DNA of 64,000 nt from Thermanaerosceptrum fracticalcis (GTDB taxonomy: Bacteria; Bacillota; Peptococcia; DRI-13): the NCBI RefSeq assembly GCF_000746025.2, contig NZ_CP045798.1, positions 124,001 to 188,000 on the forward strand, in the 5' to 3' direction. The translations under genes and the position numbers were made by a program. Every line of letters begins with the position of its first letter. The first letter of the stretch is position 1. The notes beneath the pieces were generated by a model, which was not told where the DNA came from, did not search any database, and saw only the letters and a list, made by a program, of their open reading frames with translations. Below are positions 1 through 64,000 of the stretch, in pieces.

Positions 1-72
1 GATGCAGAACTTATTGAAAAGCAAAGGGGACACAAATTCAACGAGGAAAGTGGATTCTTGACAATATCTTGA
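1..72 (+). CDS. possible C-terminal end of a gene entering from the left
   Basis: The first frame is open from base 1 and stops at TGA 70-72. It encodes about 23 residues ending in GFLTIS, and its last five codons lie inside the 579-bp repeat. I do not recognise it. It may be the true tail of an upstream gene, or a gene cut by the repeat junction at base 56. A chance open frame of this length is also quite possible. Confidence 0.2.
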   Translation, partial: DAELIEKQRGHKFNEESGFLTIS

Positions 73-102
73 TATTCTCCAGAAAAAATATAAACATTGC
101 TC

Positions 103-111
103 TGTTATGAT
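103..111 (+). promoter_or_regulatory. extended -10 promoter of the DUF2680-like gene
   Basis: TGTTATGAT is an extended -10 (TGn followed by TATGAT), 42 bases before the start codon. A TTGACA at 58-63 is too far upstream to pair with it at normal spacing, so this is probably an extended -10 promoter that relies little on a -35. The same site recurs at 13006-13014 in the right repeat. Confidence 0.45.
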
Positions 112-152
112 AAGACCATCAACACAAAACTTATCTAAGGAGGTAATGTTTC

Positions 153-605
153 ATGAAAAAACGGTCCCTAATTATCCTAACTGTTTCCCTGATGGTGCTC
201 TTCACAACAGCGGTATTTGCAGCTACCTACTCCAATCCGGCTCAGATTATTTCGGGGCTGACAGGGAAGACTGAGGCTGATGTCTATGCCCAGCGTTCCC
301 AGGGTAAGACCTTTGGGCAGATAGCCCAGGAAAATGGGGTCTTCGACCAGTTTAAGTCCGATATGCTCCAGTACAAAAAGGAGATTATTGATCAGCGGGT
401 AGCCAGCGGCACCATCACCAAGGAAAAGGGGGAAGCTATCAAGAAAGCCCTCGATGAAAGAATTGCCGCCTGCACCGGAACACCTGACCCCAATAGAGAT
501 CGTTTAGGACAGAAGTTTGGCGGCGGTTTAGGTTTTGGTAAAGGGCAAAGCCGCGGCATGGGCAGAGGAATGGGAATGGGCCAGGGCATGGGCTTTGGCC
601 GATGA
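153..605 (+). CDS. secreted DUF2680-like protein, copy 1
   Basis: A 150-residue protein with a clear signal peptide: KK near the start, a hydrophobic core to about residue 21, and a VFA-AT cleavage-like site. The middle part (about residues 70-110) has charged helices with an ITKEKGEAIKKALDER stretch, like the DUF2680/YckD family, whose function is unknown. The last 30 residues are Gly/Met/Arg rich (GMGRGMGMGQGMGFGR). Start ATG 153 follows a strong AAGGAGG. The protein is identical to the copy at 13056-13508. The Met/Gly tail could bind metal, but that is speculation. I am confident it is a real exported protein and only moderately confident of the family. Confidence 0.85.
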   Translation: MKKRSLIILTVSLMVLFTTAVFAATYSNPAQIISGLTGKTEADVYAQRSQGKTFGQIAQENGVFDQFKSDMLQYKKEIIDQRVASGTITKEKGEAIKKALDERIAACTGTPDPNRDRLGQKFGGGLGFGKGQSRGMGRGMGMGQGMGFGR

Positions 606-610
606 GAAAA

Positions 611-644
611 ACCCGGCCCCCCTTAGGGGGTCGGTTTTTTTTTT
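611..644 (+). terminator. intrinsic terminator after DUF2680-like copy 1
   Basis: A nine-pair stem CCGGCCCCC / GGGGGTCGG (one G-U pair) with loop CTTA is followed by a run of about ten T. The repeat identity ends within this structure. Confidence 0.85.
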
Positions 645-748
645 CATTTCTTCCTGCCATTTTTCCTTGTAGTGGATAACAATCTTAAAGATAACAATCT
701 TAAAAGATTAGGGATTTATACTTATTTTAAAAATAATTTATGCTTCAT

Positions 749-776
749 TTTACACGTTGTTAAATGGGACGTAACT
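749..776 (+). promoter_or_regulatory. candidate PHO box upstream of phnD
   Basis: TTTACA, TTAAAT and GTAACT occur at 749, 760 and 771, exactly 11 bases apart. This is the hexamer-N5 layout of PhoB/PhoP boxes (consensus near TTAACA). Only the first hexamer is a good match. Control of C-P lyase by phosphate starvation is well known in other bacteria, so the position about 65-90 bases before phnD is sensible. No phoB/phoP gene lies in the window. Confidence 0.3.
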
Positions 777-839
777 TGTGCAAAATTGTTGCGTGTTAAG
801 CTGATTACGAAACAAGGAAAAGGAAAGGGGTTAGGAAAA

Positions 840-1865
840 ATGAAAAAATTTCTCGCGGGTATTTTGCTTATGATGATGATGGCAGTTATCCTGGCAGGGT
901 GTGCAGCCAAGGGTGGGGCCGACAGCAAAAGCATTATTATGGTTTGGTATCCCAATGAGTCGGGGGAAGATTTGAAAGGGGCCCGGGAGGCCATTGGCAA
1001 AGTGGTGGAAAAGGCCACGGGGAAAAAGGTCGAGCATAAGCTGACTACTGATTATGTGATTGCCATTGAGGCTCTGGCCACAGGGAATGCCCACATAGCT
1101 TTTCTTGGGGCCCAAGGATACATAGAGGCCCACAAGAAAAATCCCAAAGTTCTTCCCTTGGTGGTAAACAGCGGCAAATCTGGGACTTTGGCTGACGCTC
1201 AGTATTACAGCTGGCTCTGTGTTAAGCGGGGAGAAGAGACCCAATATAAAAACGGGGAAGCATTTTCCATTGATAATATTCAAGGCAAGCGTTTTTCCTT
1301 TGTTTCCAGCAGTTCCACTTCCGGTTTTAAAGTGCCGGCTGCAGGCATTGTTTCATATTTCAGCAAGAAGGAAAATTGGAAAAATCTCAAACAAGAGCAT
1401 TTAACTGAAGGCGGTAAGGACAAGTTCTTCAGTGAAGTCCTTTTCGGCGGTTCCCACCAGGGATCGGCTGTAAATCTTCTTACGGGCAAAGCAGATGTGG
1501 CTGCCTTCTGTGATACCTGTGTGGCCAACTATGTGGAATTGGCTGAAGGGACGGCTAATAAACCAGGGGCTGTATACCGTGTGAAAAAAGATGCTGCTGA
1601 ACCCTTTGATAAAGTGCCAGGGGCAGAATTCGTGGTAATTTCTTCCACGCCTGTGTTAAATGCGCCCTTTGCCGCCAATACGGAAAAAGTAAGTGAAAAA
1701 GACATCAAGGCTCTTCTGGCCCTTCTGACCAGTGATGAAGTGGCCAAAAATCAGGAAATCTTTGTCCCCAAAGGTTCCAGTTTTAAAGGATTGTTTGTAG
1801 CCGGGGAACGATTCGTAGAAGTAAAGGACGAGTGGTTTAACCCCATCAGGGAATTATCCAAATAG
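840..1865 (+). CDS. phnD: phosphonate ABC transporter substrate-binding lipoprotein
   Basis: Encodes a 341-residue periplasmic-binding-type lipoprotein that would capture phosphonates (and perhaps phosphate or phosphite) outside the membrane for the PhnC/PhnE transporter. The N-terminus has MKKF, a Met/Leu hydrophobic core and a lipobox LAGC with the lipidated Cys at residue 21. The frame is open upstream to 672, but ATG 840 is the right start because it places the signal peptide correctly and follows AAAGGGG/TTAGG. It is the first gene of the phn operon and phnC follows 11 bases later. Family features include the GNAHIAFLGAQGY and SSSSTSGF stretches. Confidence is high from sequence and context. 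Confidence 0.93.
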   Translation: MKKFLAGILLMMMMAVILAGCAAKGGADSKSIIMVWYPNESGEDLKGAREAIGKVVEKATGKKVEHKLTTDYVIAIEALATGNAHIAFLGAQGYIEAHKKNPKVLPLVVNSGKSGTLADAQYYSWLCVKRGEETQYKNGEAFSIDNIQGKRFSFVSSSSTSGFKVPAAGIVSYFSKKENWKNLKQEHLTEGGKDKFFSEVLFGGSHQGSAVNLLTGKADVAAFCDTCVANYVELAEGTANKPGAVYRVKKDAAEPFDKVPGAEFVVISSTPVLNAPFAANTEKVSEKDIKALLALLTSDEVAKNQEIFVPKGSSFKGLFVAGERFVEVKDEWFNPIRELSK

Positions 1866-1876
1866 GGCTGAAAAAG

Positions 1877-2668
1877 ATGTTGTTGGAAGTAAAAAATGTG
1901 ACCAAATCTTATGGTGGTCCTAAGAAGGCTTTGGACGATATCAGTTTTGTCGTGAAGAAAGGGGAGTTTGTAGCAGTTATCGGCCCTTCGGGCGCAGGCA
2001 AGTCCACCCTGCTGCGCTGCATCAACAGGATGGTGGAGGCTTCCAGCGGCGAAGTAATTTTTAGCGGGGCAAGCGTCTATGAACTTTCCGGTCGGGAACT
2101 GAGAAGGTTGCGTTCCCAGATAGGGATGATCTTCCAGCATTACAATCTTGTGAACCGCCTCACTGTTATTGAAAATGTTCTCCATGGCCGTTTGGGCTAT
2201 AAATCTACTTTGGCTGGGGCCTTGGGTCTCTTTACGGAACAGGAAAAAAGACAGGCCTTAGAAATTCTCCAGGCCTTAGGCTTGGAGGAACAGCTCTATC
2301 AAAGATGTGACCAGCTTAGTGGAGGACAGAAACAGCGGGTAGGCATTGCCAGGGCTCTTTTACAGAATCCGAAAATGCTTTTGTGCGATGAACCCATTGC
2401 TTCCCTGGATCCCAGTGCGGCAAAGATAATCATGGATCACCTGAAAAAAATCAGTCAGGAAAGGGGTATTACCTGCTTGGTAAACCTGCATCAGGTGGAT
2501 GTGGCCTTGGCCTACTCCGACCGGATTATCGGCATCAAGGAAGGAAGGATAGTTTATGATGGGCCTCCCGGTGAGCTGACTGCGGAAAAAATTTATTATA
2601 TTTATGGTTCAGAAGCGGGAGAGTTGATCATGGATGTGGGAGGAAGCAGTGGTCTCTATGTTGGATAA
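1877..2668 (+). CDS. phnC: phosphonate ABC transporter ATP-binding protein
   Basis: A 263-residue ABC ATPase that powers phosphonate import. Walker A GPSGAGKST is at residues 36-44, the signature LSGGQKQRVGIARAL is near residue 147, and Walker B runs into DEPIASLDP. Length and motif spacing fit PhnC. It lies between the binding protein and two permease genes, which separates it from the PhnK/PhnL ATPases further down. Its 3' end overlaps the next gene by about 20 bases, indicating translational coupling. Confidence 0.93.
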   Translation: MLLEVKNVTKSYGGPKKALDDISFVVKKGEFVAVIGPSGAGKSTLLRCINRMVEASSGEVIFSGASVYELSGRELRRLRSQIGMIFQHYNLVNRLTVIENVLHGRLGYKSTLAGALGLFTEQEKRQALEILQALGLEEQLYQRCDQLSGGQKQRVGIARALLQNPKMLLCDEPIASLDPSAAKIIMDHLKKISQERGITCLVNLHQVDVALAYSDRIIGIKEGRIVYDGPPGELTAEKIYYIYGSEAGELIMDVGGSSGLYVG

Positions 2669-3443
2669 GTTTTTCAAGGTCCAAAAAAGAAAAAGATTGA
2701 TGTTTTTCCTGGTCATCATGGTGATTACGGCCGTTAGTGTGGTTATTACAGAATATGACGCAGGCAAAGGCTTTATGGGGTTCTACAAGGCTCTCAAATG
2801 GGCCTTTGCCAACTTTTATCCCGATGCCCAAGCTTTAAGTAAGATGACCGCCATTATGATCAAGCTCAGGGAAACCTTTCTTATGTCCGTGGCAGCAACG
2901 ACGACGGCAGCCATCCTGGCTTCCCTTTTTGCTTTACTGGGTTCCACTACCACCCAAATAAACAACTTTCTCAGCAAAATAAGCCGGGCTTTTGCTTCTG
3001 TTCTCCGGAACATTCCCTTAGTTGCCTGGGCTATGGTTTTGCTCTTCACTTTTGGGCAAAGCTCCCTTACAGGTTTTTTAGCCTTGTTTTTTGCTACTTT
3101 TGGTTTTTTAGTCAGAGCCTTCATGGAAACCTTTGACGAAGTAAGTGCCAGTGCTGTGGAGGCTTTAAGAGCCAGCGGGGCCAGCTACGGGCAAATTGTT
3201 TTTCAGGCAGTTTTTCCTGCCAGCCTTCCTCAGATGTTGAGCTGGGTTTTGTATATGATCGAAACCAATATTCGTGACGCTACCCTCCTGGGGATTCTGA
3301 CAGGCACAGGAATCGGCTTTTCCTTTAATCTCTATTTCAGGAGCATGAATTATCATGCCGCCAGCCTGGTGGTCATCGTCATCGTTTTCACGGTATTTCT
3401 TATTGAATATCTTTCCAACTATGTAAGGAGGGAAATTCTATGA
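2649..3443 (+). CDS. phnE: phosphonate ABC transporter permease 1
   Basis: A 264-residue membrane subunit of the phosphonate importer with about six hydrophobic segments. It carries the binding-protein-dependent permease EAA-type loop around EALRASGASYGQIVFQAVFP, which docks the ATPase. I chose GTG 2649 because GGGAGGA at 2638-2644 sits five bases upstream. ATG 2658 is 14 bases from that site, and ATG 2634 precedes it. The start overlaps phnC and the stop overlaps the next start as ATGA. Confidence 0.9.
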   Translation: MVSMLDKFFKVQKRKRLMFFLVIMVITAVSVVITEYDAGKGFMGFYKALKWAFANFYPDAQALSKMTAIMIKLRETFLMSVAATTTAAILASLFALLGSTTTQINNFLSKISRAFASVLRNIPLVAWAMVLLFTFGQSSLTGFLALFFATFGFLVRAFMETFDEVSASAVEALRASGASYGQIVFQAVFPASLPQMLSWVLYMIETNIRDATLLGILTGTGIGFSFNLYFRSMNYHAASLVVIVIVFTVFLIEYLSNYVRREIL

Positions 3444-4309
3444 TAGAGCGGGGGGAAGCTCTAAAAAACTTTTGGGTAAGGTGCACTGGACAGGCAGAAG
3501 CTAAAACTTCTTTTCCGCCCAAACCCCTGAACAAAGGGGAAATAATCTTAAGAACCACTGTTGTTTTGCTGATTTTTCTTTCTATATATGCTTTTTTTAC
3601 CTTTGATTATAAGAATATTCAGTTCTCCCAAGCCCTACTTAGCACCCTGGGGAATTTCCAGGTTATGTTTTTGCAGGCGGAGGCCCGGCATTTTACTCTG
3701 GCTGAATCCTTGTACCAGGTGGGAATAACCCTGGCCTTGGCTTTTTTAACCACTCTCCTGGGAGCAGTTCTAGCCCTGTTTTTAGGGCTTTTGGCCGCTC
3801 AAAATCTTTCCCATCCCTGGCTTGCCTGGAGCGTGAAGGGTTTCGTAGCTTTTATCAGGGCAGTGCCTACAATCTTTTGGGTATTGATTTTTGCTGTGGG
3901 TGCAGGCTTGGGCAGTGTGGCAGCGGTCATCGGCATGAGTTTCCATTCTTTGGGTTATTTGATTAAAGCCTATGCCGAATCTTTTGAAGAACTGGACAAA
4001 GGTGTTATAGAAGCCTTGCAAAGCACGGGAGCCAGCTGGTGGCAGGTAATCTGGCAGGCAGTCATTCCCTCCTCTGTCACTTATCTTCTCTCCTGGACCT
4101 TTTTGCGTTTTGAGATCAATTTTATGAATGCTGTGGCCATGGGTGCCGCTGCCGGGGCGGGGGGAATAGGCTTTGAACTGTTTATGGCCAGCGGTCACTA
4201 TTTTGATCTGAGGGAAGTGGGTTTTATCACTTATCTTATTTTGGCTGTAGCCTTGGTCCTGGAGATGTTTACCATGAAAGCTAAGGCCAGATTACAGGTC
4301 AGAAATTAA
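3440..4309 (+). CDS. phnE: phosphonate ABC transporter permease 2
   Basis: A second PhnE-type permease of 289 residues. Its EAA-like loop around IEALQSTGASWWQVIWQAVIP parallels that of the preceding gene. ATG 3440 follows AAGGAGGG and overlaps the preceding stop by four bases (ATGA). Two PhnE genes side by side presumably form a heterodimeric channel, as in other two-permease phosphonate systems. It has about 45 extra polar residues at the N-terminus before the first membrane segment. Confidence 0.9.
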   Translation: MIERGEALKNFWVRCTGQAEAKTSFPPKPLNKGEIILRTTVVLLIFLSIYAFFTFDYKNIQFSQALLSTLGNFQVMFLQAEARHFTLAESLYQVGITLALAFLTTLLGAVLALFLGLLAAQNLSHPWLAWSVKGFVAFIRAVPTIFWVLIFAVGAGLGSVAAVIGMSFHSLGYLIKAYAESFEELDKGVIEALQSTGASWWQVIWQAVIPSSVTYLLSWTFLRFEINFMNAVAMGAAAGAGGIGFELFMASGHYFDLREVGFITYLILAVALVLEMFTMKAKARLQVRN

Positions 4310-4334
4310 ATATGATTGAAGTCAAGGTAAGCGT

Positions 4335-5051
4335 ATGGAAGGGAAAAGCAGGGAACAAATCATTAATGACATTATGGACAGAATTATCAGCGAAATTGAA
4401 AAAGGAAAATATCAGGAAAGCCCTAAACTGCCCTCGGAGTATGCTTTGGCAGACGAATTAAGGGTGTCAAGGTTTTTGGTACGCCAGGCTTATGAACGGC
4501 TCCAGGGACTAGGCTATATATATGCCAAACAGGGGATAGGCCATTTTGTGGTAATAAAGAAGATCTCCATCGAATTTCCCCTTAATTCCGACCAAGGATT
4601 CAGTTCCAAAGTGGAGGCCCAGGGCTTTGATGTGCAAACCCGGCAGGTTTCTTTAAAAGTGCGTCAAGCCGGTCCTTTCTTAGCCCGGACTCTGCAGTTG
4701 GGAGAGGAAGAAGAAGTATACGAATTGAAAAGGGCAAGGATTGTGGAGAATGTGGTGGCTGCTGTACATACTTCTTATCTCCCCAAGCAGAGAATTCCCC
4801 ATTTGGAACAGTGGGGAGAAATCCGTTCCTTATTTGCAACCCTGAAAAAATATGAATTGGAGACTTTGGTCCATCAGGGTTCTGTCCTGGAGATAGCTCT
4901 GCCCACCCCTGAAGATGTGAAGTTGTTTAAGTGCCCCAAACTTATTCCCCTTATTTTTCTTAAAGGAATCAATGGTGACGGCAGGACAGGGCTTCCCATT
5001 GAATATTATGAAGTTAAATACCGAGGAGATATCTTTAAATATAAGCTCTAA
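4335..5051 (+). CDS. phnF: GntR/HutC-family regulator of the phn genes
   Basis: A 238-residue transcription factor. Residues about 5-70 form the winged helix-turn-helix (LPSEYALADELRVSRFLVRQAYERL, split here by its turn). Residues about 90-235 form a UTRA effector domain typical of HutC and PhnF. It lies between the transporter genes and the C-P lyase genes, the usual PhnF neighbourhood, so it probably represses one or both units and responds to a phosphonate-related ligand. The ligand and operator are not known from this sequence. A terminator follows directly. Confidence 0.85.
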   Translation: MEGKSREQIINDIMDRIISEIEKGKYQESPKLPSEYALADELRVSRFLVRQAYERLQGLGYIYAKQGIGHFVVIKKISIEFPLNSDQGFSSKVEAQGFDVQTRQVSLKVRQAGPFLARTLQLGEEEEVYELKRARIVENVVAAVHTSYLPKQRIPHLEQWGEIRSLFATLKKYELETLVHQGSVLEIALPTPEDVKLFKCPKLIPLIFLKGINGDGRTGLPIEYYEVKYRGDIFKYKL

Positions 5052-5053
5052 TG

Positions 5054-5097
5054 AAACAGCAAAGGTCCCAAGCCCCTTTGCTGTTTTTCTATTTTTT
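5054..5097 (+). terminator. intrinsic terminator between phnF and phnG
   Basis: AAACAGCAAAGG and CCTTTGCTGTTT form an 11-12 pair stem starting three bases after the phnF stop, followed by TTTTTCTATTTTTT. It splits the phn locus into a transporter/regulator unit and a C-P lyase unit, or attenuates read-through between them. Confidence 0.75.
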
Positions 5098-5136
5098 ACT
5101 TGTCTAGCCATGTTTTTAACAAAAAATTTACTCCTA

Positions 5137-5179
5137 GTTCACTACATTAGCCTGGCGACAAGTTATACTCGGGGTGAAC
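5137..5179 (+). promoter_or_regulatory. probable phnG promoter region with flanking inverted hexamers
   Basis: A -10-like TATACT lies at 5164-5169 with no convincing -35. It is bracketed by GTTCAC (5137-5142) and GTGAAC (5174-5179), which are reverse complements. A promoter is expected here because a terminator lies just upstream and AAAGGAGG just downstream. The bracketing pair could be an operator for PhnF, but six-base arms 31 bases apart are weak evidence. Confidence 0.3.
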
Positions 5180-5202
5180 CGTAAAGGAGGCTGTAGTGCT
5201 TT

Positions 5203-5625
5203 ATGGACAGAAGAAGGAGAACCATGATTTTGATCAAGGGGCGTCCCCAACTAGCCCAGGAAATGGCAGAGGACATTATCCGCAAGTATGAGGTGAAGGT
5301 TATCGAAAAGCCCCATACCGGCTTAGTCATGGTAAAGGTAAGGGAAAGCGCCCGCCAAAGCCTGTTTTATCTGGGCGAAATCTTGGTTACTGAGTGCAAA
5401 GTTCAGATCAACGGCATCTTGGGAGTGGGTATTGTGCAGGATTTCCAAACCCAGCTGGCATACCATTTGGCCGTCATCGATGGTGCCTACAACGCCAATC
5501 TGGAAGAGGTAAAAGCCTGGGCTCCCCTTCTATGGGCTGAAGAAAAGGAGATTCTTGCCAGAGAAGCAAGAGAAATGGCAGGCGTGTTGAAAACTAAGGT
5601 TGATTTTACCACCATGGATCAATAA
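5203..5625 (+). CDS. phnG: C-P lyase core subunit PhnG
   Basis: A 140-residue subunit of the C-P lyase core complex (with PhnH, I and J). With PhnI it helps couple the phosphonate to ATP, giving ribose 1-phosphonate 5-triphosphate. The C-terminal KVDFTTMDQ matches the conserved PhnG end and the length is normal. ATG 5203 is 12 bases from AAAGGAGG. ATG 5224, four bases from AAGGAGA, is a serious alternative and would remove MDRRRRT. It is the first gene after the internal terminator. Confidence 0.88.
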   Translation: MDRRRRTMILIKGRPQLAQEMAEDIIRKYEVKVIEKPHTGLVMVKVRESARQSLFYLGEILVTECKVQINGILGVGIVQDFQTQLAYHLAVIDGAYNANLEEVKAWAPLLWAEEKEILAREAREMAGVLKTKVDFTTMDQ

Positions 5626-5646
5626 CAGGGATAAGGAGTAAGAGAA

Positions 5647-6240
5647 ATGGGGTTTGATTATGTTCATGATATCCAAAAAGCTTTTCGCAAAGTCCTTGAC
5701 AGCACGGCTAGGCCAGGGAAGATCAACAGTCTCAGGGAGGAAAGCCAAAAACTTGATCTGCCCCTCGAGGCCAATAAAGCCGCCCTGCTTTTGATGTTAA
5801 TGTTGCTGGATAATGAGGTTACATTTTATGTGGCCGGCAGGGAAGGCCCGCAAATTGCCAGATATATGCGACAGCTCACCTATGCTCCCACGGCACCCCT
5901 GGAAGAAGCTGCTTTTGTTTTTGTACTGGAAGATGCTGTAGCAGATAACCAATTGCTTACCATCATGGAAAAGTGCAAACGCGGTGACCTTTTGAACCCC
6001 CATTTGTCGGCAACCCTGGTAGTGGAAGTTGTCTCGCTCGCTGGAGAAGGGGAGTGGGGCCTGCAGGGACCGGGTATTAAAGGTGAAAATTATCTTTCCA
6101 TTGCGGCGGAGGATGGTTGGGTTGAGAAGAGAGCAGAGATAAACAAGGAATATCCTTTAGGTATAGAAATGTATTTTTTGGACCGTGCTTATAACCTGGC
6201 GGCAATTCCCCGAACTACAAGCATCAGTAAAATGAGGTGA
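5647..6240 (+). CDS. phnH: C-P lyase core subunit PhnH
   Basis: A 197-residue PhnH, the core-complex subunit with a PLP-transferase-like fold but no PLP role. The N-terminal DYVHDIQKAFRKVLDSTARPG is characteristic of the family (split here after position 14). The start at ATG 5647 follows AAGGAG nine bases upstream. It lies between phnG and phnI with 21- and 6-base gaps, indicating one transcript. Confidence 0.9.
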   Translation: MGFDYVHDIQKAFRKVLDSTARPGKINSLREESQKLDLPLEANKAALLLMLMLLDNEVTFYVAGREGPQIARYMRQLTYAPTAPLEEAAFVFVLEDAVADNQLLTIMEKCKRGDLLNPHLSATLVVEVVSLAGEGEWGLQGPGIKGENYLSIAAEDGWVEKRAEINKEYPLGIEMYFLDRAYNLAAIPRTTSISKMR

Positions 6241-6246
6241 AAAAAA

Positions 6247-7353
6247 TTGGGATACGTAGCAGTCAAAGGCGGGCTAGCAGCCATTGAAGCTTCCATTCAA
6301 AGACTGCGTTATGAGCGTCTTAAAGGGCGCAAAGTCATTGAAGTAGAGACCATTAAAAATACCCTGCGGGGGCTTATTAACCGGATTATGTCGGAGGGCA
6401 GCCTCTATTCCAGGGACTTGGCTGCCTTGGCCATTAAACAGGGGGAAGGGAACCCGGAAGAGGCAACCTTTCTGCTGCGGGCATATCGTTCAACTTTGCC
6501 GCGCAAATATTACTCCAGGGTTGTCCTTACGAAATTCATGCGTTTTGAAAGGAGAATTTCCGCTGCCTTTAAAGATATCCCCGGGGGGCAAATCCTGGGG
6601 GCCACTTATGACTATACCCACCGTCTCCTGGACTTTAGTCTTTATGAAGAAAAACCGGCCGATATCGAAAAATGGTTAGAGGAATTTGAAAATAATTGTC
6701 CTTACCAAGGAGAAAGCCCTTTGTCCTCCCTCCCCAAGGTAGTGGATTATTTAAGAAAAGAAGGGCTTATGGCGAAGATAAAAGAGGACGATACCGAACC
6801 TTTGGATGTAACCCGAAAGAGCTTGGAATTTCCAGCGGACAGGAGTGAAAGATTACAAACCCTGACCAGGGGTGAAACAGGGGCCGTTACGGCTTTAGGT
6901 TATGCGGCTATTCGCGGTTACGGAATTCTCCATCCCACGGTAGGGGAACTGCGTGTAGGCTGTGTACCTGTGTTCATCGATTATCCTTTGGACGACAGCA
7001 AATCTGAAGAGGAAGCCCTTTATATAGGGGAGATTCAAGTTACCGAGGTAGAAACCCTGTTTCCCCACATAAGAGAGAAAGAATACGGTGCTCAAGACCT
7101 GGAGTTTTTTCTCGGCTACGGTCTGTGTTTTGGTCAAAATGAAACCAAGGCCATTGCCATGAGTGTCCTGGATTACTGTTTAGAAAAAGGCCCTGCCGGC
7201 ACCCCTGTTTCTGACGAGGAATTTGTCTTGATGCATATTGACAGTGTAGAGGCTACGGGTTTTGTTTCCCACTTGAAACTTCCCCATTACGTTACTTTCC
7301 AGTCTAAATTGGACAGGGTGCGCAAGACCAGAAAGGGGGAAAAAGGGGAATGA
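6247..7353 (+). CDS. phnI: C-P lyase core subunit PhnI
   Basis: A 368-residue PhnI, the nucleosidase-type subunit. In E. coli it works with PhnG, H and L to swap the adenine of ATP for the phosphonate. The N-terminus GYVAVKGGLAAIEAS is diagnostic. The start is TTG 6247, seven bases after GAGGTGA. No ATG gives the conserved N-terminus. The stop overlaps the phnJ start as ATGA. Confidence 0.92.
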   Translation: MGYVAVKGGLAAIEASIQRLRYERLKGRKVIEVETIKNTLRGLINRIMSEGSLYSRDLAALAIKQGEGNPEEATFLLRAYRSTLPRKYYSRVVLTKFMRFERRISAAFKDIPGGQILGATYDYTHRLLDFSLYEEKPADIEKWLEEFENNCPYQGESPLSSLPKVVDYLRKEGLMAKIKEDDTEPLDVTRKSLEFPADRSERLQTLTRGETGAVTALGYAAIRGYGILHPTVGELRVGCVPVFIDYPLDDSKSEEEALYIGEIQVTEVETLFPHIREKEYGAQDLEFFLGYGLCFGQNETKAIAMSVLDYCLEKGPAGTPVSDEEFVLMHIDSVEATGFVSHLKLPHYVTFQSKLDRVRKTRKGEKGE

Positions 7354-8186
7354 CCGGCTATCATTTCGCTTTTTTGGACGAGAATTCCAAAAGGGAAATA
7401 CGGAGGGCCCTTCTGAAAGCCGTGGCCTTACCGGGTTACCAGGTGCCTTTTGCTTCCAGGGAGATGCCTGTAGCCAGGGGCTGGGGGACCGGCGGTTTGC
7501 AAGTAACTCTATCTCTGGTGGGAAAAGAAGATATCATTAAAGTCATTGATCAGGGTTCCGATGAGTCGGTCAATGCCGTAAGTATCAAAAATTTGATCCA
7601 GAGAACCACTGGTATTGCTGTAACGGATAAAACCAGCGTGGCCACCTTGATCCAGAGCAGACACAGGATACCAGAAGTTGAGCTTAGGGAAGACCAGATC
7701 CTTGTTTTGCAAGTCCCCATTCCTGAACCCTTAAGGGAAATAGAACCCAGCGAGTATGTGACCCGGCGTCTTCATGCCGATAAGGAATACAGCGGTGTCT
7801 GGTTGATGCTTTTTGAACAGATTATGAAGCACGGCCACATGGCCACGGGGGCCGATCACCCCGTCCTTGTATACGGGCGCTATGTTATGGCTCCCAGTCC
7901 CATTCCTCGCTTTGACAATCCCAAACTGAACATGAACAGGGCATTGATTTTGCTTGGTGCCGGCCGGGAAAAAAGGATTTATGCTGTGCCCCCCTATACC
8001 AAAGTAGAATCCCTGGCTTTTCTTGATCATCCCTTTACGGTGGAAGACCAGGAGGGGAAGAGCTGTCGTTTATGTGGCGCTACCGGTGTTTTCTTAGATG
8101 AAATAATTGATGAAGAAACTCAGTTTGTATCTTACCAGTGCAACGATACCAGCTATTGCCTGCAAAGGTTGAACAAAGAACTTTAA
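7350..8186 (+). CDS. phnJ: radical SAM C-P lyase PhnJ
   Basis: A 278-residue enzyme that breaks the carbon-phosphorus bond. It releases an alkane such as methane from methylphosphonate and leaves 5-phosphoribosyl 1,2-cyclic phosphate. The C-terminal cysteines are C239-x2-C242-x21-C264 for the [4Fe-4S] cluster and C270 six residues on. This is the same spacing as Cys241, 244, 266 and the catalytic Cys272 of the E. coli enzyme, so all key cysteines are kept. It overlaps phnI by four bases, and phnK follows after 26 bases. Confidence 0.95.
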   Translation: MTGYHFAFLDENSKREIRRALLKAVALPGYQVPFASREMPVARGWGTGGLQVTLSLVGKEDIIKVIDQGSDESVNAVSIKNLIQRTTGIAVTDKTSVATLIQSRHRIPEVELREDQILVLQVPIPEPLREIEPSEYVTRRLHADKEYSGVWLMLFEQIMKHGHMATGADHPVLVYGRYVMAPSPIPRFDNPKLNMNRALILLGAGREKRIYAVPPYTKVESLAFLDHPFTVEDQEGKSCRLCGATGVFLDEIIDEETQFVSYQCNDTSYCLQRLNKEL

Positions 8187-8212
8187 ACTTGAGAGGGTCT
8201 GGGGTGAGAAAA

Positions 8213-9058
8213 ATGTGGACCGAAGAAAAGCCTGTTTTAAGAATTCAAAAGCTCCGGAAACAATATGGGCCCGGCTGTGCCCTTTGCGGGGATGGCGGCC
8301 AAGGAAACCTGCAAGATAATTTTTGCCCGGAATGCAGGACAGTCTATGCCTGCAGGGATGTGTCCCTGGCTTTATACCCGGGAGAAATCTTGGGAATAGT
8401 GGGCGAATCGGGTTCGGGGAAGTCCACTCTGCTTAGATGTCTTTATTTCGATGAGGAGGTATCGGGAGGGGCTTGCTATCTTCAAAGTTACAAAGAAGGA
8501 CGAAGCAATATTTTTTTAGAGTCGTCCCAACAAAAAAGATATATCCGTAATCATTTCCTGGGAATGGTATATCAGAATCCTTACTTGGGGCTGCGGATGG
8601 ATTTTTCTTCTGTAGCTAATATAGCTGAAAAACTAATTGCTGCCGGGGAAAGAACCGTTGGGTCCATAAGGATTAGGGCTACAGAATTGTTAGAGAAAGT
8701 TAACATACCTCTTTATCGTAGCGGTGAAGCACCCCGCCATTTTTCTGGGGGCATGCAGCAAAGGGTCCAGATTGCCAAAGCCTTATCCAATAATCCTCCC
8801 TTATTATTATTGGATGAGGTTACTACAGGACTGGACTTATCTGTGCAGGCCAATGTCTTGGATCTAATCAAGAGGTTGCAGCGGGAGCTGAAAATCAGTA
8901 TGTTGGTGGTTTCCCATGATTTAAGTGTTATCCGCATGCTTGCCGATCGGACCATTGTTATGCTTAAGGGAAAGATTGTAGAAGAGGGTTTGACGGATCA
9001 GATTTTGGAGGATCCGCAGCACCCTTATACCCAGCAGCTGGTACAGTCCTTGTTATAG
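8213..9058 (+). CDS. phnK: C-P lyase-associated ABC ATPase PhnK
   Basis: A 281-residue ABC-family ATPase that docks on the PhnGHIJ core rather than on a transporter. Walker A GESGSGKST is at residues 64-72. The signature HFSGGMQQRVQIAKAL and a Walker B in LLLLDEVTTGLD follow. The C-terminal HPYTQQLVQSLL fits PhnK. ATG 8213 follows GGGGTGAG, and the frame is open upstream to 8138, inside phnJ. Residues 20-47 carry C22-x2-C25 and C38-x2-C41 before Walker A, a zinc-ribbon-like insert absent from E. coli PhnK. Confidence 0.92.
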   Translation: MWTEEKPVLRIQKLRKQYGPGCALCGDGGQGNLQDNFCPECRTVYACRDVSLALYPGEILGIVGESGSGKSTLLRCLYFDEEVSGGACYLQSYKEGRSNIFLESSQQKRYIRNHFLGMVYQNPYLGLRMDFSSVANIAEKLIAAGERTVGSIRIRATELLEKVNIPLYRSGEAPRHFSGGMQQRVQIAKALSNNPPLLLLDEVTTGLDLSVQANVLDLIKRLQRELKISMLVVSHDLSVIRMLADRTIVMLKGKIVEEGLTDQILEDPQHPYTQQLVQSLL

Positions 9059-9085
9059 ATATTTTGGCTGAAGGAGGAACAAAAA

Positions 9086-10267
9086 GTGTATTTGCTGACA
9101 AACGGCAAATTGGTTTTAGAAGACCGGGTGGCAGAAAATTATGAGCTATTGATTGAAAATGGCTGTATCAGCAGGATAGGGCCCCAGGGAGAGATGGATA
9201 ACGGGAGTGTTCCTGTTATCGATGCCCAGGGGGGATATATTGCCCCCGGTTTTATAGATATTCATTCTGATTACATCGAGTATATGGCTTCACCCCGGCC
9301 TACCAGCATCCTGGATTTTAAGATGGCTATTAAAGAAGTGGAAAAACAGCTGGTAAATCAAGGGATAACCACCATGTACCACTCCCTCTCTTTATATAAG
9401 GATTCTTTTTTCTCCCCCAAAAAAATAAGGACTTCCGAAAACGTTAAAAAATTGGCGGATCATATTGAAGAAATCAATAGCGGAAGCAGTTTAATCCACC
9501 ATCGGTTTCACGCCCGTTACGAAATAGACAATGTGGATGATGTACCTTATCTGATGGAATTTATCAAACAAAAGAAAATTCATCTCCTGTCTTTCATGGA
9601 TCATACGCCGGGGCAGGGACAGTACCGGAACCTGGAAATATATAAGGAAACCATCAAAGGCTATCAGGAAATGACCGAAGACCAGCTGGAAAAACATATC
9701 CGGGAAGCCCAACAGAAAGAAAAACTGGACTTGCAGACTATCCTCATCCTTTGCAAAATGGCGAGGGAAAGTGATATCCCCCTTGCTTCTCATGATGATG
9801 ACAGTGTGGAAAAAGTGGAGCTGGTAAAAAGCTGGGGGACGGTGATTTCTGAATTCCCCATTGCCATAGAAGTAGCGAGGGCAGCCAAAGCAAGGGAAAT
9901 GTTTACGGTGGCGGGGGCCCCCAATGTGCTTTTGGGAGGATCCCATTCCGGAAATTTAAATGCGGCCCAAGCCATTAAAGAGGGTTGCATCGATATTCTT
10001 TGCAGTGATTATTACCCTGCTTCTCTCCTCCATGCTGTATTTTTGTTGGAGAAAAAATATGGCCAAAAACTGTGGGAGATGTTTAAGCTGGTGTCCCTTA
10101 ACCCGGCCAGGGCCTTGGGTATAGCTGACACATACGGTTCCCTAGCCCCAGGGAAGAGGGCAGACCTGATCATTATTGAAAAAGATGATAAGGATGATTT
10201 CCCCTTTATCACAGCAGTTTTTGTAGACGGCAACCTGGTTTCCCGGCTTTATTATCTCAGGAGGTAA
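9086..10267 (+). CDS. phnM: RPnTP diphosphohydrolase PhnM
   Basis: A 393-residue amidohydrolase-superfamily enzyme that removes pyrophosphate from ribose 1-phosphonate 5-triphosphate, making the PhnJ substrate. Metal and substrate motifs are GFIDIHSDYIEYMASPRP near the N-terminus, SFMDHTPGQGQY, SHDDDS, and GAPNVLLGGSHSGNLNA followed by CSDYYP. The start GTG 9086 sits nine bases after AAGGAGG. It lies 27 bases after phnK and 6 before the acyltransferase gene. Confidence 0.93.
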   Translation: MYLLTNGKLVLEDRVAENYELLIENGCISRIGPQGEMDNGSVPVIDAQGGYIAPGFIDIHSDYIEYMASPRPTSILDFKMAIKEVEKQLVNQGITTMYHSLSLYKDSFFSPKKIRTSENVKKLADHIEEINSGSSLIHHRFHARYEIDNVDDVPYLMEFIKQKKIHLLSFMDHTPGQGQYRNLEIYKETIKGYQEMTEDQLEKHIREAQQKEKLDLQTILILCKMARESDIPLASHDDDSVEKVELVKSWGTVISEFPIAIEVARAAKAREMFTVAGAPNVLLGGSHSGNLNAAQAIKEGCIDILCSDYYPASLLHAVFLLEKKYGQKLWEMFKLVSLNPARALGIADTYGSLAPGKRADLIIIEKDDKDDFPFITAVFVDGNLVSRLYYLRR

Positions 10268-10273
10268 AAAATT

Positions 10274-10900
10274 ATGATAGGCAAAAGAATGTTAACCCCA
10301 GAACCCACCATTTATGAAAATTGTGTCTTGCAAAATGTAAGCATCGGCCAGTGGACAGAAGTAGGTCCCCACAATGTATGGGAGAATGTGGAGTTTGGGG
10401 ATTTTTCTTATACTTCCGGCTTCAACCAGATCCAAAATGCTTCCATTGGCAAATTTGTCAATATTGCCGCCGGAGTCAGGATAGGTCCCGTCCAGCATCC
10501 TCTGGAACGGCCTACCCTCCATCATTTTACCTACCGCCGCAGGATTTATGGTTTTGCAGATACCGATGACCTGGATTTTTTTCGCTGGCGGGAGGAGCAA
10601 AAGGTAATAATCGGTCATGATGTTTGGCTGGGCCATAACGCTATTATTATGCCGGGAGTGAAGATAGGCAATGGGTCCGTGGTGGGCAGCGGCGCCGTCG
10701 TAACCAGAGATGTGGCTCCTTATGCCATTGTGGCAGGCGTACCGGCCAAAGTGATACGGGAAAGGTTTTCTCCGGAGATAGTCCATAAAATGCAAAAAAT
10801 ACAGTGGTGGGACTGGCCTTATGAAGTCTTTAAGGAACGCTGGCGCGATTTTTTACTGGAGGCGGCAGATTTTGTCCACAAATATGATAAAGACAGGTGA
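10274..10900 (+). CDS. phosphonate-locus hexapeptide-repeat acyltransferase
   Basis: A 208-residue left-handed beta-helix acetyltransferase. Isoleucine-rich hexapeptide repeats run through residues about 20-60 and 110-160, for example VIIGHDVWLGHNAIIMPGVK. The C-terminal FSPEIVHKMQKIQWWDWP is typical of the transferase family found inside phn operons. It may acetylate an aminophosphonate or a phosphoribosyl intermediate, but the substrate is not known. It begins after AGGAGG, six bases from phnM and eight from phnL, so it is part of the same transcript. Confidence 0.8.
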   Translation: MIGKRMLTPEPTIYENCVLQNVSIGQWTEVGPHNVWENVEFGDFSYTSGFNQIQNASIGKFVNIAAGVRIGPVQHPLERPTLHHFTYRRRIYGFADTDDLDFFRWREEQKVIIGHDVWLGHNAIIMPGVKIGNGSVVGSGAVVTRDVAPYAIVAGVPAKVIRERFSPEIVHKMQKIQWWDWPYEVFKERWRDFLLEAADFVHKYDKDR

Positions 10901-10907
10901 TGGTGCC

Positions 10908-11669
10908 ATGAAAAAAATATTGCAGGTGGAGGGATTGTCCAAGTCCTTTCTATTACATCACGCAGGCAAACATATTAATGGTTGTCAAAAAATCAGCTTT
11001 GGGCTTCAGGAAGGGGAATTCCTTGGTCTTACCGGCAAAAGCGGTGCAGGGAAATCGACTGTTTTAAAGTGCATATATCGAACATATTTGCCCCAAGAAG
11101 GGCATATCTGGTTTTATTCCCGGGAGTTTGGCCTTATTGACTTGGCTAGGGCTGGGGAAAGGGAAGTGGTGCGCTTGCGGCAAAAAGAAATAGGATATGT
11201 GTCTCAGTTTTTGAATGTTTTACCTCGTACCACGGCTCGAGAAATTGTGGAACTGGCAGTACTGGATATGGGTTACGAAAAATATAGGGCCAAGCAAGAA
11301 GCAGAAAGAATATTGGAGCACTTTGAACTGGACAGGAAACTTTGGGACCTTTATCCTTATACCTTTTCCGGCGGGGAGAAACTCAGGCTTAATCTGGCCA
11401 GGGCTATGGTCAAAAAACCGCCCCTCTTGCTTTTGGACGAGCCTACGGCCTCCCTGGACAATGCCTCAAAGAAACTGGTCAGGGATTTGCTGCTGAAGTT
11501 AAAAAAGGAAGGCATTTCCATGTTGGGGATCTTCCATGACTTGGAGTTTATGGAAGGAGTCTGCGATAGGACTATGAATATCCAAGGGGGAACAATCATG
11601 CCGGAAAGGGTTGGAGGATCATGCCATGAAGGTAGACTTGCACGTCCATACCAGCATCTCAGACAGTAA
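10908..11669 (+). CDS. phnL: C-P lyase-associated ABC ATPase PhnL
   Basis: A 253-residue ABC ATPase with Walker A GKSGAGKST at residues 43-51, a degenerate signature TFSGGEKLRLNLARAM, and Walker B LLLLDEPTASLD. PhnL binds PhnK on the C-P lyase core and is needed for the PhnI reaction. ATG 10908 follows AGGTGA, and the open frame extends further upstream to 10821 inside the preceding gene. The 3' end overlaps the PHP gene by 44 bases, which implies coupled translation. Confidence 0.9.
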   Translation: MKKILQVEGLSKSFLLHHAGKHINGCQKISFGLQEGEFLGLTGKSGAGKSTVLKCIYRTYLPQEGHIWFYSREFGLIDLARAGEREVVRLRQKEIGYVSQFLNVLPRTTAREIVELAVLDMGYEKYRAKQEAERILEHFELDRKLWDLYPYTFSGGEKLRLNLARAMVKKPPLLLLDEPTASLDNASKKLVRDLLLKLKKEGISMLGIFHDLEFMEGVCDRTMNIQGGTIMPERVGGSCHEGRLARPYQHLRQ

Positions 11670-12444
11670 TTTATCTATAGAAGAAACGATCAAACTTTCC
11701 CGAAAAAATGGGGTCCGCTTCCTGGGGATAACCGATCATGACACGGTAGAGGGCTTGGAAGAAGCCGTGGCTACAGGAAGGAACTATGGTATCCAGGTGA
11801 TTCCCGGTATAGAAATTTCTGCCTTTGATTATCAAAGGGGAAGAAAAGTTCATATTTTGGGGTACAACTTTGACTTAAAGGCTTCCCATATCAAAAAGCT
11901 ATGTCAGCCCCTTTTAGCCAGGAGACAGGAAAACAGCCTATGGCAGATTAAATCCCTGAGGGACCATGGCTTTGACATTTCCCTCCAGGAAGTCCAGGAA
12001 AAAGCCCGGGTCAGCACCTGCATTTATAAACAACATATTATGGCTGTCCTCATGGACAAAGGTTATACGGACAGGATTTACTCTCACTTGTATTATACTC
12101 TTTTTCGCAATAAAGGGATTTGTGCCCGGGACATCGACTATGTTGATGTTTTTGCTGCCGTTGAGGCTGTCAAAAAGGATGGGGGTCAGGCGATTCTGGC
12201 CCACCCCGGACAGCTGGATTCCTATGAAATCATGGAGGAGTTATGGGAAGTAGGTTTAGACGGGGTGGAACTGTATCATGAGGACCATGGTCCCAAGGAT
12301 TATCAAATAATTATGAAATATGCCCAAAAAAGATCCTTGCTTCTGACGGGAGGCAGTGACTACCACGGCCGTTACGGAGGAAAAACGGCCTTGGGCGGTA
12401 TGCCCTTGCCTTTGGAATGGGTGAAGCCCTTGCTGGTAGGTTGA
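11626..12444 (+). CDS. PHP-domain cyclic phosphodiesterase, probable PhnPP
   Basis: A 272-residue PHP-superfamily phosphoesterase. Metal ligands are visible: H6-x-H8, D13, D37-H38-D39, E63, H76, and later ILAHPG and GGSDYHG. ATG 11626 follows GGAGG at 11613-11617. TTG 11611 is the longest start but has no ribosome site. The locus has no metallo-beta-lactamase PhnP and no PhnN. A PHP enzyme of Eggerthella lenta (PhnPP) opens 5-phosphoribosyl 1,2-cyclic phosphate and then removes the phosphate, giving ribose 5-phosphate. Position and fold suggest the same job here. The substrate is inferred, and other PHP phosphatases act on nucleotides. Confidence 0.8.
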   Translation: MKVDLHVHTSISDSNLSIEETIKLSRKNGVRFLGITDHDTVEGLEEAVATGRNYGIQVIPGIEISAFDYQRGRKVHILGYNFDLKASHIKKLCQPLLARRQENSLWQIKSLRDHGFDISLQEVQEKARVSTCIYKQHIMAVLMDKGYTDRIYSHLYYTLFRNKGICARDIDYVDVFAAVEAVKKDGGQAILAHPGQLDSYEIMEELWEVGLDGVELYHEDHGPKDYQIIMKYAQKRSLLLTGGSDYHGRYGGKTALGGMPLPLEWVKPLLVG

Positions 12445-12874
12445 AGTATTATTTTGGTTCGTGGGCCCCAAAATATATCGCTTATGGAGTGGCTTCCGTT
12501 TCGGGAGTTATTCTTGCCGTTTGTTCCTGTGCCATTTTGCCTTTGTTTGCCAAAATTATTATTTTGCTTCCTCTAATTGCTGGCATCGTTTATATATCCC
12601 GGAAGTGGTTTACCAAGGAGCAGGTTGCAGACTGGATGTATGAGACTTGGAGCTTGGCCCAAAAGCTTTTCCCCGTGCTTTTGGCAGGGGTGTTTGGTGC
12701 CCTCTTCTATTTCTCAACTTAGACGGAGGTTCTCATTGTCAAAGCTCTGCTGTAAGTTTACCCAACATGCTGGTCATTAGTAGTGTTATTGGGACCAAAA
12801 AGACCCTTGTGTATGTAGCGCTGGTTATTGTGATGGCTGCAGTTGGGGGGAAACTCTTTGGTGCTATGGTATAA
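12437..12874 (+). pseudogene. decayed YraQ/DUF318-type permease
   Basis: Pieces of one membrane permease survive in order. AYGVASVSGVILAVCSCAIL (12480s) is the conserved Cys-containing segment, then WMYETWSLAQKLFPVLLAG up to YFST, then a TAG where the family has Leu, then TEVLIVKALL. In another frame follows SLPNMLVISSVIGTKKTLVY to 12874. The first half of the gene is absent, a stop interrupts the middle, and stretches between conserved blocks are deleted. The frame starts inside the end of the PHP gene, so a deletion probably joined the two. Such permeases move metal or arsenic compounds, and this one cannot be functional. Confidence 0.75.
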
Positions 12875-12894
12875 TTCAGGAAGTGGGGGTGATA

Positions 12895-12958
12895 TGATGG
12901 AAATAATAGTTTACGGACCTGGATGCCGGTAACTGTGCGAAGCTGACCGTATTTTATA
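12895..12958 (+). pseudogene. thioredoxin-like gene remnant cut by the right 579-bp repeat
   Basis: ATG 12895 follows GGGGTGAT and encodes MMEIIVYGPGCR, then a TAA, then LCEAD. This is the start of the small thioredoxin/glutaredoxin-like proteins (VYGPGCxxC) usually encoded after YraQ-type permeases. A stop sits inside the active-site loop, and all homology ends at 12958 where the repeat begins. The neighbour is the permease remnant, so the two decayed together. Confidence 0.6.
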
Positions 12959-13537
12959 TCTTGACAATATCTTGATATTCTCCAGAAAAAATATAAACAT
13001 TGCTCTGTTATGATAAGACCATCAACACAAAACTTATCTAAGGAGGTAATGTTTCATGAAAAAACGGTCCCTAATTATCCTAACTGTTTCCCTGATGGTG
13101 CTCTTCACAACAGCGGTATTTGCAGCTACCTACTCCAATCCGGCTCAGATTATTTCGGGGCTGACAGGGAAGACTGAGGCTGATGTCTATGCCCAGCGTT
13201 CCCAGGGTAAGACCTTTGGGCAGATAGCCCAGGAAAATGGGGTCTTCGACCAGTTTAAGTCCGATATGCTCCAGTACAAAAAGGAGATTATTGATCAGCG
13301 GGTAGCCAGCGGCACCATCACCAAGGAAAAGGGGGAAGCTATCAAGAAAGCCCTCGATGAAAGAATTGCCGCCTGCACCGGAACACCTGACCCCAATAGA
13401 GATCGTTTAGGACAGAAGTTTGGCGGCGGTTTAGGTTTTGGTAAAGGGCAAAGCCGCGGCATGGGCAGAGGAATGGGAATGGGCCAGGGCATGGGCTTTG
13501 GCCGATGAGAAAAACCCGGCCCCCCTTAGGGGGTCGG
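12959..13537 (+). repeat. 579-bp direct repeat, right copy
   Basis: Identical to 56-634. It carries the promoter (-10 at 13006-13014), the DUF2680-like gene and the terminator stem. With the left copy it brackets 12.3 kb containing the whole phn locus. The left boundary cuts the thioredoxin-like remnant. Right of 13537 the T-run differs from copy 1. Confidence 0.95.
13056..13508 (+). CDS. secreted DUF2680-like protein, copy 2
   Basis: Same 150-residue product and same nucleotides as 153-605: signal peptide, DUF2680-like helical middle, Gly/Met/Arg-rich tail. Complete identity including silent positions and flanking control signals means the copy is recent or kept equal by gene conversion. 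It is followed by its own terminator. Confidence 0.85.
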   Translation: MKKRSLIILTVSLMVLFTTAVFAATYSNPAQIISGLTGKTEADVYAQRSQGKTFGQIAQENGVFDQFKSDMLQYKKEIIDQRVASGTITKEKGEAIKKALDERIAACTGTPDPNRDRLGQKFGGGLGFGKGQSRGMGRGMGMGQGMGFGR

Positions 13538-13551
13538 GTTTTCTTTTTTCA
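13512..13551 (+). terminator. intrinsic terminator after DUF2680-like copy 2
   Basis: AAACCCGGCCCCC pairs with GGGGGTCGGGTTT (one G-U pair) and is followed by a T-rich run. The stem is longer than in copy 1 because GGG replaces GG just past the repeat boundary. Confidence 0.8.
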
Positions 13552-13687
13552 TCATAAAGAGTATTATTCCTTTCAACCCTTCTTCCTAAAAGTAAAAAAT
13601 GGGATAGGAGGGCAAAGGAAATAAAACGGCTGTTTTAGAATAATGTAAAGGAGAGTAGGTCATGCTGGTGTGAAAGAAGGATAGGAA

Positions 13688-14152
13688 ATGATGTTGAGAT
13701 ATTACCGGAAAATAACCATCTGGGAAAATATCCGCAGAGTGAAGTTATTGATTAATTTCAAGGAATTACTGGTTGAATATTTTGCTGCTGTGGAATACAG
13801 CTATTTCTGCATCATTGAAACCCATGAAGCTATCCGGATCAGAAAAAAAATCAATGCTATGCTTAAGGAGGTCTATGAAATTATTTACCTGGCGGGGGTT
13901 AACAGTATTTTTCGCCGTTTGTCCAAACCTGCTCCAGTCGGTGTAAGTGCTGAAATGGAAGATCTCTACGATATTTTTGACCTCTATTACTCGGATATCG
14001 GTCCTCGTAAACTTATTGATATTGTGGACCAGATTATTAAAGTATACAAGGATAATCAGGTCATGGCCTTTCTGAGAACCTTTAATCCTTTTTTTTGGTT
14101 GAGTCTTTTGCTGGATCACCTGGTGTGTTTTTTTCTCAAAAAACATAATTGA
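13688..14152 (+). CDS. hypothetical protein, 154 residues
   Basis: Not recognised. The protein is rich in basic and aromatic residues, probably mostly helical, with a hydrophobic stretch near the C-terminus (about residues 125-148, FLRTFNPFFWLSLLLDHLV) that could be a membrane anchor. ATG 13688 follows GAAGGATAGGAA; ATG 13691 is equally possible. It stands alone between the repeat unit and the glucokinase operon. Typical codon use and a ribosome site support a real gene. Confidence 0.6.
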   Translation: MMLRYYRKITIWENIRRVKLLINFKELLVEYFAAVEYSYFCIIETHEAIRIRKKINAMLKEVYEIIYLAGVNSIFRRLSKPAPVGVSAEMEDLYDIFDLYYSDIGPRKLIDIVDQIIKVYKDNQVMAFLRTFNPFFWLSLLLDHLVCFFLKKHN

Positions 14153-14191
14153 TGCATAAAGGGGCAGCATATATGCAGATAGGTATTAAGT

Positions 14192-14330
14192 GCCGGCAAC
14201 CAGTGACCGGAAATTTGATATTAGACACTCATGCTGTTAACAGCACCCACTAGTCACGGTTCACGGTTAACGTTTTACTGTTCACGAATAAAAATAACGG
14301 GACACCGGTCACTGGACTCTGGTCACTGAC
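14192..14330. repeat. dispersed intergenic repeat, member 1
   Basis: This gap holds short inverted and direct motifs seen elsewhere in the window. CACGGTTCACGGTTAACGT (14255-14273) recurs at 37091 and, with one change, at 38963. CAGTGACCGG and CACCGGTCACTGGACTCTGG resemble the array at 38938-38962. There is also a perfect 12-base palindrome GCTGTTAACAGC. The layout suggests a REP-like noncoding repeat family. Confidence 0.6.
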
Positions 14331-14384
14331 AATACAGCCGCTGGGTTCTGGTGAATAAGGTTGGATGCAAAGGAGCGTAAAGGA

Positions 14385-15359
14385 ATGGAAAAGTATACCG
14401 TGGGTATAGACCTGGGGGGTACAAATATAACAGCAGCTTTGGTAAATCAGGCCGGTGAAGTAAAGGGGTGCCTTAAGTTAGCTACCCAGGCTGAAATGGG
14501 GCCCCCAGGAGTAACCCAGCGTATGATCCAGATGGTTTGTTCTTTACTTACTGAAAACAACCTTACTTTGGGGAATCTCTTTGGCCTTGGCATAGGAGTC
14601 CCGGGGCTGGTCAACAGCCGGGAAGGAACGGCCATATTCTTACCCAATTTACCCGGGTGGAGGAATATTCCCCTTGTCCAGTGGGTGAGGGGAGAACTGG
14701 GAGTGCCTGTGCTGATCGATAACGATGTGAGGATGGCAGCCTGGGGAGAAAAGCTTCAGGGTGCAGGGCGCGGCTGGGATGATATCGTCTGTATCACTCT
14801 GGGGACGGGTATTGGTTCGGGAATTTTTTTACAGGGGAAAATGTTCAGGGGGCATTCTGAGAGTGCCGGTGAAATTGGCCATATGACGGTGGAAAAAGAT
14901 GGACTTCCCTGTACCTGCGGTAATCGCGGATGTTTAGAAATGTATGCCTCAGGGAGGGCTATAGCCCGCAGGGCAAAAGAAGCAGTTAAGCAGAATGGCT
15001 TCAGTCCCATCCTTGAACTGGCAGAAGGGGATGAATCTATGATTACGGCGAGGACTGTGTATGATGCAGCAAGGCTGGGTGATTCCCTGGCCCATGGTAT
15101 TATCAGGGAGGCTGCCGCATACCTGGGGATAGGGTTGGCCAATGTTGCTAATATTTTAAACCCCCAGGGGATTATCATAGGTGGCGGGGTGGCCGGTATG
15201 GGAGAAATGCTTTTGACACCGGTCCGTGAAGTGGTTAAAGCCAGGGCTATGCCTTTAAACCGGGAAGTGGAGATAGTAGCAGCAGAACTGGGAGATGGGG
15301 CCGGAGCCATTGGGGCGGCTTATGTAGCGGGAATCAACGGAGGTATAATACGATCATGA
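14385..15359 (+). CDS. glcK: ROK-family glucokinase
   Basis: A 324-residue sugar kinase that phosphorylates glucose with ATP to glucose 6-phosphate. The phosphate-binding GIDLGGTN is near the N-terminus, catalytic D114 lies in DNDVRMAAWGE, LGTGIGSGI follows, and the ROK zinc motif is C176-x-C178-x4-C183-LE. ATG 14385 is ten bases from AAAGGAG; TTG 14361 is the longer alternative. It heads an operon with malQ and pgi. Glucose as substrate is inferred from context. Confidence 0.88.
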   Translation: MEKYTVGIDLGGTNITAALVNQAGEVKGCLKLATQAEMGPPGVTQRMIQMVCSLLTENNLTLGNLFGLGIGVPGLVNSREGTAIFLPNLPGWRNIPLVQWVRGELGVPVLIDNDVRMAAWGEKLQGAGRGWDDIVCITLGTGIGSGIFLQGKMFRGHSESAGEIGHMTVEKDGLPCTCGNRGCLEMYASGRAIARRAKEAVKQNGFSPILELAEGDESMITARTVYDAARLGDSLAHGIIREAAAYLGIGLANVANILNPQGIIIGGGVAGMGEMLLTPVREVVKARAMPLNREVEIVAAELGDGAGAIGAAYVAGINGGIIRS

Positions 15360-16828
15360 AATTAGACAGGGCCAGTGGTATTCTCTTACACCCTACCTCT
15401 CTTTCCTCCAAATACGGTATCGGAGATATGGGTCCTGAAGCCTATAAATTTATTGATTTCTTAAAAAGAAGTAAGCAGCGTCTATGGCAGGTACTTCCTT
15501 TAAATCCCGTGGGATATGGCTGGTCTCCGTACCAGTCCCCCTCTGCCTTTGCCGGTAACCATCTGCTTTTAAGTATTGACATATTGCGGGAGGAAGGGCT
15601 TTTGACAGCGGAGGATATCGGCAGTATTCCCCCTTTCCCTGAGGATATGGTTCAGTTCCCGCTAGTTGCCGAATTCAAGGATAGATTATTGCGTAAAGCT
15701 TTTGCTAAATTTAATACTGGGGAAAAGAGTCCGGCATATGAGGCATTTAGAGAGGAAAATGCGTACTGGCTGGAGGATTTTGTCCTGTTTATGGCTTTAA
15801 GGAGGCATTTTGGCGGATTAGCCTGGAACTCCTGGAAAAGAGCAATAGCCTTCAGAGAAAAGGAGGCCATTCTTTATTACCAAAAGAATTTACATGAGGA
15901 GATTGCTTATCATTGTTTTTTACAGTTCAAATTTTTTAAGCAGTGGACTGATTTAAAAAGATATGCCAATGCCCAGGGTATAAAAATTATCGGTGACCTG
16001 CCTATTTTTATTTCTTACGACAGCAGTGATACCTGGGCCAATCCCCGTTTATTTGCCCTGGATGACCGGGGTAATCCTGTGAAGGTAGCCGGTGTTCCTC
16101 CCGATTATTTTAGCGAAACCGGTCAGTTGTGGGGGAATCCCCACTATGACTGGGCGGAGATGGAAAAAGATGATTACCAGTGGTGGCGGAAGCGGTTTGA
16201 GTATCTTTTAAAACTGGCTGATTTTGTCCGTGTTGACCACTTCAGGGGGTTTGAGGCTTACTGGGAAATACCAGCGGGGGAAAGCACAGCTGTCAACGGG
16301 AGATGGGTAAAAGGACCGGGGGAAAAGTTTTTTTTCACCATCAGGAGGTATCTGGGAGAACTTCCTGTGATTGCTGAAGATTTAGGTGTGATTACTCCTG
16401 AAGTAGTAGAGCTAAAAGAGAAATGTGGTTTCCCCGGAATGAAAGTGCTGCAGTTTTTGGCAGAGGAAGAGCTGGAACGGGAGAGCGGGGAAGAAGAAAT
16501 TGTCTATTACACGGGGACCCATGATAATGACACCTTACTGGGCTGGTATAGAAAAAAGATTCTGTCCCAGCTGGACTCTCCTGAATCCGGGCATAATGAG
16601 GAGGAAAAGTGCTGGGAGTATATAGAATTAGTCTTTTGCAGTCGGGCTAAATGGGCCATTGTCCCTCTTCAGGATGTCCTCTGTCTTGATAACGAAGCCA
16701 GGATGAATACCCCGGGGACAGTCGATGGCAACTGGCAGTGGCGGTTCAGGGAGGGGGCCTTAACCTCGGGGCTGGAAAAACGCCTGGCCCTTTTAACGCT
16801 AAAGTATCAAAGATACAGGGAGAGATGA
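15356..16828 (+). CDS. malQ: 4-alpha-glucanotransferase (amylomaltase)
   Basis: A 490-residue GH77 disproportionating enzyme that transfers alpha-1,4-glucan segments and releases glucose. Diagnostic parts are [19 protein letters not shown] at the N-terminus, the nucleophile region [12 protein letters not shown], acid/base in VIAEDLG, and [11 protein letters not shown] 15356 overlaps the glucokinase stop (ATGA), so the two are coupled and the released glucose can go straight to glucose 6-phosphate. Confidence 0.95.
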
Positions 16829-16829
16829 T

Positions 16830-18416
16830 ATGGAAACACATGGGCAGTGGGAAAGATACAAAAAATACCTGTACTATAATCCTGAGCTGGGCCTTATGGT
16901 TGATATCAGCGGGATGGGTTTTCCGGAAAATTTTTTCAGGGATATGCAGGCCAGGATGGACCAGGCCCTGAAATGTATGGCAGACCTGGAGAAGGGGGCC
17001 ATAGCCAATCCCGATGAAGGGCGCACGGTAGGTCACTACTGGCTTCGTGCCCCCCATTTGGCTCCTTCCCCGGAGATAGCCACAGAAATTGAAAGAGCTA
17101 TAAGAGATATTGAAGACTTTGCCCGTAAAATCCACAGGGGTGAAATTTTGTCTTCGACGGGTGATAAATTTGACAAAATTCTCCTGATCGGGATAGGCGG
17201 TTCGGCCCTGGGGCCCCAGTTTGTAACCGATGCCCTTACTACTGGCCATGATCTTATGAATATTTATTTCCTGGACAATACAGATCCTGCCGGCTTTGAC
17301 CGGGTCTTTTCCGCTCTCGGGGACCATCTCTGCCGCACCCTGGTTCTGGTCATTTCCAAAAGCGGAGGTACTGTGGAGACCAGAAACGGCATGCTGGAAA
17401 CCCGCTATCTCTTTGCAGGGAGGGGACTGGATTTTGCCAGACATGCCGTGTCCGTCAGCCAGGCAGGGAGCCTCCTGGACCGCACTGCAGAAGAGGAGGG
17501 CTGGCTGGCCAGGTTTCCTTTATGGGAGTGGGTCGGGGGGCGTACTTCCGAGACTTCCCCGGTGGGCCTCCTGCCTGCGGTTTTGCAGGGTTTTGCTATT
17601 CATGAGCTTTTACGGGGCGCTGTCCTGTGTGACCGCATAACCCGCAACAGGGAGGTAAAGGACAATCCGGCAGCCCTTCTGGCCTTAATGTGGTTTTATG
17701 CCACAGGAGGGGAAGGGGGCAAAACCATGGTGGTGCTCCCTTATAAAGACAGGCTCCAGCTTTTTGCCAGGTACCTCCAGCAGCTGATCATGGAGTCCCT
17801 GGGTAAGGAAAAAGACCTGGCAGGGAATATTGTTTATCAGGGTTTGGCTGTTTTCGGCAATAAAGGTTCTACGGACCAGCATTCTTATCTGCAACAGCTC
17901 TTAGAAGGGCCTGATAATTTCTTTATCACTTTCCTGGAAGTGTTAAAAGACAGGAATGGGTCTTCGCCCCAGGTAGAGGAAGGGGTGACCAGCGGGGATT
18001 ATTTAAACGCTTTTTTGCAGGGGACCAAAGGAGCTTTAAGGCAAAAAGGCCGGGAATATCTCACAATTACGGTAGAAAAGGTAGACGCTTTTTCCCTGGG
18101 TGTGCTGATTGCCCTCTTCGAAAGGGCGGTGGGGCTGTATGCTTCCCTCATCAATATTAATCCCTACCACCAGCCTGCTGTGGAGGCAGGTAAGAAAGGA
18201 GCCAGATTTATTGTGGATTTGCAAAGGCAGGTCCTTGCCTTTCTCCGCCAAAACCGGGGGAAGGCTTACACCGCTGAAGAAATAGCTTTTGCTCTGGAAA
18301 AAGGAGATGAAACAGAAGGGGTCTTCAAAATTCTGGAACATGCTCGGGCCAATCCTGACCACGGTGTACGGAGAACCGAGGAGAAAAATATTTTATACAG
18401 CAAGTATTATATTTAA
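16830..18416 (+). CDS. pgi: glucose-6-phosphate isomerase
   Basis: A 528-residue isomerase linking glucose 6-phosphate and fructose 6-phosphate. Visible sugar-phosphate motifs are [27 protein letters not shown] and the catalytic region [14 protein letters not shown], with [18 protein letters not shown] near the end. It starts one base after malQ with GGGAGAG upstream. A strong terminator follows, closing the glcK-malQ-pgi operon. Confidence 0.95.
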
Positions 18417-18458
18417 AAAAGAGAGCCGCAGTTCCCGGTTAGGGCTGTGGCTCTTTTC
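18415..18458. terminator. bidirectional terminator between pgi and phosphoglucomutase
   Basis: AGAGCCGCAG (18422-18431) pairs with CTGTGGCTCT (18445-18454), flanked by AAAAAAG on the left and TTTTC on the right. It serves pgi on the plus strand and probably the convergent phosphoglucomutase gene on the minus strand. Confidence 0.75.
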
Positions 18459-18459
18459 A

Positions 18460-20187
18460 CTATACTGCCCCTACTATATTCATTACTTCTTCTTTGATTC
18501 TCTCCAATTTGGTCTTCGCCTCTTCCGCCGTTTTATCCTTGACACCGAAGTAGATTTTCAGTTTGGGCTCCGTACCGGAAGGGCGGATACAGAACCAGGA
18601 ACCGTCCTCCAGGGTGTAGTGCAGGACATTACAGCGAGGGAGAGTAATGGTTTTGATTTCACAGAGGCCCCTGGTTTTTTCCGTACATTGCAGGTAATCC
18701 CGGACAATGGTGATCTCCAGGCCGCCAACCTGTGCAGGAGGATTATCCCGGAAAGTTTCAATAATCCGGTTGATTTTTTCCTGGCCTTCCAGGCCTGCCA
18801 AAGTTAGATTGACCAGGGCTTCCCGGTAATACCCCAGTTCTTCATACAATTGCCGGAGGCGCTCAAAGAGAGTAAGGCCCCGGGTCTTATAGTAGGCGGC
18901 CATTTCGGCCACCAGGAGGCAGGTTTGGACGGCGTCTTTATCCCGCACATAGTCGCCGGCAAGAAATCCGTAGCTTTCCTCATAACCGAAAAGGAAGGTG
19001 CGGCTCTTGTCTTCATTGAACTGGGCAATTTTTTCTCCAATATATTTAAATCCTGTGAGCACATCCAAATAATCGATATTAAACCTGCGGGCAATATCCA
19101 CGCCCATGGAGGAAGTGACGATGGTTTTGATGATGACCCCGTCGGCAGGCAGGTTGTTAGCGAGCTGTCTCATGTGCAGGATATAATCGATTAACAGGGC
19201 CCCCAGTTGATTTCCGGTAAGCGGCTCATATTCGCCGGTGTCATTTAGCGAAAGTACACCTACCCGATCGGCATCGGGGTCCGTGCCCATGATCAGGTCA
19301 GCGTTGACTTCCTGGGCCTTTTGAAGAGCCAGGGTAAAAGCAGACTGTTCCTCGGGATTGGGGTATTTAACCGTGGAAAAATCGGGATCTGGCTCGGCTT
19401 GCTCCGGTACCACAAATACTTGTTTAAATCCTGTGGTTTCTAAGAGCTGGCATACAGGGGCATATCCCGTCCCGTGTAAGGGTGTATAGACCATGCGTAA
19501 ATCATCCGCGGCTTGTTTAATGACATCTTCCCGCAGGATAAGTTGTTTCGTCCGCTGGATATACGTGTTGTAAATTTTATCATCCAGCCAGACCAGAAGG
19601 CCCTGCTTCTCGGCTTCTTCCTCTCCCTGTACGGGAATATGCAACTCATCCTCCACCTGCATTATTTCCCGGGTGATAGCGGCGGCCATGTCGTCAATGA
19701 TTTGCCCCCCGTGACGCCAGTAAACCTTATAGCCGTTGTATTCCCTGGGGTTATGGCTGGCGGTGATCATGATGCCTGCCGTGGTCTTTAAGTGGCAGAT
19801 GGCAAAGGATAAGAGGGGAGTAGCCATCACTTTCTTGAAAAGATAGGTCTTAATGTTATTTGTGGCCAGGACCAGGGCCGCCTGGAGGGCAAACTCCCTG
19901 GATTTGTGGCGCGTATCGTAAGCAATGACCACCGTTTTTTCCGGGGATACCCTGTTAATATAATTAGCCAGGCCCTGGGTAGCCTTCCGGACCGTATAAA
20001 TATTCATCCTGTTAGTCCCGGCCCCCATAATGCCCCTTAAACCGGCTGTACCGAATTCCAGGTTCTTGTAAAATCTCTCCCGGATCTCTTTGTCCTTATC
20101 CCTGATGGCCTGCAGTTCCTCTTTTATTTCCCTATCCAGAGTATCATGATTCAGCCACCTTAAATAATTCTCCTTGTAGCGATTCAT
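18460..20187 (-). CDS. phosphoglucomutase/phosphomannomutase
   Basis: A 575-residue alpha-D-phosphohexomutase converting glucose 6-phosphate and glucose 1-phosphate. The phosphoserine loop is TASHNPREYNGYKVYW, the metal loop GTDPDADRVG, the sugar loop GYEESYGFLAGDYVRDKDA and the phosphate loop RPSGTEPKLKIYF. All are intact. I chose the ATG at 20187 because AAAGGAGA precedes it; the frame opens at a GTG 30 bases further out that lacks a ribosome site. The length matches PgcA-type enzymes of Firmicutes. It connects glycogen breakdown and synthesis to glycolysis. Confidence 0.93.
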   Translation of the reverse strand: MNRYKENYLRWLNHDTLDREIKEELQAIRDKDKEIRERFYKNLEFGTAGLRGIMGAGTNRMNIYTVRKATQGLANYINRVSPEKTVVIAYDTRHKSREFALQAALVLATNNIKTYLFKKVMATPLLSFAICHLKTTAGIMITASHNPREYNGYKVYWRHGGQIIDDMAAAITREIMQVEDELHIPVQGEEEAEKQGLLVWLDDKIYNTYIQRTKQLILREDVIKQAADDLRMVYTPLHGTGYAPVCQLLETTGFKQVFVVPEQAEPDPDFSTVKYPNPEEQSAFTLALQKAQEVNADLIMGTDPDADRVGVLSLNDTGEYEPLTGNQLGALLIDYILHMRQLANNLPADGVIIKTIVTSSMGVDIARRFNIDYLDVLTGFKYIGEKIAQFNEDKSRTFLFGYEESYGFLAGDYVRDKDAVQTCLLVAEMAAYYKTRGLTLFERLRQLYEELGYYREALVNLTLAGLEGQEKINRIIETFRDNPPAQVGGLEITIVRDYLQCTEKTRGLCEIKTITLPRCNVLHYTLEDGSWFCIRPSGTEPKLKIYFGVKDKTAEEAKTKLERIKEEVMNIVGAV

Positions 20188-20217
20188 CAGAATGTCTCTC
20201 CTTTGTTTTGAAGACAC

Positions 20218-20404
20218 CTTGTGTCCATAGTCTGCTTTTTGTTAACCTGTGATTTCCTATATAATACCATTGTACAAAAAATTAACATAAGCAAAACCCC
20301 AATAACATAATATATTATAAGCAGTTTTATTTTATTCATGTTTTATTTATAATTGGAAACACTAAAAGGAACAAGTTTACCCGAGAAAGTGTGGTAAAGC
20401 CAGG
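20218..20404. promoter_or_regulatory. divergent promoter region, phosphoglucomutase and amylase
   Basis: This very AT-rich gap separates divergent genes. TATAAT occurs at 20260-20265 on the plus strand but has no good -35. AT-rich stretches at 20300-20355 could serve either direction. I see no clear operator. Confidence 0.3.
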
Positions 20405-22375
20405 ATGGTCACCAGGATATTCCATGATTCTCATCATTCATTCTATCGTACACCCTTTGGGGCTGTCCCCTGTAATGAAGAAGTCAGGCTTCGCCTGGAA
20501 GTCGTTTCCCAGGAACCTGTCAATCAAGTGGTGCTGCGTCTCTGGAAAAATGGGCTCATGGAGGAAAGGATTCCTATGGCCCTGGTGGAGGAAGAGGGGG
20601 AAAGGCAGGTCTATGAAGCCTCATTTTCCACACCCGGGGTTCCCGGTCTCCTCTGGTACTTTTTTATCATAGATAAGGGCGGGAATACCTATTATTATGG
20701 CAATAACCGCCACTGTCTCGGAGGTATAGGGGAGGTCTACTTCTGCGAACCTCCATCCTATCAAATCACTGTTCATAAGCGGGATTTAGTGACGCCCCAC
20801 TGGTTTAAGGAAGCGGTAATGTATCAGATTTTTGTGGACCGTTTTTACAATGGTTATGAAGGTGGCAGGATTATGCATCCCAAACCCAACAGCACCATTT
20901 ATACCGACTGGTGGGAAGATATTCCCGTCTATAACAGGGACCCGGAGACGGGAAAAATCATCTCCTATGATTTTTTTGGCGGGAACCTGTACGGGGTGCT
21001 GAAAAAGTTGCCCTATCTCCAAGAACTTGGTGTCAGTGTCATTTACCTCAATCCCATCTTTGAATCTCCCAGCAATCATAAATACGATACCTCCGACTAT
21101 AAAAAAATTGACCCCATGTTTGGTGACAATGAGTTGTTCCAAACCCTGTGCAGAGAAGCCAAAGAACTGGGCATTGCTATTATTCTCGACGGGGTGTTCA
21201 GTCATACGGGAAGTGACAGCATCTATTTCAATAAAAAAGGGAACTACCCGGAAGTGGGGGCCTACCAATCCCCGGAATCCCCATACTACTCCTGGTACCG
21301 TTTTTCGTGCTATCCCGATCTTTATGAATGCTGGTGGGGGATCGATACCCTGCCCAACGTCAATGAAATGGAGCCTTCATATCAGAACTTTATCATCTAT
21401 GACGAGGACAGTGTCTTAAAATACTGGATGAAACTGGGAGCCAAAGGCTGGCGCCTGGATGTGGTCGATGAGCTCCCCGACGAGTTTGTGAAGAATTTTT
21501 ATAGGGTTCTTAAAGAAACGGACCCGGAAGCAGTTCTCATCGGCGAGGTATGGGAGGATGCCTCCAACAAAATCAGCTACGGTAAGCTGCGGGAATACCT
21601 TCTGGGGGATGAACTGGATTCGGTCATGAACTATCCCTTCAGAAACATTTTCCTGGATTACTTGCTGGGAAGGAGGGATGCCCGGGAAACTCACCTGGCC
21701 CTGATGCAGCTCTATGAAAATTATCCTCGCCAGCATTTTTATGCCCTGATGAATCTCATCGGCAGTCATGATGTACCCCGGGTGCTGACACTTTTGGGCG
21801 ATGCTCCTCCTGAACAAACAATCTCTAAAGAAGACCAGGCCAGGTTCAGATTAAGCCCGGATAAGAGAAAACTGGCTGTCAGGCGCCTTAAGCTTTTGTC
21901 CTTGATCCAGATGACGTTTCCTGGCGTGCCCTGTGTCTATTACGGTGACGAGGCAGGCCTTGAGGGTTATGGGGACCCCTTAAACAGACGAACCTATCCC
22001 TGGGGGAGGGAGGACAGGGAGCTTTTAGTGTGGTATAAAAAAATCATTGCTTTACGCAACAGGCATGATGTGTTGAAAACGGGGGAATGGATACCCCTTT
22101 ATGCCCAGGGGCACGTTTATGCTTTTCTCAGGAGGATTAGCCAGGACAGGGATGTTTTCGGGCAAAAGAAAAAGGACAACGTGGCCATCCTCATCTTTAA
22201 CCGCCATGAAACGGAGGAAATCACCCTTACCCTGGATGTGAGCCGGTGGTGCAGGGGGAAGCTGGTTGATGTACTGGGGGAAAGGGAAATATTCCTGGAG
22301 GACGGCAGGTTGTCCGTAGTTATGAAGCCCTTGGAGGGAAAGGTATTGTTGCAGGATGTTAATTTTCATTCATAA
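20405..22375 (+). CDS. GH13 alpha-amylase / neopullulanase-type glucan hydrolase
   Basis: A 656-residue enzyme with an N-terminal beta-sandwich domain (about residues 1-115) and a GH13 barrel. The catalytic nucleophile is in GWRLDVVDE, acid/base in LIGEVWED and the third carboxylate in LIGSHDVPR. DGVFSHTGSDS is conserved region I/II. There is no signal peptide, so it should act on intracellular glycogen or maltodextrins, like cyclomaltodextrinase and neopullulanase. ATG 20405 has only a weak site (CCAGG). A short duplicate of its 3' end lies at 29511-29600. Confidence 0.9.
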   Translation: MVTRIFHDSHHSFYRTPFGAVPCNEEVRLRLEVVSQEPVNQVVLRLWKNGLMEERIPMALVEEEGERQVYEASFSTPGVPGLLWYFFIIDKGGNTYYYGNNRHCLGGIGEVYFCEPPSYQITVHKRDLVTPHWFKEAVMYQIFVDRFYNGYEGGRIMHPKPNSTIYTDWWEDIPVYNRDPETGKIISYDFFGGNLYGVLKKLPYLQELGVSVIYLNPIFESPSNHKYDTSDYKKIDPMFGDNELFQTLCREAKELGIAIILDGVFSHTGSDSIYFNKKGNYPEVGAYQSPESPYYSWYRFSCYPDLYECWWGIDTLPNVNEMEPSYQNFIIYDEDSVLKYWMKLGAKGWRLDVVDELPDEFVKNFYRVLKETDPEAVLIGEVWEDASNKISYGKLREYLLGDELDSVMNYPFRNIFLDYLLGRRDARETHLALMQLYENYPRQHFYALMNLIGSHDVPRVLTLLGDAPPEQTISKEDQARFRLSPDKRKLAVRRLKLLSLIQMTFPGVPCVYYGDEAGLEGYGDPLNRRTYPWGREDRELLVWYKKIIALRNRHDVLKTGEWIPLYAQGHVYAFLRRISQDRDVFGQKKKDNVAILIFNRHETEEITLTLDVSRWCRGKLVDVLGEREIFLEDGRLSVVMKPLEGKVLLQDVNFHS

Positions 22376-22443
22376 TCGGAATTTGGATAGTAAATACTAT
22401 CTTTATAGAATAATAATCCCCCATAAAAAAGGAGGCAGGTTTT

Positions 22444-22803
22444 GTGGCACGAAAAACCATGGCAACCGAAAATAATAAAACGCGGACCAGTACAGTGGAA
22501 AGGGGTGTAAGTGTTGAACCCATGCCAGTCACAGCCGAAGACACCATCACCATCAGTTACAACGGCTTACTGGCCCAAAGCGGTGCGGCGCAAGTTTACG
22601 CCCATATCGGTTACGGGAGCAACGAGAACTGGTCCAATGTAGAAGATATCCCCATGAGCCGTGCAAAAGATAGCTGGACCTGTGATGTGAACTCCCTTGA
22701 TTCCCAGTTAAATTTCTGTTTCCATGACGGCGCCAATAACTGGGATAATAATTACGGCCACAACTGGAGCATCAACATTCATGACGGGGAAAAGTCAATA
22801 TAA
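22444..22803 (+). CDS. free-standing CBM25-like starch-binding protein, copy 1
   Basis: A 119-residue protein made almost only of a CBM25/CBM53-type fold: TITISYNGLLAQSG, the aromatic patch around VYAHIGYGSNENW, and LNFCFHDGANNWDNN before HNWSINIHDG. These modules bind starch or glycogen and are normally attached to amylases. Here the module stands alone, 68 bases after an intracellular amylase and without a signal peptide. The start is GTG 22444 after AAAGGAGG. A near-identical copy is at 29666-30022. A glycogen-targeting or storage role is inference. Confidence 0.82.
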   Translation: MARKTMATENNKTRTSTVERGVSVEPMPVTAEDTITISYNGLLAQSGAAQVYAHIGYGSNENWSNVEDIPMSRAKDSWTCDVNSLDSQLNFCFHDGANNWDNNYGHNWSINIHDGEKSI

Positions 22804-22818
22804 GGATATGCCTCTATA

Positions 22819-22853
22819 AAAATACACCCTTTGCCCAAGGGTGTATTTTTGTG
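22819..22853 (+). terminator. intrinsic terminator after CBM25 copy 1
   Basis: AAATACACCCTT (22820-22831) pairs with AAGGGTGTATTT (22837-22848) and is followed by T. The same ACACCCTTT/AAAGGGTGT design follows the second CBM25 gene. Confidence 0.8.
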
Positions 22854-22856
22854 GTG

Positions 22857-22920
22857 GTGTGCGGAATGGGCGCACGCTTGGCGGTGAAAGTCCGCTATGG
22901 GCCTGACAGTGGGGACCATA
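22857..22920 (+). mobile_element. possible group II intron fragment
   Basis: GCGCACGCTTGGCGGTGAAA and the following GTCCGCTATGGGCCTGACAG resemble the conserved structured RNA found in bacterial group II introns near the intron-encoded protein start. Only about 60 bases remain, with no reverse transcriptase. The call rests on memory of such sequences and is tentative. Confidence 0.3.
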
Positions 22921-22922
22921 TA

Positions 22923-23024
22923 TTATTTCAATTCATCCTTCAGCATATCTATCATGATGTAATCAAATATTTCATCCAAGTCTGCATAAGCGGCAGGAAG
23001 CAGTTCAACGTCATACTTTTTCAT
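22923..23024 (-). pseudogene. truncated RelE/ParE-type toxin
   Basis: A 33-codon frame starts MKKYDVELLPAAYADLDEIF and then DYIMID, the N-terminus of ParE/RelE-family toxins (normally 90-100 residues), and stops soon after. Its ATG overlaps the end of the antitoxin gene upstream, the normal toxin-antitoxin layout. The missing two thirds, which include the active-site residues, mean the toxin is dead. The break lies next to the intron-like scrap. Confidence 0.65.
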
Positions 23025-23280
23025 TGATTTTTCCCTTTAGGCGCTTATGTGCTTCATCTAGCGAGATTGTCAGTTCACCAGCAAGACGCTGTTGTTCAGC
23101 AAACAATAATTTTTCACGTAAGTCAAGCATGACTTCCCGGCGTTCAAAGGCTGCAATGCTCATCACAACAAGATCCCCCTTACCGTTTCGGGTGATGTAT
23201 ATCGGTTCGCCTTTCTCATGAGCGAGCTTTGCAATAGTATTGTAATCGTTACGAAGAGTTGTGGATGACTTTATAATCAT
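23011..23280 (-). CDS. Phd/YefM-family antitoxin
   Basis: An 89-residue antitoxin. The N-terminal half (TTLRNDYNTIAKLAHEKGE, then YITRNGKGDLVVMSIAAFER) is the Phd/YefM DNA-binding and dimer domain. The C-terminal helix would wrap the toxin. The start follows GGGAGG eight bases upstream on the minus strand. Its partner toxin gene directly downstream is truncated, so this is an orphan antitoxin that may still repress its own promoter or neutralise related toxins. Confidence 0.8.
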   Translation of the reverse strand: MIIKSSTTLRNDYNTIAKLAHEKGEPIYITRNGKGDLVVMSIAAFERREVMLDLREKLLFAEQQRLAGELTISLDEAHKRLKGKINEKV

Positions 23281-23494
23281 TTTGGTACCCTCCCGTCAGT
23301 CTATCCTACAATTATTATATGGATAATTCTATTAGAGTATAAATAGGCATACATACAGTGAAAGTATAGTAAAACATGGACGAAAATAGGAAAAGGCCCT
23401 CAATGTCGCCCTGAATACGTATTGACCAGCAAATATTTGACAAAGAACACTGCAAAAGATCGGACGTAAGTACGAATTCATGGAGGCGTGTATA
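23281..23494. promoter_or_regulatory. antitoxin promoter region and eroded tetR promoter
   Basis: The gap holds the antitoxin's upstream region on the minus strand and, at 23434-23494, a remnant of the tetR promoter of the second segment copy. TTGACAAAGAACxC and CGGACG are kept, but the -10 and left operator arm present at 30164-30180 are missing. I see nothing else in it. Confidence 0.4.
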
Positions 23495-23783
23495 ATGCAA
23501 GCGGCAGCCAAATTTTCCCAGGCTTAAAAAATCCTGGATGCGCCCTATGAATGCCTTGCCACAAGGAGTTATGCCCAGGTTTCCCTGCGGGATATAGCCC
23601 AAAAAGCCGGAGTGGTCTTAAGCCAGCTCAATTATTATTACGGCAGCAAGCAGGGTCTTTTCATTGAAGTGGTGAACATGATGACGAAAAAATACCTGGC
23701 CAGGTTTGAGCAGTACTTAAAAGAAGGGACTACGCCCCAGGAGAAGAAGGCAGCTATAAAAAGATTTTTCCAGTAAATGCTGA
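23495..23783 (+). pseudogene. tetR-family pseudogene (collapsed segment copy)
   Basis: Closely similar to the start of the intact tetR gene at 30215, including GGAGG and ATG. Codon 11 is TAA where the intact copy has CAA. Similarity to the intact gene ends near 23783, about half way through, where the sequence jumps into an HD-hydrolase fragment. The intact version keeps about 1.3 kb that is missing here. Confidence 0.8.
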
Positions 23784-23787
23784 GGGC

Positions 23788-24030
23788 ATTTGCATGATTT
23801 TTCCTCTATGACTGGCGGGTGGAAAACTTGCCGGAAGGGAAACACGCCTTTGTCCATCCCCGTATTGCTTTGCGGAATGGGGAGAACCTGGTGCCACTTA
23901 AGGAGAAGGAGCGGGATATTATCCTGAAACATATGTGGCCCTTGACCTGGCGGCTGCCCAAATAACCCGAGAGCTTTATCGTCTGCCTGGTGGATAAGGG
24001 CTGCGCTTTGCTGGAAATGTTTTCTTCCCT
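23788..24030 (+). pseudogene. HD-hydrolase pseudogene fragment (collapsed segment copy)
   Basis: Matches the second half of the HD-domain gene at 31564-32145 from about 31797 onward: LHDFF, YDWRVENLPEGKHAFVHPR and LVDKGCALLE equivalents. It has one T fewer in the T-run, shifting the frame, and a TAA after the LPK equivalent. It is fused directly to the tetR fragment by deletion. Confidence 0.8.
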
Positions 24031-24201
24031 GGCCCGTCTGCCCCGGTAAGATGGCGCCCGGCCAGGTCGGTTTTTTCTTTTTGCTTTCAAAACCCTTCGT
24101 TCAGCATCATCAATCCTGAGATTAACTTTAGCTCCATCATTGAAAAAACACACTGATGAGGTGTGTTTTTTGTCTTGGTTACAAAATGGTAATTATCTAC
24201 A

Positions 24202-25730
24202 CAGTAGTTATGCAGTTTCAGGATAATTTTCCCAATCCCATAACCTAAGTTCCAAAGAATGTGGCCAGAATTTATCAATAAGCCTTGAAAAACGCTGGGT
24301 TGCCGTGTCAAAATAGACTTGGATCAACTGCTCGCAACAGCGGATCCGACAACCGGCGTTGAAGAAGTACCTTATCACTTCGCAGAGGGAGGGGGCTTGT
24401 TCGGCGCCTTCTTTATTGCACTCCCAAGAGGCATAACAAAGAAGGGTCTTCGCTGTAAACAAGAGCTCCACATGTGCGAAATGAGCTGTTTCAGACTGAG
24501 CATAGCAAGATGTTAAACCAAGATTCTGTTTAGCGGTGCGGTAAAAAACTTCTATTCTCCATCGTTTAACATAGGCAGTTGCAGCTTCTTCCGGCGTATC
24601 TACGCGATTGCTTATCAGGAGATACGCATCCTTGAAGGTTGCTGGGCATTCTTCCTCCGGAAGAACTATGCTGCCCTCGACAGCCTGCTTCTCATAAGTG
24701 GCTGCAATGGCAGCTATGGGTAAAAAACGTTGTCTAGTAATGGGTTTTCCCTTGCGTGTTAAGGTCTCATAGGGCATTTTGATGTAAATGTCCGGAATAC
24801 TGAGAACCGATTCTTTGCCAAGGACCCGAAGCTGGGAATAAACTTCTCGCAGCAGTTGCTTCGGATTAAGTTTAATGTAGCGTTCCTTTCCTAGTACCGG
24901 GTCGTAGATTTTCCTGAATAGCGCTGTGTTACGTTTGGCTTTGGTAACCCAGTCAAAATTTTGACCCATCAGCCAGTTCAGGAACTTTTTACACAAAAAC
25001 CAGCGATCCATGGCTACCCATAGTCTGGCCTTGTTCAGCTGACGAGCCTCTGCGAGCATCTGTTTAGCAAGATCAAGCTTGCTTTGTTTTTCATTCTCCT
25101 GACCGGTTTTAACCCAAAAGCGCCATAACATGGGATATTCAAGACCATTCTTTAAGATAGCCAGGGTCGACACAAGATTAATACACCATACATGGCGCTT
25201 ATCCGAACTGTCAAAGAGCCAACAGAGAAAGGGGATTTTTTTACCGTGAGGATGCTCAATTTTGGTATCGTCTAAGGCAATGATATCGCCGTCGGTCAGC
25301 CTGCTATCCGTATTTTCTTGTAACCTGGCAAATCTGCCCAAAGAGAACCGGAGCCACTGAAAGGGCTTGGAGAGAAACCGGCTGAAGGCACTTTGAGAGA
25401 TGATTTGCCCGGAAAGCAGTTGTTGTAAAAATGGAGCTTCCGTTGAAAACTTAGCATTTTGATTTGCAGAACTTGAATGATTAACAAGGCCGCAGATGTA
25501 GGCAAAAGCCAGGAGCCACGCTGGAATTCCGGAGTGTTTGCGTATTCCGGACTGGGAAAACAGCAGAGACAGGTCAAATAAATCCCAAATTGTCTTGAGT
25601 ACCGGGATTCCGGCACCTTGACCGTGATCCTTTTTTTCGAAAGTTGGTTTACACAGTTTCTTCATCAGCATCACCCATATCGCTAGAGCGATGGTAGAAA
25701 ATACCATCCAAAGCGATTATGGGGGCTTTC
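24202..25730 (-). mobile_element. IS4-like insertion sequence, approximate limits
   Basis: The left limit is taken from 24202, where similarity to the deletion derivative at 28438 begins (CAGTAGTTATGCAG). The right limit is a guess upstream of the transposase start. I could not define terminal inverted repeats or a target duplication. A short hairpin GATGGTA-GAAAA-TACCATC lies at the transposase start. Confidence 0.5.
24208..25707 (-). CDS. IS4-like DDE transposase
   Basis: A transposase of up to 499 residues. DDE residues are visible in IIALDDTKIEH, LWVAMDRWFL and the IS4-type YVKRWRIEVFYRTAKQ signature. Starts at GTG or ATG codons 12-15 residues further in are also possible. The reading frame is complete, so the element may be active. 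The family (IS4 superfamily) is firm, the subgroup is not. Confidence 0.85.
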   Translation of the reverse strand: MVFSTIALAIWVMLMKKLCKPTFEKKDHGQGAGIPVLKTIWDLFDLSLLFSQSGIRKHSGIPAWLLAFAYICGLVNHSSSANQNAKFSTEAPFLQQLLSGQIISQSAFSRFLSKPFQWLRFSLGRFARLQENTDSRLTDGDIIALDDTKIEHPHGKKIPFLCWLFDSSDKRHVWCINLVSTLAILKNGLEYPMLWRFWVKTGQENEKQSKLDLAKQMLAEARQLNKARLWVAMDRWFLCKKFLNWLMGQNFDWVTKAKRNTALFRKIYDPVLGKERYIKLNPKQLLREVYSQLRVLGKESVLSIPDIYIKMPYETLTRKGKPITRQRFLPIAAIAATYEKQAVEGSIVLPEEECPATFKDAYLLISNRVDTPEEAATAYVKRWRIEVFYRTAKQNLGLTSCYAQSETAHFAHVELLFTAKTLLCYASWECNKEGAEQAPSLCEVIRYFFNAGCRIRCCEQLIQVYFDTATQRFSRLIDKFWPHSLELRLWDWENYPETA

Positions 25731-25888
25731 CGAAAAAGTCAAGCCTTTTTTGTCGAAAATTAGGATCTTTTTTTTAAAAAAAATATTTTTGGAGTTATCA
25801 TTTTCTATTTATTTCCACCAACTGCATAACTCCTGTTCTTTTAAATCACTTATCTTATTTATCTATTTTTTTAATTATTTGTTATTTT

Positions 25889-26101
25889 CTATTCCCACAA
25901 CGAGTCCATCATTTTTTTTATTCTGTTTTTTCTATTTTCTGTTTCATTGTAGTCTATTTCAATTTCATCTCCCTGAATGATCAGTACAGAGCCCTCTTTG
26001 GCTTCCTTTGGCAGTTTTTCCTTCTCAATGTTTATCATTTTCCTTTCTTCATCTTCACAAACCGCAAATGGCCCTTCAAACCTGTCAATTATCACCTTCA
26101 T
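25889..26101 (-). CDS. DUF3006-family small protein
   Basis: A 70-residue protein (MKVIIDRFEGPFAVCEDEE, then LPKEAKEGSVL) typical of DUF3006, small beta-rich proteins of unknown function often encoded beside ComEC-like metallo-beta-lactamase genes. ATG 26101 follows AGGAGG eight bases upstream; the frame opens 24 bases earlier. It lies 11 bases downstream of the ComEC-like remnant and was probably co-transcribed with it before an IS removed the promoter side. Confidence 0.75.
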   Translation of the reverse strand: MKVIIDRFEGPFAVCEDEERKMINIEKEKLPKEAKEGSVLIIQGDEIEIDYNETENRKNRIKKMMDSLWE

Positions 26102-26112
26102 TCCAAATCCTC

Positions 26113-26864
26113 CTATGGCTTGCATATTTTACATGGCTCATAACCTGCACTAATAGCCTCTCCTCTTGTTTTGAAATAAATCCTGTTTTGTTCTGCCGGC
26201 AATGAACCGCAAATAGGCAAATGAAACTTCTTTGAGTTCTTGTTCCCAATATAACTATAATCTGAAGCTTTTGCTGCCTGTTTTGATTCTCCCTTGTCTA
26301 CTCCTACCGTTTGAGGAGGTGCTTGAGCTTTTACAGGAGAGGCCTTCTTATCTATTTTTATTATATCTCCATCGCTAGTGGCAATGATGGTTCCCAACTC
26401 ATCCGTCCTGTAAAGTTGAATTCTTGCATTGGTAATTTTCTTAATTGTTTCTGGTGCCGGATGGCCATAAGGGTTATCCTTTCCAACCGATATTACAGCA
26501 AATTGAGGGCTTACAGCTTTCAAGAAATCTGTTGATGTTGAATAACGACTACCGTGGTGACCGACTTTTAAAAGGTCTACTTTTAAATTAAAACCCTTTG
26601 AAAGCATCTCCCCTTCTGGTTGAACACCTGCATCTCCTGTCAACAAAAACGATGTTTTTCCAAACTGCAATTTGACAACCACAGAATAATCGTTGACATC
26701 CTTATAACCGGAACCGTTGGGAGCAAGTATTGTAAATTCAGCTTCTCCGAGCGAATATTTAGTGCCTGGCACTGGTGAAGTTATCTTAAGACCTTTGTTT
26801 GAGATAGCCTTAAGTAAATCTTCAAAAGTTTTTGTATTACTTTGCACTTTCGGCAAAATTATAA
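26113..26864 (-). pseudogene. ComEC-like MBL-fold protein, 5' part removed by IS3 insertion
   Basis: About 248 residues remain. They hold the second half of a ComEC/Rec2-type metallo-beta-lactamase domain (SFLLTGDAGVQPEGEML, VGHHGSRYSTS) and a C-terminal Ada-like metal-binding module with CGSLPAEQNRIYF and CKICKP. The N-terminal half with the HxHxDH metal site and signal peptide is absent. The frame runs into the IS3 copy at 26865. No matching 5' half is found on the far side of the IS, so a deletion accompanied or followed the insertion. Confidence 0.75.
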
Positions 26865-26911
26865 TGGATAAAGAAAACTAGACAAAAAAACAGCTTTCTT
26901 TAAGGTGGATT

Positions 26912-27211
26912 GTGACCATGAGAAAATCATATTCTGGGGAGTTTAAAGCCAAGGTTGTACTGGAAATTCTCAAGGAAGAAAAAACCATATCCCAGATTGC
27001 TTCGGAGTATGAGATACATCCAAATCAATTGCTTAAATGGAAGAAAGAGGCAATAGGTGCTCTGGTGGAAGTTCTTGAAGATGGTCGCAGAAAGGGTGAC
27101 AAGGAGAAAGAGACCTTAAAGAACAAGATTCAAGAACTTTATGCAGAGATTGGCGAGTTGACAACTAAGCTCAACTGGCTTAAAAAAAAATCTGGCCTCA
27201 AATTGGACTAG
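26912..27211 (+). CDS. IS3-family transposase OrfA, copy 1
   Basis: A 99-residue OrfA with an N-terminal helix-turn-helix (SGEFKAKVVLEILKEEKT, then QIASEYEIHPNQL) and a leucine-zipper-like C-terminal helix. A nine-A run (27182-27190) near the end is a slippery site of the kind used to make OrfAB. It is identical to the copy at 59292-59591. Confidence 0.9.
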   Translation: MTMRKSYSGEFKAKVVLEILKEEKTISQIASEYEIHPNQLLKWKKEAIGALVEVLEDGRRKGDKEKETLKNKIQELYAEIGELTTKLNWLKKKSGLKLD

Positions 27212-27241
27212 AGCTGAAAGAATTGAACTGGTGGATTTTGA

Positions 27242-28072
27242 GAACCCGAGCTACCATTAACAGCTCAGGCAGAACTACTTTCGCTCAACCGTTCGAGTCT
27301 TTATTACCGGCCAGTACCACCATCGCCTTTGGAAATTGCTATCAAGCATAGAATCGACCGCATTTATACGGAGGACCCCTACTTGGGTTCTCGCCCGATT
27401 ACCGCGATTCTGAACCGGGAAGGCTTTTGCATCAGTCGACCCACGGTACAGAAGTATATGCGGGAAATGGGGATATCTGCAATCAGGCCAGGGCCGAACC
27501 TCAGCCGCCGGAACCACGAGCATAAAGTCTATCCCTATTTGCTTCGCGGCGTTAAGGCATCCTTCCCCAACCACATTTGGGGTACTGATATCACCTTTAT
27601 CCGCCTCAGAAAGGGCTGGTTGTACCTGGTGGCTTTTCTAGACTGGTTCTCGAGGTTCGTAGTAGCCTGGGAACTGGACTGTACTCTTGAAGTCGATTTT
27701 GTGCTGGAAGCTCTCCATAGGGCATTGCGGACTGGCAAGCCTGAGATTGCCAACAGTGACCAGGGAAGCCAGTTTACTAGCGAGCGGTATACCACAGCAT
27801 TACTGAGTAAAGGGATCAAAATCAGCATGGACGGGCGAGGTCGTGCTATGGACAACATTTTTACCGAGAGACTCTGGCGTACAGTTAAGTACCAGGAGGT
27901 CTACATAAACGACTATACAAGCCCCCGTGAAGCCCGTCTCGGTCTTGCCAGGTTCTTTGAAAAATACAACAACTACAGGCCGCATCAGGCACTGAAAAAT
28001 TTGACTCCGGCCGAAGTCTACTTCGGCAATTATACCTTGGAACACTTCCAAATAACATTTCGAGTCTATTAA
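27242..28072 (+). CDS. IS3-family transposase OrfB, copy 1 (probably frameshifted at its start)
   Basis: Integrase-core transposase with DDE in WGTDITF, NSDQGSQF and FTERLWRTVKYQE, ending LTPAEVYFGNYT. The frame is open from about 27242 (ELPLTAQAELLSLNRSSLYY); the first start codon, TTG 27329, lies inside this conserved region. The preceding conserved residues (RAERIELVDFENP) are in another frame, so one base seems to be missing near 27252. The same lesion is in copy 2. Either both copies are defective or a second frameshift is used. Confidence 0.8.
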   Translation, partial: EPELPLTAQAELLSLNRSSLYYRPVPPSPLEIAIKHRIDRIYTEDPYLGSRPITAILNREGFCISRPTVQKYMREMGISAIRPGPNLSRRNHEHKVYPYLLRGVKASFPNHIWGTDITFIRLRKGWLYLVAFLDWFSRFVVAWELDCTLEVDFVLEALHRALRTGKPEIANSDQGSQFTSERYTTALLSKGIKISMDGRGRAMDNIFTERLWRTVKYQEVYINDYTSPREARLGLARFFEKYNNYRPHQALKNLTPAEVYFGNYTLEHFQITFRVY

Positions 28073-28154
28073 GCCGAGGATTATAGAGCATTTAGGGGGT
28101 ATTGGCCACTCTGGTGTCCAAACCCCCTCTGACCAGTATAATCCTGGCTACTCC

Positions 28155-28235
28155 GTCAAGTTCGAAGCCTCCTACTGACTCTAAGCTCCCTAGTGGTCGC
28201 TAAGAGTCAGTACGTCGATTACGAACTTGACGAAC
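28155..28235 (+). other. long hairpin in the IS3 tail, copy 1
   Basis: CGTCAAGTTCG pairs with CGAACTTGACG, and ACTGACTCT pairs with AGAGTCAGT inside it, giving an interrupted stem of about 80 bases. It lies in the noncoding tail of the element and is kept in copy 2 (58275-58350). Confidence 0.5.
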
Positions 28236-28437
28236 AGGAGTCAAGTAGTATTTTGTCTGGTAAAATGTGACATAATTACCAGTTAACAAATGTTATTATT
28301 AACAATATTTTACTTACAAAATACACTAAGGAGGTAGAAAAACCACCTTAAACAAGGTCAAAAAAATGTCTTGACATCTTTAGCCACCATAAAAATTTAT
28401 TCTTTAAGTAATTCATCTAAAGAAATATATTGTAGAT

Positions 28438-28724
28438 CAGTAGTTATGCAGTTTCAGGATAATTTTACCAACCCCATAACCTAAGTTCAAAAGAATGTGG
28501 CCAGAATTTATCAATAAGCCTTGAAAAACGCTGGGTTGCCGTGTCAAAACAGACTTGGATCAACTGCTCGCAACAGCGGATCCGACAACCGGCGTTGAAG
28601 AAGTACCTTATCACTTCGCAGAGGGAGGGGCGATTCATGGCTACCCAGAGTCTGGCACTGTTTAGATGGCGCACCTCTGCGAGCATCTGTTTGGCAAGAT
28701 CAAGCTTGGTTTGTTTTTCATTCT
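28438..28724 (-). pseudogene. deletion derivative of the IS4-like element
   Basis: Bases 28438-28630 match the transposase 3' end at 24202-24393. The sequence then jumps to the equivalent of about 25008-25096, so roughly 615 bp of the transposase are missing, and homology stops near 28724. No function is possible. It marks a second ancient insertion of this element. Confidence 0.8.
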
Positions 28725-28758
28725 TTCGCTACCAGACAGGAGGGGATTGGTTTGGTTT

Positions 28759-29070
28759 ATGATATTACACACGATGAATTTTGGCGGAACAGATTTTGAA
28801 GGCGGAGTGAGACAGTATATATGTAACCGTTTTCCTAATATTAAGATGATTCAGCCTGGAAAATCTAACGAAGTAAAGGAGCTACAAGCAGCCGATGTCT
28901 GTATTGGTTGCATGAGGAGAAGCTTGAATAATGAGGACATGGATAATTTCAGCCACTTAATGCAGATTTCTATATTTGCAGAAGTAATAATGCCGCGCGA
29001 CCACGGAAAAAATGTAAAATTCATCCAGAATTACGGACTATTAATGGGGACCCCTGTTATTCTTCTTTAA
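28759..29070 (+). CDS. hypothetical protein, possibly truncated
   Basis: About 103 residues from ATG 28759, after GGAGGGG 13 bases upstream. The frame opens earlier, inside the IS4-like remnant. I do not recognise it. ELQAADVCIGCMRRSLNNE and the length recall the N-terminal half of D-2-hydroxyacid dehydrogenases, but that is weak. It ends at a TAA next to the CoA-binding fragment, whose frame overlaps its end. Confidence 0.4.
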   Translation: MILHTMNFGGTDFEGGVRQYICNRFPNIKMIQPGKSNEVKELQAADVCIGCMRRSLNNEDMDNFSHLMQISIFAEVIMPRDHGKNVKFIQNYGLLMGTPVILL

Positions 29071-29336
29071 ATGCCTTGCCGGAAAAAGTTGGCGGGGTCT
29101 TTATTTGTGTTTCTCCTGACCGGACGGAGGAGATTGTCAAAGAAGCAGTGCAGTCGGGCATAAAAAACATATGGCTGCAGCAGGGGGCTCAGTCAGCCAA
29201 GGCCATATTATATTGCCGGGAAAATAAGCTGAATCTTGTCTATGGTGAATGTATTCTGATGTTCGCCGAGCCCGTAGGGTTTCCCCATTCCGTGCACAGA
29301 TTCCTTTGGAAAATGATAGGTAAGTACCCTAAATAA
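29040..29336 (+). pseudogene. CoA-binding (YccU-type) protein, N-terminus missing
   Basis: The C-terminal two thirds of a CoA-binding-domain protein: YSSLNALPEKVGGVFICVSP, GIKNIWLQQGAQS and LVYGECILMFAEP. Intact family members have about 130-140 residues with a Rossmann glycine motif at the front; here that part is replaced by unrelated sequence. TTG 29076 could start an 86-residue product, but it would lack the nucleotide-binding loop. Confidence 0.7.
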
Positions 29337-29360
29337 AATAGCAAGGTTGCCAGTTATTTT

Positions 29361-29428
29361 AAGCCACCTTAAGCAATCTCATCCTGTTAACAATCTGCAG
29401 GACGGGTTGCTAAGGCCGGCTTTTTTTG
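29361..29428 (+). terminator. intrinsic terminator after the CoA-binding fragment
   Basis: A long interrupted stem: GCC, CCTTAAGCAA and TCCTG on the left pair with CAGGA, TTGCTAAGG and GGC on the right, followed by TTTTTTT. Confidence 0.7.
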
Positions 29429-29441
29429 TGAACAAAAATTG

Positions 29442-29605
29442 AGTAATTTTCTCTAAAGCTGATCAAAATATCTACTGTTGGGTTTTATAAAGAAATTGTT
29501 CTGGAGTGGTTTATGCTTTTCTCAGGAGAATTGCCGGTGACAGGGATATCTTCGGACAGGAGAAAAAGGACAATGTGATGTTAATTTTCATTCATAATCG
29601 GAATT
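29442..29605 (+). repeat. mosaic of duplicated scraps upstream of CBM25 copy 2
   Basis: Bases 29442-29512 resemble the stretch before the glycogen synthase gene (33269-33340): TAAAGCTG, ATTTACTGTTG-like and GTTCTGGAGTG blocks in order. Bases 29511-29577 match amylase codons at 22117-22183. The sequence then jumps to the amylase end and following spacer (22356-22394). This is a three-part recombination scar with no gene. Confidence 0.7.
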
Positions 29606-29665
29606 TGGATAGTGAATAATATCTTGTAGGATTATCAACCTTTAAGAAAAAAGGAGGCAGTTTTT

Positions 29666-30022
29666 GTGGCAAGAAAAACCATGGCAACCGAAAATAATAA
29701 AACGCGGACCAGTACGGTGGAAAGGGGTGTAAGTGTTGAACCCATGCCAGCCACAGCCGAAGACACCATCACCATCAGTTACAACGGCTTACTGGCCCAA
29801 AGCGGTGCGGCGCAAGTTTACGCCCATATCGGTTACGGGAGCAACAAGAACTGGTACAATGTAGAAGATATTCCCATGAACCGTGCTAAAGATAGCTGGA
29901 CCTGCGATGTGAACCCCCTTGATTCCCAGTTAAATTTTTGTTTCCATGATGGCGCCAATAACTGGGATAATAATTACGGCCACAACTGGAGCATCAACAT
30001 TCATGACGGGGAGAGGGTTTAA
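29666..30022 (+). CDS. free-standing CBM25-like starch-binding protein, copy 2
   Basis: A 118-residue protein with the same single CBM25-type module as the product at 22444 and only a handful of substitutions (for example NENWSN to NKNWYN). GTG 29666 follows AAAGGAGG. Its own terminator follows, so it is a monocistronic unit. The neighbouring amylase is reduced to a scrap here, so this copy has lost its partner enzyme but not its coding integrity. Confidence 0.82.
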   Translation: MARKTMATENNKTRTSTVERGVSVEPMPATAEDTITISYNGLLAQSGAAQVYAHIGYGSNKNWYNVEDIPMNRAKDSWTCDVNPLDSQLNFCFHDGANNWDNNYGHNWSINIHDGERV

Positions 30023-30076
30023 TAAACTAAACCCTGACCAATGCGTTATCTAAGCCAACTGTATTTAAACAACCTG

Positions 30077-30107
30077 ACACCCTTTGAAAAAAGGGTGTAT
30101 TTTTTTC
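30077..30107 (+). terminator. intrinsic terminator after CBM25 copy 2
   Basis: ACACCCTTT (30077-30085) pairs with AAAGGGTGT (30090-30098), followed by ATTTTTTT. Confidence 0.8.
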
Positions 30108-30140
30108 TGCGTAAGAGTTGTTAAATCTGGCAGAAAAGTA

Positions 30141-30192
30141 TTGACAAAGAACGCTATTTGGAATATATTAGTAAACAAATCGGACGTTTGTA
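30141..30192 (+). promoter_or_regulatory. tetR promoter with operator-like inverted repeat
   Basis: TTGACA (30141-30146), 17 bases, TATATT (30164-30169) is a near-consensus sigma-A promoter. ACAAA-N7-TTTGT (about 30175-30191) directly follows the -10, at the start of transcription, where a TetR-type repressor would block its own promoter. The collapsed copy at 23434 lacks the -10 and the left arm. Confidence 0.6.
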
Positions 30193-30214
30193 CGAATTCA
30201 TGGAGGCGTGTATA

Positions 30215-30793
30215 ATGCAAGCGGCAGCCAAATTTTCCCAGGCTCAAAAAATCCTGGATGCAGCCTATGAATGCCTTGCCACCAGGGGTTATGCCCAGGT
30301 TTCCCTGCGGGATATAGCCCAAAAAGCCGGAGTGGTCTTAAGCCAGCTCAATTATTACTACGGCAGCAAGCAGGGCCTTTTCATTGAAGTGGTGAACATG
30401 ATGACGAAAAAATACCTGGCCAGGTTTGAGGAGTACTTAAAAGAAGGGACTACGCCCCAGGAGAAGATGGCTTCGTTGAAAAGATTCTTCCAGGAAATGC
30501 TGAATAACGACCCGGGGCTTTTTCGCATCTTTTATGACCTGACGGGGTTGGCCCTCTGGTCACCGGTTTTCAGCAGCCTCCTGCGCAAGCTGTTCAGGGA
30601 GTTGTCGCAAAAAATCGAAGAATACATTTTGATCCAAACCCTTCCCGGAGAAAACTTCAGGGGATATTCCAGCCATAACATAGCCAGGATGATCCTGGGG
30701 GCCATGTACGGCACTGCTATTCAAGTCCTTTTGGACCCCGGCGAGGAAAATCTAGAAGATTCCATTAATGCTATCCAGCTGATCCTGGAGTGA
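30215..30793 (+). CDS. TetR/AcrR-family regulator
   Basis: A 192-residue repressor. Residues about 8-55 form the TetR helix-turn-helix (ILDAAYECLATRGYAQVSL, then DIAQKAGV and LNYYYGSKQGLF). The C-terminal part is a ligand domain. ATG 30215 follows GGAGG eight bases upstream; the frame opens at 30158 but without a ribosome site. It probably autoregulates through the inverted repeat just upstream and may control the CmpB-like and HD genes downstream. Confidence 0.88.
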   Translation: MQAAAKFSQAQKILDAAYECLATRGYAQVSLRDIAQKAGVVLSQLNYYYGSKQGLFIEVVNMMTKKYLARFEEYLKEGTTPQEKMASLKRFFQEMLNNDPGLFRIFYDLTGLALWSPVFSSLLRKLFRELSQKIEEYILIQTLPGENFRGYSSHNIARMILGAMYGTAIQVLLDPGEENLEDSINAIQLILE

Positions 30794-30884
30794 GAGAAAT
30801 TAAGGCTTGGTCCCAGCGACAGAATATATAAACGGTTAAAAAAACGTATTAGAACCAAAAGTTGAGGAGTGGGAGGTGTTTTTC

Positions 30885-31613
30885 ATGTATACTGATCTGT
30901 TCGACATCGTCATCATATTTTCTCTATATTCTTTTGGCGGATGGGTATTGGAGACGGTTTACGCCAGTATACGGGAGAAACGCTTTGTCAACAGGGGTTT
31001 CCTGTCGGGGCCCTTTGTCCCTATTTACGGTTTTGGCGCATTGCTGGTAATATTCTCCTCGCGAATTGCAGACAATATTCTTGGAGCGGGAACGATGTAC
31101 TCTCTGCCGGTCAAATTTTTCCTGGCTTTCCTGCTGGCCTCGTTCCTGGAGTACCTGGTGAGCCTGGCCATGGAAAAAATCTTCGGCTGTCGGTGGTGGG
31201 ATTATAGTGAAAACTTCCTGAACATCCAGGGCAGGGTGTGTTTGAGCTATTCCTTACTGTGGGGTCTTTTGGCCTGTTTGCTTGTGGAAGTCGTACATCC
31301 GGTAAGCTTATCGCTGCTGGAAGTTGTTAACCCTGCTGGTAAAGCAGCCCTGGTCGCTATGTTGGTTGTTTATTTTGTTTTTGATACCGTGAACTCGGCC
31401 AATGAGATTATCAACCTGCGGCAGGTGCTGGCTGCCCATTACTTGCGGCCGGCAGGTCAGGTGCGGGATAAGCTCCTTTTATACCGTAGAATTATCTTGG
31501 CTTTCCCAGGGATCCGTTTCCAGCAGTTGGGTGTCATAAACCAGGAAATAAGGGGATTCTTAAATGGCAAAGTGGAAAAGATTAAAGCGCAAATCAAGTT
31601 CAGGTGGATCTAA
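30885..31613 (+). CDS. CmpB-type (PF06541) multi-pass membrane protein
   Basis: A 242-residue membrane protein of the putative ABC-transporter type IV / CmpB family: FGGWVLETVYASI and RFVNRGFLSGPFVPIYGFGA near the N-terminus, then about five further hydrophobic helices. Family function is unknown. ATG 30885 is eight bases after GGGAGG; GTG 30876 overlaps that site. It follows tetR by 91 bases, and its 3' end overlaps the HD gene by 50 bases. Confidence 0.8.
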   Translation: MYTDLFDIVIIFSLYSFGGWVLETVYASIREKRFVNRGFLSGPFVPIYGFGALLVIFSSRIADNILGAGTMYSLPVKFFLAFLLASFLEYLVSLAMEKIFGCRWWDYSENFLNIQGRVCLSYSLLWGLLACLLVEVVHPVSLSLLEVVNPAGKAALVAMLVVYFVFDTVNSANEIINLRQVLAAHYLRPAGQVRDKLLLYRRIILAFPGIRFQQLGVINQEIRGFLNGKVEKIKAQIKFRWI

Positions 31614-32145
31614 TTTCGACGAATATAAAGAGTACGTGTGGGATTTACTGTCAAACGAAACGGTGTGGCAAATGAACCGGTTCAGGCATCACTATATTGT
31701 ATCCCGCCTGGAGCATTCCCTGAACGTATCATATTACAGCTACATTATTTGTGCTGCACTGGGTTTGGACTGTAAAGCCGCAGCCAGAGGAGGATTGCTG
31801 CATGATTTTTTCCTGTATGACTGGCGGGTGGAAAACTTGCCGGAAGGGAAACACGCCTTTGTTCATCCCCGCATTGCTCTGAAGAATGCGGAAGTCCTGG
31901 TGCCTCTCAAGGAGAAGGAAAGGGACATTATCCTGAAGCACATGTGGCCATTAACCTGGCAGCTGCCCAGGTACCCGGAAAGCTGTATTGTGTGCTTGGT
32001 GGATAAAGGCTGTGCCCTGCTGGAAATCCTTTGTTCCTGGATTGTTTTATTTTCGGGAGGATGGAGGTCAGCCGGGCAGGCCCGTCCGGTCACCGGGGGA
32101 CGTATACTGAAAAGCCTGCTCCTGGCTGAAGAAAGCAAGATCTAA
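31564..32145 (+). CDS. HD-domain metal-dependent hydrolase
   Basis: A 193-residue HD-superfamily protein. Metal ligands appear in RLEHSLNVSYYSY and GGLLHDFFLYDW, with HPRIALKNAE and HMWPL downstream. The family cleaves phosphate esters or nucleotides; the substrate is unknown. It overlaps the CmpB-like gene by 50 bases, so the two are coupled. A fragment of a duplicate gene lies at 23788-24030. Confidence 0.82.
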   Translation: MAKWKRLKRKSSSGGSNFDEYKEYVWDLLSNETVWQMNRFRHHYIVSRLEHSLNVSYYSYIICAALGLDCKAAARGGLLHDFFLYDWRVENLPEGKHAFVHPRIALKNAEVLVPLKEKERDIILKHMWPLTWQLPRYPESCIVCLVDKGCALLEILCSWIVLFSGGWRSAGQARPVTGGRILKSLLLAEESKI

Positions 32146-32327
32146 AAAGTTCAGGATTTACCTGGATGTTTTTTTGAGCAGCCGGGTGAATGGTTTTGCA
32201 GGGAAAGTATAGAAGGGGTTAAGTCAAGGAACCGCAAAGATCCTTGAGGTTTCTTTTAAACCTACTCCCCGGAGGTTGCTAAATAAGATAAAATAAAAGG
32301 GTAAATATGGATTAAGGGGAGATTGCA

Positions 32328-33149
32328 GTGAAAAGGTTTCTTGTAGCGGCTATTCAAATAGATACCCAGAACAACAAAGCCGGGAACCTGGCCAAATTGG
32401 AGGGCTTTATTGATGAAGCGGCGGCCCGCGGGGCCAGGCTCATCGGCATGCCTGAATTCGTCAACTATATCGGAAATAGGGAAGGCGAATTGAGTAATGC
32501 CGAAACTATTCCCGGTCCTACCATTGAGTTCTTCGCCCAAAAAGCCAGGCAGTACGGGGTGTGGCTGCACTGCGGCAGTATTCCGGAAATCATCCCGGGG
32601 AAAAGGAAAGTATACAACACTTCGGTGCTCTTGAATCCTGCCGGTGAAATCACTGCATTATACAGGAAAATCCACCTTTACGATGTTCAGGTGGTCAACG
32701 GGCCCTCAATGTTGGAATCTTACACTAAGAAGCCGGGGGAGGAAATAGTGGTGGCCGGCACCGAACTGGGTAAAATCGGTCTCAGCATCTGCTATGACCT
32801 GCGTTTCCCCGAACTATACCGGATTATGGCCCTGCGCGGGGCGGAAATCGTCTTTGTCCCGGCGATGTTTGCCCTTTATACGGGAAAGGATCACTGGGAA
32901 CCGCTGCTTAGAGCAAGGGCCATTGAAAACCAGTATTATATCATAGCTCCGGGCCAGATCGGGGTAAAACCGGCATTCCAGACCTATGGAAAAAGCCTGA
33001 TCATCGACCCATGGGGCGAGGTTATTGCCAGGAGCAGCGACAAGGAAGGAATCATTACGGCGGAAATAGATCTTGACTATCTTTACAGGGTGAGAAGCGA
33101 GCTGCCTTCTTTAAGCAACAGGAGGCCGGCCGTCTATAAATGGGAATGA
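32328..33149 (+). CDS. carbon-nitrogen hydrolase (nitrilase superfamily, Nit-like)
   Basis: A 273-residue amidase-type enzyme with the Glu-Lys-Cys triad: E43 in MPEFVNY, K114 in RKIHLYD and C155 in SICYDLRFPELY. It is most like the Nit1/Nit2 omega-amidase and deaminated-glutathione-amidase branch, which removes ammonia from small amides. The start is GTG 32328 after AGGGGAG. It is a single-gene unit with a terminator. Confidence 0.88.
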   Translation: MKRFLVAAIQIDTQNNKAGNLAKLEGFIDEAAARGARLIGMPEFVNYIGNREGELSNAETIPGPTIEFFAQKARQYGVWLHCGSIPEIIPGKRKVYNTSVLLNPAGEITALYRKIHLYDVQVVNGPSMLESYTKKPGEEIVVAGTELGKIGLSICYDLRFPELYRIMALRGAEIVFVPAMFALYTGKDHWEPLLRARAIENQYYIIAPGQIGVKPAFQTYGKSLIIDPWGEVIARSSDKEGIITAEIDLDYLYRVRSELPSLSNRRPAVYKWE

Positions 33150-33226
33150 TATTGAAGACGGGCTATCAGAAATGTAATTGCTTGTAATAAATGGCAATCC
33201 CCCATTCTGGTAAAAAAAACAAGAGC

Positions 33227-33255
33227 GCGTGACCGACCAGGTCACGCTTTTTTTT
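33227..33255 (+). terminator. intrinsic terminator after the nitrilase gene
   Basis: A perfect eight-pair stem GCGTGACC / GGTCACGC with loop GACCA, followed by a run of eight T. Confidence 0.9.
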
Positions 33256-33343
33256 ATGGAAAAGGAAGAGTAATTTACCGTAAAGCTGCCAAAAATATTT
33301 ACTGTTGAAATGAGTAAGAAACAGTTCTGGAGTGATTTGATAA

Positions 33344-34588
33344 ATGAAGATCTTAACGTTAACCTGGGAGTTTCCACCCCGTACGGTAGGAGGATTGGCC
33401 CGGCATGTAGCGGGTTTGAGTCAAGCCCTGGGCCAGGAAGGCTGGGAGGTAGAGGTTATTACCCCGGGTGAGGCCAAAAATGATTCTGGGCGGCCAAGAG
33501 GAGGGGTCTCTTTTCATCCCGTACAACCCTATGCTTTGCCTTCCCTGAACTTTATTACAGACATCCAGCACCTGAACTACAGCCTCCTGGAGGAAGCTGT
33601 CCGTTTAATCAACGCCAGTGAAGATATTGCTTTGCTTCATGCCCATGACTGGCTGGTAGCTTTTGCGGCCCGGGCTTTGAAACACATCTATCGCCTGCCC
33701 CTTGTTTGCACTATTCATGCCACGGAATACGGGCGCAACCAAGGATTACACAGTGAGCTGCAGCATTACATCAGCAGTGTAGAGTGGTGGCTCACCTACG
33801 AGTCATGGCGGGTCATTGTCTGCAGCCAGTCCATGAAGGACGAGGTGGGCTTTATTTTCCAGACCCCTGCTGACAAGATGAGGGTCATTCCTAATGCTAT
33901 CGAACTGAGTGAATTCACCTTTGATCCCCAAAAAGCCCCTTCCCGCCAAAATTTTGCGCTCCCGGAGGAAAAAATCGTTTTTTACATCGGGCGCATGGTT
34001 CCGGAAAAAGGTGTCCAGACTTTGCTGCAGGCCGTTCCCGGTATCTTGAGGGAAGTACCTGAGGCAAAATTTATCCTGGCCGGTAAAGGACCCTATGAGG
34101 AAGAACTAAAACGTATGTCCCGGGAAATGGGCCTGGAGCATAAGGTGCAGTTTATAGGGTATATAGAGGATACGGTACGTAATGCCCTGTACAACTATGC
34201 TGAGCTTGCCGTCTTTCCCAGCCTCTATGAACCCTTTGGTATTGTAGCCCTGGAAGGCATGGCTACCGGGACGCCTATTGTGGTCTCAGATACGGGGGGC
34301 TTACGGGAGATAGTGAAACATGAGAAAAACGGTTTGCTCTTCCCCCCCGGTGACGGAAACGCCCTGGCCAGGCAAATTATTCGCCTCTTAAAAGAATCTG
34401 GCCTTGCCAAAAGACTGGCTGAAAATGCCTATCACTATGTGCTGCGGGATTATACCTGGAGCGGCGTGGCTCAAAAAACTCTGGGTGTTTATCAGGAAAT
34501 TTTGGAGGAAAGCGGGAAATCCCAATGGCAGCCCTATTTTGTAAACAAAATAAATGCTAACGATGTATTGGGGAGGTATGACTATTGA
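33344..34588 (+). CDS. GT4-family glycogen synthase-like glycosyltransferase
   Basis: A 414-residue retaining glycosyltransferase. The N-terminal [19 protein letters not shown] is the nucleotide-sugar glycine loop, LHAHDWLV follows, and the E-x7-E motif is in [11 protein letters not shown]. The length and front end resemble short GT4 glycogen synthases rather than the 470-residue GT5 GlgA. It would extend alpha-1,4-glucan from a nucleotide glucose. TTGA overlap couples it to the nucleotidyltransferase fusion that may supply that donor. Sucrose or lipid glycosyltransferase roles are not excluded. Confidence 0.8.
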
Positions 34589-36990
34589 AAGCAATTATTA
34601 TGGCGGGAGGAGAAGGTACCAGGCTGCGCCCCTTAACCTGTGTCCGGCCCAAACCAATGGTTCCTCTGGCTAACAGCCCGGTTATGCTCCATACTATTAA
34701 CCTCTTAAAAAAGTATGGCTTTCCGGATATCGGTGTTACCGTGCAATATATGGCTTCTAATATTATGGATTATTTTGGGGACGGTACTGAATACGGGGTA
34801 AATTTGCGTTATTTTGTAGAAAATAAACCTTTAGGTACCGCCGGCAGTGTCAAGAATGCCCAGGAATTTTTGGATGAGACGTTTATCGTCATCAGCGGAG
34901 ATGCCTTAACCGATCTGAACCTTGCCGAAGCGGTGGAATTTCATAAAAAGAACAGGGCGCTGGCTACACTGGTCCTAATAACCGTGGACAATCCCCTGGA
35001 ATATGGGATCGTCATCACGCAAAAAAACGGTAAAATCGAGCGTTTTCTGGAAAAACCGGGCTGGAGCGAGGTTTTCAGTGATAAAGTAAACACCGGGATC
35101 TATATCCTCGAACCTCAAGTATTAGACTTTATTCCCGAATATACCTTTTTTGATTTTAGTAAAAATCTCTTCCCCCTTCTTATGGAAAAGGGGCAACCTT
35201 TGTATGGCTATACTGCCAACTGCTACTGGTGTGATATTGGAAATCCCGAGGCCTATCTCCAGGCTCATGCAGATATTTTGGATAAAAAAGTTGATGTTCT
35301 CTTACCATATCGACAAATATCACCGGGAATCTGGGTAGGTAACCATACGGAGATTCATCCCTCAGCCAGGTTGGAAGCACCACTGATCATCGGCAATAAC
35401 TGCAGGGTCGGGCCTGAAGTTTTCCTGGGGGCTTATAGTGTGCTGGCAGATAACTGTAAACTGAAGGAGCGGGCTTCGGTCAAGAAATCAGTTTTGGGCA
35501 AGGGGGTAATGGTGGGCAAGGGGGCAGCCATCAGAAAGACCATTCTCTGTTCGGGCGTTTATGTAAAAGACAACTCGGCCACCTATGAAGGGGCCATTGT
35601 GGGTGATGGTTCCACCATCGGGGAGAACTGTACCGTTATGCCGCAAACGAAAATCTGGCCTGGTAAAACAATTCAGGAAGGAACCACCCTTAAGGAGAAT
35701 TTAATTTGGGCAAACAGGTTCTTTGCCAACCTTTTCGGTGCCAAAGGCATCAAAGGTGAATTGAATGTGGATATCACCCCTAAATTGGCTAACAGCCTGG
35801 GGAGTGCTTTTGGGTCTTTAGTGACTCCAGGGGGAAAAGTAGGTGTCAGCAGTGACGAATACCCTGCTTCCCGGATGATTAAACAAGCATTGGCTTGCGG
35901 CTTACAGGCCGTAGGACAGCAGGTTTATGACCTGGGAGACCTTGTTTTGCCTATGACCCGCTTCGCTTTAAAAAACGGCCGGTTTAGCGGGGGAAGCCAT
36001 GTTGTATTCTCTCCCCAGGAAAACATGATACAAATACTTTTCTTGAATGAGAAAGGCGCTAATATCAGCCTGTCCCAGGAAAGAAAGCTGGAAAATATGC
36101 TGGCCGTAGAAGACTTTACCCTGGTGTCCGGTGAAAAAATAAAAAATATCCTTACCTTATCCACGGTAGAGGAATTATACTTTTGGCACCTGCGCCAGCA
36201 GATAATGGATAAGCTGTCTTTGAAAGTTCTTTTTGATTGCCCGGCGGACAGGCTTAAACAGGCTGTTGCCCAGTTCTTGAGGGAGTCAGGCTGTGAAGTG
36301 GAGGAAGTTCCTTACCGTAAACTCCATGAGGCAGTACCGGCTAAAGGGGCAGATATAGGAATTTACCTGGATCGCCAGGGAGAGGGGTATGTGCTTTTTG
36401 ATGAAAAGGGCAATAAACTGGAGGAGGACAGGGCCAATACCTTATTAGCCTATCTCTTTTTCTACAATAACCCGGGGAGCACCCTGGTAGTACCGGTCAG
36501 CGCTCCCACGGCCTTCGAAAAAATCGCGGAAAAATATTACGGCAGGGTAGTGCGTACCAAAAGAGCCGTACAAGCCCGTATGGAAACTATTCTGCAAGGA
36601 GGAGAAAGCGGCGAAAAACAGTTTAACCTGGAATTTGACGGCCTGCGGGCTATCCTGGAACTGCTGGTAGCCATGTCCCGGGAAAGGCTGGCCCTTTCGG
36701 AAATCATGGCCAAAATTCCTCCTTTTTACCTGCATCGAGATGCTATGGAATGTAACTGGACCATTAAAGGGAAAATTATTCGCTCTCTCATCGAGAACTT
36801 TGATACTGAATTGCGAACCGATACTGTGGAGGGTGTAAAGTTTAATCACCCCGAGGGATGGACGTTAATTTTGCCAGATCCGGAGCGGCCTCTGGTCCAG
36901 ATTTTCAGCGAAGGCAGTTCCATGGAAATAGCCAATGAGTTGACCAGTGCATATATGAACAAAATCAAAGAGATTATGGAAATGGCGTAA
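34585..36990 (+). CDS. sugar-nucleotidyltransferase fused to a degenerate phosphohexomutase
   Basis: An 801-residue fusion. Residues 1-230 form a nucleotidyltransferase with [10 protein letters not shown] and [10 protein letters not shown]. About 250-375 is a left-handed beta-helix with hexapeptide repeats. About 385-800 has the alpha-phosphohexomutase fold. In the mutase part, the phosphoserine loop TASHNP reads VVFSPQ and the DxDxDR metal loop reads LDRQGEG, so mutase catalysis is doubtful. The start is TTG 34585 after GGGAGG, overlapping the preceding stop. It may make NDP-glucose for the neighbouring synthase; mannose 1-phosphate is the alternative substrate. Confidence 0.82.
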
Positions 36991-37035
36991 AATGATTTCC
37001 GTTTTCCGACTTCCGAATAATTAGTTATACTGAAC

Positions 37036-37084
37036 AAAATAAAGAGAGTCTGTAGCACAGTCGCTGACAGACTCTCTTTATTTT
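37036..37084. terminator. strong bidirectional terminator
   Basis: A perfect 18-pair stem: AAAATAAAGAGAGTCTGT (37036-37053) against ACAGACTCTCTTTATTTT (37067-37084). A/T runs on both sides serve the nucleotidyltransferase gene on the plus strand and the glucan phosphorylase gene on the minus strand. Confidence 0.9.
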
Positions 37085-37109
37085 ACGGTTCACGGTTCAC
37101 GGTTAACGT
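37084..37109. repeat. dispersed intergenic repeat, member 2
   Basis: ACGGTT CACGGTT CACGGTT AACGT, a short tandem of CACGGTT, containing the 19-base string CACGGTTCACGGTTAACGT at 37091-37109 found also at 14255. It lies directly after the 18-pair terminator and before the end of the phosphorylase gene. Confidence 0.6.
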
Positions 37110-37140
37110 GTTTCGACAATCGGCTATCTGACAGTCGCTG

Positions 37141-38802
37141 TCACCTCAAAGCAAGGGGAATTTTCGCTTGTGCCGCTACCGCCTTAAGATATAGTTGTTC
37201 GTAATATTCTTTGAGCATTCTCTCGGAGGAGAATTTCTCCTGGGCCATCTCTATACTTTTTTGCATCATCCTGGTCCAGCGGGGTCTATCTACGTAATAT
37301 ACAGGCATTACGTCTGCGAGCAGTACTTCGTAAAAGGCTTTCAGATCATAGACATCCTGGTTCATCTGGTTGGGGTCTTCGGGTAGTACCCTATCCAGAA
37401 GCCAACCACTCTCTTTGTGTATAACGCCTTCTCCGACCCACCCGTCAACAACGCTGATATTTAAGACGCCGTTTAAAGCTGCTTTCATGCCCGAAGTTCC
37501 ACTGGCCTCCAGGGGACGCAGGGGATTGTTTAACCAGGCATCACAGCCCTGGATCATGAGCCTGGCAATATGCATATCATAGTTTTCCAGGAAAGTAATT
37601 CTGTTGGGAAATTCTTTACCAATATTGACAATTTCCCGGATAATTGCTTTACCTTGCCCGTCATGGGGATGAGCTTTGCCGGAATATACCAACTGCAGTT
37701 TACCTTCTTTTAACAGAGGGGAAAGGAGTTCCATATTCCTGAAAATAAGTCCACCCCGTTTATAAGCGGCGGCACGCCGGGCGAACCCGATGGTCAAAAC
37801 ATCCGGGTCAAAAATCACGTTATTATGGGTCCGGATATAGTTGAATAATTTCTTTTTCGCCTCCAGGTGGGGCTGCCATAAATCCCCTTTCTGCTTATAC
37901 GCCTCTCTGATGGCTGGGTTTTGCCAGGTGTTTACGTGTACCCCGTTGGTGATAGCCATAATAGGAGCTGCTTTCTCCACGTTTTTCCACATGTTCCTGG
38001 CTGTTTCCCCATGGGCCCGGGAAACGGCATTGGCAGCCTCAGAGAGGCGTAAGGCGGCCACAGTCATATTAAAGGGGTCACCGCCGAGGGCTTTTAACTG
38101 TTCGTAGGTCAGTCCGTTAAAGGCCTCCATATGGCCAAGCAAAGCGTAGTCATGGGTTTCATTTCCCGCTTCTACCGGGGTGTGGGTAGTAAAGACCACC
38201 TCTTTTTTCGTGGCTTCCCAGGCTTCCTCGAAAGTCATTCCCCGGGACATTTTCTCCCGGATTAGTTCCAAACCGGCGAAAACGGCATGTCCTTCGTTAA
38301 AATGATAGACGTCTACATCAATACCCAGGGCTCTTAGTGCCCGCACTCCTCCGATACCCAGGATCATTTCCTGGGCTACCCGGTCTTGTCCTGAACCTCC
38401 GTATAATTTCTCTGTCATCCACCCATGCTCGCTCCCCTCAAAATTAGTATCTAAGAGGTAGAGGGGAGCATTTTCGTACTGGTCCACCAGCCTCACCCTA
38501 CATGTCACATCCCCACCTCTGATGCGGAGTTTGACTGTGACGCCGGTATCCTTAACATTTTCATAATCGTAACGGGGGTAAAGATCATAAGGATAGCCGT
38601 CTTCCCCAATCAGCTGGGTCGTATAATCCTGACGCCAGAGAATGCCTATCCCGACAACGGGAACGTTCAGGTCTTTGGCTGCTTTGAGATAGTCGCCCGC
38701 AAGTATCCCCAGACCACCGGCATAGATAGGGAGACCATTGTCTAACCCGTACTCCATACAAAAATACGCGACTTTAGGTAATTTTTGCTCTGGCAAACGC
38801 AT
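37141..38802 (-). CDS. alpha-glucan phosphorylase, short form
   Basis: A 553-residue GT35 phosphorylase that releases glucose 1-phosphate from glycogen or maltodextrin. YFCMEYGLDNGLPIYAGGLG opens the protein, HFNEGHAVFAGLE is central, and the PLP lysine lies in EASGTSGMKAALNG. It belongs to the short archaeal/bacterial type that lacks much of the N-terminal region of the 800-residue enzymes. The ATG at 38802 follows GAGGAGG; a TTG at 38847 has no ribosome site. With phosphoglucomutase it feeds glycolysis. Confidence 0.9.
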   Translation of the reverse strand: MRLPEQKLPKVAYFCMEYGLDNGLPIYAGGLGILAGDYLKAAKDLNVPVVGIGILWRQDYTTQLIGEDGYPYDLYPRYDYENVKDTGVTVKLRIRGGDVTCRVRLVDQYENAPLYLLDTNFEGSEHGWMTEKLYGGSGQDRVAQEMILGIGGVRALRALGIDVDVYHFNEGHAVFAGLELIREKMSRGMTFEEAWEATKKEVVFTTHTPVEAGNETHDYALLGHMEAFNGLTYEQLKALGGDPFNMTVAALRLSEAANAVSRAHGETARNMWKNVEKAAPIMAITNGVHVNTWQNPAIREAYKQKGDLWQPHLEAKKKLFNYIRTHNNVIFDPDVLTIGFARRAAAYKRGGLIFRNMELLSPLLKEGKLQLVYSGKAHPHDGQGKAIIREIVNIGKEFPNRITFLENYDMHIARLMIQGCDAWLNNPLRPLEASGTSGMKAALNGVLNISVVDGWVGEGVIHKESGWLLDRVLPEDPNQMNQDVYDLKAFYEVLLADVMPVYYVDRPRWTRMMQKSIEMAQEKFSSERMLKEYYEQLYLKAVAAQAKIPLALR

Positions 38803-38935
38803 CTTCCTCCTCGCCTGGAACTTGTACTTTTGTAGTATTCTCCGCAAACACCAAATTATTTATGAATAATTCATGTCAGTTGTACGATAATATACTGCTA
38901 ATTCGGGTATCGGGAAGCGGAGAAATATTATTGGT

Positions 38936-38981
38936 ATCCGGTGACCAGTGTCCAGTGACCGGTACGGTTCACGGTTAACGT
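38936..38981. repeat. dispersed intergenic repeat, member 3
   Basis: TATCCGGTGACCAGTGTCCA then GTGACCGG and ACGGTTCACGGTTAACGT. Both motif types of member 1 (the GTGACCAGTG array and the CGGTTCACGGTTAACGT string) are present here side by side, immediately before the branching enzyme stop. Confidence 0.6.
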
Positions 38982-40616
38982 CTAAAGGTGACTCACTACT
39001 CTTGAATCGTTAATATTCTGTTGCCGGTATAGTCCATAATCAATCTCGGGAAAGATATTGTCTTTGGAGGCGATGGCCTGGAGCCAGGTTGGATCCAGGG
39101 TGTTATTTTTTATGTCATGGTATAGTTTAAAAAACCGTCCCAGGTGGTCCTGGGTTCTTTTCCTGGCGTAATTGATGGTGGTATTGGCTGTCATGATAAA
39201 GGCCCAGTCGCTGGCCTGAGCCAGCAGCAATTCCCGGGCAGCCTGCTGGAGGGCTCTCTGTAAAATTCCTTCCGTGTTTGGCAAGGAGGTAGCCAGTTCT
39301 ACCATATAGTTGGCTGCTTTATGAAGGTGCCGGTAAATCCAGTCATTGCTTCCGTTTAACCAGAACTCATAATAGCCTTTATCTCCCCAGGTGGAAAAGG
39401 AAGGCTGGATGACCTGGCTTTCGGGATAAAGTGATAAATACCGGGAAGGGGTGATGGTCTTAAGGGTCTCCTGGTCGTAATGAATTTTCCGCAGTAATAT
39501 CTCCAGCCAGATAGGCCCTTCAAACCACCAGTGGCCAAAAAGCTCTGCATCATAAGGCGCCACGATGACTGGGGCTCTGTCCATAAAAGAAGAAAGGTAT
39601 TCCACCTGTTTCTGGCGGTTGAACATAAAGTTGCCCGCATGGAGGGCGGCTTTTTCCCTGGCGGCCCAGGGGTCATAGAGTTCCTTGTCATTGGTTTTAC
39701 CGGTAATCCGATGATATTTAATGCCTGTATTCAAACGAATGCCATCGGGATGAATATAGGGCCTTATATAATCCAATGGTAAATCCCAGCCGATATCGCG
39801 ATAATATTCACGGTAGGTAAAGTCACCGGGATAGCCTTCTTCCTTACTCCATACCTGTTTGGATGATTCGGGATCGCGACCGAAAACGGCTACCCCGTTC
39901 GGACATTGGACCGGCGAATATACTCCCCAGCAGGGGGCGGGGTTACCGTAGAGGAGACCGTGGGTGTCCACAAAAAAGTACTTTAGCCTGTATTTGTCAA
40001 GGATATTTTCTATACCCGGATAATAGGCGCATTCCGGGAGCCAGAGGCCCGGGGGGGTTTGGCCAAAATATTGCTGGAAGGTGGAAACGGCTGTGGCAAT
40101 TTGTGCTTCCGCCGCTTCCCGCCGCATGAAGGGTAAAAAGCCGTGGGTTGCGGCGCAGGTGATCAATTCTACTTTTCCTGTGGAAAGTAAATGCTGGAGT
40201 ACCAGGAGGGGATTCTTACGGCAGCGGTCCAGGTAATAATGGTATAGGCCGGAAATCCGTTCCCTATACATGTGAGCTAGAGCATTTTCAGGCCTTTCTT
40301 TAGTTCGCTTGATTTCTTTTTCCGTCAATTCTAATAGCTTTTCCAGGTGTCTCTGTAAACGTTGTTGTAAAAGTTCGTCGGAAAACATGGTTAAGAGCGT
40401 AGGAGAAAAGGAGAGGGTAAGGGAAAAGTCCACTCCATCCCGGTGAAGATTTTCCAGCATCTCCAAAAGAGGCAAATACGTTTCCAGGGTAGCTTCGAAA
40501 AACCAGCGCTCTTCCAGAAAGTCCTCGTGTTCGGGGTGACGGATAAAAGGCAAATGAGCGTGCAGCAATAATAAGAGGTATCCTTGGGGCAAAACGAACC
40601 AGTCCTTTCGTAGCAT
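38982..40616 (-). CDS. GH57 1,4-alpha-glucan branching enzyme
   Basis: A 544-residue GH57 enzyme introducing alpha-1,6 branches into glycogen. YLLLLLHAHLPFIRHPEHED is the N-terminal barrel signature, the nucleophile Glu is in LWLPECAYYPG, and the acid Asp in PYDAELFGHWWFEGP. A helical C-terminal domain follows. ATG 40616 lies eight bases after the DUF4912 gene stop with no clear ribosome site, so it is probably coupled. The frame opens further upstream, inside DUF4912. Confidence 0.92.
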   Translation of the reverse strand: MLRKDWFVLPQGYLLLLLHAHLPFIRHPEHEDFLEERWFFEATLETYLPLLEMLENLHRDGVDFSLTLSFSPTLLTMFSDELLQQRLQRHLEKLLELTEKEIKRTKERPENALAHMYRERISGLYHYYLDRCRKNPLLVLQHLLSTGKVELITCAATHGFLPFMRREAAEAQIATAVSTFQQYFGQTPPGLWLPECAYYPGIENILDKYRLKYFFVDTHGLLYGNPAPCWGVYSPVQCPNGVAVFGRDPESSKQVWSKEEGYPGDFTYREYYRDIGWDLPLDYIRPYIHPDGIRLNTGIKYHRITGKTNDKELYDPWAAREKAALHAGNFMFNRQKQVEYLSSFMDRAPVIVAPYDAELFGHWWFEGPIWLEILLRKIHYDQETLKTITPSRYLSLYPESQVIQPSFSTWGDKGYYEFWLNGSNDWIYRHLHKAANYMVELATSLPNTEGILQRALQQAARELLLAQASDWAFIMTANTTINYARKRTQDHLGRFFKLYHDIKNNTLDPTWLQAIASKDNIFPEIDYGLYRQQNINDSRVVSHL

Positions 40617-40623
40617 GTGTTGT

Positions 40624-41115
40624 TTATCTGTAAGAAGAAAGTGTCTCTTGTTGCCGTTTAGCCAGCGTTTTCTCCAGGAACTGCCTGTGTTCGGGCCGGT
40701 ACAGCCTGTTTGTGCCAAAGCAAGGGTTGGTTCCTATGGTTAAATCTAACCTTGCAGAGGCTAAAACAATGAAGGTTTGATCGGGCAAAATCCTGCCTAA
40801 TTCACCCAGCAGCGACTGGTTGGAAATTTTCACATGAAAATACCAGTTGGTGGCTGCCTCGTCCAGTTCGAACAGATTTTGTTCGGTTCCCCGGGAAATG
40901 CGCATGGCCAGCCGGGAATTTTCCCAGCTTTCCCTCCCGTAGTTTTGCTCAAATTCACTTCTGGTCACAGGTGAGATTTCCCAGTATGCAAAAATACATT
41001 CCGGGTCTCGCACCATTAATACCAGATAGGTTTCCAGATAACCGGAAGGAAGTTGATAATCAGGTTCAACATAGTCTTTGGGGAGTGAAGACGGTAAAGT
41101 AGGGTACTGGGACAT
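40624..41115 (-). CDS. DUF4912 protein
   Basis: A 163-residue DUF4912-family protein: YLVLMVRDPECIFAYWEIS, then DEAATNWYFHVKI and LASARLDL. The family is often encoded directly upstream of GH57 branching enzymes, as here, and may be a glucan-binding or partner subunit. Its function is unproven. ATG follows AAGGAGG nine bases upstream on the minus strand. It is the first gene of the branching enzyme transcript. Confidence 0.85.
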   Translation of the reverse strand: MSQYPTLPSSLPKDYVEPDYQLPSGYLETYLVLMVRDPECIFAYWEISPVTRSEFEQNYGRESWENSRLAMRISRGTEQNLFELDEAATNWYFHVKISNQSLLGELGRILPDQTFIVLASARLDLTIGTNPCFGTNRLYRPEHRQFLEKTLAKRQQETLSSYR

Positions 41116-41236
41116 TTGAAAAGGCCTCCTTACCAGTAAGATAGTTTTTAAAGAGAAATATTAAGCCATACATGTAATTATCTCCAAAGTAAAAAAGGAT
41201 TACTCAAGTTAGGTTATTTAGGTTGTTTAAAATTAC

Positions 41237-41268
41237 AAAAAAAGAACAGCTTTCGTTGAGCTGTTCTT
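41237..41268 (-). terminator. intrinsic terminator of the lipid kinase gene
   Basis: AAGAACAGCT and AGCTGTTCTT form a ten-pair stem. On the minus strand it is followed by TTTTTTTGT, so it ends the lipid kinase transcript. Confidence 0.85.
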
Positions 41269-41359
41269 AAAATACGTTTTTTCCGAATTAGTTTTTTAGG
41301 CCCAGCCAGAAGACATCCCAGATTCCCTCCAGCCTTTGCTCATTCTATTTATTTTATCA

Positions 41360-42241
41360 TTATTTCACGAATACTTTCAGGGCTTTATTAATGAAGCGGA
41401 CATTGATGGGCAAAGCTGGACCCTTTTCACCGTCCACACTGAGCAGGACTTCACTGCTGCCAGAGATTTTACAGGTCCTGGACTTGAGAATCGTCACATT
41501 TTTGTCGTTGAGGGATTCCCGGCTTAAAACCCGGAAAAAGAGATTGGCCAGGTCGATGTGAGCGCAGTTTTTAATGAGGACAATATCCATGAGACCGTCA
41601 GAGATATCCGCATCTTTAATGAGGTTAGCAAAACCTCCTCCGTGGGTGCCATTTAGAATCAAAAAGAGAAGGACATTTTCTTCGATGGTTTCTGCCTCCG
41701 TTTCGATTTTGAGGGGGAAGCATTTCATATGCGCTACTTCACTTAAGGCCTTAAGATAGTAAGCAAAGGGCCCAAAATTTTTCTTTAATTCATCATGGGT
41801 TTTAAAGGAAACATCAACGAAGAGCCCCCCGGCACAGGTGCTGAAGAAAAATCTCTCCTCGTTAATGAGGCCCGCATCCACATCAACGGTTTTGCCGGAG
41901 AAAATGACATTCAGGCATTCGTTTAAGTTGACAGGAAGGTTGAGGCTCCTAGCAAAGTCGTTGCAGGTTCCAAAAGGAAGTAAACCTATGGGTTTGTTGA
42001 GACCATTTTTCAAGAGAATATTCAGGACGGAGTTAAGGGTCCCGTCACCTCCCGAAACCAGGAAAAAGGCAAAATCATTTTCCGCCAGTATGTGCGGGAG
42101 CTTATCAGGTTCATTTTTCGTAAGGCGGTAAGGTTGAAGCAAAATATTGTTTTGCTGAAAACGGTTTATCAGATAATCCAGCCTGGTAGGGATAGTGCGA
42201 TCACCTGATAATGGATTATAGACAAACAGGGCCCGGTCCAT
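41360..42241 (-). CDS. diacylglycerol/lipid kinase family protein
   Basis: A 293-residue DagK/YegS-type lipid kinase that phosphorylates diacylglycerol or a similar lipid at the membrane. ALFVYNPLSGD near the N-terminus, FLVSGGDGTLNSVLN and LLPFGTCNDFARSL form the nucleotide-binding region. SDGLMDIVLI and LLSVDGEKG are in the C-terminal lobe. ATG follows AAGGAGG. It is transcribed divergently from the Fe-S protein gene across a 113-bp gap. Confidence 0.88.
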   Translation of the reverse strand: MDRALFVYNPLSGDRTIPTRLDYLINRFQQNNILLQPYRLTKNEPDKLPHILAENDFAFFLVSGGDGTLNSVLNILLKNGLNKPIGLLPFGTCNDFARSLNLPVNLNECLNVIFSGKTVDVDAGLINEERFFFSTCAGGLFVDVSFKTHDELKKNFGPFAYYLKALSEVAHMKCFPLKIETEAETIEENVLLFLILNGTHGGGFANLIKDADISDGLMDIVLIKNCAHIDLANLFFRVLSRESLNDKNVTILKSRTCKISGSSEVLLSVDGEKGPALPINVRFINKALKVFVK

Positions 42242-42354
42242 GGGTAGCCTCCTTAAATACCTTGATAACCATATTATACAACAAACTGATGGAAGGAATT
42301 ACCCCAGCCGAAGCGAAGTATTATGGGTACGATGTTGTAGCCGGAGGGATAAAG

Positions 42355-43119
42355 ATGAGGGATTTAAAAGCTATAGTTGAGGTAATTACGCAATATCTTG
42401 AGGAAACACAGCTTAACAGGGTTCCCGAATTAGGAAATATGAAAATCTATGATGGGCCCCTGGTGGGATTGGCCAATGCAGAAGATCCCTTGTTTGACAA
42501 GCTCAAGGAGCCCTCTGTGATAGGTCCCCATCACCTGAATCCTCAGGAATGGCTGCCGGGAGCCCAGACAGTTATTTCATATTTTCTCCCATTTAATGAG
42601 ACTGTCCGCAAGTCTAACAGGCTGGATCACTTACCATCTAAAGAGTGGCTGTACGGTCGCTATGAGGGTGAGTTGTGTAATGATGCCGTTCGTAGGTTTC
42701 TTAAGGAAGAAATCGAAAAAATGGGAGGAAAGGCGGTTATTCCTGTACAGGACGCCCGTTTCCAAGTAATTGATAAACGGAGCAACTGGTCGGAGCGGCA
42801 TGCCGCTTTTATTGCCGGGTTAGGTACTTTTGGGTTAAGTAAATCTTTGATTACGGAAAAGGGCTGCGCCGGGCGTTACGGAAGTATTGTCGTTAATCTC
42901 CGGTTTGAACCTACGCCGCGCTCCTATCTGAAAATTGATGAGTACTGTACAAAGTGCGGTGCCTGTATTGACCGCTGCCCTGCCGGGGCCATTACCGAAG
43001 CAGGAAAAGCCCATGAACCATGTTCTCGCTTTGTTGACGATACGAAGGTGCGTTTTGCCCCCCGTTACGGCTGCGGAAAATGCCAGACGGGAGTACCCTG
43101 CGAAAACACGAGACCCTAA
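42355..43119 (+). CDS. epoxyqueuosine reductase-like 4Fe-4S protein
   Basis: A 254-residue protein with a cobalamin-type reductase core (SNWSERHAAFIAGLGTFGLS) and a C-terminal double-cluster region: YCTKCGACIDRCPAGAI, then YGCGKCQTGVPCE. It resembles single-domain QueG relatives common in Clostridia; the actual substrate is unknown, and a tRNA role is not assured. ATG 42355 sits seven bases after GGAGG. The open frame begins upstream at 42211 but lacks a ribosome site. Confidence 0.75.
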   Translation: MRDLKAIVEVITQYLEETQLNRVPELGNMKIYDGPLVGLANAEDPLFDKLKEPSVIGPHHLNPQEWLPGAQTVISYFLPFNETVRKSNRLDHLPSKEWLYGRYEGELCNDAVRRFLKEEIEKMGGKAVIPVQDARFQVIDKRSNWSERHAAFIAGLGTFGLSKSLITEKGCAGRYGSIVVNLRFEPTPRSYLKIDEYCTKCGACIDRCPAGAITEAGKAHEPCSRFVDDTKVRFAPRYGCGKCQTGVPCENTRP

Positions 43120-43164
43120 ACCGGGTTTAAGCAAAACCCTTGGACTGTCAAAGATTGGTTTTGG

Positions 43165-44130
43165 AATGGCGCTGGGAGCATCGACGGCGTATAACGTTTC
43201 CCCCAATGTGAAATTAACCTATGACCGCTTGTTGAACAATGATGCTGTGAAGAAAGGTTTGGAATTTATTAAAGCCGATGATGCCAAGGCCCTGGCCGAA
43301 CAAAAACAGATTTGTGAGATTCCGTCTCCTCCCTTTTTGGCGGGAACGTAGGGGAAGAAGGCCTGGGCGATCTCCGTGGGGTAAAAGCCCTTTTCCAGGA
43401 TAACAAGGACATTGATGGATATATTTCCATTGATGGTACTGGTGCAAGCGGAATTTGTTATCTGGCTACCGGTAGCCACCGATTTGAAGTAACCTTTAAA
43501 GGTCCTGGTGGACACAGTTTTGGCGCCTTTGGAAAAGTTCCCAGCGCCATTCATGCTCTTGGCAGGGCTATCGCCAAGATTGCCGATTTCCAGGTGCCCA
43601 AGGATCCCAAAACTACGTTTACTGTGGGTGTAATAAGTGGCGGAACCTCTGTTAACTCTATTGCAGCAGAAGCCAAGATGTGGGTTGATATGCGTTCCAA
43701 TAGCGAGGATGAAGTCTGCAAAACTGAAGCCTTGTTTAGGAAAGCTGTACTAGATGCATATCTCGAGGAAAACACCCGTTGGAACACCGAGGCTAAGGTC
43801 TACCCTGTAATTCAACTTGTTGGTGACAGGCCCGCTGGTACGCAGCCTGACGATGCGCCCATTGTTCAGGCAGCCTGGCTTTCCACCAAGGCACTGGGGT
43901 TGGAGCCCGAACTGGAAGGCTCCAGCAGTACTGACTCTAACCTGCCCATTAGCTTGGGGATTCCTGCTGTAACCCTTGGTGCGGGCGGTAAATCCGGTAA
44001 TGGCCATTCGCCTAGTGAGTGGTATGATCCCACAGATGCCTACAAGGGGCCTCAGCAGATTTTTCTCACTATTCTTTTGTCAATAGCCTTTAACCATCAT
44101 GTGGCCCAATTGCGCGCGAATGCTCATTGA
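43165..44130 (+). pseudogene. M20-family peptidase with internal deletion
   Basis: Two blocks of an M20 (PepT/ArgE-like) metallopeptidase remain. The front block has NDAVKKGLEFIKADDAKALA and ICEIPSPPF. The second starts at NVGEEGLGDLRGVKALF, continues through SIDGTGA, GPGGHSFGAFGK and ends TDAYKGPQQ. Between them about 110 residues with the first zinc ligands (the HxDTV and DDKG blocks) are missing, and a TAG/TAA interrupts the joined frame. The C-terminal frame 43594-44130 is open but cannot be an active peptidase. Confidence 0.8.
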
Positions 44131-44307
44131 AAAGTGACAAAAAATGACTGAAGATAACGAATAAAAAAGTAAAATAAAAATTTACAAAATAGTAAATGTA
44201 TGAAAAGATGGATTTAGAAAACTAGGTAAAAGGGGTGGTAAAACCGAAACTTGTTACAAAGTCAAAATAGGAAAGATGAGGTAAATACTTGAAAGGGGGC
44301 CATACTT

Positions 44308-45525
44308 GTGAAGTTATCTACCAAAATACTCATCGGTCTTATCCTTGGTATTATTGCCGGTTTACTTCTTAGCAGTGCAACGGGATTCATCAAAACATGG
44401 ATTCAACCTTTTGGGACTTTATTTCTTAATTTAATAAAAATGGTAATTGTTCCCCTGGTTCTGGCCTCCCTGGTAGTAGGTGCAGCCTCCGTGGGCGATG
44501 TGAAAAAGTTGGGCCGTATCGGCGGCAAAACAATCAGCTATTATTTAGTTACAACCGCCCTTGCCGTTACCATAGGTTTGATTCTCGCCAATCTCCTAGA
44601 TCCCGGCTTCAACATGAAATTGCCTGCCGATGCCAAATATGCCGGGAAAGAAGCCCCGCCTCTTTCCCAAGTTCTCCTCAATATTTTCCCCACTAACCCC
44701 GTTGATTCAATGGTTCGTGCCGATATGCTGCAAATCATAGTCTTTGCCTTATTTTTAGGTATAGGCATCACTTTAATTGGGGAAAGGGCCAAACCTGTCT
44801 ATAATTTCTTTGACGGTTTGGCTGAGGTAATGTATAAAATTACTGGAGTAATCATGGAATTCGCCCCTATCGGTGTCTTTGCTTTAATTACCCCTGTTGT
44901 GGCTGTGAATGGGCCCAAAGTTTTAATCCCCCTGGCCAAGGTTATCGCTGCCGTATACATCGGTTGTTTGCTCCATGCTGCCGTCGTATACTCTACAGCC
45001 GTCAGGACTTTGGGCAACATGAATCCCCTTAAATTTTTCCAAGGTTTTTCCCCTGCCATGCTCATTGCTTTCACCACCTGCAGCAGTTCCGCTACCCTTC
45101 CCGTTTCTATGAAATCTGTGGAAGAGAACCTGGGTGTGGATAAAGATGTAGCCAGTTTTGTCCTGCCCCTGGGCGCAACGATTAATATGGACGGAACCGC
45201 CATCTATCAAGGTGTTTGTGCCGTCTTTGTAGCCCAGGTTTATGGCATGGACCTCACTCTTGGACAGCAACTGACTGTAATCCTCACGGGAACCTTGGCT
45301 TCCATAGGAGCAGCAGGGGTACCCGGCGCCGGTCTTATTATGCTGACCATGGTTCTCCAGTCTGTCAACCTGCCGTTAGAGGGCATTGCGCTCATTGCAG
45401 GTATTGACCGTATCCTGGATATGGCCCGGACAACAATCAACGTTACAGGAGACGCCAGTGCCGCTGTGATTGTTGATTATAGTGAAAAGAAGAGAGTTGC
45501 TAAATCCGGCAGTATGGTTGTGTAG
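44308..45525 (+). CDS. dicarboxylate/glutamate:cation symporter (DAACS)
   Basis: A 405-residue SLC1-type transporter with eight membrane segments and two hairpins. The hallmark regions are TTCSSSATLPVSMKSVEEN and LGATINMDGTAIYQGV, followed by MARTTINVTGDASAA, which binds the substrate carboxylate and sodium. It imports glutamate, aspartate or C4-dicarboxylates with H+ or Na+. The start is GTG 44308 after AAAGGGGG. It is a single-gene unit with a strong terminator. Confidence 0.92.
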   Translation: MKLSTKILIGLILGIIAGLLLSSATGFIKTWIQPFGTLFLNLIKMVIVPLVLASLVVGAASVGDVKKLGRIGGKTISYYLVTTALAVTIGLILANLLDPGFNMKLPADAKYAGKEAPPLSQVLLNIFPTNPVDSMVRADMLQIIVFALFLGIGITLIGERAKPVYNFFDGLAEVMYKITGVIMEFAPIGVFALITPVVAVNGPKVLIPLAKVIAAVYIGCLLHAAVVYSTAVRTLGNMNPLKFFQGFSPAMLIAFTTCSSSATLPVSMKSVEENLGVDKDVASFVLPLGATINMDGTAIYQGVCAVFVAQVYGMDLTLGQQLTVILTGTLASIGAAGVPGAGLIMLTMVLQSVNLPLEGIALIAGIDRILDMARTTINVTGDASAAVIVDYSEKKRVAKSGSMVV

Positions 45526-45575
45526 AGCTATTGTCTTTTAGTTTTAGTGTTTGTCTCCGGATTTATGATTTATTT

Positions 45576-45628
45576 ACAGTTCCTGGTATCGGTCAAGAAG
45601 CTGATACCAGGAACTGTATTTTTTTTTG
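45576..45628 (+). terminator. intrinsic terminator after the symporter gene
   Basis: A perfect 15-pair stem ACAGTTCCTGGTATC / GATACCAGGAACTGT is followed by ATTTTTTTTT. It isolates the following operon from read-through. Confidence 0.92.
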
Positions 45629-45723
45629 TATTTCATACACATTGTAAAGATTTTTATAAATAATTAGGATTAATGGGGTTGATTTTTTCTGGGCATGAAT
45701 GGCCGGCTTTTTATTTTGGTAGA

Positions 45724-45768
45724 TGCAATAATTGCACAAAGGCAATGGTAATTTGTGCAATTATTGCA
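45724..45768. promoter_or_regulatory. paired palindromic activator sites upstream of the sigma-54 promoter
   Basis: TGCAATAATTGCACAAA (45724-45740) and its exact reverse complement TTTGTGCAATTATTGCA (45752-45768) are separated by 11 bases. Each contains a 13-base palindrome-like core TGCAATxATTGCA; centres are 32 bases apart, about three helix turns, on the same DNA face. They lie about 45-90 bases before the -24 element, the right place for an NtrC-family activator. The candidate activator is the regulator at 53232. Confidence 0.65.
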
Positions 45769-45810
45769 TTAATTATTTGCCGTTTTCTTGGTTTTATGGC
45801 CCTTTTACAT

Positions 45811-45826
45811 TGGCATTATATTTGCA
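45811..45826 (+). promoter_or_regulatory. sigma-54 promoter (-24/-12) of the acyl-CoA operon
   Basis: TGGCATTATATTTGCA matches the sigma-54 consensus TGGCAC-N5-TTGCW, with GG and GC exactly 12 bases apart. It lies 39 bases before the first gene's start codon. Sigma-54 promoters need an activator with a GAFTGA loop; one is encoded seven genes downstream in the same direction. Confidence 0.7.
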
Positions 45827-45864
45827 ATATTAGAAAATTGAATTTTAAAAAAAGGGGTGAGTTT

Positions 45865-46653
45865 ATGGATTTTAAGAAAATCAAGTTTTCTATTTTCGAG
45901 GGTATTGCCTCAATCTTGCTTAACAGTCCCCAAAACCTCAATGCCCTTGATGGGGCCATGCTGGACGATCTCACTGCCGTCTTGGACCTTTGTGCCGATG
46001 ATGAAAAGGTAAAGGTTGTGGTGATTTCCGCGGAAGGAGAATCCTTTAGCGCAGGAGGGGACATCCGTATGATGCTGAAGGGACTGGAGGGGAATATGTC
46101 CGACCTCTATGGCGGGGTCCGTAAAGTAGGGTCGGCTGCCTTACGGATTCGTAACTTAAGAAAACCGGTCATTGCCTCCGTAAAGGGGGCGGCTGCCGGT
46201 GCCGGCTTTAACCTGGCGCTGCTTTGCGATTTCCGGGTGGCCGCGGATAATGCCAAATTTATTCAGGCTTTTGTCAATATTGGGCTCGTACCGGATATGG
46301 GCGGTACTTTCCTCCTTACCCGCATGCTGGGAGCGGCCAGGGCCACTGAACTGATTATGACGGGACGGCCTGTGACAGCCCAGGAAGCCCTGTCCCTGGG
46401 ACTGGTAAACAGGGTAGTAACCCTGGAAGAGCTGGACAAGGCCACCATGGAACTTGCCCAAAAGCTTTGTGCCCTTCCCGGCGTAGCCCTGGGCAATATG
46501 AAGGCACTCATCAATAGAGCTGTTTTCCAGGGTTTAGAAAACAGCCTGGACAACGAATGGGAATATCAGGTGCAGTGTTCCCGTACGGAAGATTTTAAAG
46601 AAGGCATTACAGCTTTTGCGCAAAAAAGAAAACCTGTTTTTAAAGGTAAGTAA
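45865..46653 (+). CDS. enoyl-CoA hydratase/isomerase family protein
   Basis: A 262-residue crotonase-fold enzyme. FSAGGDIRMMLKG forms the first oxyanion-hole loop and KGAAAGAGFNLALLCDFRVA the second, followed by GLVPDMGGTFLLTRMLG with the conserved acidic position. It hydrates enoyl-CoA or isomerises double bonds in fatty acid or amino acid catabolism. ATG 45865 follows AAAGGGGTGA; the frame opens 192 bases earlier across the promoter. It is the first gene of the sigma-54 operon. Confidence 0.9.
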   Translation: MDFKKIKFSIFEGIASILLNSPQNLNALDGAMLDDLTAVLDLCADDEKVKVVVISAEGESFSAGGDIRMMLKGLEGNMSDLYGGVRKVGSAALRIRNLRKPVIASVKGAAAGAGFNLALLCDFRVAADNAKFIQAFVNIGLVPDMGGTFLLTRMLGAARATELIMTGRPVTAQEALSLGLVNRVVTLEELDKATMELAQKLCALPGVALGNMKALINRAVFQGLENSLDNEWEYQVQCSRTEDFKEGITAFAQKRKPVFKGK

Positions 46654-46691
46654 CTGATAGCAAATCAGAGATAATCAAGGAGGTAAAAGTT

Positions 46692-47999
46692 ATGGACTGG
46701 AAAGAAATATACAAAAGCAAGCTGGTTGATTTTGCAGAAGCAGTAAAAGCTGTAAGATCAGGTGACAGCATCTGGGTTGCTCCTACTACCAGCTCGCCTC
46801 CGGATCTTGTTAATGCTTTATGCAACCGGGCAGAAGAATTAGAAAATGTAAATGTCTATTCCGGTTTGTTGATGTATCCTTTTGCTTTATTGAAACCAAA
46901 TTTTAAAGGTCATCTAAACTATCATACTTTTTTCCTGGGGCCTATTGAAAGAAAGTTTATGCCGCAAGGCAATGTTGATGTTATCTCAGTTCATTTTTCC
47001 AAGATTGATTGGATGATGAATAATATTGTCAAAGCCAGAGTATTGATGGCAGAGGTTTCACTTCCTGATGAAAGGGGTTACATGAGCTGGGGACCCCTGG
47101 GAACTTTCTGCAACGATCTTGTAGCTGACAATGCTGAGGTAGTTATGGTGCAGGTCAATAAAAATGTACCTTTTGTCTATGGGGAAAAGAATGTTATTCA
47201 CGTCAGTCAAGTTGACTATATTTGTGAAAAAGATCATCCCCTGCCTGAGCTGCCTAACAGCCCTGTTACAGAGATTGAAAAGAAAATTGCCGGGCATATT
47301 TTGCCCCATATCCCGGACGGAGCAACGGTTCAAATAGGGTTGGGTGGAATTGCCAATGCTGTGGGCTACGGTCTTGAAGACAAAAAAGATTTGGGTGTGC
47401 ATACGGAAATGCTTACTGAATCTTTGGTTTACCTGGCCAAGAAAGGAGTAATCAACTGCAGCAAAAAAAATTATTACAAAGGGAAAATGGTCTGCGGTTT
47501 TGGAATAGGCAACAAAGAGCTTTATGAATTTATGGACAGGAATCCTATGGTGCATGTGGCTCCAGTATACGAAGTGAACAATCCGTACAATGTAGCTCAG
47601 AACGATAATTTTATTTCCATCAATAATGCCTTGATGGTGGACCTTACCGGGCAGGTCTGTTCCGAATCTTTAGGTTTTGAACAGTTTAGCTGTACAGGGG
47701 GACAATTAGATTTCGTCAGGGCAGCGGCTATGTCCAAGGGAGGGAAATCTTTCATTGCTCTTTCTTCTGTAGTGGAAACAAAAAATGGATTACAGTCAAG
47801 AATTGTTTTGCAGTTTCCTCCTGGTTCAGTTATCACCACTCCCAGGTCTGATGTGCAGTATATTGTTACGGAATACGGCATAGCTGATCTCTACAACAAA
47901 AGCATAGCCCGGCGTGTCCATGAACTGGTAAAGATAGCTCATCCTGATTTCCGGGAACAGTTGCTTAAAGACGCAAAAGAAGCGGGCCTTCTTTACTAA
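46692..47999 (+). CDS. acetyl-CoA hydrolase / acyl-CoA:acetate CoA-transferase family
   Basis: A 435-residue family I CoA-transferase (Cat1/Cat2/4-hydroxybutyrate CoA-transferase type): VQIGLGGIANAVGYGL, HTEMLTESLV, GFGIGNKELYEFMD, then EQFSCTGGQLDFVRAA and YIVTEYGIADL. It would swap CoA between acetyl-CoA and an acid such as butyrate, activating substrate without ATP. ATG follows AAGGAGG. It sits in the operon between a hydratase and a dehydrogenase. Confidence 0.88.
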   Translation: MDWKEIYKSKLVDFAEAVKAVRSGDSIWVAPTTSSPPDLVNALCNRAEELENVNVYSGLLMYPFALLKPNFKGHLNYHTFFLGPIERKFMPQGNVDVISVHFSKIDWMMNNIVKARVLMAEVSLPDERGYMSWGPLGTFCNDLVADNAEVVMVQVNKNVPFVYGEKNVIHVSQVDYICEKDHPLPELPNSPVTEIEKKIAGHILPHIPDGATVQIGLGGIANAVGYGLEDKKDLGVHTEMLTESLVYLAKKGVINCSKKNYYKGKMVCGFGIGNKELYEFMDRNPMVHVAPVYEVNNPYNVAQNDNFISINNALMVDLTGQVCSESLGFEQFSCTGGQLDFVRAAAMSKGGKSFIALSSVVETKNGLQSRIVLQFPPGSVITTPRSDVQYIVTEYGIADLYNKSIARRVHELVKIAHPDFREQLLKDAKEAGLLY

Positions 48000-48045
48000 C
48001 AGAGAATCCGCATGTTTAATTAAGGCTAAAGTGAGGGATGGATGA

Positions 48046-50397
48046 ATGAATTACAGTATAAGCAGAGCTGCCGTACTTGGTGCTGGAGTTATGGGAGCAG
48101 GCATTGCAGCTCACCTGGCGGGGGCAGGAATTCCTGTCCTGCTCCTGGATATGGTGCCTAGTGAGCTTACTGAAAAAGAAAAAGCTCAGGGATTAACTTT
48201 GAATGCCAAAGAAGTACGCAACCGATTGGCTCAGTCTGGCAAGAACAGGGTTCTTGACGAAAAAAGCAGGGCCATTTATGACAAAGACCTGGGAGCAATA
48301 ATACAGGTGGGTAATTTTGAAGATGATATGCACCTGCTTAAAGAGGTGGACTGGATTATTGAAGCAGTTACGGAGAGGTTGGACATCAAACAAAAACTGC
48401 TAGATCAGGTGGCCCGGTATCGCAAGCCGGGAACTATCGTCAGTTCTAATACTTCCGGAATCTCTATCAATAAAATGGTAGAAGGTTTTCCCTTGGAGTT
48501 CAGACAGCATTTTCTGGGAACCCATTTTTTTAATCCCCCTCGCTGGATGAAGCTCCTGGAGATTATCCCATGTGAGAATTGTTTGCCAGAAGTTGTGGAG
48601 TTTATGAAAACCTTTGGATGTAAAAGGTTGGGAAAAGGGATTGTAGTGGCCAAGGACACGCCCAATTTTATAGCCAACCGCTTAGGAACCTATGCTTATC
48701 TGCAGATAATCAAGAAAATGCTGGACTACGGTTACAGCATTAACCAAATTGATGAGCTGACGGGACCAGTTATGGGCAGGCCCAAAAGCGCTACTTTCCG
48801 TACCCTGGATATGGTGGGGCTTGACACCTTTTGCCATGTGGCCAACAATGTGGTAAACAATGTGGACAGTCCATCAGAAAAAGAGAATTTTGCTCCCCCG
48901 GTTTTTGTGAAAACAATGCTGGAGAAGGGAGCCCTGGGGGATAAGGCCGGCCAGGGCTTCTATAAAAGGATAAAAGGTGAAAAAGGAAGCGAAACCCTGG
49001 TCTGGGATTATCAAAAAGAAGAGTATGTGCCCCTGGTCAAAGAATCATTAAAGGCCGTAGAATCGGCCATGAAAGAGAAAACTTTGGAGGGAAGGATTAA
49101 TGCTCTCATAGATGGTGAGGAAAAAGAAAACCGGTTTGCATGGGAGGTGACTAAGAAAACCTTGCTTTATGCCGCTCAGATGGTCCCTGATCTTGCCGAT
49201 AATTTCAAGGATATCGATAATGCCCTGGTATGGGGTTTTAACTGGGAGTTAGGCCCGTTTGCCCTGTGGGATGCTATTGGCCTGGAAAAGTCAGTGGGGC
49301 GAATGAAAACAGAGGGAGAAGCAATTCCGGCTTGGATCGAAAAAATGTTGGCTTCCGGTAGGAGCAAGTTTTATGACCAGGCTGAAAAGCATGTTGCCCC
49401 CTATATTGTTCTTGCCTCTGGAAAATATAAAACTTTAAAACTTAATAATGACGCTGCTCTACTGGATATTGGCGATGGGGTAGCTTGTCTGCAGTTTCGT
49501 TCTAAAAACAACACAGTCACAGATTTGGTTATTGAAATGATTTATGAGGCTGTGGAGGAAGTTAAGAAAAACTATCTGGGTTTGGTGCTTGGCAATCAGA
49601 GCAAAAACTTTTCTGTAGGAGCAAACTTAAATCTTATTGGCAAGTTGGCTATGGAGAAAAAGTTTGAAGAATTGGGCAGGATAGTGGAAAATTTTCAAAG
49701 AGCCAATCTGGCTTTAAAATACAGTTATAAGCCCGTTGTTGCAGCACCATACGGGATGACTCTTGGCGGAGGAGCCGAAATAACCATGCATGCCCATGCT
49801 GTAACAGCCGGTGCAGAAACATATATGGGCTTGGTAGAAGTCGGGGTAGGATTAATCCCTGCGGGTGGCGGTACAAAAGAAATGCTTTTAAAAAGCACTC
49901 AAGAGTTGGCAGGCAACCCTCAGAACGATCTTTTACCTGAGTTGCGCAGGGCCTGGGAAACTATTGCCTCGGCCAAGGTCTCCAGCAGTGCTCATGACGC
50001 TGTGAAGAAAGGTTACCTGAGGCCCAGTGACAGAATTGTCATGAATCAGGATTATTTGCTTGATGAGGCGAAAGATACGGTGCTGTTCCTAGCCGAAGGT
50101 GGATTCAGGCCTTTGCTTAAAAAGCCGGTTAAGGTTTTGGGGACTTCGGGAAGGGCCTCGCTGCAATACAGTATAGATTTTATGCATAAAGGCGGCTTTA
50201 TTACAGAATATGATGCCCATATCGCCAAGATGATTGCCTGGGTTATGACGGGAGGGGATGTGCCGGCCGGGGTTCTGGTCACTGAAGAACAAATCCTGGA
50301 ATTGGAAAAAGAGGCTTTCCTGAGTTTGTGCGGTGAAAGCAAAACCTTGCAGAGGATAGAACATATGCTGAGCACAGGTAAACCTTTGAGAAACTGA
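48046..50397 (+). CDS. 3-hydroxyacyl-CoA dehydrogenase / enoyl-CoA hydratase fusion (FadN-like)
   Basis: A 783-residue two-part enzyme. Residues about 5-320 are an NAD-dependent 3-hydroxyacyl-CoA dehydrogenase (VLGAGVMGAGIAAHLAGAG; SSNTSGISI; GTHFFNPPRWMKLLEII) with a second dehydrogenase lobe to about 440. From about 470 a crotonase-like domain follows (NQSKNFSVGANL; GMTLGGGAEITMHAHA). The order, dehydrogenase first, is that of Bacillus FadN and opposite to E. coli FadB. ATG 48046 follows GAGGGATGG. It carries out the two middle steps of beta-oxidation. Confidence 0.9.
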   Translation: MNYSISRAAVLGAGVMGAGIAAHLAGAGIPVLLLDMVPSELTEKEKAQGLTLNAKEVRNRLAQSGKNRVLDEKSRAIYDKDLGAIIQVGNFEDDMHLLKEVDWIIEAVTERLDIKQKLLDQVARYRKPGTIVSSNTSGISINKMVEGFPLEFRQHFLGTHFFNPPRWMKLLEIIPCENCLPEVVEFMKTFGCKRLGKGIVVAKDTPNFIANRLGTYAYLQIIKKMLDYGYSINQIDELTGPVMGRPKSATFRTLDMVGLDTFCHVANNVVNNVDSPSEKENFAPPVFVKTMLEKGALGDKAGQGFYKRIKGEKGSETLVWDYQKEEYVPLVKESLKAVESAMKEKTLEGRINALIDGEEKENRFAWEVTKKTLLYAAQMVPDLADNFKDIDNALVWGFNWELGPFALWDAIGLEKSVGRMKTEGEAIPAWIEKMLASGRSKFYDQAEKHVAPYIVLASGKYKTLKLNNDAALLDIGDGVACLQFRSKNNTVTDLVIEMIYEAVEEVKKNYLGLVLGNQSKNFSVGANLNLIGKLAMEKKFEELGRIVENFQRANLALKYSYKPVVAAPYGMTLGGGAEITMHAHAVTAGAETYMGLVEVGVGLIPAGGGTKEMLLKSTQELAGNPQNDLLPELRRAWETIASAKVSSSAHDAVKKGYLRPSDRIVMNQDYLLDEAKDTVLFLAEGGFRPLLKKPVKVLGTSGRASLQYSIDFMHKGGFITEYDAHIAKMIAWVMTGGDVPAGVLVTEEQILELEKEAFLSLCGESKTLQRIEHMLSTGKPLRN

Positions 50398-50413
50398 ACG
50401 GGGGTGAATAAAG

Positions 50414-51592
50414 ATGAAAGAAGCAGTAATTGTGGCTTGTGGCCGCTCGGCTATAGGCAAAGCCCCAGGGGGCCAATTAAAATATACAAGACCTGATGAA
50501 ATTGCGGCCCAGGTTGTGCAGGGGGTAGTTAAACGCATCCCACAGCTGGATCCCGGAAAAATAGATGATTTTGTCCTTGGCTGTGCCTTCCCGGAAGCTG
50601 AACAGGGAATGAACCTGGCCAGAATAGTGAGCCTGAGGGCAGGTTTGCCGGTAGATGTGCCCGCTCAGACTATTAACAGATTTTGTTCCTCAGGTCTGCA
50701 ATCTGTCGCCACCGCAGCCCATAGCATCATGGCAGGGCAGACTAATGTTGCCTTGGCTGGTGGAGTAGAGTCCATGAGCACCATACCAATGGGGGGGAAC
50801 CGGATTTCTCCTAACCCTTATCTTATGGAGAATTATCCTGAAACATATTTGGCTATGGGTTTGACAGCAGAAAGAGTTGCTGAAAAATACGGTGTCACCA
50901 GGGAAATACAAGACCGTTTTGCCTTGGAAAGTCATCTTAAAGCGGCGCAAGCCCAGTCGGAAAATAAGTTTGCGGAAGAAATAATACCGGTAAAAGCCCT
51001 TAGACCCGTTGCTGACCAGTCAGGTATGATGAGAAGTGAGACTTTTATTTTTGAAAGAGATGAAGGTATACGTCCTGATGTGAGTTTGGAAGGATTAAGC
51101 AAATTAAGACCTGTTTTTAAGACTAATGGTACAGTTACAGCGGGCAACTCCTCGCAGATGAGCGATGGGGCGGCAGCAGTATTACTTATGTCTCAAGGGG
51201 CTGCCCGGGAAATAGGGGTAAAACCTCTTGCTTTGTTCAGATCTTTTGCCGTAGCGGGAGTAGAACCGGAAGTAATGGGCATTGGTCCTGTAAAGGCGAT
51301 TCCTAAAGCCCTAAAGATTGCAGGTATAAATAAAGAGGATCTTGATCTTATAGAATTGAATGAAGCCTTCGCTGCCCAGGCTGTTGCCTGCATCAAAGAG
51401 CTTGATTTGGATCCCGGAAAAGTAAATGTTAATGGAGGCGCAATTGCTTTGGGGCATCCCTTGGGTTGTACAGGAACCTTTCTTCTGGTCAAGCTGCTTT
51501 CTGAATTAACACGCAGGAAGGGTCGCTATGGTCTTGTCAGTATGTGTATAGGCGGAGGCATGGGTGCAGCAGCGGTATTTGAACTTTGCTAA
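50414..51592 (+). CDS. acetyl-CoA C-acyltransferase (thiolase)
   Basis: A 392-residue thiolase with the nucleophilic Cys in [45 protein letters not shown] and the C-terminal [13 protein letters not shown]. It splits 3-ketoacyl-CoA to acetyl-CoA or runs in reverse. It begins 16 bases after the dehydrogenase gene behind GGGGGTGA and is the last enzyme gene of the operon before a hairpin. Confidence 0.93.
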
Positions 51593-51645
51593 TAACTAGG
51601 GATTATGACCCGGGACCCTTTGGCGAGGGCACGGGAGCATACTTA

Positions 51646-51681
51646 AAATACACCACAAGCTTTTGGGCTTGTGGTGTATTT
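51646..51681 (+). terminator. hairpin after the thiolase gene
   Basis: A perfect 15-pair stem AAATACACCACAAGC / GCTTGTGGTGTATTT with loop TTTTGG. The T-run is only three bases beyond the stem, so termination may be partial, letting some transcript reach the kinase gene. Confidence 0.65.
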
Positions 51682-51753
51682 GTCAGAAGTTATGTGATAA
51701 AATTTTAATTAAGATTATTAAGAAAAATAGCATTTTTTCATGGGGGACTTTGT

Positions 51754-53217
51754 ATGTATTATAAGGACGTCAGCTGCTATGCCCAAAATTCCCTAAAAAA
51801 AATCGAAGGCCTGGGCCTGGGGGAGATTATCCCGGTGGATTGGATGGCCATTATTACCGTTTCCAAGCGGGGCAGATTAATTTTTGAAGGGGAGATTGAC
51901 TATAGCAATATTGGGCCTTACCTCCATGAATACCTTAAAACTCACATGGCTGAGATATATCGTATTAATGACGTCAGCCTTGCTGCCAACAACAACGAAA
52001 GAGAAAGCCTGGATATAATTCTTTCTCCCATTCGTGAAGAGGAAAATTATAAGGTCTTTTTTGTTGTGGCTGGGAAAAATTTAAGATATAGGGAAAAAGA
52101 TTTAAAAATTGTACGCTTTACTACTAAGATTGTTTATGAAAATGTGTTGCTGAATAATGAAATAGTTCAGGAAAAAAATTATCTGCGCAATATTTTTGAC
52201 AGCACTGAATCAGCCATTATCAGCATTGATTTGCAGGGAAAAATCACAACGGCCAATAAAGCTGTTAAAGCAGTTTTTGGCATAGAGCCGGAGAAAATTG
52301 TAGGGAACAACTATGAAAGATATTTGGGCGGCAAGGCGAGAAAAGTCTTGGAGGAAGGGATGTCATACGTCCAGGAACACAACAATAGTTTTTTAGCCAG
52401 GGAAATATTGTTTACAAATAAATTTCGCGGCAAAATTGTTTTGGACATAGCCTTTACTCCTTTGAACGACAGTAAAAAAAATGTTGTCGGTATTGTCCTG
52501 ATTATTAGGGATGTTACCAATAAAAGGGTCCTTGAACGGGAGCTGGAGCAGTTAAAACAGTTTGCAATCCTGGGTGAACTGGCAGCAGGTATCGCCCATG
52601 ATATTAAAAATCCTTTAATGAATATCCGCGGCTGTGCCAGGATTTTGGAGAAAAGTTTATTACATCAACCAGGCTGCCAGGAATTCCTGGAGCCTATCAT
52701 TCATGAAGTGGACAGGATAAACGAAGTTGTGGAACAAATGCTTTCTTATGTCGATATTACTAAACAAAACAGTTATGCTCTCCTCAATATCAATGAAGTA
52801 TTAAATAAATGTTATAATGTTATTCTTTGCCATAAAGAATCAAAGCATATTGTGATCGAGAGGGATTTAGCCAGTGAACTCCCTCTGATTAGAGGAAATA
52901 ATGTCCAGCTGCAGCAGGCTTTCGTTAACATCCTCCTTAATGCAGTCCAATCCATAGAAAAGGAAGGGATGATAAGAATCATCAGCAGTGATATTTCCGG
53001 TGAAAAAAGAATACTTATCAGCATAATTGATAATGGAATTGGAATTTCTCCCCGGGAGATTGGCAAGATATTTGCACCCTTTTATTCCACCAAAAAAAAT
53101 GGCACAGGGCTGGGGCTTTCTATTGTCGAAAAGGTAATTAAGGAGCATAAGGGTGAAATTAAAATTAATTCCAAGTGTAACCAGGGAACCAGGGTCGATG
53201 TATTTTTGCCTTACTAA
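51754..53217 (+). CDS. PAS-domain sensor histidine kinase (NtrB/AtoS-like)
   Basis: A 487-residue soluble kinase with no membrane segments. Residues 1-140 are an unassigned input region, about 145-265 a PAS domain (STESAIISIDLQGKITTANK), then an H-box with H282 in GIAHDIKNPL. The ATPase has an N-box around NILLNAVQS, G1 in IDNGIGIS and G2 in GTGLGLSIV. It probably senses an intracellular metabolite of the upstream acyl-CoA pathway and phosphorylates the regulator that starts within its stop region. The ligand is unknown. Confidence 0.9.
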   Translation: MYYKDVSCYAQNSLKKIEGLGLGEIIPVDWMAIITVSKRGRLIFEGEIDYSNIGPYLHEYLKTHMAEIYRINDVSLAANNNERESLDIILSPIREEENYKVFFVVAGKNLRYREKDLKIVRFTTKIVYENVLLNNEIVQEKNYLRNIFDSTESAIISIDLQGKITTANKAVKAVFGIEPEKIVGNNYERYLGGKARKVLEEGMSYVQEHNNSFLAREILFTNKFRGKIVLDIAFTPLNDSKKNVVGIVLIIRDVTNKRVLERELEQLKQFAILGELAAGIAHDIKNPLMNIRGCARILEKSLLHQPGCQEFLEPIIHEVDRINEVVEQMLSYVDITKQNSYALLNINEVLNKCYNVILCHKESKHIVIERDLASELPLIRGNNVQLQQAFVNILLNAVQSIEKEGMIRIISSDISGEKRILISIIDNGIGISPREIGKIFAPFYSTKKNGTGLGLSIVEKVIKEHKGEIKINSKCNQGTRVDVFLPY

Positions 53218-53231
53218 TGAGAGGTAGCCAT

Positions 53232-54575
53232 ATGACTAAATATAGAATACTTGTTGCTGATGACGAGGAGATTATTTTAAGGATATTAAGCCGGGAGTTA
53301 AAAAATGAAGGTTACCTGGTAGATGCGGTTTCCGACGGGGAGGAGGCCTGCAAAAAAGTGCAGGCCAATAGATATGATGCCGCTGTCCTTGATATTAGAA
53401 TGCCTAAAAAAGACGGTATACAGGTATTAAATCATATCAAAAGCATTACCCCTGAGACGATTGTTGTTATTATGACTGCTTTCGGTACAATTGATAATGC
53501 TGTGGAAACCATGAAAAAAGGGGCTTACGATTATATCACCAAGCCTTTCGACAACAATGATTTACTGCTTAAAATAAGGCAGGCCTTTACGATTAAGGAG
53601 AAGATTGGCCAATTAGTGGGAGGGGCCGATGACCTGGATGTGGACTTGGTTGGTGAGAGCAGGGAGTTGGCTAGATTAAAAGAGAAAATCCAGAAGATAA
53701 AGGACCTGGATACCACTGTATTACTGACGGGAGAAAGCGGTACAGGAAAAAGCCTGGTGGCCAAGGTTATCCATCAGGCGGGAAACCGCAAGGAGGAGCC
53801 TTTTATTCATATTAACTGCGCGACCCTTCCTGCTAATCTCATGGAAAGTGAACTTTTTGGCCATGAAAAGGGAGCTTTCACTGGGGCCTTGGAGAGTAAA
53901 AAGGGTAAATTTGAACTGGCGGGGAAAGGGACGATTTTTCTTGATGAAATCAGCACCTTGACTCCCAGCTTACAGGCTAAACTTCTAAATGTTTTACAGG
54001 AGAAAAAAATGGAACGGATTGGCGGTTCCAGATCAATAGCAGTGAACGCACGGATTATTGCTGCTACTAATGAAATCCTGGAAGACCTGGTTAGAAGAAG
54101 GGTTTTCAGGGAGGACCTTTATTACCGGATAAATGTTGTTACTCTGGAGTGTCCACCTTTACGTTACCGGCAAGAAGATATAGAACCGTTGGCGCGATAC
54201 TTTCTAAATAAAATCAACAAAAAACTTGGTAAGAATGTGGTTAATATTTCCCCAGAAGTAATGTGTATTTTGAGGAATTATGACTGGCCCGGAAACATAA
54301 GGGAGCTGGAAAATACTCTGGAGAGCGCTATAGCCCTGGCAAACGGTGATACTCTGCATGAAGACGATTTGCCTTTAAGGATCAGCAGCAAAGTAAAAAA
54401 CCAGAATGTTTTGGAAGTACAGGATAATCGGCCGGGTATGCTAGAAATTCAGGAAATCGAGGCCATCAAAAGGGTTCTGGCAAAGTATAAAGGTCACAGG
54501 GAAAAAGCCGCCCAGGAACTGGGTATTTCTAGGAGAACTTTACAGTATAAACTTAAGAAATATGATTTATTATAA
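53232..54575 (+). CDS. NtrC-family sigma-54 response regulator (AtoC-like)
   Basis: A 447-residue activator. The receiver has phospho-acceptor D54 in VLDIRMP. An AAA+ domain carries GESGTGKSLVAK, the sigma-54 contact loop GAFTGA and LDEIS. A Fis-type helix-turn-helix ends the protein (EKAAQELGISRRTLQYKLKK). ATG 53232 is seven bases after GAGAGG; ATG 53217 overlaps the kinase stop but lacks a site. It is the obvious partner for the -24/-12 promoter at 45811. Its TAA lies inside the left end of the IS1634 element. Confidence 0.93.
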   Translation: MTKYRILVADDEEIILRILSRELKNEGYLVDAVSDGEEACKKVQANRYDAAVLDIRMPKKDGIQVLNHIKSITPETIVVIMTAFGTIDNAVETMKKGAYDYITKPFDNNDLLLKIRQAFTIKEKIGQLVGGADDLDVDLVGESRELARLKEKIQKIKDLDTTVLLTGESGTGKSLVAKVIHQAGNRKEEPFIHINCATLPANLMESELFGHEKGAFTGALESKKGKFELAGKGTIFLDEISTLTPSLQAKLLNVLQEKKMERIGGSRSIAVNARIIAATNEILEDLVRRRVFREDLYYRINVVTLECPPLRYRQEDIEPLARYFLNKINKKLGKNVVNISPEVMCILRNYDWPGNIRELENTLESAIALANGDTLHEDDLPLRISSKVKNQNVLEVQDNRPGMLEIQEIEAIKRVLAKYKGHREKAAQELGISRRTLQYKLKKYDLL

Positions 54576-56629
54576 CCCAACTTTGACACCGGCCTTGAAA
54601 ATAAAGGGGCCTGTAGGGGTAATTTTCACTACAGCCCCTCAAGGGATGCTATTCTTTAACTAGCACCTTGGGTGGCAGCGGGAGCTCCAACACCCCCAGT
54701 ATCTTCTTTTGCGCCTCACCAGGCAGGGTGATGCTGTAAAGCCTTTTGTCTATGAACTGTTGGTCAACAGCCTTGATCTCGTCCAATTCCTCTAAGATCC
54801 GGCGACCGCTTCTATAAGAACTTTTGAGCTGTTTCAGTTCTTTCTCCCGGGTCTCATTATCCGTGATTGATTTGGCCCTTTGGATTTCGTTCTCCACATG
54901 GCGCCGGTATAGCACCTCCAGCCACTGCTCAAATAGATAGGCCAGCACACAGATCAGGACGTGGGCCCGTACCCGGTGCTCATTGTAATGGTAGATGGGG
55001 CGTAATCGGATAAAATCCTTGATCTCCCGGAAGGCGTTTTCTGCTTGCATCAGGTTCTTGTAAGCGGTGACTACCTGGTCCGCCGGAAGGAGGGAGTTGG
55101 TCTTTAACAGGAATTTACCGTCCCGTAAGGACTCCTTGTCAATAGCGGTCTGGTTTCTTTGCCAGTTTAGGCGTTTGTTGCCGTCATAGTCGATGTCAAA
55201 GAAACGAGCCATCCCTTTCCGGTTTAGGAGGTCTGCCACCTTAAGCATGATACTTTTGGCCGTGGGCTTTCGTCCCCGCCGCGGTTCTTCTTTTTCCAGC
55301 CATTCCTTCAGGTGCTGTAATTGTGCTTCGGCTTCCTGGAGCGCTTGTTCCCTGAAGGCCTGGTCTTCTGCCACCTTGGCCGGGTTGTGGCACAAAATGT
55401 AGCGTACCAGGTAATCTTCTTCATTTTCAGCCGCGTCTTCTGCCGGTACTTTGGCAGCCGGGATTTCCTTGTACAGTAAAGACCCTTCTTCTCCCAGGGG
55501 CGTGTACTGGCTCAGGTCCTGGTACTCCTCTAAAAGTTGGTCGCTGACTTCCCGCCCCCGTTTATGAAAACCGACAATATACCGAAACCCGGCTTCTTTC
55601 AAGGCTCGGAGGTTATCTTGGGTAATCATACCCCGGTCACCGACAAAAACACATTCGCCTACCTCAAACCTTTCGCTTAGTACCTTGATGGCATCAGGCA
55701 CCGTGGTTTTATCGGCCACGTTTCCCTCAAAAACCTGGTGGGCGATAGGAATACCTTCAGGCGTCACTAATAATCCGATGTTAATCTGAGGCCGGTCGGG
55801 GCGATGTTCCCGGGAATAACCGTGCTTACTAAGCGGGCAATGGGTACCCTCAAAATAACTGCTGGTCAAATCGTAGAACACCAGGGTAAGTTTCAAGCTT
55901 AATAGATCCGTCAGTTGTAAGTACAGGTGCCGCTCCAATGCATCTTTCATTTCTTCAAGGTAGTCCATGGCCCGGTAGAAGTGGTGTACATCCGGTAAAG
56001 GCCGCCCCTCTAGTTCCTCCAGGTACAGTCGGTGTACCCAGCGGGCCACTCCCAATTTGCTCTTGGGAGCGATCAGGCGGTTTAATACCAAAATCTTGGT
56101 GCATAAGGCCACATCCACTTCCACCTGGCGGTCTTTAAGCAGCGAATTGATGAACTCGGTAAGACCCAATCGGTCCCAGAAAACATTCACTACGTATGGA
56201 ATGCCATAATGTTTATCTCCGTACGTAGTCAAGTCCTGAGTGGTCCCGTAGGGATCGTCGTGCAGAAACTCCCGCAGTTTATCAATGAGCCGACGGATTT
56301 CCTCCTGGCTGTAGAGATCAATGTTGCCAAGATTGCCCACCTGGCGCTGCTTGATCTTGCCGTTTTCCCGGTAAGATTCTACCAAGGTCAGGTAACGATA
56401 GGTCCGGTCCTTGCGTTTTGTAGTGATAATTCTGGGGAACAAGGGGCGCATCACCTCCGCATGGTTCACATTACCATTATAGCAGGTGACCGTCGATAGT
56501 TGAAGAGGTTACGGTAAAATGGTTTTCACTACGTTTTTGAACTTTTTCCGGAACCAGACCCTTGAAAACATTGGGTTTCCGGGCCCTGAACCCCCTAAAA
56601 ATGGCGTTTTACTGTCAAAGTCGGGTTAT
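54572..56629 (-). mobile_element. IS1634-family insertion sequence
   Basis: Terminal inverted repeats ATAACCCAACTTTGACA (54572-54588) and, reversed at 56613-56629, ATAACCCGACTTTGACA bound a 2.06-kb element with one transposase. It sits between the response regulator and that gene's apparent terminator at 56663. I could not settle the target duplication because both flanks are AT-rich. Confidence 0.85.
54649..56469 (-). CDS. IS1634-family transposase
   Basis: A 606-residue DDE transposase. The front end (TYRYLTLVESYRENGKIKQR) and DDE regions (LVFYDLTSSYFEGTH; VFVGDRGMITQDNL; AENAFREIKDFIRLRPIYHY) are those of IS1634. The start is GTG 56469; ATG 56451 has GGAGG too close. The frame is intact, so the element may be active. 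Confidence 0.92.
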   Translation of the reverse strand: MNHAEVMRPLFPRIITTKRKDRTYRYLTLVESYRENGKIKQRQVGNLGNIDLYSQEEIRRLIDKLREFLHDDPYGTTQDLTTYGDKHYGIPYVVNVFWDRLGLTEFINSLLKDRQVEVDVALCTKILVLNRLIAPKSKLGVARWVHRLYLEELEGRPLPDVHHFYRAMDYLEEMKDALERHLYLQLTDLLSLKLTLVFYDLTSSYFEGTHCPLSKHGYSREHRPDRPQINIGLLVTPEGIPIAHQVFEGNVADKTTVPDAIKVLSERFEVGECVFVGDRGMITQDNLRALKEAGFRYIVGFHKRGREVSDQLLEEYQDLSQYTPLGEEGSLLYKEIPAAKVPAEDAAENEEDYLVRYILCHNPAKVAEDQAFREQALQEAEAQLQHLKEWLEKEEPRRGRKPTAKSIMLKVADLLNRKGMARFFDIDYDGNKRLNWQRNQTAIDKESLRDGKFLLKTNSLLPADQVVTAYKNLMQAENAFREIKDFIRLRPIYHYNEHRVRAHVLICVLAYLFEQWLEVLYRRHVENEIQRAKSITDNETREKELKQLKSSYRSGRRILEELDEIKAVDQQFIDKRLYSITLPGEAQKKILGVLELPLPPKVLVKE

Positions 56630-56662
56630 AAATTAATGAATAACTAAACTGAGTCGTTAAGT

Positions 56663-56704
56663 GAAGAGAAACCATCATTTGGTTGATGGTTCTCTTCTTT
56701 TTTA
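56663..56704 (+). terminator. intrinsic terminator, probably of the displaced response regulator
   Basis: GAAGAGAAACCATCA pairs with TGATGGTTCTCTTC (one bulged A), followed by TTTTTTA. No plus-strand gene ends nearby apart from the regulator on the far side of the IS1634 element, so the IS seems to have landed between gene and terminator. Confidence 0.75.
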
Positions 56705-56852
56705 TGTTGACTAATTACTTATTAAAGGAAAAGAGAAATTTGTATCGAATATTTTTGAAATATAGTAATGGTAAATTATAGATATATATGGCGTATAACC
56801 AATAGGTTCTACAATTTTACATTTGTTTATTTTGATGCCGAGGAGGACATAT

Positions 56853-58113
56853 ATGAAGCATTCTGGGAATGAATTGGAACATTTATTGGAGCGAGAAAGA
56901 AGAGCTAAACTAATTTGTGCTGCGCTTAATAATTTTGTGGATTTAAAGTCTAATTTAATTAACGTTCTAAAACATATCAAGGAACTAACAGGTTGTGAAG
57001 CAGTGGGTGTCCGGCTACATGATGGCGAGGATTATCCTTATTACATATATAAAGGCTTTCCCGAGTTATTTATTCAAAAAGAAAATAGCTTATGTTTCAA
57101 AGATAATACTGGTAATAAAATACCTGCTCCTGATGGAAAAGGCTATTTGCTGGAGTGCTTGTGTGGATGCGTTATTAAGGGAAACACTGATTCTTCCTTA
57201 CCCTTCTTTACAAAACATGGCAGCTTTTGGTCAAATGATATGTCAAGACCATGGGGAGAGAAGCTTGAGCTCAGATCCAGAAACTACTGTAAGGCTTGTG
57301 GATATGAATCTGTTGCTTTAATTCCGATTAAAGCCAGAAATGAACGGTTTGGACTCGTTCAACTAAATGATATGCGAAAAGGTATGTTTAGTGAGGAACT
57401 AATCGAGTTCATGGAAATGATTGGTGAACAAATTGGGCTCGCGGTACAGAACAGTTTAATATATACCAAGCTGGAAGAAGCAAATAAATATACAAAAGAG
57501 ATACTCGACAATTTACCTATTGCCCTAACTACTTATGACAGTAATTTCAGGTTAACCTTTGCAAACCGAAAAGCTCAAGAAATAACTGGGTATCAGTTAG
57601 GTGAAATGGAAGGACTATCTGATAAAGAAATAGCCAATATGGTGTATAGAGTTGAAAATAATAACAAATCCCTTCTCAGAGAGTTAACGGGAAGTATAAA
57701 TACAATAAAAAATAGAATTAGAACCATTAAAACAAGAAGTGGTGATTGTCTCAAAATAAGTGTCGACGCTTATAAATTAGAAAATGGTGGATTTCTCTAC
57801 TTATTTGACGAAGCAAAAAGAGTACAGGGATTAGAGAACTTACAGCTGCAAACTCAGACCATATTAAACTCTGTAAGTAATCTTGTGTTAATGATTGACA
57901 GCAATGAGACAATAATTATGTGCAATACTGCTTTGGAAGAGGCAGTAGAAATGGATGCCGAAGATATTTTGGGTATGAATATACTTGATTTTATGGAAAT
58001 GATACAGTTTAGCAGAAAGGATCTCGCAAATAAAGACTTAAATGAAAGTGATATCAATGCTACATATGAAGCGTCATTTATTACTCCTAACGGCAATAAA
58101 AAGGAAATAATTA
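56853..58113 (+). pseudogene. GAF/PAS histidine kinase, N-terminal part (interrupted by IS3 copy 2)
   Basis: About 420 residues: a GAF domain (residues about 15-205) with unusual cysteines in LECLCGCVIKGNTD and NYCKACGYESVALIPI, a PAS domain from about 222 and a second PAS from about 335. ATG 56853 follows GAGGAGG. At 58114 the IS3 copy enters, and its sequence supplies the stop. The kinase half lies beyond the IS at 59642. The intact gene would encode roughly 680 residues. Confidence 0.85.
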
Positions 58114-58430
58114 TGGTGGCTAAAGATGTCAAGACATTTTTTTGACCTTGTTTAAGGTGGTTTTTCTCCCTCCTTAGTGTATTTTGTAAGTAAAATATTG
58201 TTAATAATAACATTTGTTAACTGGTAATTATGTAACATTTTACCAGACAAAATACTACCTGACTCCTGTTCGTCAAGTTCGTAATCGACGTACTGACTCT
58301 TAGCGACCACCAGGGAGCTTAGAGTCAGTAGGAGGCTTCGAACTTGACGGAGTAGCCAGGATTATACTGGTCAGAGGGGGGTTGGACACCAGAGTGGCCA
58401 ATACCCCCTAAATGCTCTATAATCCTCGGC

Positions 58431-59261
58431 TTAATAGACTCGAAATGTTATTTGGAAGTGTTCCAAGGTATAATTGCCGAAGTAGACTTCGGCCGGAGTC
58501 AAATTTTTCAGTGCCTGATGCGGCCTGTAGTTGTTGTATTTTTCAAAGAACCTGGCAAGACCGAGACGGGCTTCACGGGGGCTTGTATAGTCGTTTATGT
58601 AGACCTCCTGGTACTTAACTGTACGCCAGAGTCTCTCGGTAAAAATGTTGTCCATAGCACGACCTCGCCCGTCCATGCTGATTTTGATCCCTTTACTCAG
58701 TAATGCTGTGGTATACCGCTCGCTAGTAAACTGGCTTCCCTGGTCACTGTTGGCAATCTCAGGCTTGCCAGTCCGCAATGCCCTATGGAGAGCTTCCAGC
58801 ACAAAATCGACTTCAAGAGTACAGTCCAGTTCCCAGGCTACTACGAACCTCGAGAACCAGTCTAGAAAAGCCACCAGGTACAACCAGCCCTTTCTGAGGC
58901 GGATAAAGGTGATATCAGTACCCCAAATGTGGTTGGGGAAGGATGCCTTAACGCCGCGAAGCAAATAGGGATAGACTTTATGCTCGTGGTTCCGGCGGCT
59001 GAGGTTCGGCCCTGGCCTGATTGCAGATATCCCCATTTCCCGCATATACTTCTGTACCGTGGGTCGACTGATGCAAAAGCCTTCCCGGTTCAGAATCGCG
59101 GTAATCGGGCGAGAACCCAAGTAGGGGTCCTCCGTATAAATGCGGTCGATTCTATGCTTGATAGCAATTTCCAAAGGCGATGGTGGTACTGGCCGGTAAT
59201 AAAGACTCGAACGGTTGAGCGAAAGTAGTTCTGCCTGAGCTGTTAATGGTAGCTCGGGTTC
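58431..59261 (-). CDS. IS3-family transposase OrfB, copy 2 (same start lesion as copy 1)
   Basis: Product identical to copy 1: DDE integrase core with WGTDITF, NSDQGSQF and FTERLWRTVK. The conserved upstream residues ELPLTAQAELLSLNRSS are in frame without a start codon, and the preceding RAERIELVDFENP is in another frame, exactly as in copy 1. Confidence 0.8.
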   Translation of the reverse strand, partial: EPELPLTAQAELLSLNRSSLYYRPVPPSPLEIAIKHRIDRIYTEDPYLGSRPITAILNREGFCISRPTVQKYMREMGISAIRPGPNLSRRNHEHKVYPYLLRGVKASFPNHIWGTDITFIRLRKGWLYLVAFLDWFSRFVVAWELDCTLEVDFVLEALHRALRTGKPEIANSDQGSQFTSERYTTALLSKGIKISMDGRGRAMDNIFTERLWRTVKYQEVYINDYTSPREARLGLARFFEKYNNYRPHQALKNLTPAEVYFGNYTLEHFQITFRVY

Positions 59262-59291
59262 TCAAAATCCACCAGTTCAATTCTTTCAGCT

Positions 59292-59591
59292 CTAGTCCAA
59301 TTTGAGGCCAGATTTTTTTTTAAGCCAGTTGAGCTTAGTTGTCAACTCGCCAATCTCTGCATAAAGTTCTTGAATCTTGTTCTTTAAGGTCTCTTTCTCC
59401 TTGTCACCCTTTCTGCGACCATCTTCAAGAACTTCCACCAGAGCACCTATTGCCTCTTTCTTCCATTTAAGCAATTGATTTGGATGTATCTCATACTCCG
59501 AAGCAATCTGGGATATGGTTTTTTCTTCCTTGAGAATTTCCAGTACAACCTTGGCTTTAAACTCCCCAGAATATGATTTTCTCATGGTCAC
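59292..59591 (-). CDS. IS3-family transposase OrfA, copy 2
   Basis: A 99-residue protein identical to 26912-27211: helix-turn-helix followed by a leucine-rich coiled coil, ending at the nine-A run that can support frameshifting into OrfB. Confidence 0.9.
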   Translation of the reverse strand: MTMRKSYSGEFKAKVVLEILKEEKTISQIASEYEIHPNQLLKWKKEAIGALVEVLEDGRRKGDKEKETLKNKIQELYAEIGELTTKLNWLKKKSGLKLD

Positions 59592-59641
59592 AATCCACCT
59601 TAAAGAAAGCTGTTTTTTTGTCTAGTTTTCTTTATCCATTA

Positions 59642-60421
59642 TAAATACTGCAATTTGCGCCTATTCATAACGTGGATGGAGAACTTATCGGAGTAATTGT
59701 TGTGGCTTCCGATATAACAATATTAAAGAAGGAACAACAAAGAGAGCAACAACAAGAAAAACTCGCTTTATTGGGGCAAATGGCCACCGGTATTGTTCAT
59801 GAAATAAAAAATCCCTTAACTTCAATATTGGGGTTCAGCCAAGTCATTACTCTGAAGTCCCAGGATGAAAAAATTAAGGGATATGCTCGCCTTATAGAAA
59901 TAGAAGTCCATGGGCTTAATAAGATAGTCAGTGATTTTTTGGCTTTCGCTAAGCCCCGCTCCCCTATATTAAATGAAGTTTCATTAAATGATATAGTTGA
60001 TTCTATGAAGTTAATGCTGGAAACCAATGTAGTTGGCAAAGGGATAAAAATAAGCTATCACCTTGGGGAAAATATCAAGCCAGTTATGGCCGATGAAAAT
60101 CAGATTAAACAAGTGATTTTAAATATTGTAAAAAATGCAATCGATGTATTAAAGGGCACAGATAATCCGGAAATAAAGATCAGTTCCGGATATAGTCAAA
60201 TAATGAATGAAAGCTTTATAACTATATTTAATAACGGGAAGAGTATGTCAGAAGAAGAAAAAAGAATGGTTGGAACGCCATTCTTTACAACAAAAAAGAA
60301 AGGGACAGGTTTGGGATTGAGTATTTGTCATCAAATCATGAAAGAACATGGAGGAAGAATAGATTTTGAAAGTGAACCAGGCATAGGAACATCTTTTACC
60401 CTGCATTTGCCAACGTGTTGA
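59642..60421 (+). pseudogene. GAF/PAS histidine kinase, C-terminal part
   Basis: Continues the gene broken at 58113: end of a PAS domain (FAPIHNVDGELIGVIVVASD), H-box GIVHEIKNPLTSILGFSQV, an N-box region and GTGLGLSICHQIMKEHGG. GTG 59672 could start a 249-residue kinase core without sensor. Joining the two halves after removing the IS and one TTA puts them in different frames, so a second one-base lesion exists near 59656. Confidence 0.85.
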
Positions 60422-60453
60422 AATTAAAGCAATTGTTTTTAACTCTTTTTCTG

Positions 60454-60488
60454 GGGTATGGTGGCTAAGCTAATTAAAACACCATACC
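60454..60488 (+). terminator. hairpin after the histidine kinase fragment
   Basis: GGTATGGTG and CACCATACC form a nine-pair stem with a 15-base loop. There is no T-run, so it is at best a weak terminator. Confidence 0.35.
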
Positions 60489-60555
60489 AACGAATTGAAA
60501 ACGGACCAATTTTTATAGCTATCGGATTCAGGTAATATCCCCTTTTTTATGAATA

Positions 60556-60939
60556 CTAACCTACCTTTCCTAAAGTAAAGCTTAAAATCAACATGAACAG
60601 AACAAAAATAGTAATGGCAGAGTACAGGTAATCCTTTTCATGCAAAAACAGAAAAATTGAGGCAATTACCCGAAAGACGGGAGTAAATATGAGGAAAATG
60701 AGGCCCAAGTCTATGACGGAGTATGGCTGAACCGAGATGAGCCCCTGCCAAATCTCTCTTAAAGTATGTGGAAAAACAGCCTGTTCTTTATAATTAAGAA
60801 GGGCCATTATTAAGCCCGCAGATACTACAATACCGCTAATAAGCACACCAATACGGAGGGCATTACTGATAAATAGTTCCATACTAAATAATTTTTTGTC
60901 TCTGTCTTCAAAATTAGTATTGATAATATCTTTTCCCAT
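60556..60939 (-). CDS. DUF1634 membrane protein
   Basis: A 127-residue protein with three hydrophobic helices (ISNALRIGVLISGIVVSAGL; SVIDLGLIFLIFTPVFRVIA; AITIFVLFMLILSFTLG) typical of DUF1634, which is commonly paired with TauE/SafE exporters as here. It begins directly after the TauE/SafE stop, so it is co-translated and probably an accessory subunit. Confidence 0.85.
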   Translation of the reverse strand: MGKDIINTNFEDRDKKLFSMELFISNALRIGVLISGIVVSAGLIMALLNYKEQAVFPHTLREIWQGLISVQPYSVIDLGLIFLIFTPVFRVIASIFLFLHEKDYLYSAITIFVLFMLILSFTLGKVG

Positions 60940-61782
60940 TTAATTTACCCCCATGCCTTTAATAAACATCTGAACTGCTATTAATAACAGGACAGGTATA
61001 AATATTTTCCGAAGAGTACTATTTTTTACCTTATCCATAATCTTACTACCCGTTGTTGCCCCTAAGAGTACGCCTATTGCTACAGGTGCTGTGATAAGAG
61101 GGTTGATATCACCTCTCGCAAAATAGACTGCGGCACTAGCTGCGGCTGTTACACCAATCATAAAATTGCTGGTGGCGGTTGAAACCTTCATGGGAAGTCT
61201 CATTGCCATATCCATGGCCATCACTTTAAAGGCTCCATTTCCGATACCCAATAGTCCCGAGATTATACCTGCAATATACATCAGACCTAAGCCTTGAGGA
61301 ACTCCCTGAGTTTTATATTCCACTTTCTGTTCCAGTTTATTGTCAAGATATGCTCCATTCAATTTTAGTTTTTCTGCCCAGGGGTGACCTGTATCATATT
61401 GTGGTAACTCGAAATTCCTTTTACGGAACATCATAGTAGCTGAATAAAGCATAATAAAAGAAAAAATGATGTAAAGCACCTTGGAACTAATCACTCCCGA
61501 TAAGTAAGCACCCGTAATAGCCCCGGTAGTTGTGGCTGTTTCCAGAAACATAGCAATACGAATATTCGTTATTTTGTCACGAACATAAGCCGCTGCTGCC
61601 CCGCTTGATGTAGCGATTACTGAAATAATACTAGCACCTATGGCGTAATGAATGGGTACATTCAAAAAAATGGTCAGAATGGGAACAATAAATATTCCAC
61701 CGCCTAAACCTAATAACGACCCCAAAACACCAAAACCAAAAGATAGACATAATGTTATTAAGGCAAAAATACTAGGTGACAT
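60940..61782 (-). CDS. TauE/SafE-family anion exporter
   Basis: A 280-residue membrane protein with eight or so helices. The N-terminal repeat FGVLGSLLGLGGGIFIVPIL and the later GIISGLLGIGNGAFKVMAM are the two family motifs. Members export sulfite, sulfoacetate or other sulfur anions; the substrate here is unknown. It is first of a two-gene unit with DUF1634. Confidence 0.9.
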   Translation of the reverse strand: MSPSIFALITLCLSFGFGVLGSLLGLGGGIFIVPILTIFLNVPIHYAIGASIISVIATSSGAAAAYVRDKITNIRIAMFLETATTTGAITGAYLSGVISSKVLYIIFSFIMLYSATMMFRKRNFELPQYDTGHPWAEKLKLNGAYLDNKLEQKVEYKTQGVPQGLGLMYIAGIISGLLGIGNGAFKVMAMDMAMRLPMKVSTATSNFMIGVTAAASAAVYFARGDINPLITAPVAIGVLLGATTGSKIMDKVKNSTLRKIFIPVLLLIAVQMFIKGMGVN

Positions 61783-61919
61783 TATATTACCCCCAAAATA
61801 AAGATAGTGTAAAGTATTAGTAGGAGAATTAGGTATACAAAAACGTCAGTTTAAATTTAACACAAAACCATTATATAATATATTAATTTATACTAAAGTC
61901 TTGCAATTTCAGTTATTTG

Positions 61920-62006
61920 GCTTAATTATTCCGCACTTTGGGAGTTCTTATTCTTGAGAGCCATGATTAACCCTGAAGCTGCTAATATCCCTGATGTTGC
62001 CCATTT
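61920..62006 (-). pseudogene. C-terminal scrap of an unidentified membrane protein
   Basis: On the minus strand a frame reads WATSGILAASGLIMALKNKN and stops after SQSAE. It has no start codon and is in a different frame from the DedA scrap just upstream. It looks like the tail of a membrane protein, family unknown. Confidence 0.3.
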
Positions 62007-62009
62007 TTA

Positions 62010-62193
62010 ATTATATTAAGAGTAAAATACTAAACCCCCAACTTAAGTTTCCCTTAGAGATAAGAAAACCGGTAAATACCATTACTGATTCTTCTGGTAT
62101 TGGGAGAATGCCAACCATGCCAAATAAGAGTAGGAAGAAAACAGCATAGTAACCATAAGACTAGATAAACTGCAAAAAGTTTTCAGCAGACAT
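62010..62193 (-). pseudogene. DedA-family N-terminal remnant
   Basis: ATG 62193 follows AAGGTGGG and encodes MSAENFLQFI, a TAG, then SYGYYAVFFLLLFGMVG, LPIPEESVMVFTGFLISKGN. This is the first membrane region of DedA proteins (SYGYW...PIPEE). A stop at codon 11 and loss of the remaining two thirds make it a pseudogene. It directly follows the end of an intact DedA-PAP2 fusion gene. Confidence 0.7.
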
Positions 62194-62230
62194 TCTTTGT
62201 CCCACCTTTAAGTCCTAAATCCTTAATGGA

Positions 62231-63520
62231 TTATACATTGCTTCTATAATACCTAATAGCCTGCAACCCCAGAATACATCCTACCAGCCAGAATCCTCCG
62301 GCAGCAAAACCTGCTAAAACATCACTCGGGTAATGAACACCTAAATAAATGCGGCTTATACCAATGGCGAAGACTAGGAACAAAAAAAGGGAAGTGAAAA
62401 AATATTTAAGTTTTTTTGTCTTTAGGTTAATCCACATTAAATAAGCCAGCATACCGTAAAAAGCAAAGGAAATCATGGCGTGACCGCTGGGAAAGCTGTA
62501 TCCCGTAACTTTTACCAGTCTTGCAATGTCCGGCCTGCTACGATGAAAAGCCCATTTTAATATTTCATTCATGATCCAACTACCGGCCAAGGCTGTAATC
62601 ACCATGTTTGAATCCCAAAAGTGTTTTTTAACTTTGCGAAGATATACCAAAACTACAAGGGCAAGAAAAATCATAGTAGCAGGAGACCCCATACTGGTTA
62701 TCCCTTTCATAATTAGGGTTGTTAATGGACTGTTAATTAGATTAATAACATCGATAACTATTTGATCAAATAGTTTTAGTTCGTTATTAATAAGGTCTTC
62801 AGCCAGCTTGGCAAATAGAAGTATAAAGACCAGACCGAGGACTAATCCCCCTATAAGGTAGTTTCCGAAAGCTCCGAGAGGAGAAATCTTTTTCGTATAT
62901 AAATCTTCTAATTTTGTACGACTTTTAATCCATAATTTACGAAAACCAATAATAATCTTTGTACTCCTAAAAATTAAATACAACATCATTACTACAAGAG
63001 CCACTACGACAGTAATGATTTCCAAATAACTACTTAAAAACTCCTTTGCCTTTACCCCCATACTAAAAAGCAAAAGTCCTTCTAGGAAAAAACGTGCACC
63101 ACGGCTTAAGAGGGAAGCTACTACGAACACAATTTTATTAATCCTGAAGATCCCGGCCCCAATGGTAAAAACCTTATAAGGGATAGGAGTAAAACCGGCT
63201 ATTGCTACTGCCCAGCCCCCATAATTTCTAAAAAGCTCTTCCATCTTCCTAATTCGCTCTGGAGCAATCCACTTTTGTAGTAATGGTCTTCCAGCCTTTA
63301 TGCCGATGAAATAACCAAAAATTCCGCCTAGAACCGAAGCTACAGTAGTGAGTAAGGCATACCACAAGGCTAATTTGGGTTCCCCCAATGACAAACCAAT
63401 GAGTAGTATATCTGGAGGAAGAGGGAAAAAAGAAGATTCAGCAAAAGATACTAAAAATAAGCCTAGACTGCCGTAAACCATGAGAAATTCGGCAGCACTT
63501 TGTAACCATTGACTAAACAA
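62231..63520 (-). CDS. DedA domain fused to PAP2-type lipid phosphatase
   Basis: A 429-residue membrane protein. Residues about 1-170 are a DedA/SNARE-associated domain (SFAESSFFPLPPDILL; FGYFIGIKAGRPLL; RGARFFLEGLLL). Residues about 215-425 are a PAP2 phosphatase with all three motifs: KWAFHRSRP, SFPSGHAM and SRIYLGVHYPSDVLAGF. Fusing a flippase-like DedA to a phosphatase suggests recycling of undecaprenyl or phosphatidyl phosphates, which is inference. The start is TTG 63520 just after the preceding stop, with GGGAGGGAG upstream. Confidence 0.9.
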   Translation of the reverse strand: MFSQWLQSAAEFLMVYGSLGLFLVSFAESSFFPLPPDILLIGLSLGEPKLALWYALLTTVASVLGGIFGYFIGIKAGRPLLQKWIAPERIRKMEELFRNYGGWAVAIAGFTPIPYKVFTIGAGIFRINKIVFVVASLLSRGARFFLEGLLLFSMGVKAKEFLSSYLEIITVVVALVVMMLYLIFRSTKIIIGFRKLWIKSRTKLEDLYTKKISPLGAFGNYLIGGLVLGLVFILLFAKLAEDLINNELKLFDQIVIDVINLINSPLTTLIMKGITSMGSPATMIFLALVVLVYLRKVKKHFWDSNMVITALAGSWIMNEILKWAFHRSRPDIARLVKVTGYSFPSGHAMISFAFYGMLAYLMWINLKTKKLKYFFTSLFLFLVFAIGISRIYLGVHYPSDVLAGFAAGGFWLVGCILGLQAIRYYRSNV

Positions 63521-64000
63521 TTATGTCTCCCTCCCTGGTAACAGACTAACAGCTAAGGACCCCAGGGCTAAAACAAATATTACTATACCCCAGAATACCC
63601 CTAATAGTGGAAAATTAAGGAGAGCCGCAATAAATAAAGAACCGGTTAGAACCTGGTAAAAAGACTTGTTTCCCCGGGCAACACCTGTAAGTAAAAGCTC
63701 TCCAACTATTAAACTTAAAGCCCCCAAGCCAATTGGTAATAGGAAAATAAGCATGATCCCTAATAATACGGCTATAGGAATACCTATGATTGTTACCGTT
63801 AAAGCAACCAAAATTAAGCCTAATCCTAAAGTCGCTAATAAACCTAGCAACCCGGTTTTGATAAAGCTTTTTTGTAAAATGACTTTTGTTTGGTTAACCC
63901 TGGTTTTAAATAAAAATGCTGACATTAAGCTTGCTAATAATATAAACAAGGCTAAAAATAATTTCATAAGTTCAATGAAAATAAAGGCTCCTACACCTAA
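63521..64000 (-). CDS. multi-pass membrane protein, incomplete at the window edge
   Basis: At least 148 residues, with hydrophobic segments around LLGLLATLGLGLILVALTV and TIIGIPIAVLLGIMLIFLLP. It resembles the C-terminal membrane half of bactofilin-associated proteins. ATG 63967 has no ribosome site, and the frame stays open to base 64000 (GAFIFIEL before the Met), so the gene very likely starts beyond the window. It sits directly upstream of the DedA-PAP2 gene in the same transcript. Confidence 0.7.
   Translation of the reverse strand, partial: LGVGAFIFIELMKLFLALFILLASLMSAFLFKTRVNQTKVILQKSFIKTGLLGLLATLGLGLILVALTVTIIGIPIAVLLGIMLIFLLPIGLGALSLIVGELLLTGVARGNKSFYQVLTGSLFIAALLNFPLLGVFWGIVIFVLALGSLAVSLLPGRET

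Follow-up and report, generated by a model that had tools for sequence, protein, structure and literature searches.

The acyl-CoA operon in the 64-kb stretch of DNA analysed here (the window) is preceded by an exact sigma-54 promoter element and a pair of inverted upstream sites, and genes for a sensor histidine kinase and an NtrC-family response regulator lie at its 3' end. We consider it likely that these parts make up a pathway-specific two-component switch of the AtoSC type, in which the kinase-regulator pair acts on the operon via the paired sites and sigma-54. Judged from its elements, the leader of the operon is a genuine, well-formed regulatory region, and the switch most likely turns on the acid-degrading operon once the sensor pair encoded at the operon end is activated.

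Table 1. Features of the operon, its leader and the adjoining regulatory genes (positions in the window)
Feature	Position	Strand	Remarks
Intrinsic terminator of the upstream SDF-family symporter gene (44308-45525)	45575..45618	+	19-pair stem, then T run
Upstream activating site 1 (candidate), ATGCAATAATTGCACAAA	45723..45740	.	core 45724-45736; perfect inverted copy of site 2
Upstream activating site 2 (candidate), TTTGTGCAATTATTGCAT	45752..45769	.	core 45756-45768; perfect inverted copy of site 1
Sigma-54 -24/-12 element TGGCATTATATTTGCA	45811..45826	+	exact consensus; predicted transcription start ~45837
Crotonase-fold gene, PaaG/FabM-like enoyl-CoA isomerase (probable)	45865..46653	+	PF00378; hydratase Glu positions are Asn/Phe
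Butyryl-CoA:acetate / 4-hydroxybutyrate CoA-transferase family	46692..47999	+	TIGR03948 362.7 bits, below cut-off 674.8; best solved relative 3eh7
FadB-type 3-hydroxyacyl-CoA dehydrogenase/enoyl-CoA hydratase fusion	48046..50397	+	Pfam/NCBIfam; crotonase domain with both catalytic Glu
Acetyl-CoA acyltransferase (thiolase)	50414..51592	+	PF00108/PF02803; TIGR01930 above cut-off
Soluble sensor histidine kinase: GAF-like N-terminal domain, PAS, HisKA, HATPase	51754..53217	+	Pfam; AtoS model 284.5 < 646
NtrC-family response regulator: receiver, GAFTGA AAA+, Fis HTH	53217..54575	+	PF00072, PF00158, PF02954

The sigma-54 promoter and the inverted site pair

The -24/-12 element is the only exact match to TGGCAYN5TTGCW in the window, and its GG and GC are 10 bp apart. 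The same pattern occurs 43 times in the whole genome, compared to no matches for the reversed control pattern, and the genome has one rpoN (PF04552 match, E 1.1e-62). The exact -24/-12 spacing named in the original prediction was thus confirmed. An AGGGG-type ribosome-binding site precedes the ATG at 45865. On the upstream side, a strong predicted terminator would separate the symporter gene from the operon. The open reading frames 42935-43351 and 43594-44130 look like parts of one M20-type peptidase gene, and the region 42935-44130 is possibly a frameshifted pseudogene.

The two candidate activating sites form arms of 18 nt each, which are 100% complementary and have 11 nt between them. Each arm contains TGCAATWATTGCA; the 13-bp palindrome in the arm reads TGCAATAATTGCA or TGCAATTATTGCA. 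Two exact inverse copies of a 17-base site had been predicted; the perfect inverted pair is real, with an arm length of 18 rather than 17 nt. Dinucleotide shuffling of 45641-45811 (171 bp), repeated 1000 times, gave a perfect inverted arm of at most 14 (mean 6.8), compared to the 18 observed. Long inverted pairs as such are not exceptional in this genome, as arms of 17 and 19 bases are found at other sigma-54 promoters (L194 and L197, respectively). The centres of the two cores (45730 and 45762) are separated by 32 bp, or ~3.05 helical turns, in agreement with the predicted location of both sites on one helix face. The pair ends 41 bp upstream of the -24/-12 element and spans 41-88 bp from the -24 element.

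A genome search for paired copies of the core before other -24/-12 sites had been proposed together with the prediction. The exact core TGCAATNATTGCA has three copies in the 3,805,411-bp genome, two of which are the pair at 45723-45769. The third copy (L003) lies inside a D-3-phosphoglycerate-dehydrogenase-like gene and, being in coding sequence, was dismissed as an operator. Among 60 relatives the exact operator pair occurred only in the own genome, and the looser TGCA-N5-TGCACA..TGTGCA-N5-TGCA was likewise restricted to it among 398 genomes of the phylum, but both patterns are too strict for finding relatives, as G004, a related genome of the same order that was included in the set of 60, differs in spacing.

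The operon enzymes and the regulatory proteins

Genes were assigned with Pfam and NCBIfam models, and scores were compared with curated cut-offs. Of the predicted gene content, the CoA-transferase, dehydrogenase/hydratase, thiolase, PAS kinase and GAFTGA regulator were all found, while the first gene, predicted to encode a hydratase, lacks the hydratase glutamates. Its product has Asn and Phe in the two catalytic Glu columns of the crotonase fold, both of which are occupied by Glu in E. coli PaaF and in the FadB domain. Its VPD aligns with the IPD of E. coli PaaG, which contains the catalytic Asp of the (L/I)PD motif, and with that of Thermus relatives. The best curated model was FabM (231.4, below the cut-off of 400). 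Since both hydratase Glu residues are absent, the PaaG-type Asp is present and the FadB domain keeps both Glu residues, the first gene probably encodes an enoyl-CoA isomerase, and FadB would supply the hydratase step.

The operon contains no acyl-CoA dehydrogenase gene; eight matches are located elsewhere in the genome. Unsaturated or 3-hydroxy short-chain acids (crotonate, vinylacetate, 3-hydroxybutyrate-like) would for this reason fit the operon better than saturated ones, unless one of the eight dehydrogenases is borrowed. Five of these eight genes have an exact -24/-12 site at most ~1.5 kb upstream (genome coordinates), and many acyl-CoA operons of this genome are probably under sigma-54 control.

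The kinase has no membrane helix, as no 19-residue segment scored above 1.6 on the Kyte-Doolittle scale; the same test gave two such regions in E. coli AtoS and two in the kinase of a second, AtoC-like locus of the same genome (L212). The model of the N-terminal domain (pLDDT 74) matched GAF domains in the PDB with a best TM of ~0.5, and with moderate confidence we regard the domain as GAF-like. Of 398 phylum genomes, only the own genome gave a match to this sensor domain, which is weak evidence of absence because G004 was neither among the listed members of the sample nor reported as a match. The regulator has an ortholog in G004 (54-56% identical), the next relative found being 48% identical. 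In the phylogenetic tree these two form a pair of their own (support 100/100), apart from the well-supported group holding the L212 regulator; the position of E. coli AtoC has a support of 42/78 only.

A hairpin of 14 bp (~51645-51682) is located between the thiolase and kinase genes and is followed by TTTGTC, not by a clear T run, making it a possible partial terminator. Because of this hairpin the regulator may be transcribed separately from the enzymes, with limited read-through. A large transposase-like gene (54649-56469) is found directly behind the regulator gene, and further downstream an IS3-like element (58431-59591) appears to interrupt a gene for a GAF/PAS histidine kinase (parts at 56823-58145 and 59672-60421).

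In the mechanism that we propose, the soluble GAF-like/PAS kinase would sense a cytoplasmic cue and phosphorylate the regulator. The regulator would then bind the inward-facing TGTGCAATTATTGCA pair, whose centre lies ~91 bp before the predicted start, probably as two dimers seeding a hexamer, and remodel the sigma-54 RNA polymerase at the -24/-12 element. As a result the isomerase, CoA-transferase, FadB and thiolase genes would be switched on, and read-through would possibly activate the kinase and regulator genes too, as a feedback. A short-chain enoate or 3-hydroxyacid would in this way be converted via CoA transfer to acetyl-CoA.

Related loci and alternative readings

The locus in G004 (Clostridia MAG record JAHDSB010000083.1, L094) has the order kinase, regulator, leader, MFS transporter, ECH, CoAT, FadB and thiolase. 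Its kinase-regulator pair, the only ortholog found of the pair in the window, lies directly upstream of a sigma-54 promoter, the -24/-12 element of which (GGGCATGTTCCTTGCA) has one mismatch from the consensus. The G004 leader carries three copies of the half-site TTGTGCAA, a number reached in none of 20000 shuffles, and the leader of the window carries two. Of 5000 paired shuffles, 20 produced an 8-mer with two or more G/C that was repeated in each of the two leaders. The G004 sites TGTGC-N5-GCACA and TGCA-N6-TGCA share the half-site of the window, but not the exact spacing. A contig scan with the CoA-transferase alignment found G004 again and one further MAG contig (L095, 55%), which has no regulator pair.

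Counting G004, sigma-54-like elements precede the same operon in four other genomes. In G155, G326 and G303 the same enzymes are located behind the -24/-12 elements TTGGCATAAGGTTTGCA, TTGGCATAAATATTGCA and TTGGCCCTAATGTTGCA, respectively. The neighbouring activator in G155 is a PAS protein of the one-component type, the operon of G326 is preceded by a gene for a sigma-54 activator, of which the architecture was read in part, and the contig of G303 begins too near the operon to show any regulator. The motif TGTGCAA-N3-5-TGCA, which site 2 fits, is absent from all three of these leaders. Operons that have a two-component regulator of the AtoC-like kind carry it, i.e. those of the window, G004, the AtoC-like locus of the own genome, its sister species and E. 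coli atoD, and it occurs at 3 of the 30 own-genome sigma-54 promoters examined, compared to 0.014 expected from shuffles. The motif was defined after viewing the window and E. coli sites, and G004 and the sister species are thus the more independent cases. The regulator can be tied to the site because the orthologous pair of G004 shares the half-site, while the three genomes with the same enzymes and a one-component or unseen regulator are without the motif.

The AtoC-like locus of the own genome (L212:1487-7694; G000:C1:1547486-1553693) resembles AtoSC-atoEDA and has a sigma-54 promoter of its own. It shares with the window a kinase, a regulator, a CoA-transferase operon and a promoter with a TGTGCA...TGCACA site, here AGTGTGCA-N6-TGCACACT (TGTGCA-N6-TGCACA). 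It differs in having a membrane kinase (688.1 bits, above the AtoS cut-off of 646), an AtoE-type transporter, a CoA-transferase of two subunits and a regulator of another clade. Another sigma-54 promoter, accompanied by TTGTGCAAAAATGCACA, is found at L199/L211 (L211:7606-12178; G000:C1:1962605-1967177) upstream of an HpaB/4-hydroxybutyryl-CoA dehydratase-like gene, the gene of a second CoA-transferase and that of an adjacent PAS-type sigma-54 activator. Its site matches the motif while the regulator beside it is of the PAS type, which counts against our reading of the window. It is a tentative idea, and rather unlikely in full, that one genome carries two parallel AtoC-type circuits, the AtoSC-atoEDA locus and a diverged version with a soluble kinase, which have the half-site TGTGCA in common and are separated mainly by one base (N5 compared to N6), and that the L199 CoA-transferase operon may be a further target of the window regulator.

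With L212 present, the paired sites of the sigma-54 promoter could be bound by another activator, most plausibly the L212 regulator, or by both regulators. The two regulators are 43% identical and have similar helix-turn-helix sequences (GISRRALHYKL in L212 and GISRRTLQYKL in the window), and the L212 promoter carries the related site described above. The core spacings are nevertheless one base apart, G004 links the window-type regulator to the operon directly, and a matching regulator gene is located directly behind the operon of the window, all of which makes such cross-binding unlikely. Even less probable in our view is that the pair, instead of being an activator site, serves a repressor or some other DNA-binding protein as operator for control of the sigma-54 promoter or of a sigma-70 promoter. 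A pair of perfect palindromes would suit any dimeric regulator and weak sigma-70-like matches overlap 45804-45838, but the position of the pair relative to the -24 element, the inverted arrangement, which E. coli atoD also has, and the repeated TTGTGCAA beside the orthologous G004 regulator suit an enhancer site better. That the pair is only a hairpin or a transposon relic is very improbable, for although long perfect inverted repeats can give rise to hairpins and insertion sequences are found nearby (from 54649 on), each arm is itself palindromic, no T run follows, the pair is upstream of the predicted start and it matches motifs at other AtoC-type promoters. Activation by the adjacent kinase-regulator pair remains our preferred reading.

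Comparison with AtoSC and clostridial sigma-54 regulons

The leader site of E. coli atoD (leader sequence GCTATGCAGAAATTTGCACAgtGCGCAATTTTCTGCATAGC) has been identified experimentally as an inverted AtoC site (PMC3118216). When the inward-facing pairs of E. coli (TGTGCAAATTTCTGCAT) and of the window (TGTGCAATTATTGCAT) are both read outward, the spacing differs by one base and the spacers by a few letters. The core had originally been put forward as a new operator, and a literature search for the exact motif letters gave no match; because the inward-facing aTGCA-N5/6-TGCACA arrangement is shared with the E. coli AtoC operator, however, the operator is on comparison of the sites of AtoC type and not a new class.

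Further features in common with E. coli AtoSC and atoDAEB are the NtrC-type two-component regulator and the sigma-54 promoter (PMC3118216), the location of the inverted pair of (A)TGCA-N5/6-TGCACA, with TGCA half-sites, upstream of the operon, and an operon with CoA-transferase and thiolase genes for short-chain acids. The window enzymes, in contrast, include a single-chain CoA-transferase, the FadB fusion and an isomerase, whereas E. coli has AtoDA and AtoE. The kinase is soluble with a GAF-like domain, unlike the membrane sensor AtoS, and the kinase and regulator genes are at the 3' end of the operon, unlike in E. coli. The window core is one base shorter and its centres are 32 bp apart, compared to ~19-21 in E. 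coli.

Of the AtoSC-like circuit for short-chain acids that had been predicted, the sigma-54 promoter, the inverted pair as an enhancer site, the acyl-CoA/CoA-transfer operon and the AtoSC-like logic are supported, and the ortholog in G004 as well as the atoD operator of E. coli add to this support. Strict membership of AtoSC, on the other hand, was rejected: both proteins are below the curated cut-offs (the regulator scored 441.3 and that of L212 545.2, both below the AtoC cut-off of 714), there is no membrane sensor, the regulator belongs to a clade separate from that of the L212 regulator, and a better AtoSC-atoEDA locus exists elsewhere in the genome.

In Clostridiales, comparative genomics has led to the inference that sigma-54 controls operons for butyrate, butanol and CoA-transferases, and sigma-54 bound in vitro (PMC6615313). 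These regulons, with activators such as CrbR, AhcR and XcgR, have the promoter consensus TTGGCATNNNNNTTGCT, and most activators adjoin their target (PMC6615313). Beta-oxidation enzymes have been reported to be over-represented in the sigma-54 regulons predicted for Clostridia and Bacilli (PMC12316311). The window has in common with the Clostridiales regulons the predicted sigma-54 control of an acyl-CoA operon, multiple upstream sites, the promoter consensus and an activator gene next to the target (PMC6615313). Many of the Clostridiales activator groups use TGT-N10-12-ACA, which the window sites do not fit, and their sites are mostly 100-250 bp upstream (PMC6615313), compared to 41-88 bp from the -24 element in the window.

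The finding leaves the general picture unchanged, the switch being well-formed but ordinary, and it provides a concrete operator/target pair for gel shift. The AtoC-type operator, known from E. coli, would be extended to a lineage of clostridial relatives and linked there with a separate regulator clade and a soluble sensor.
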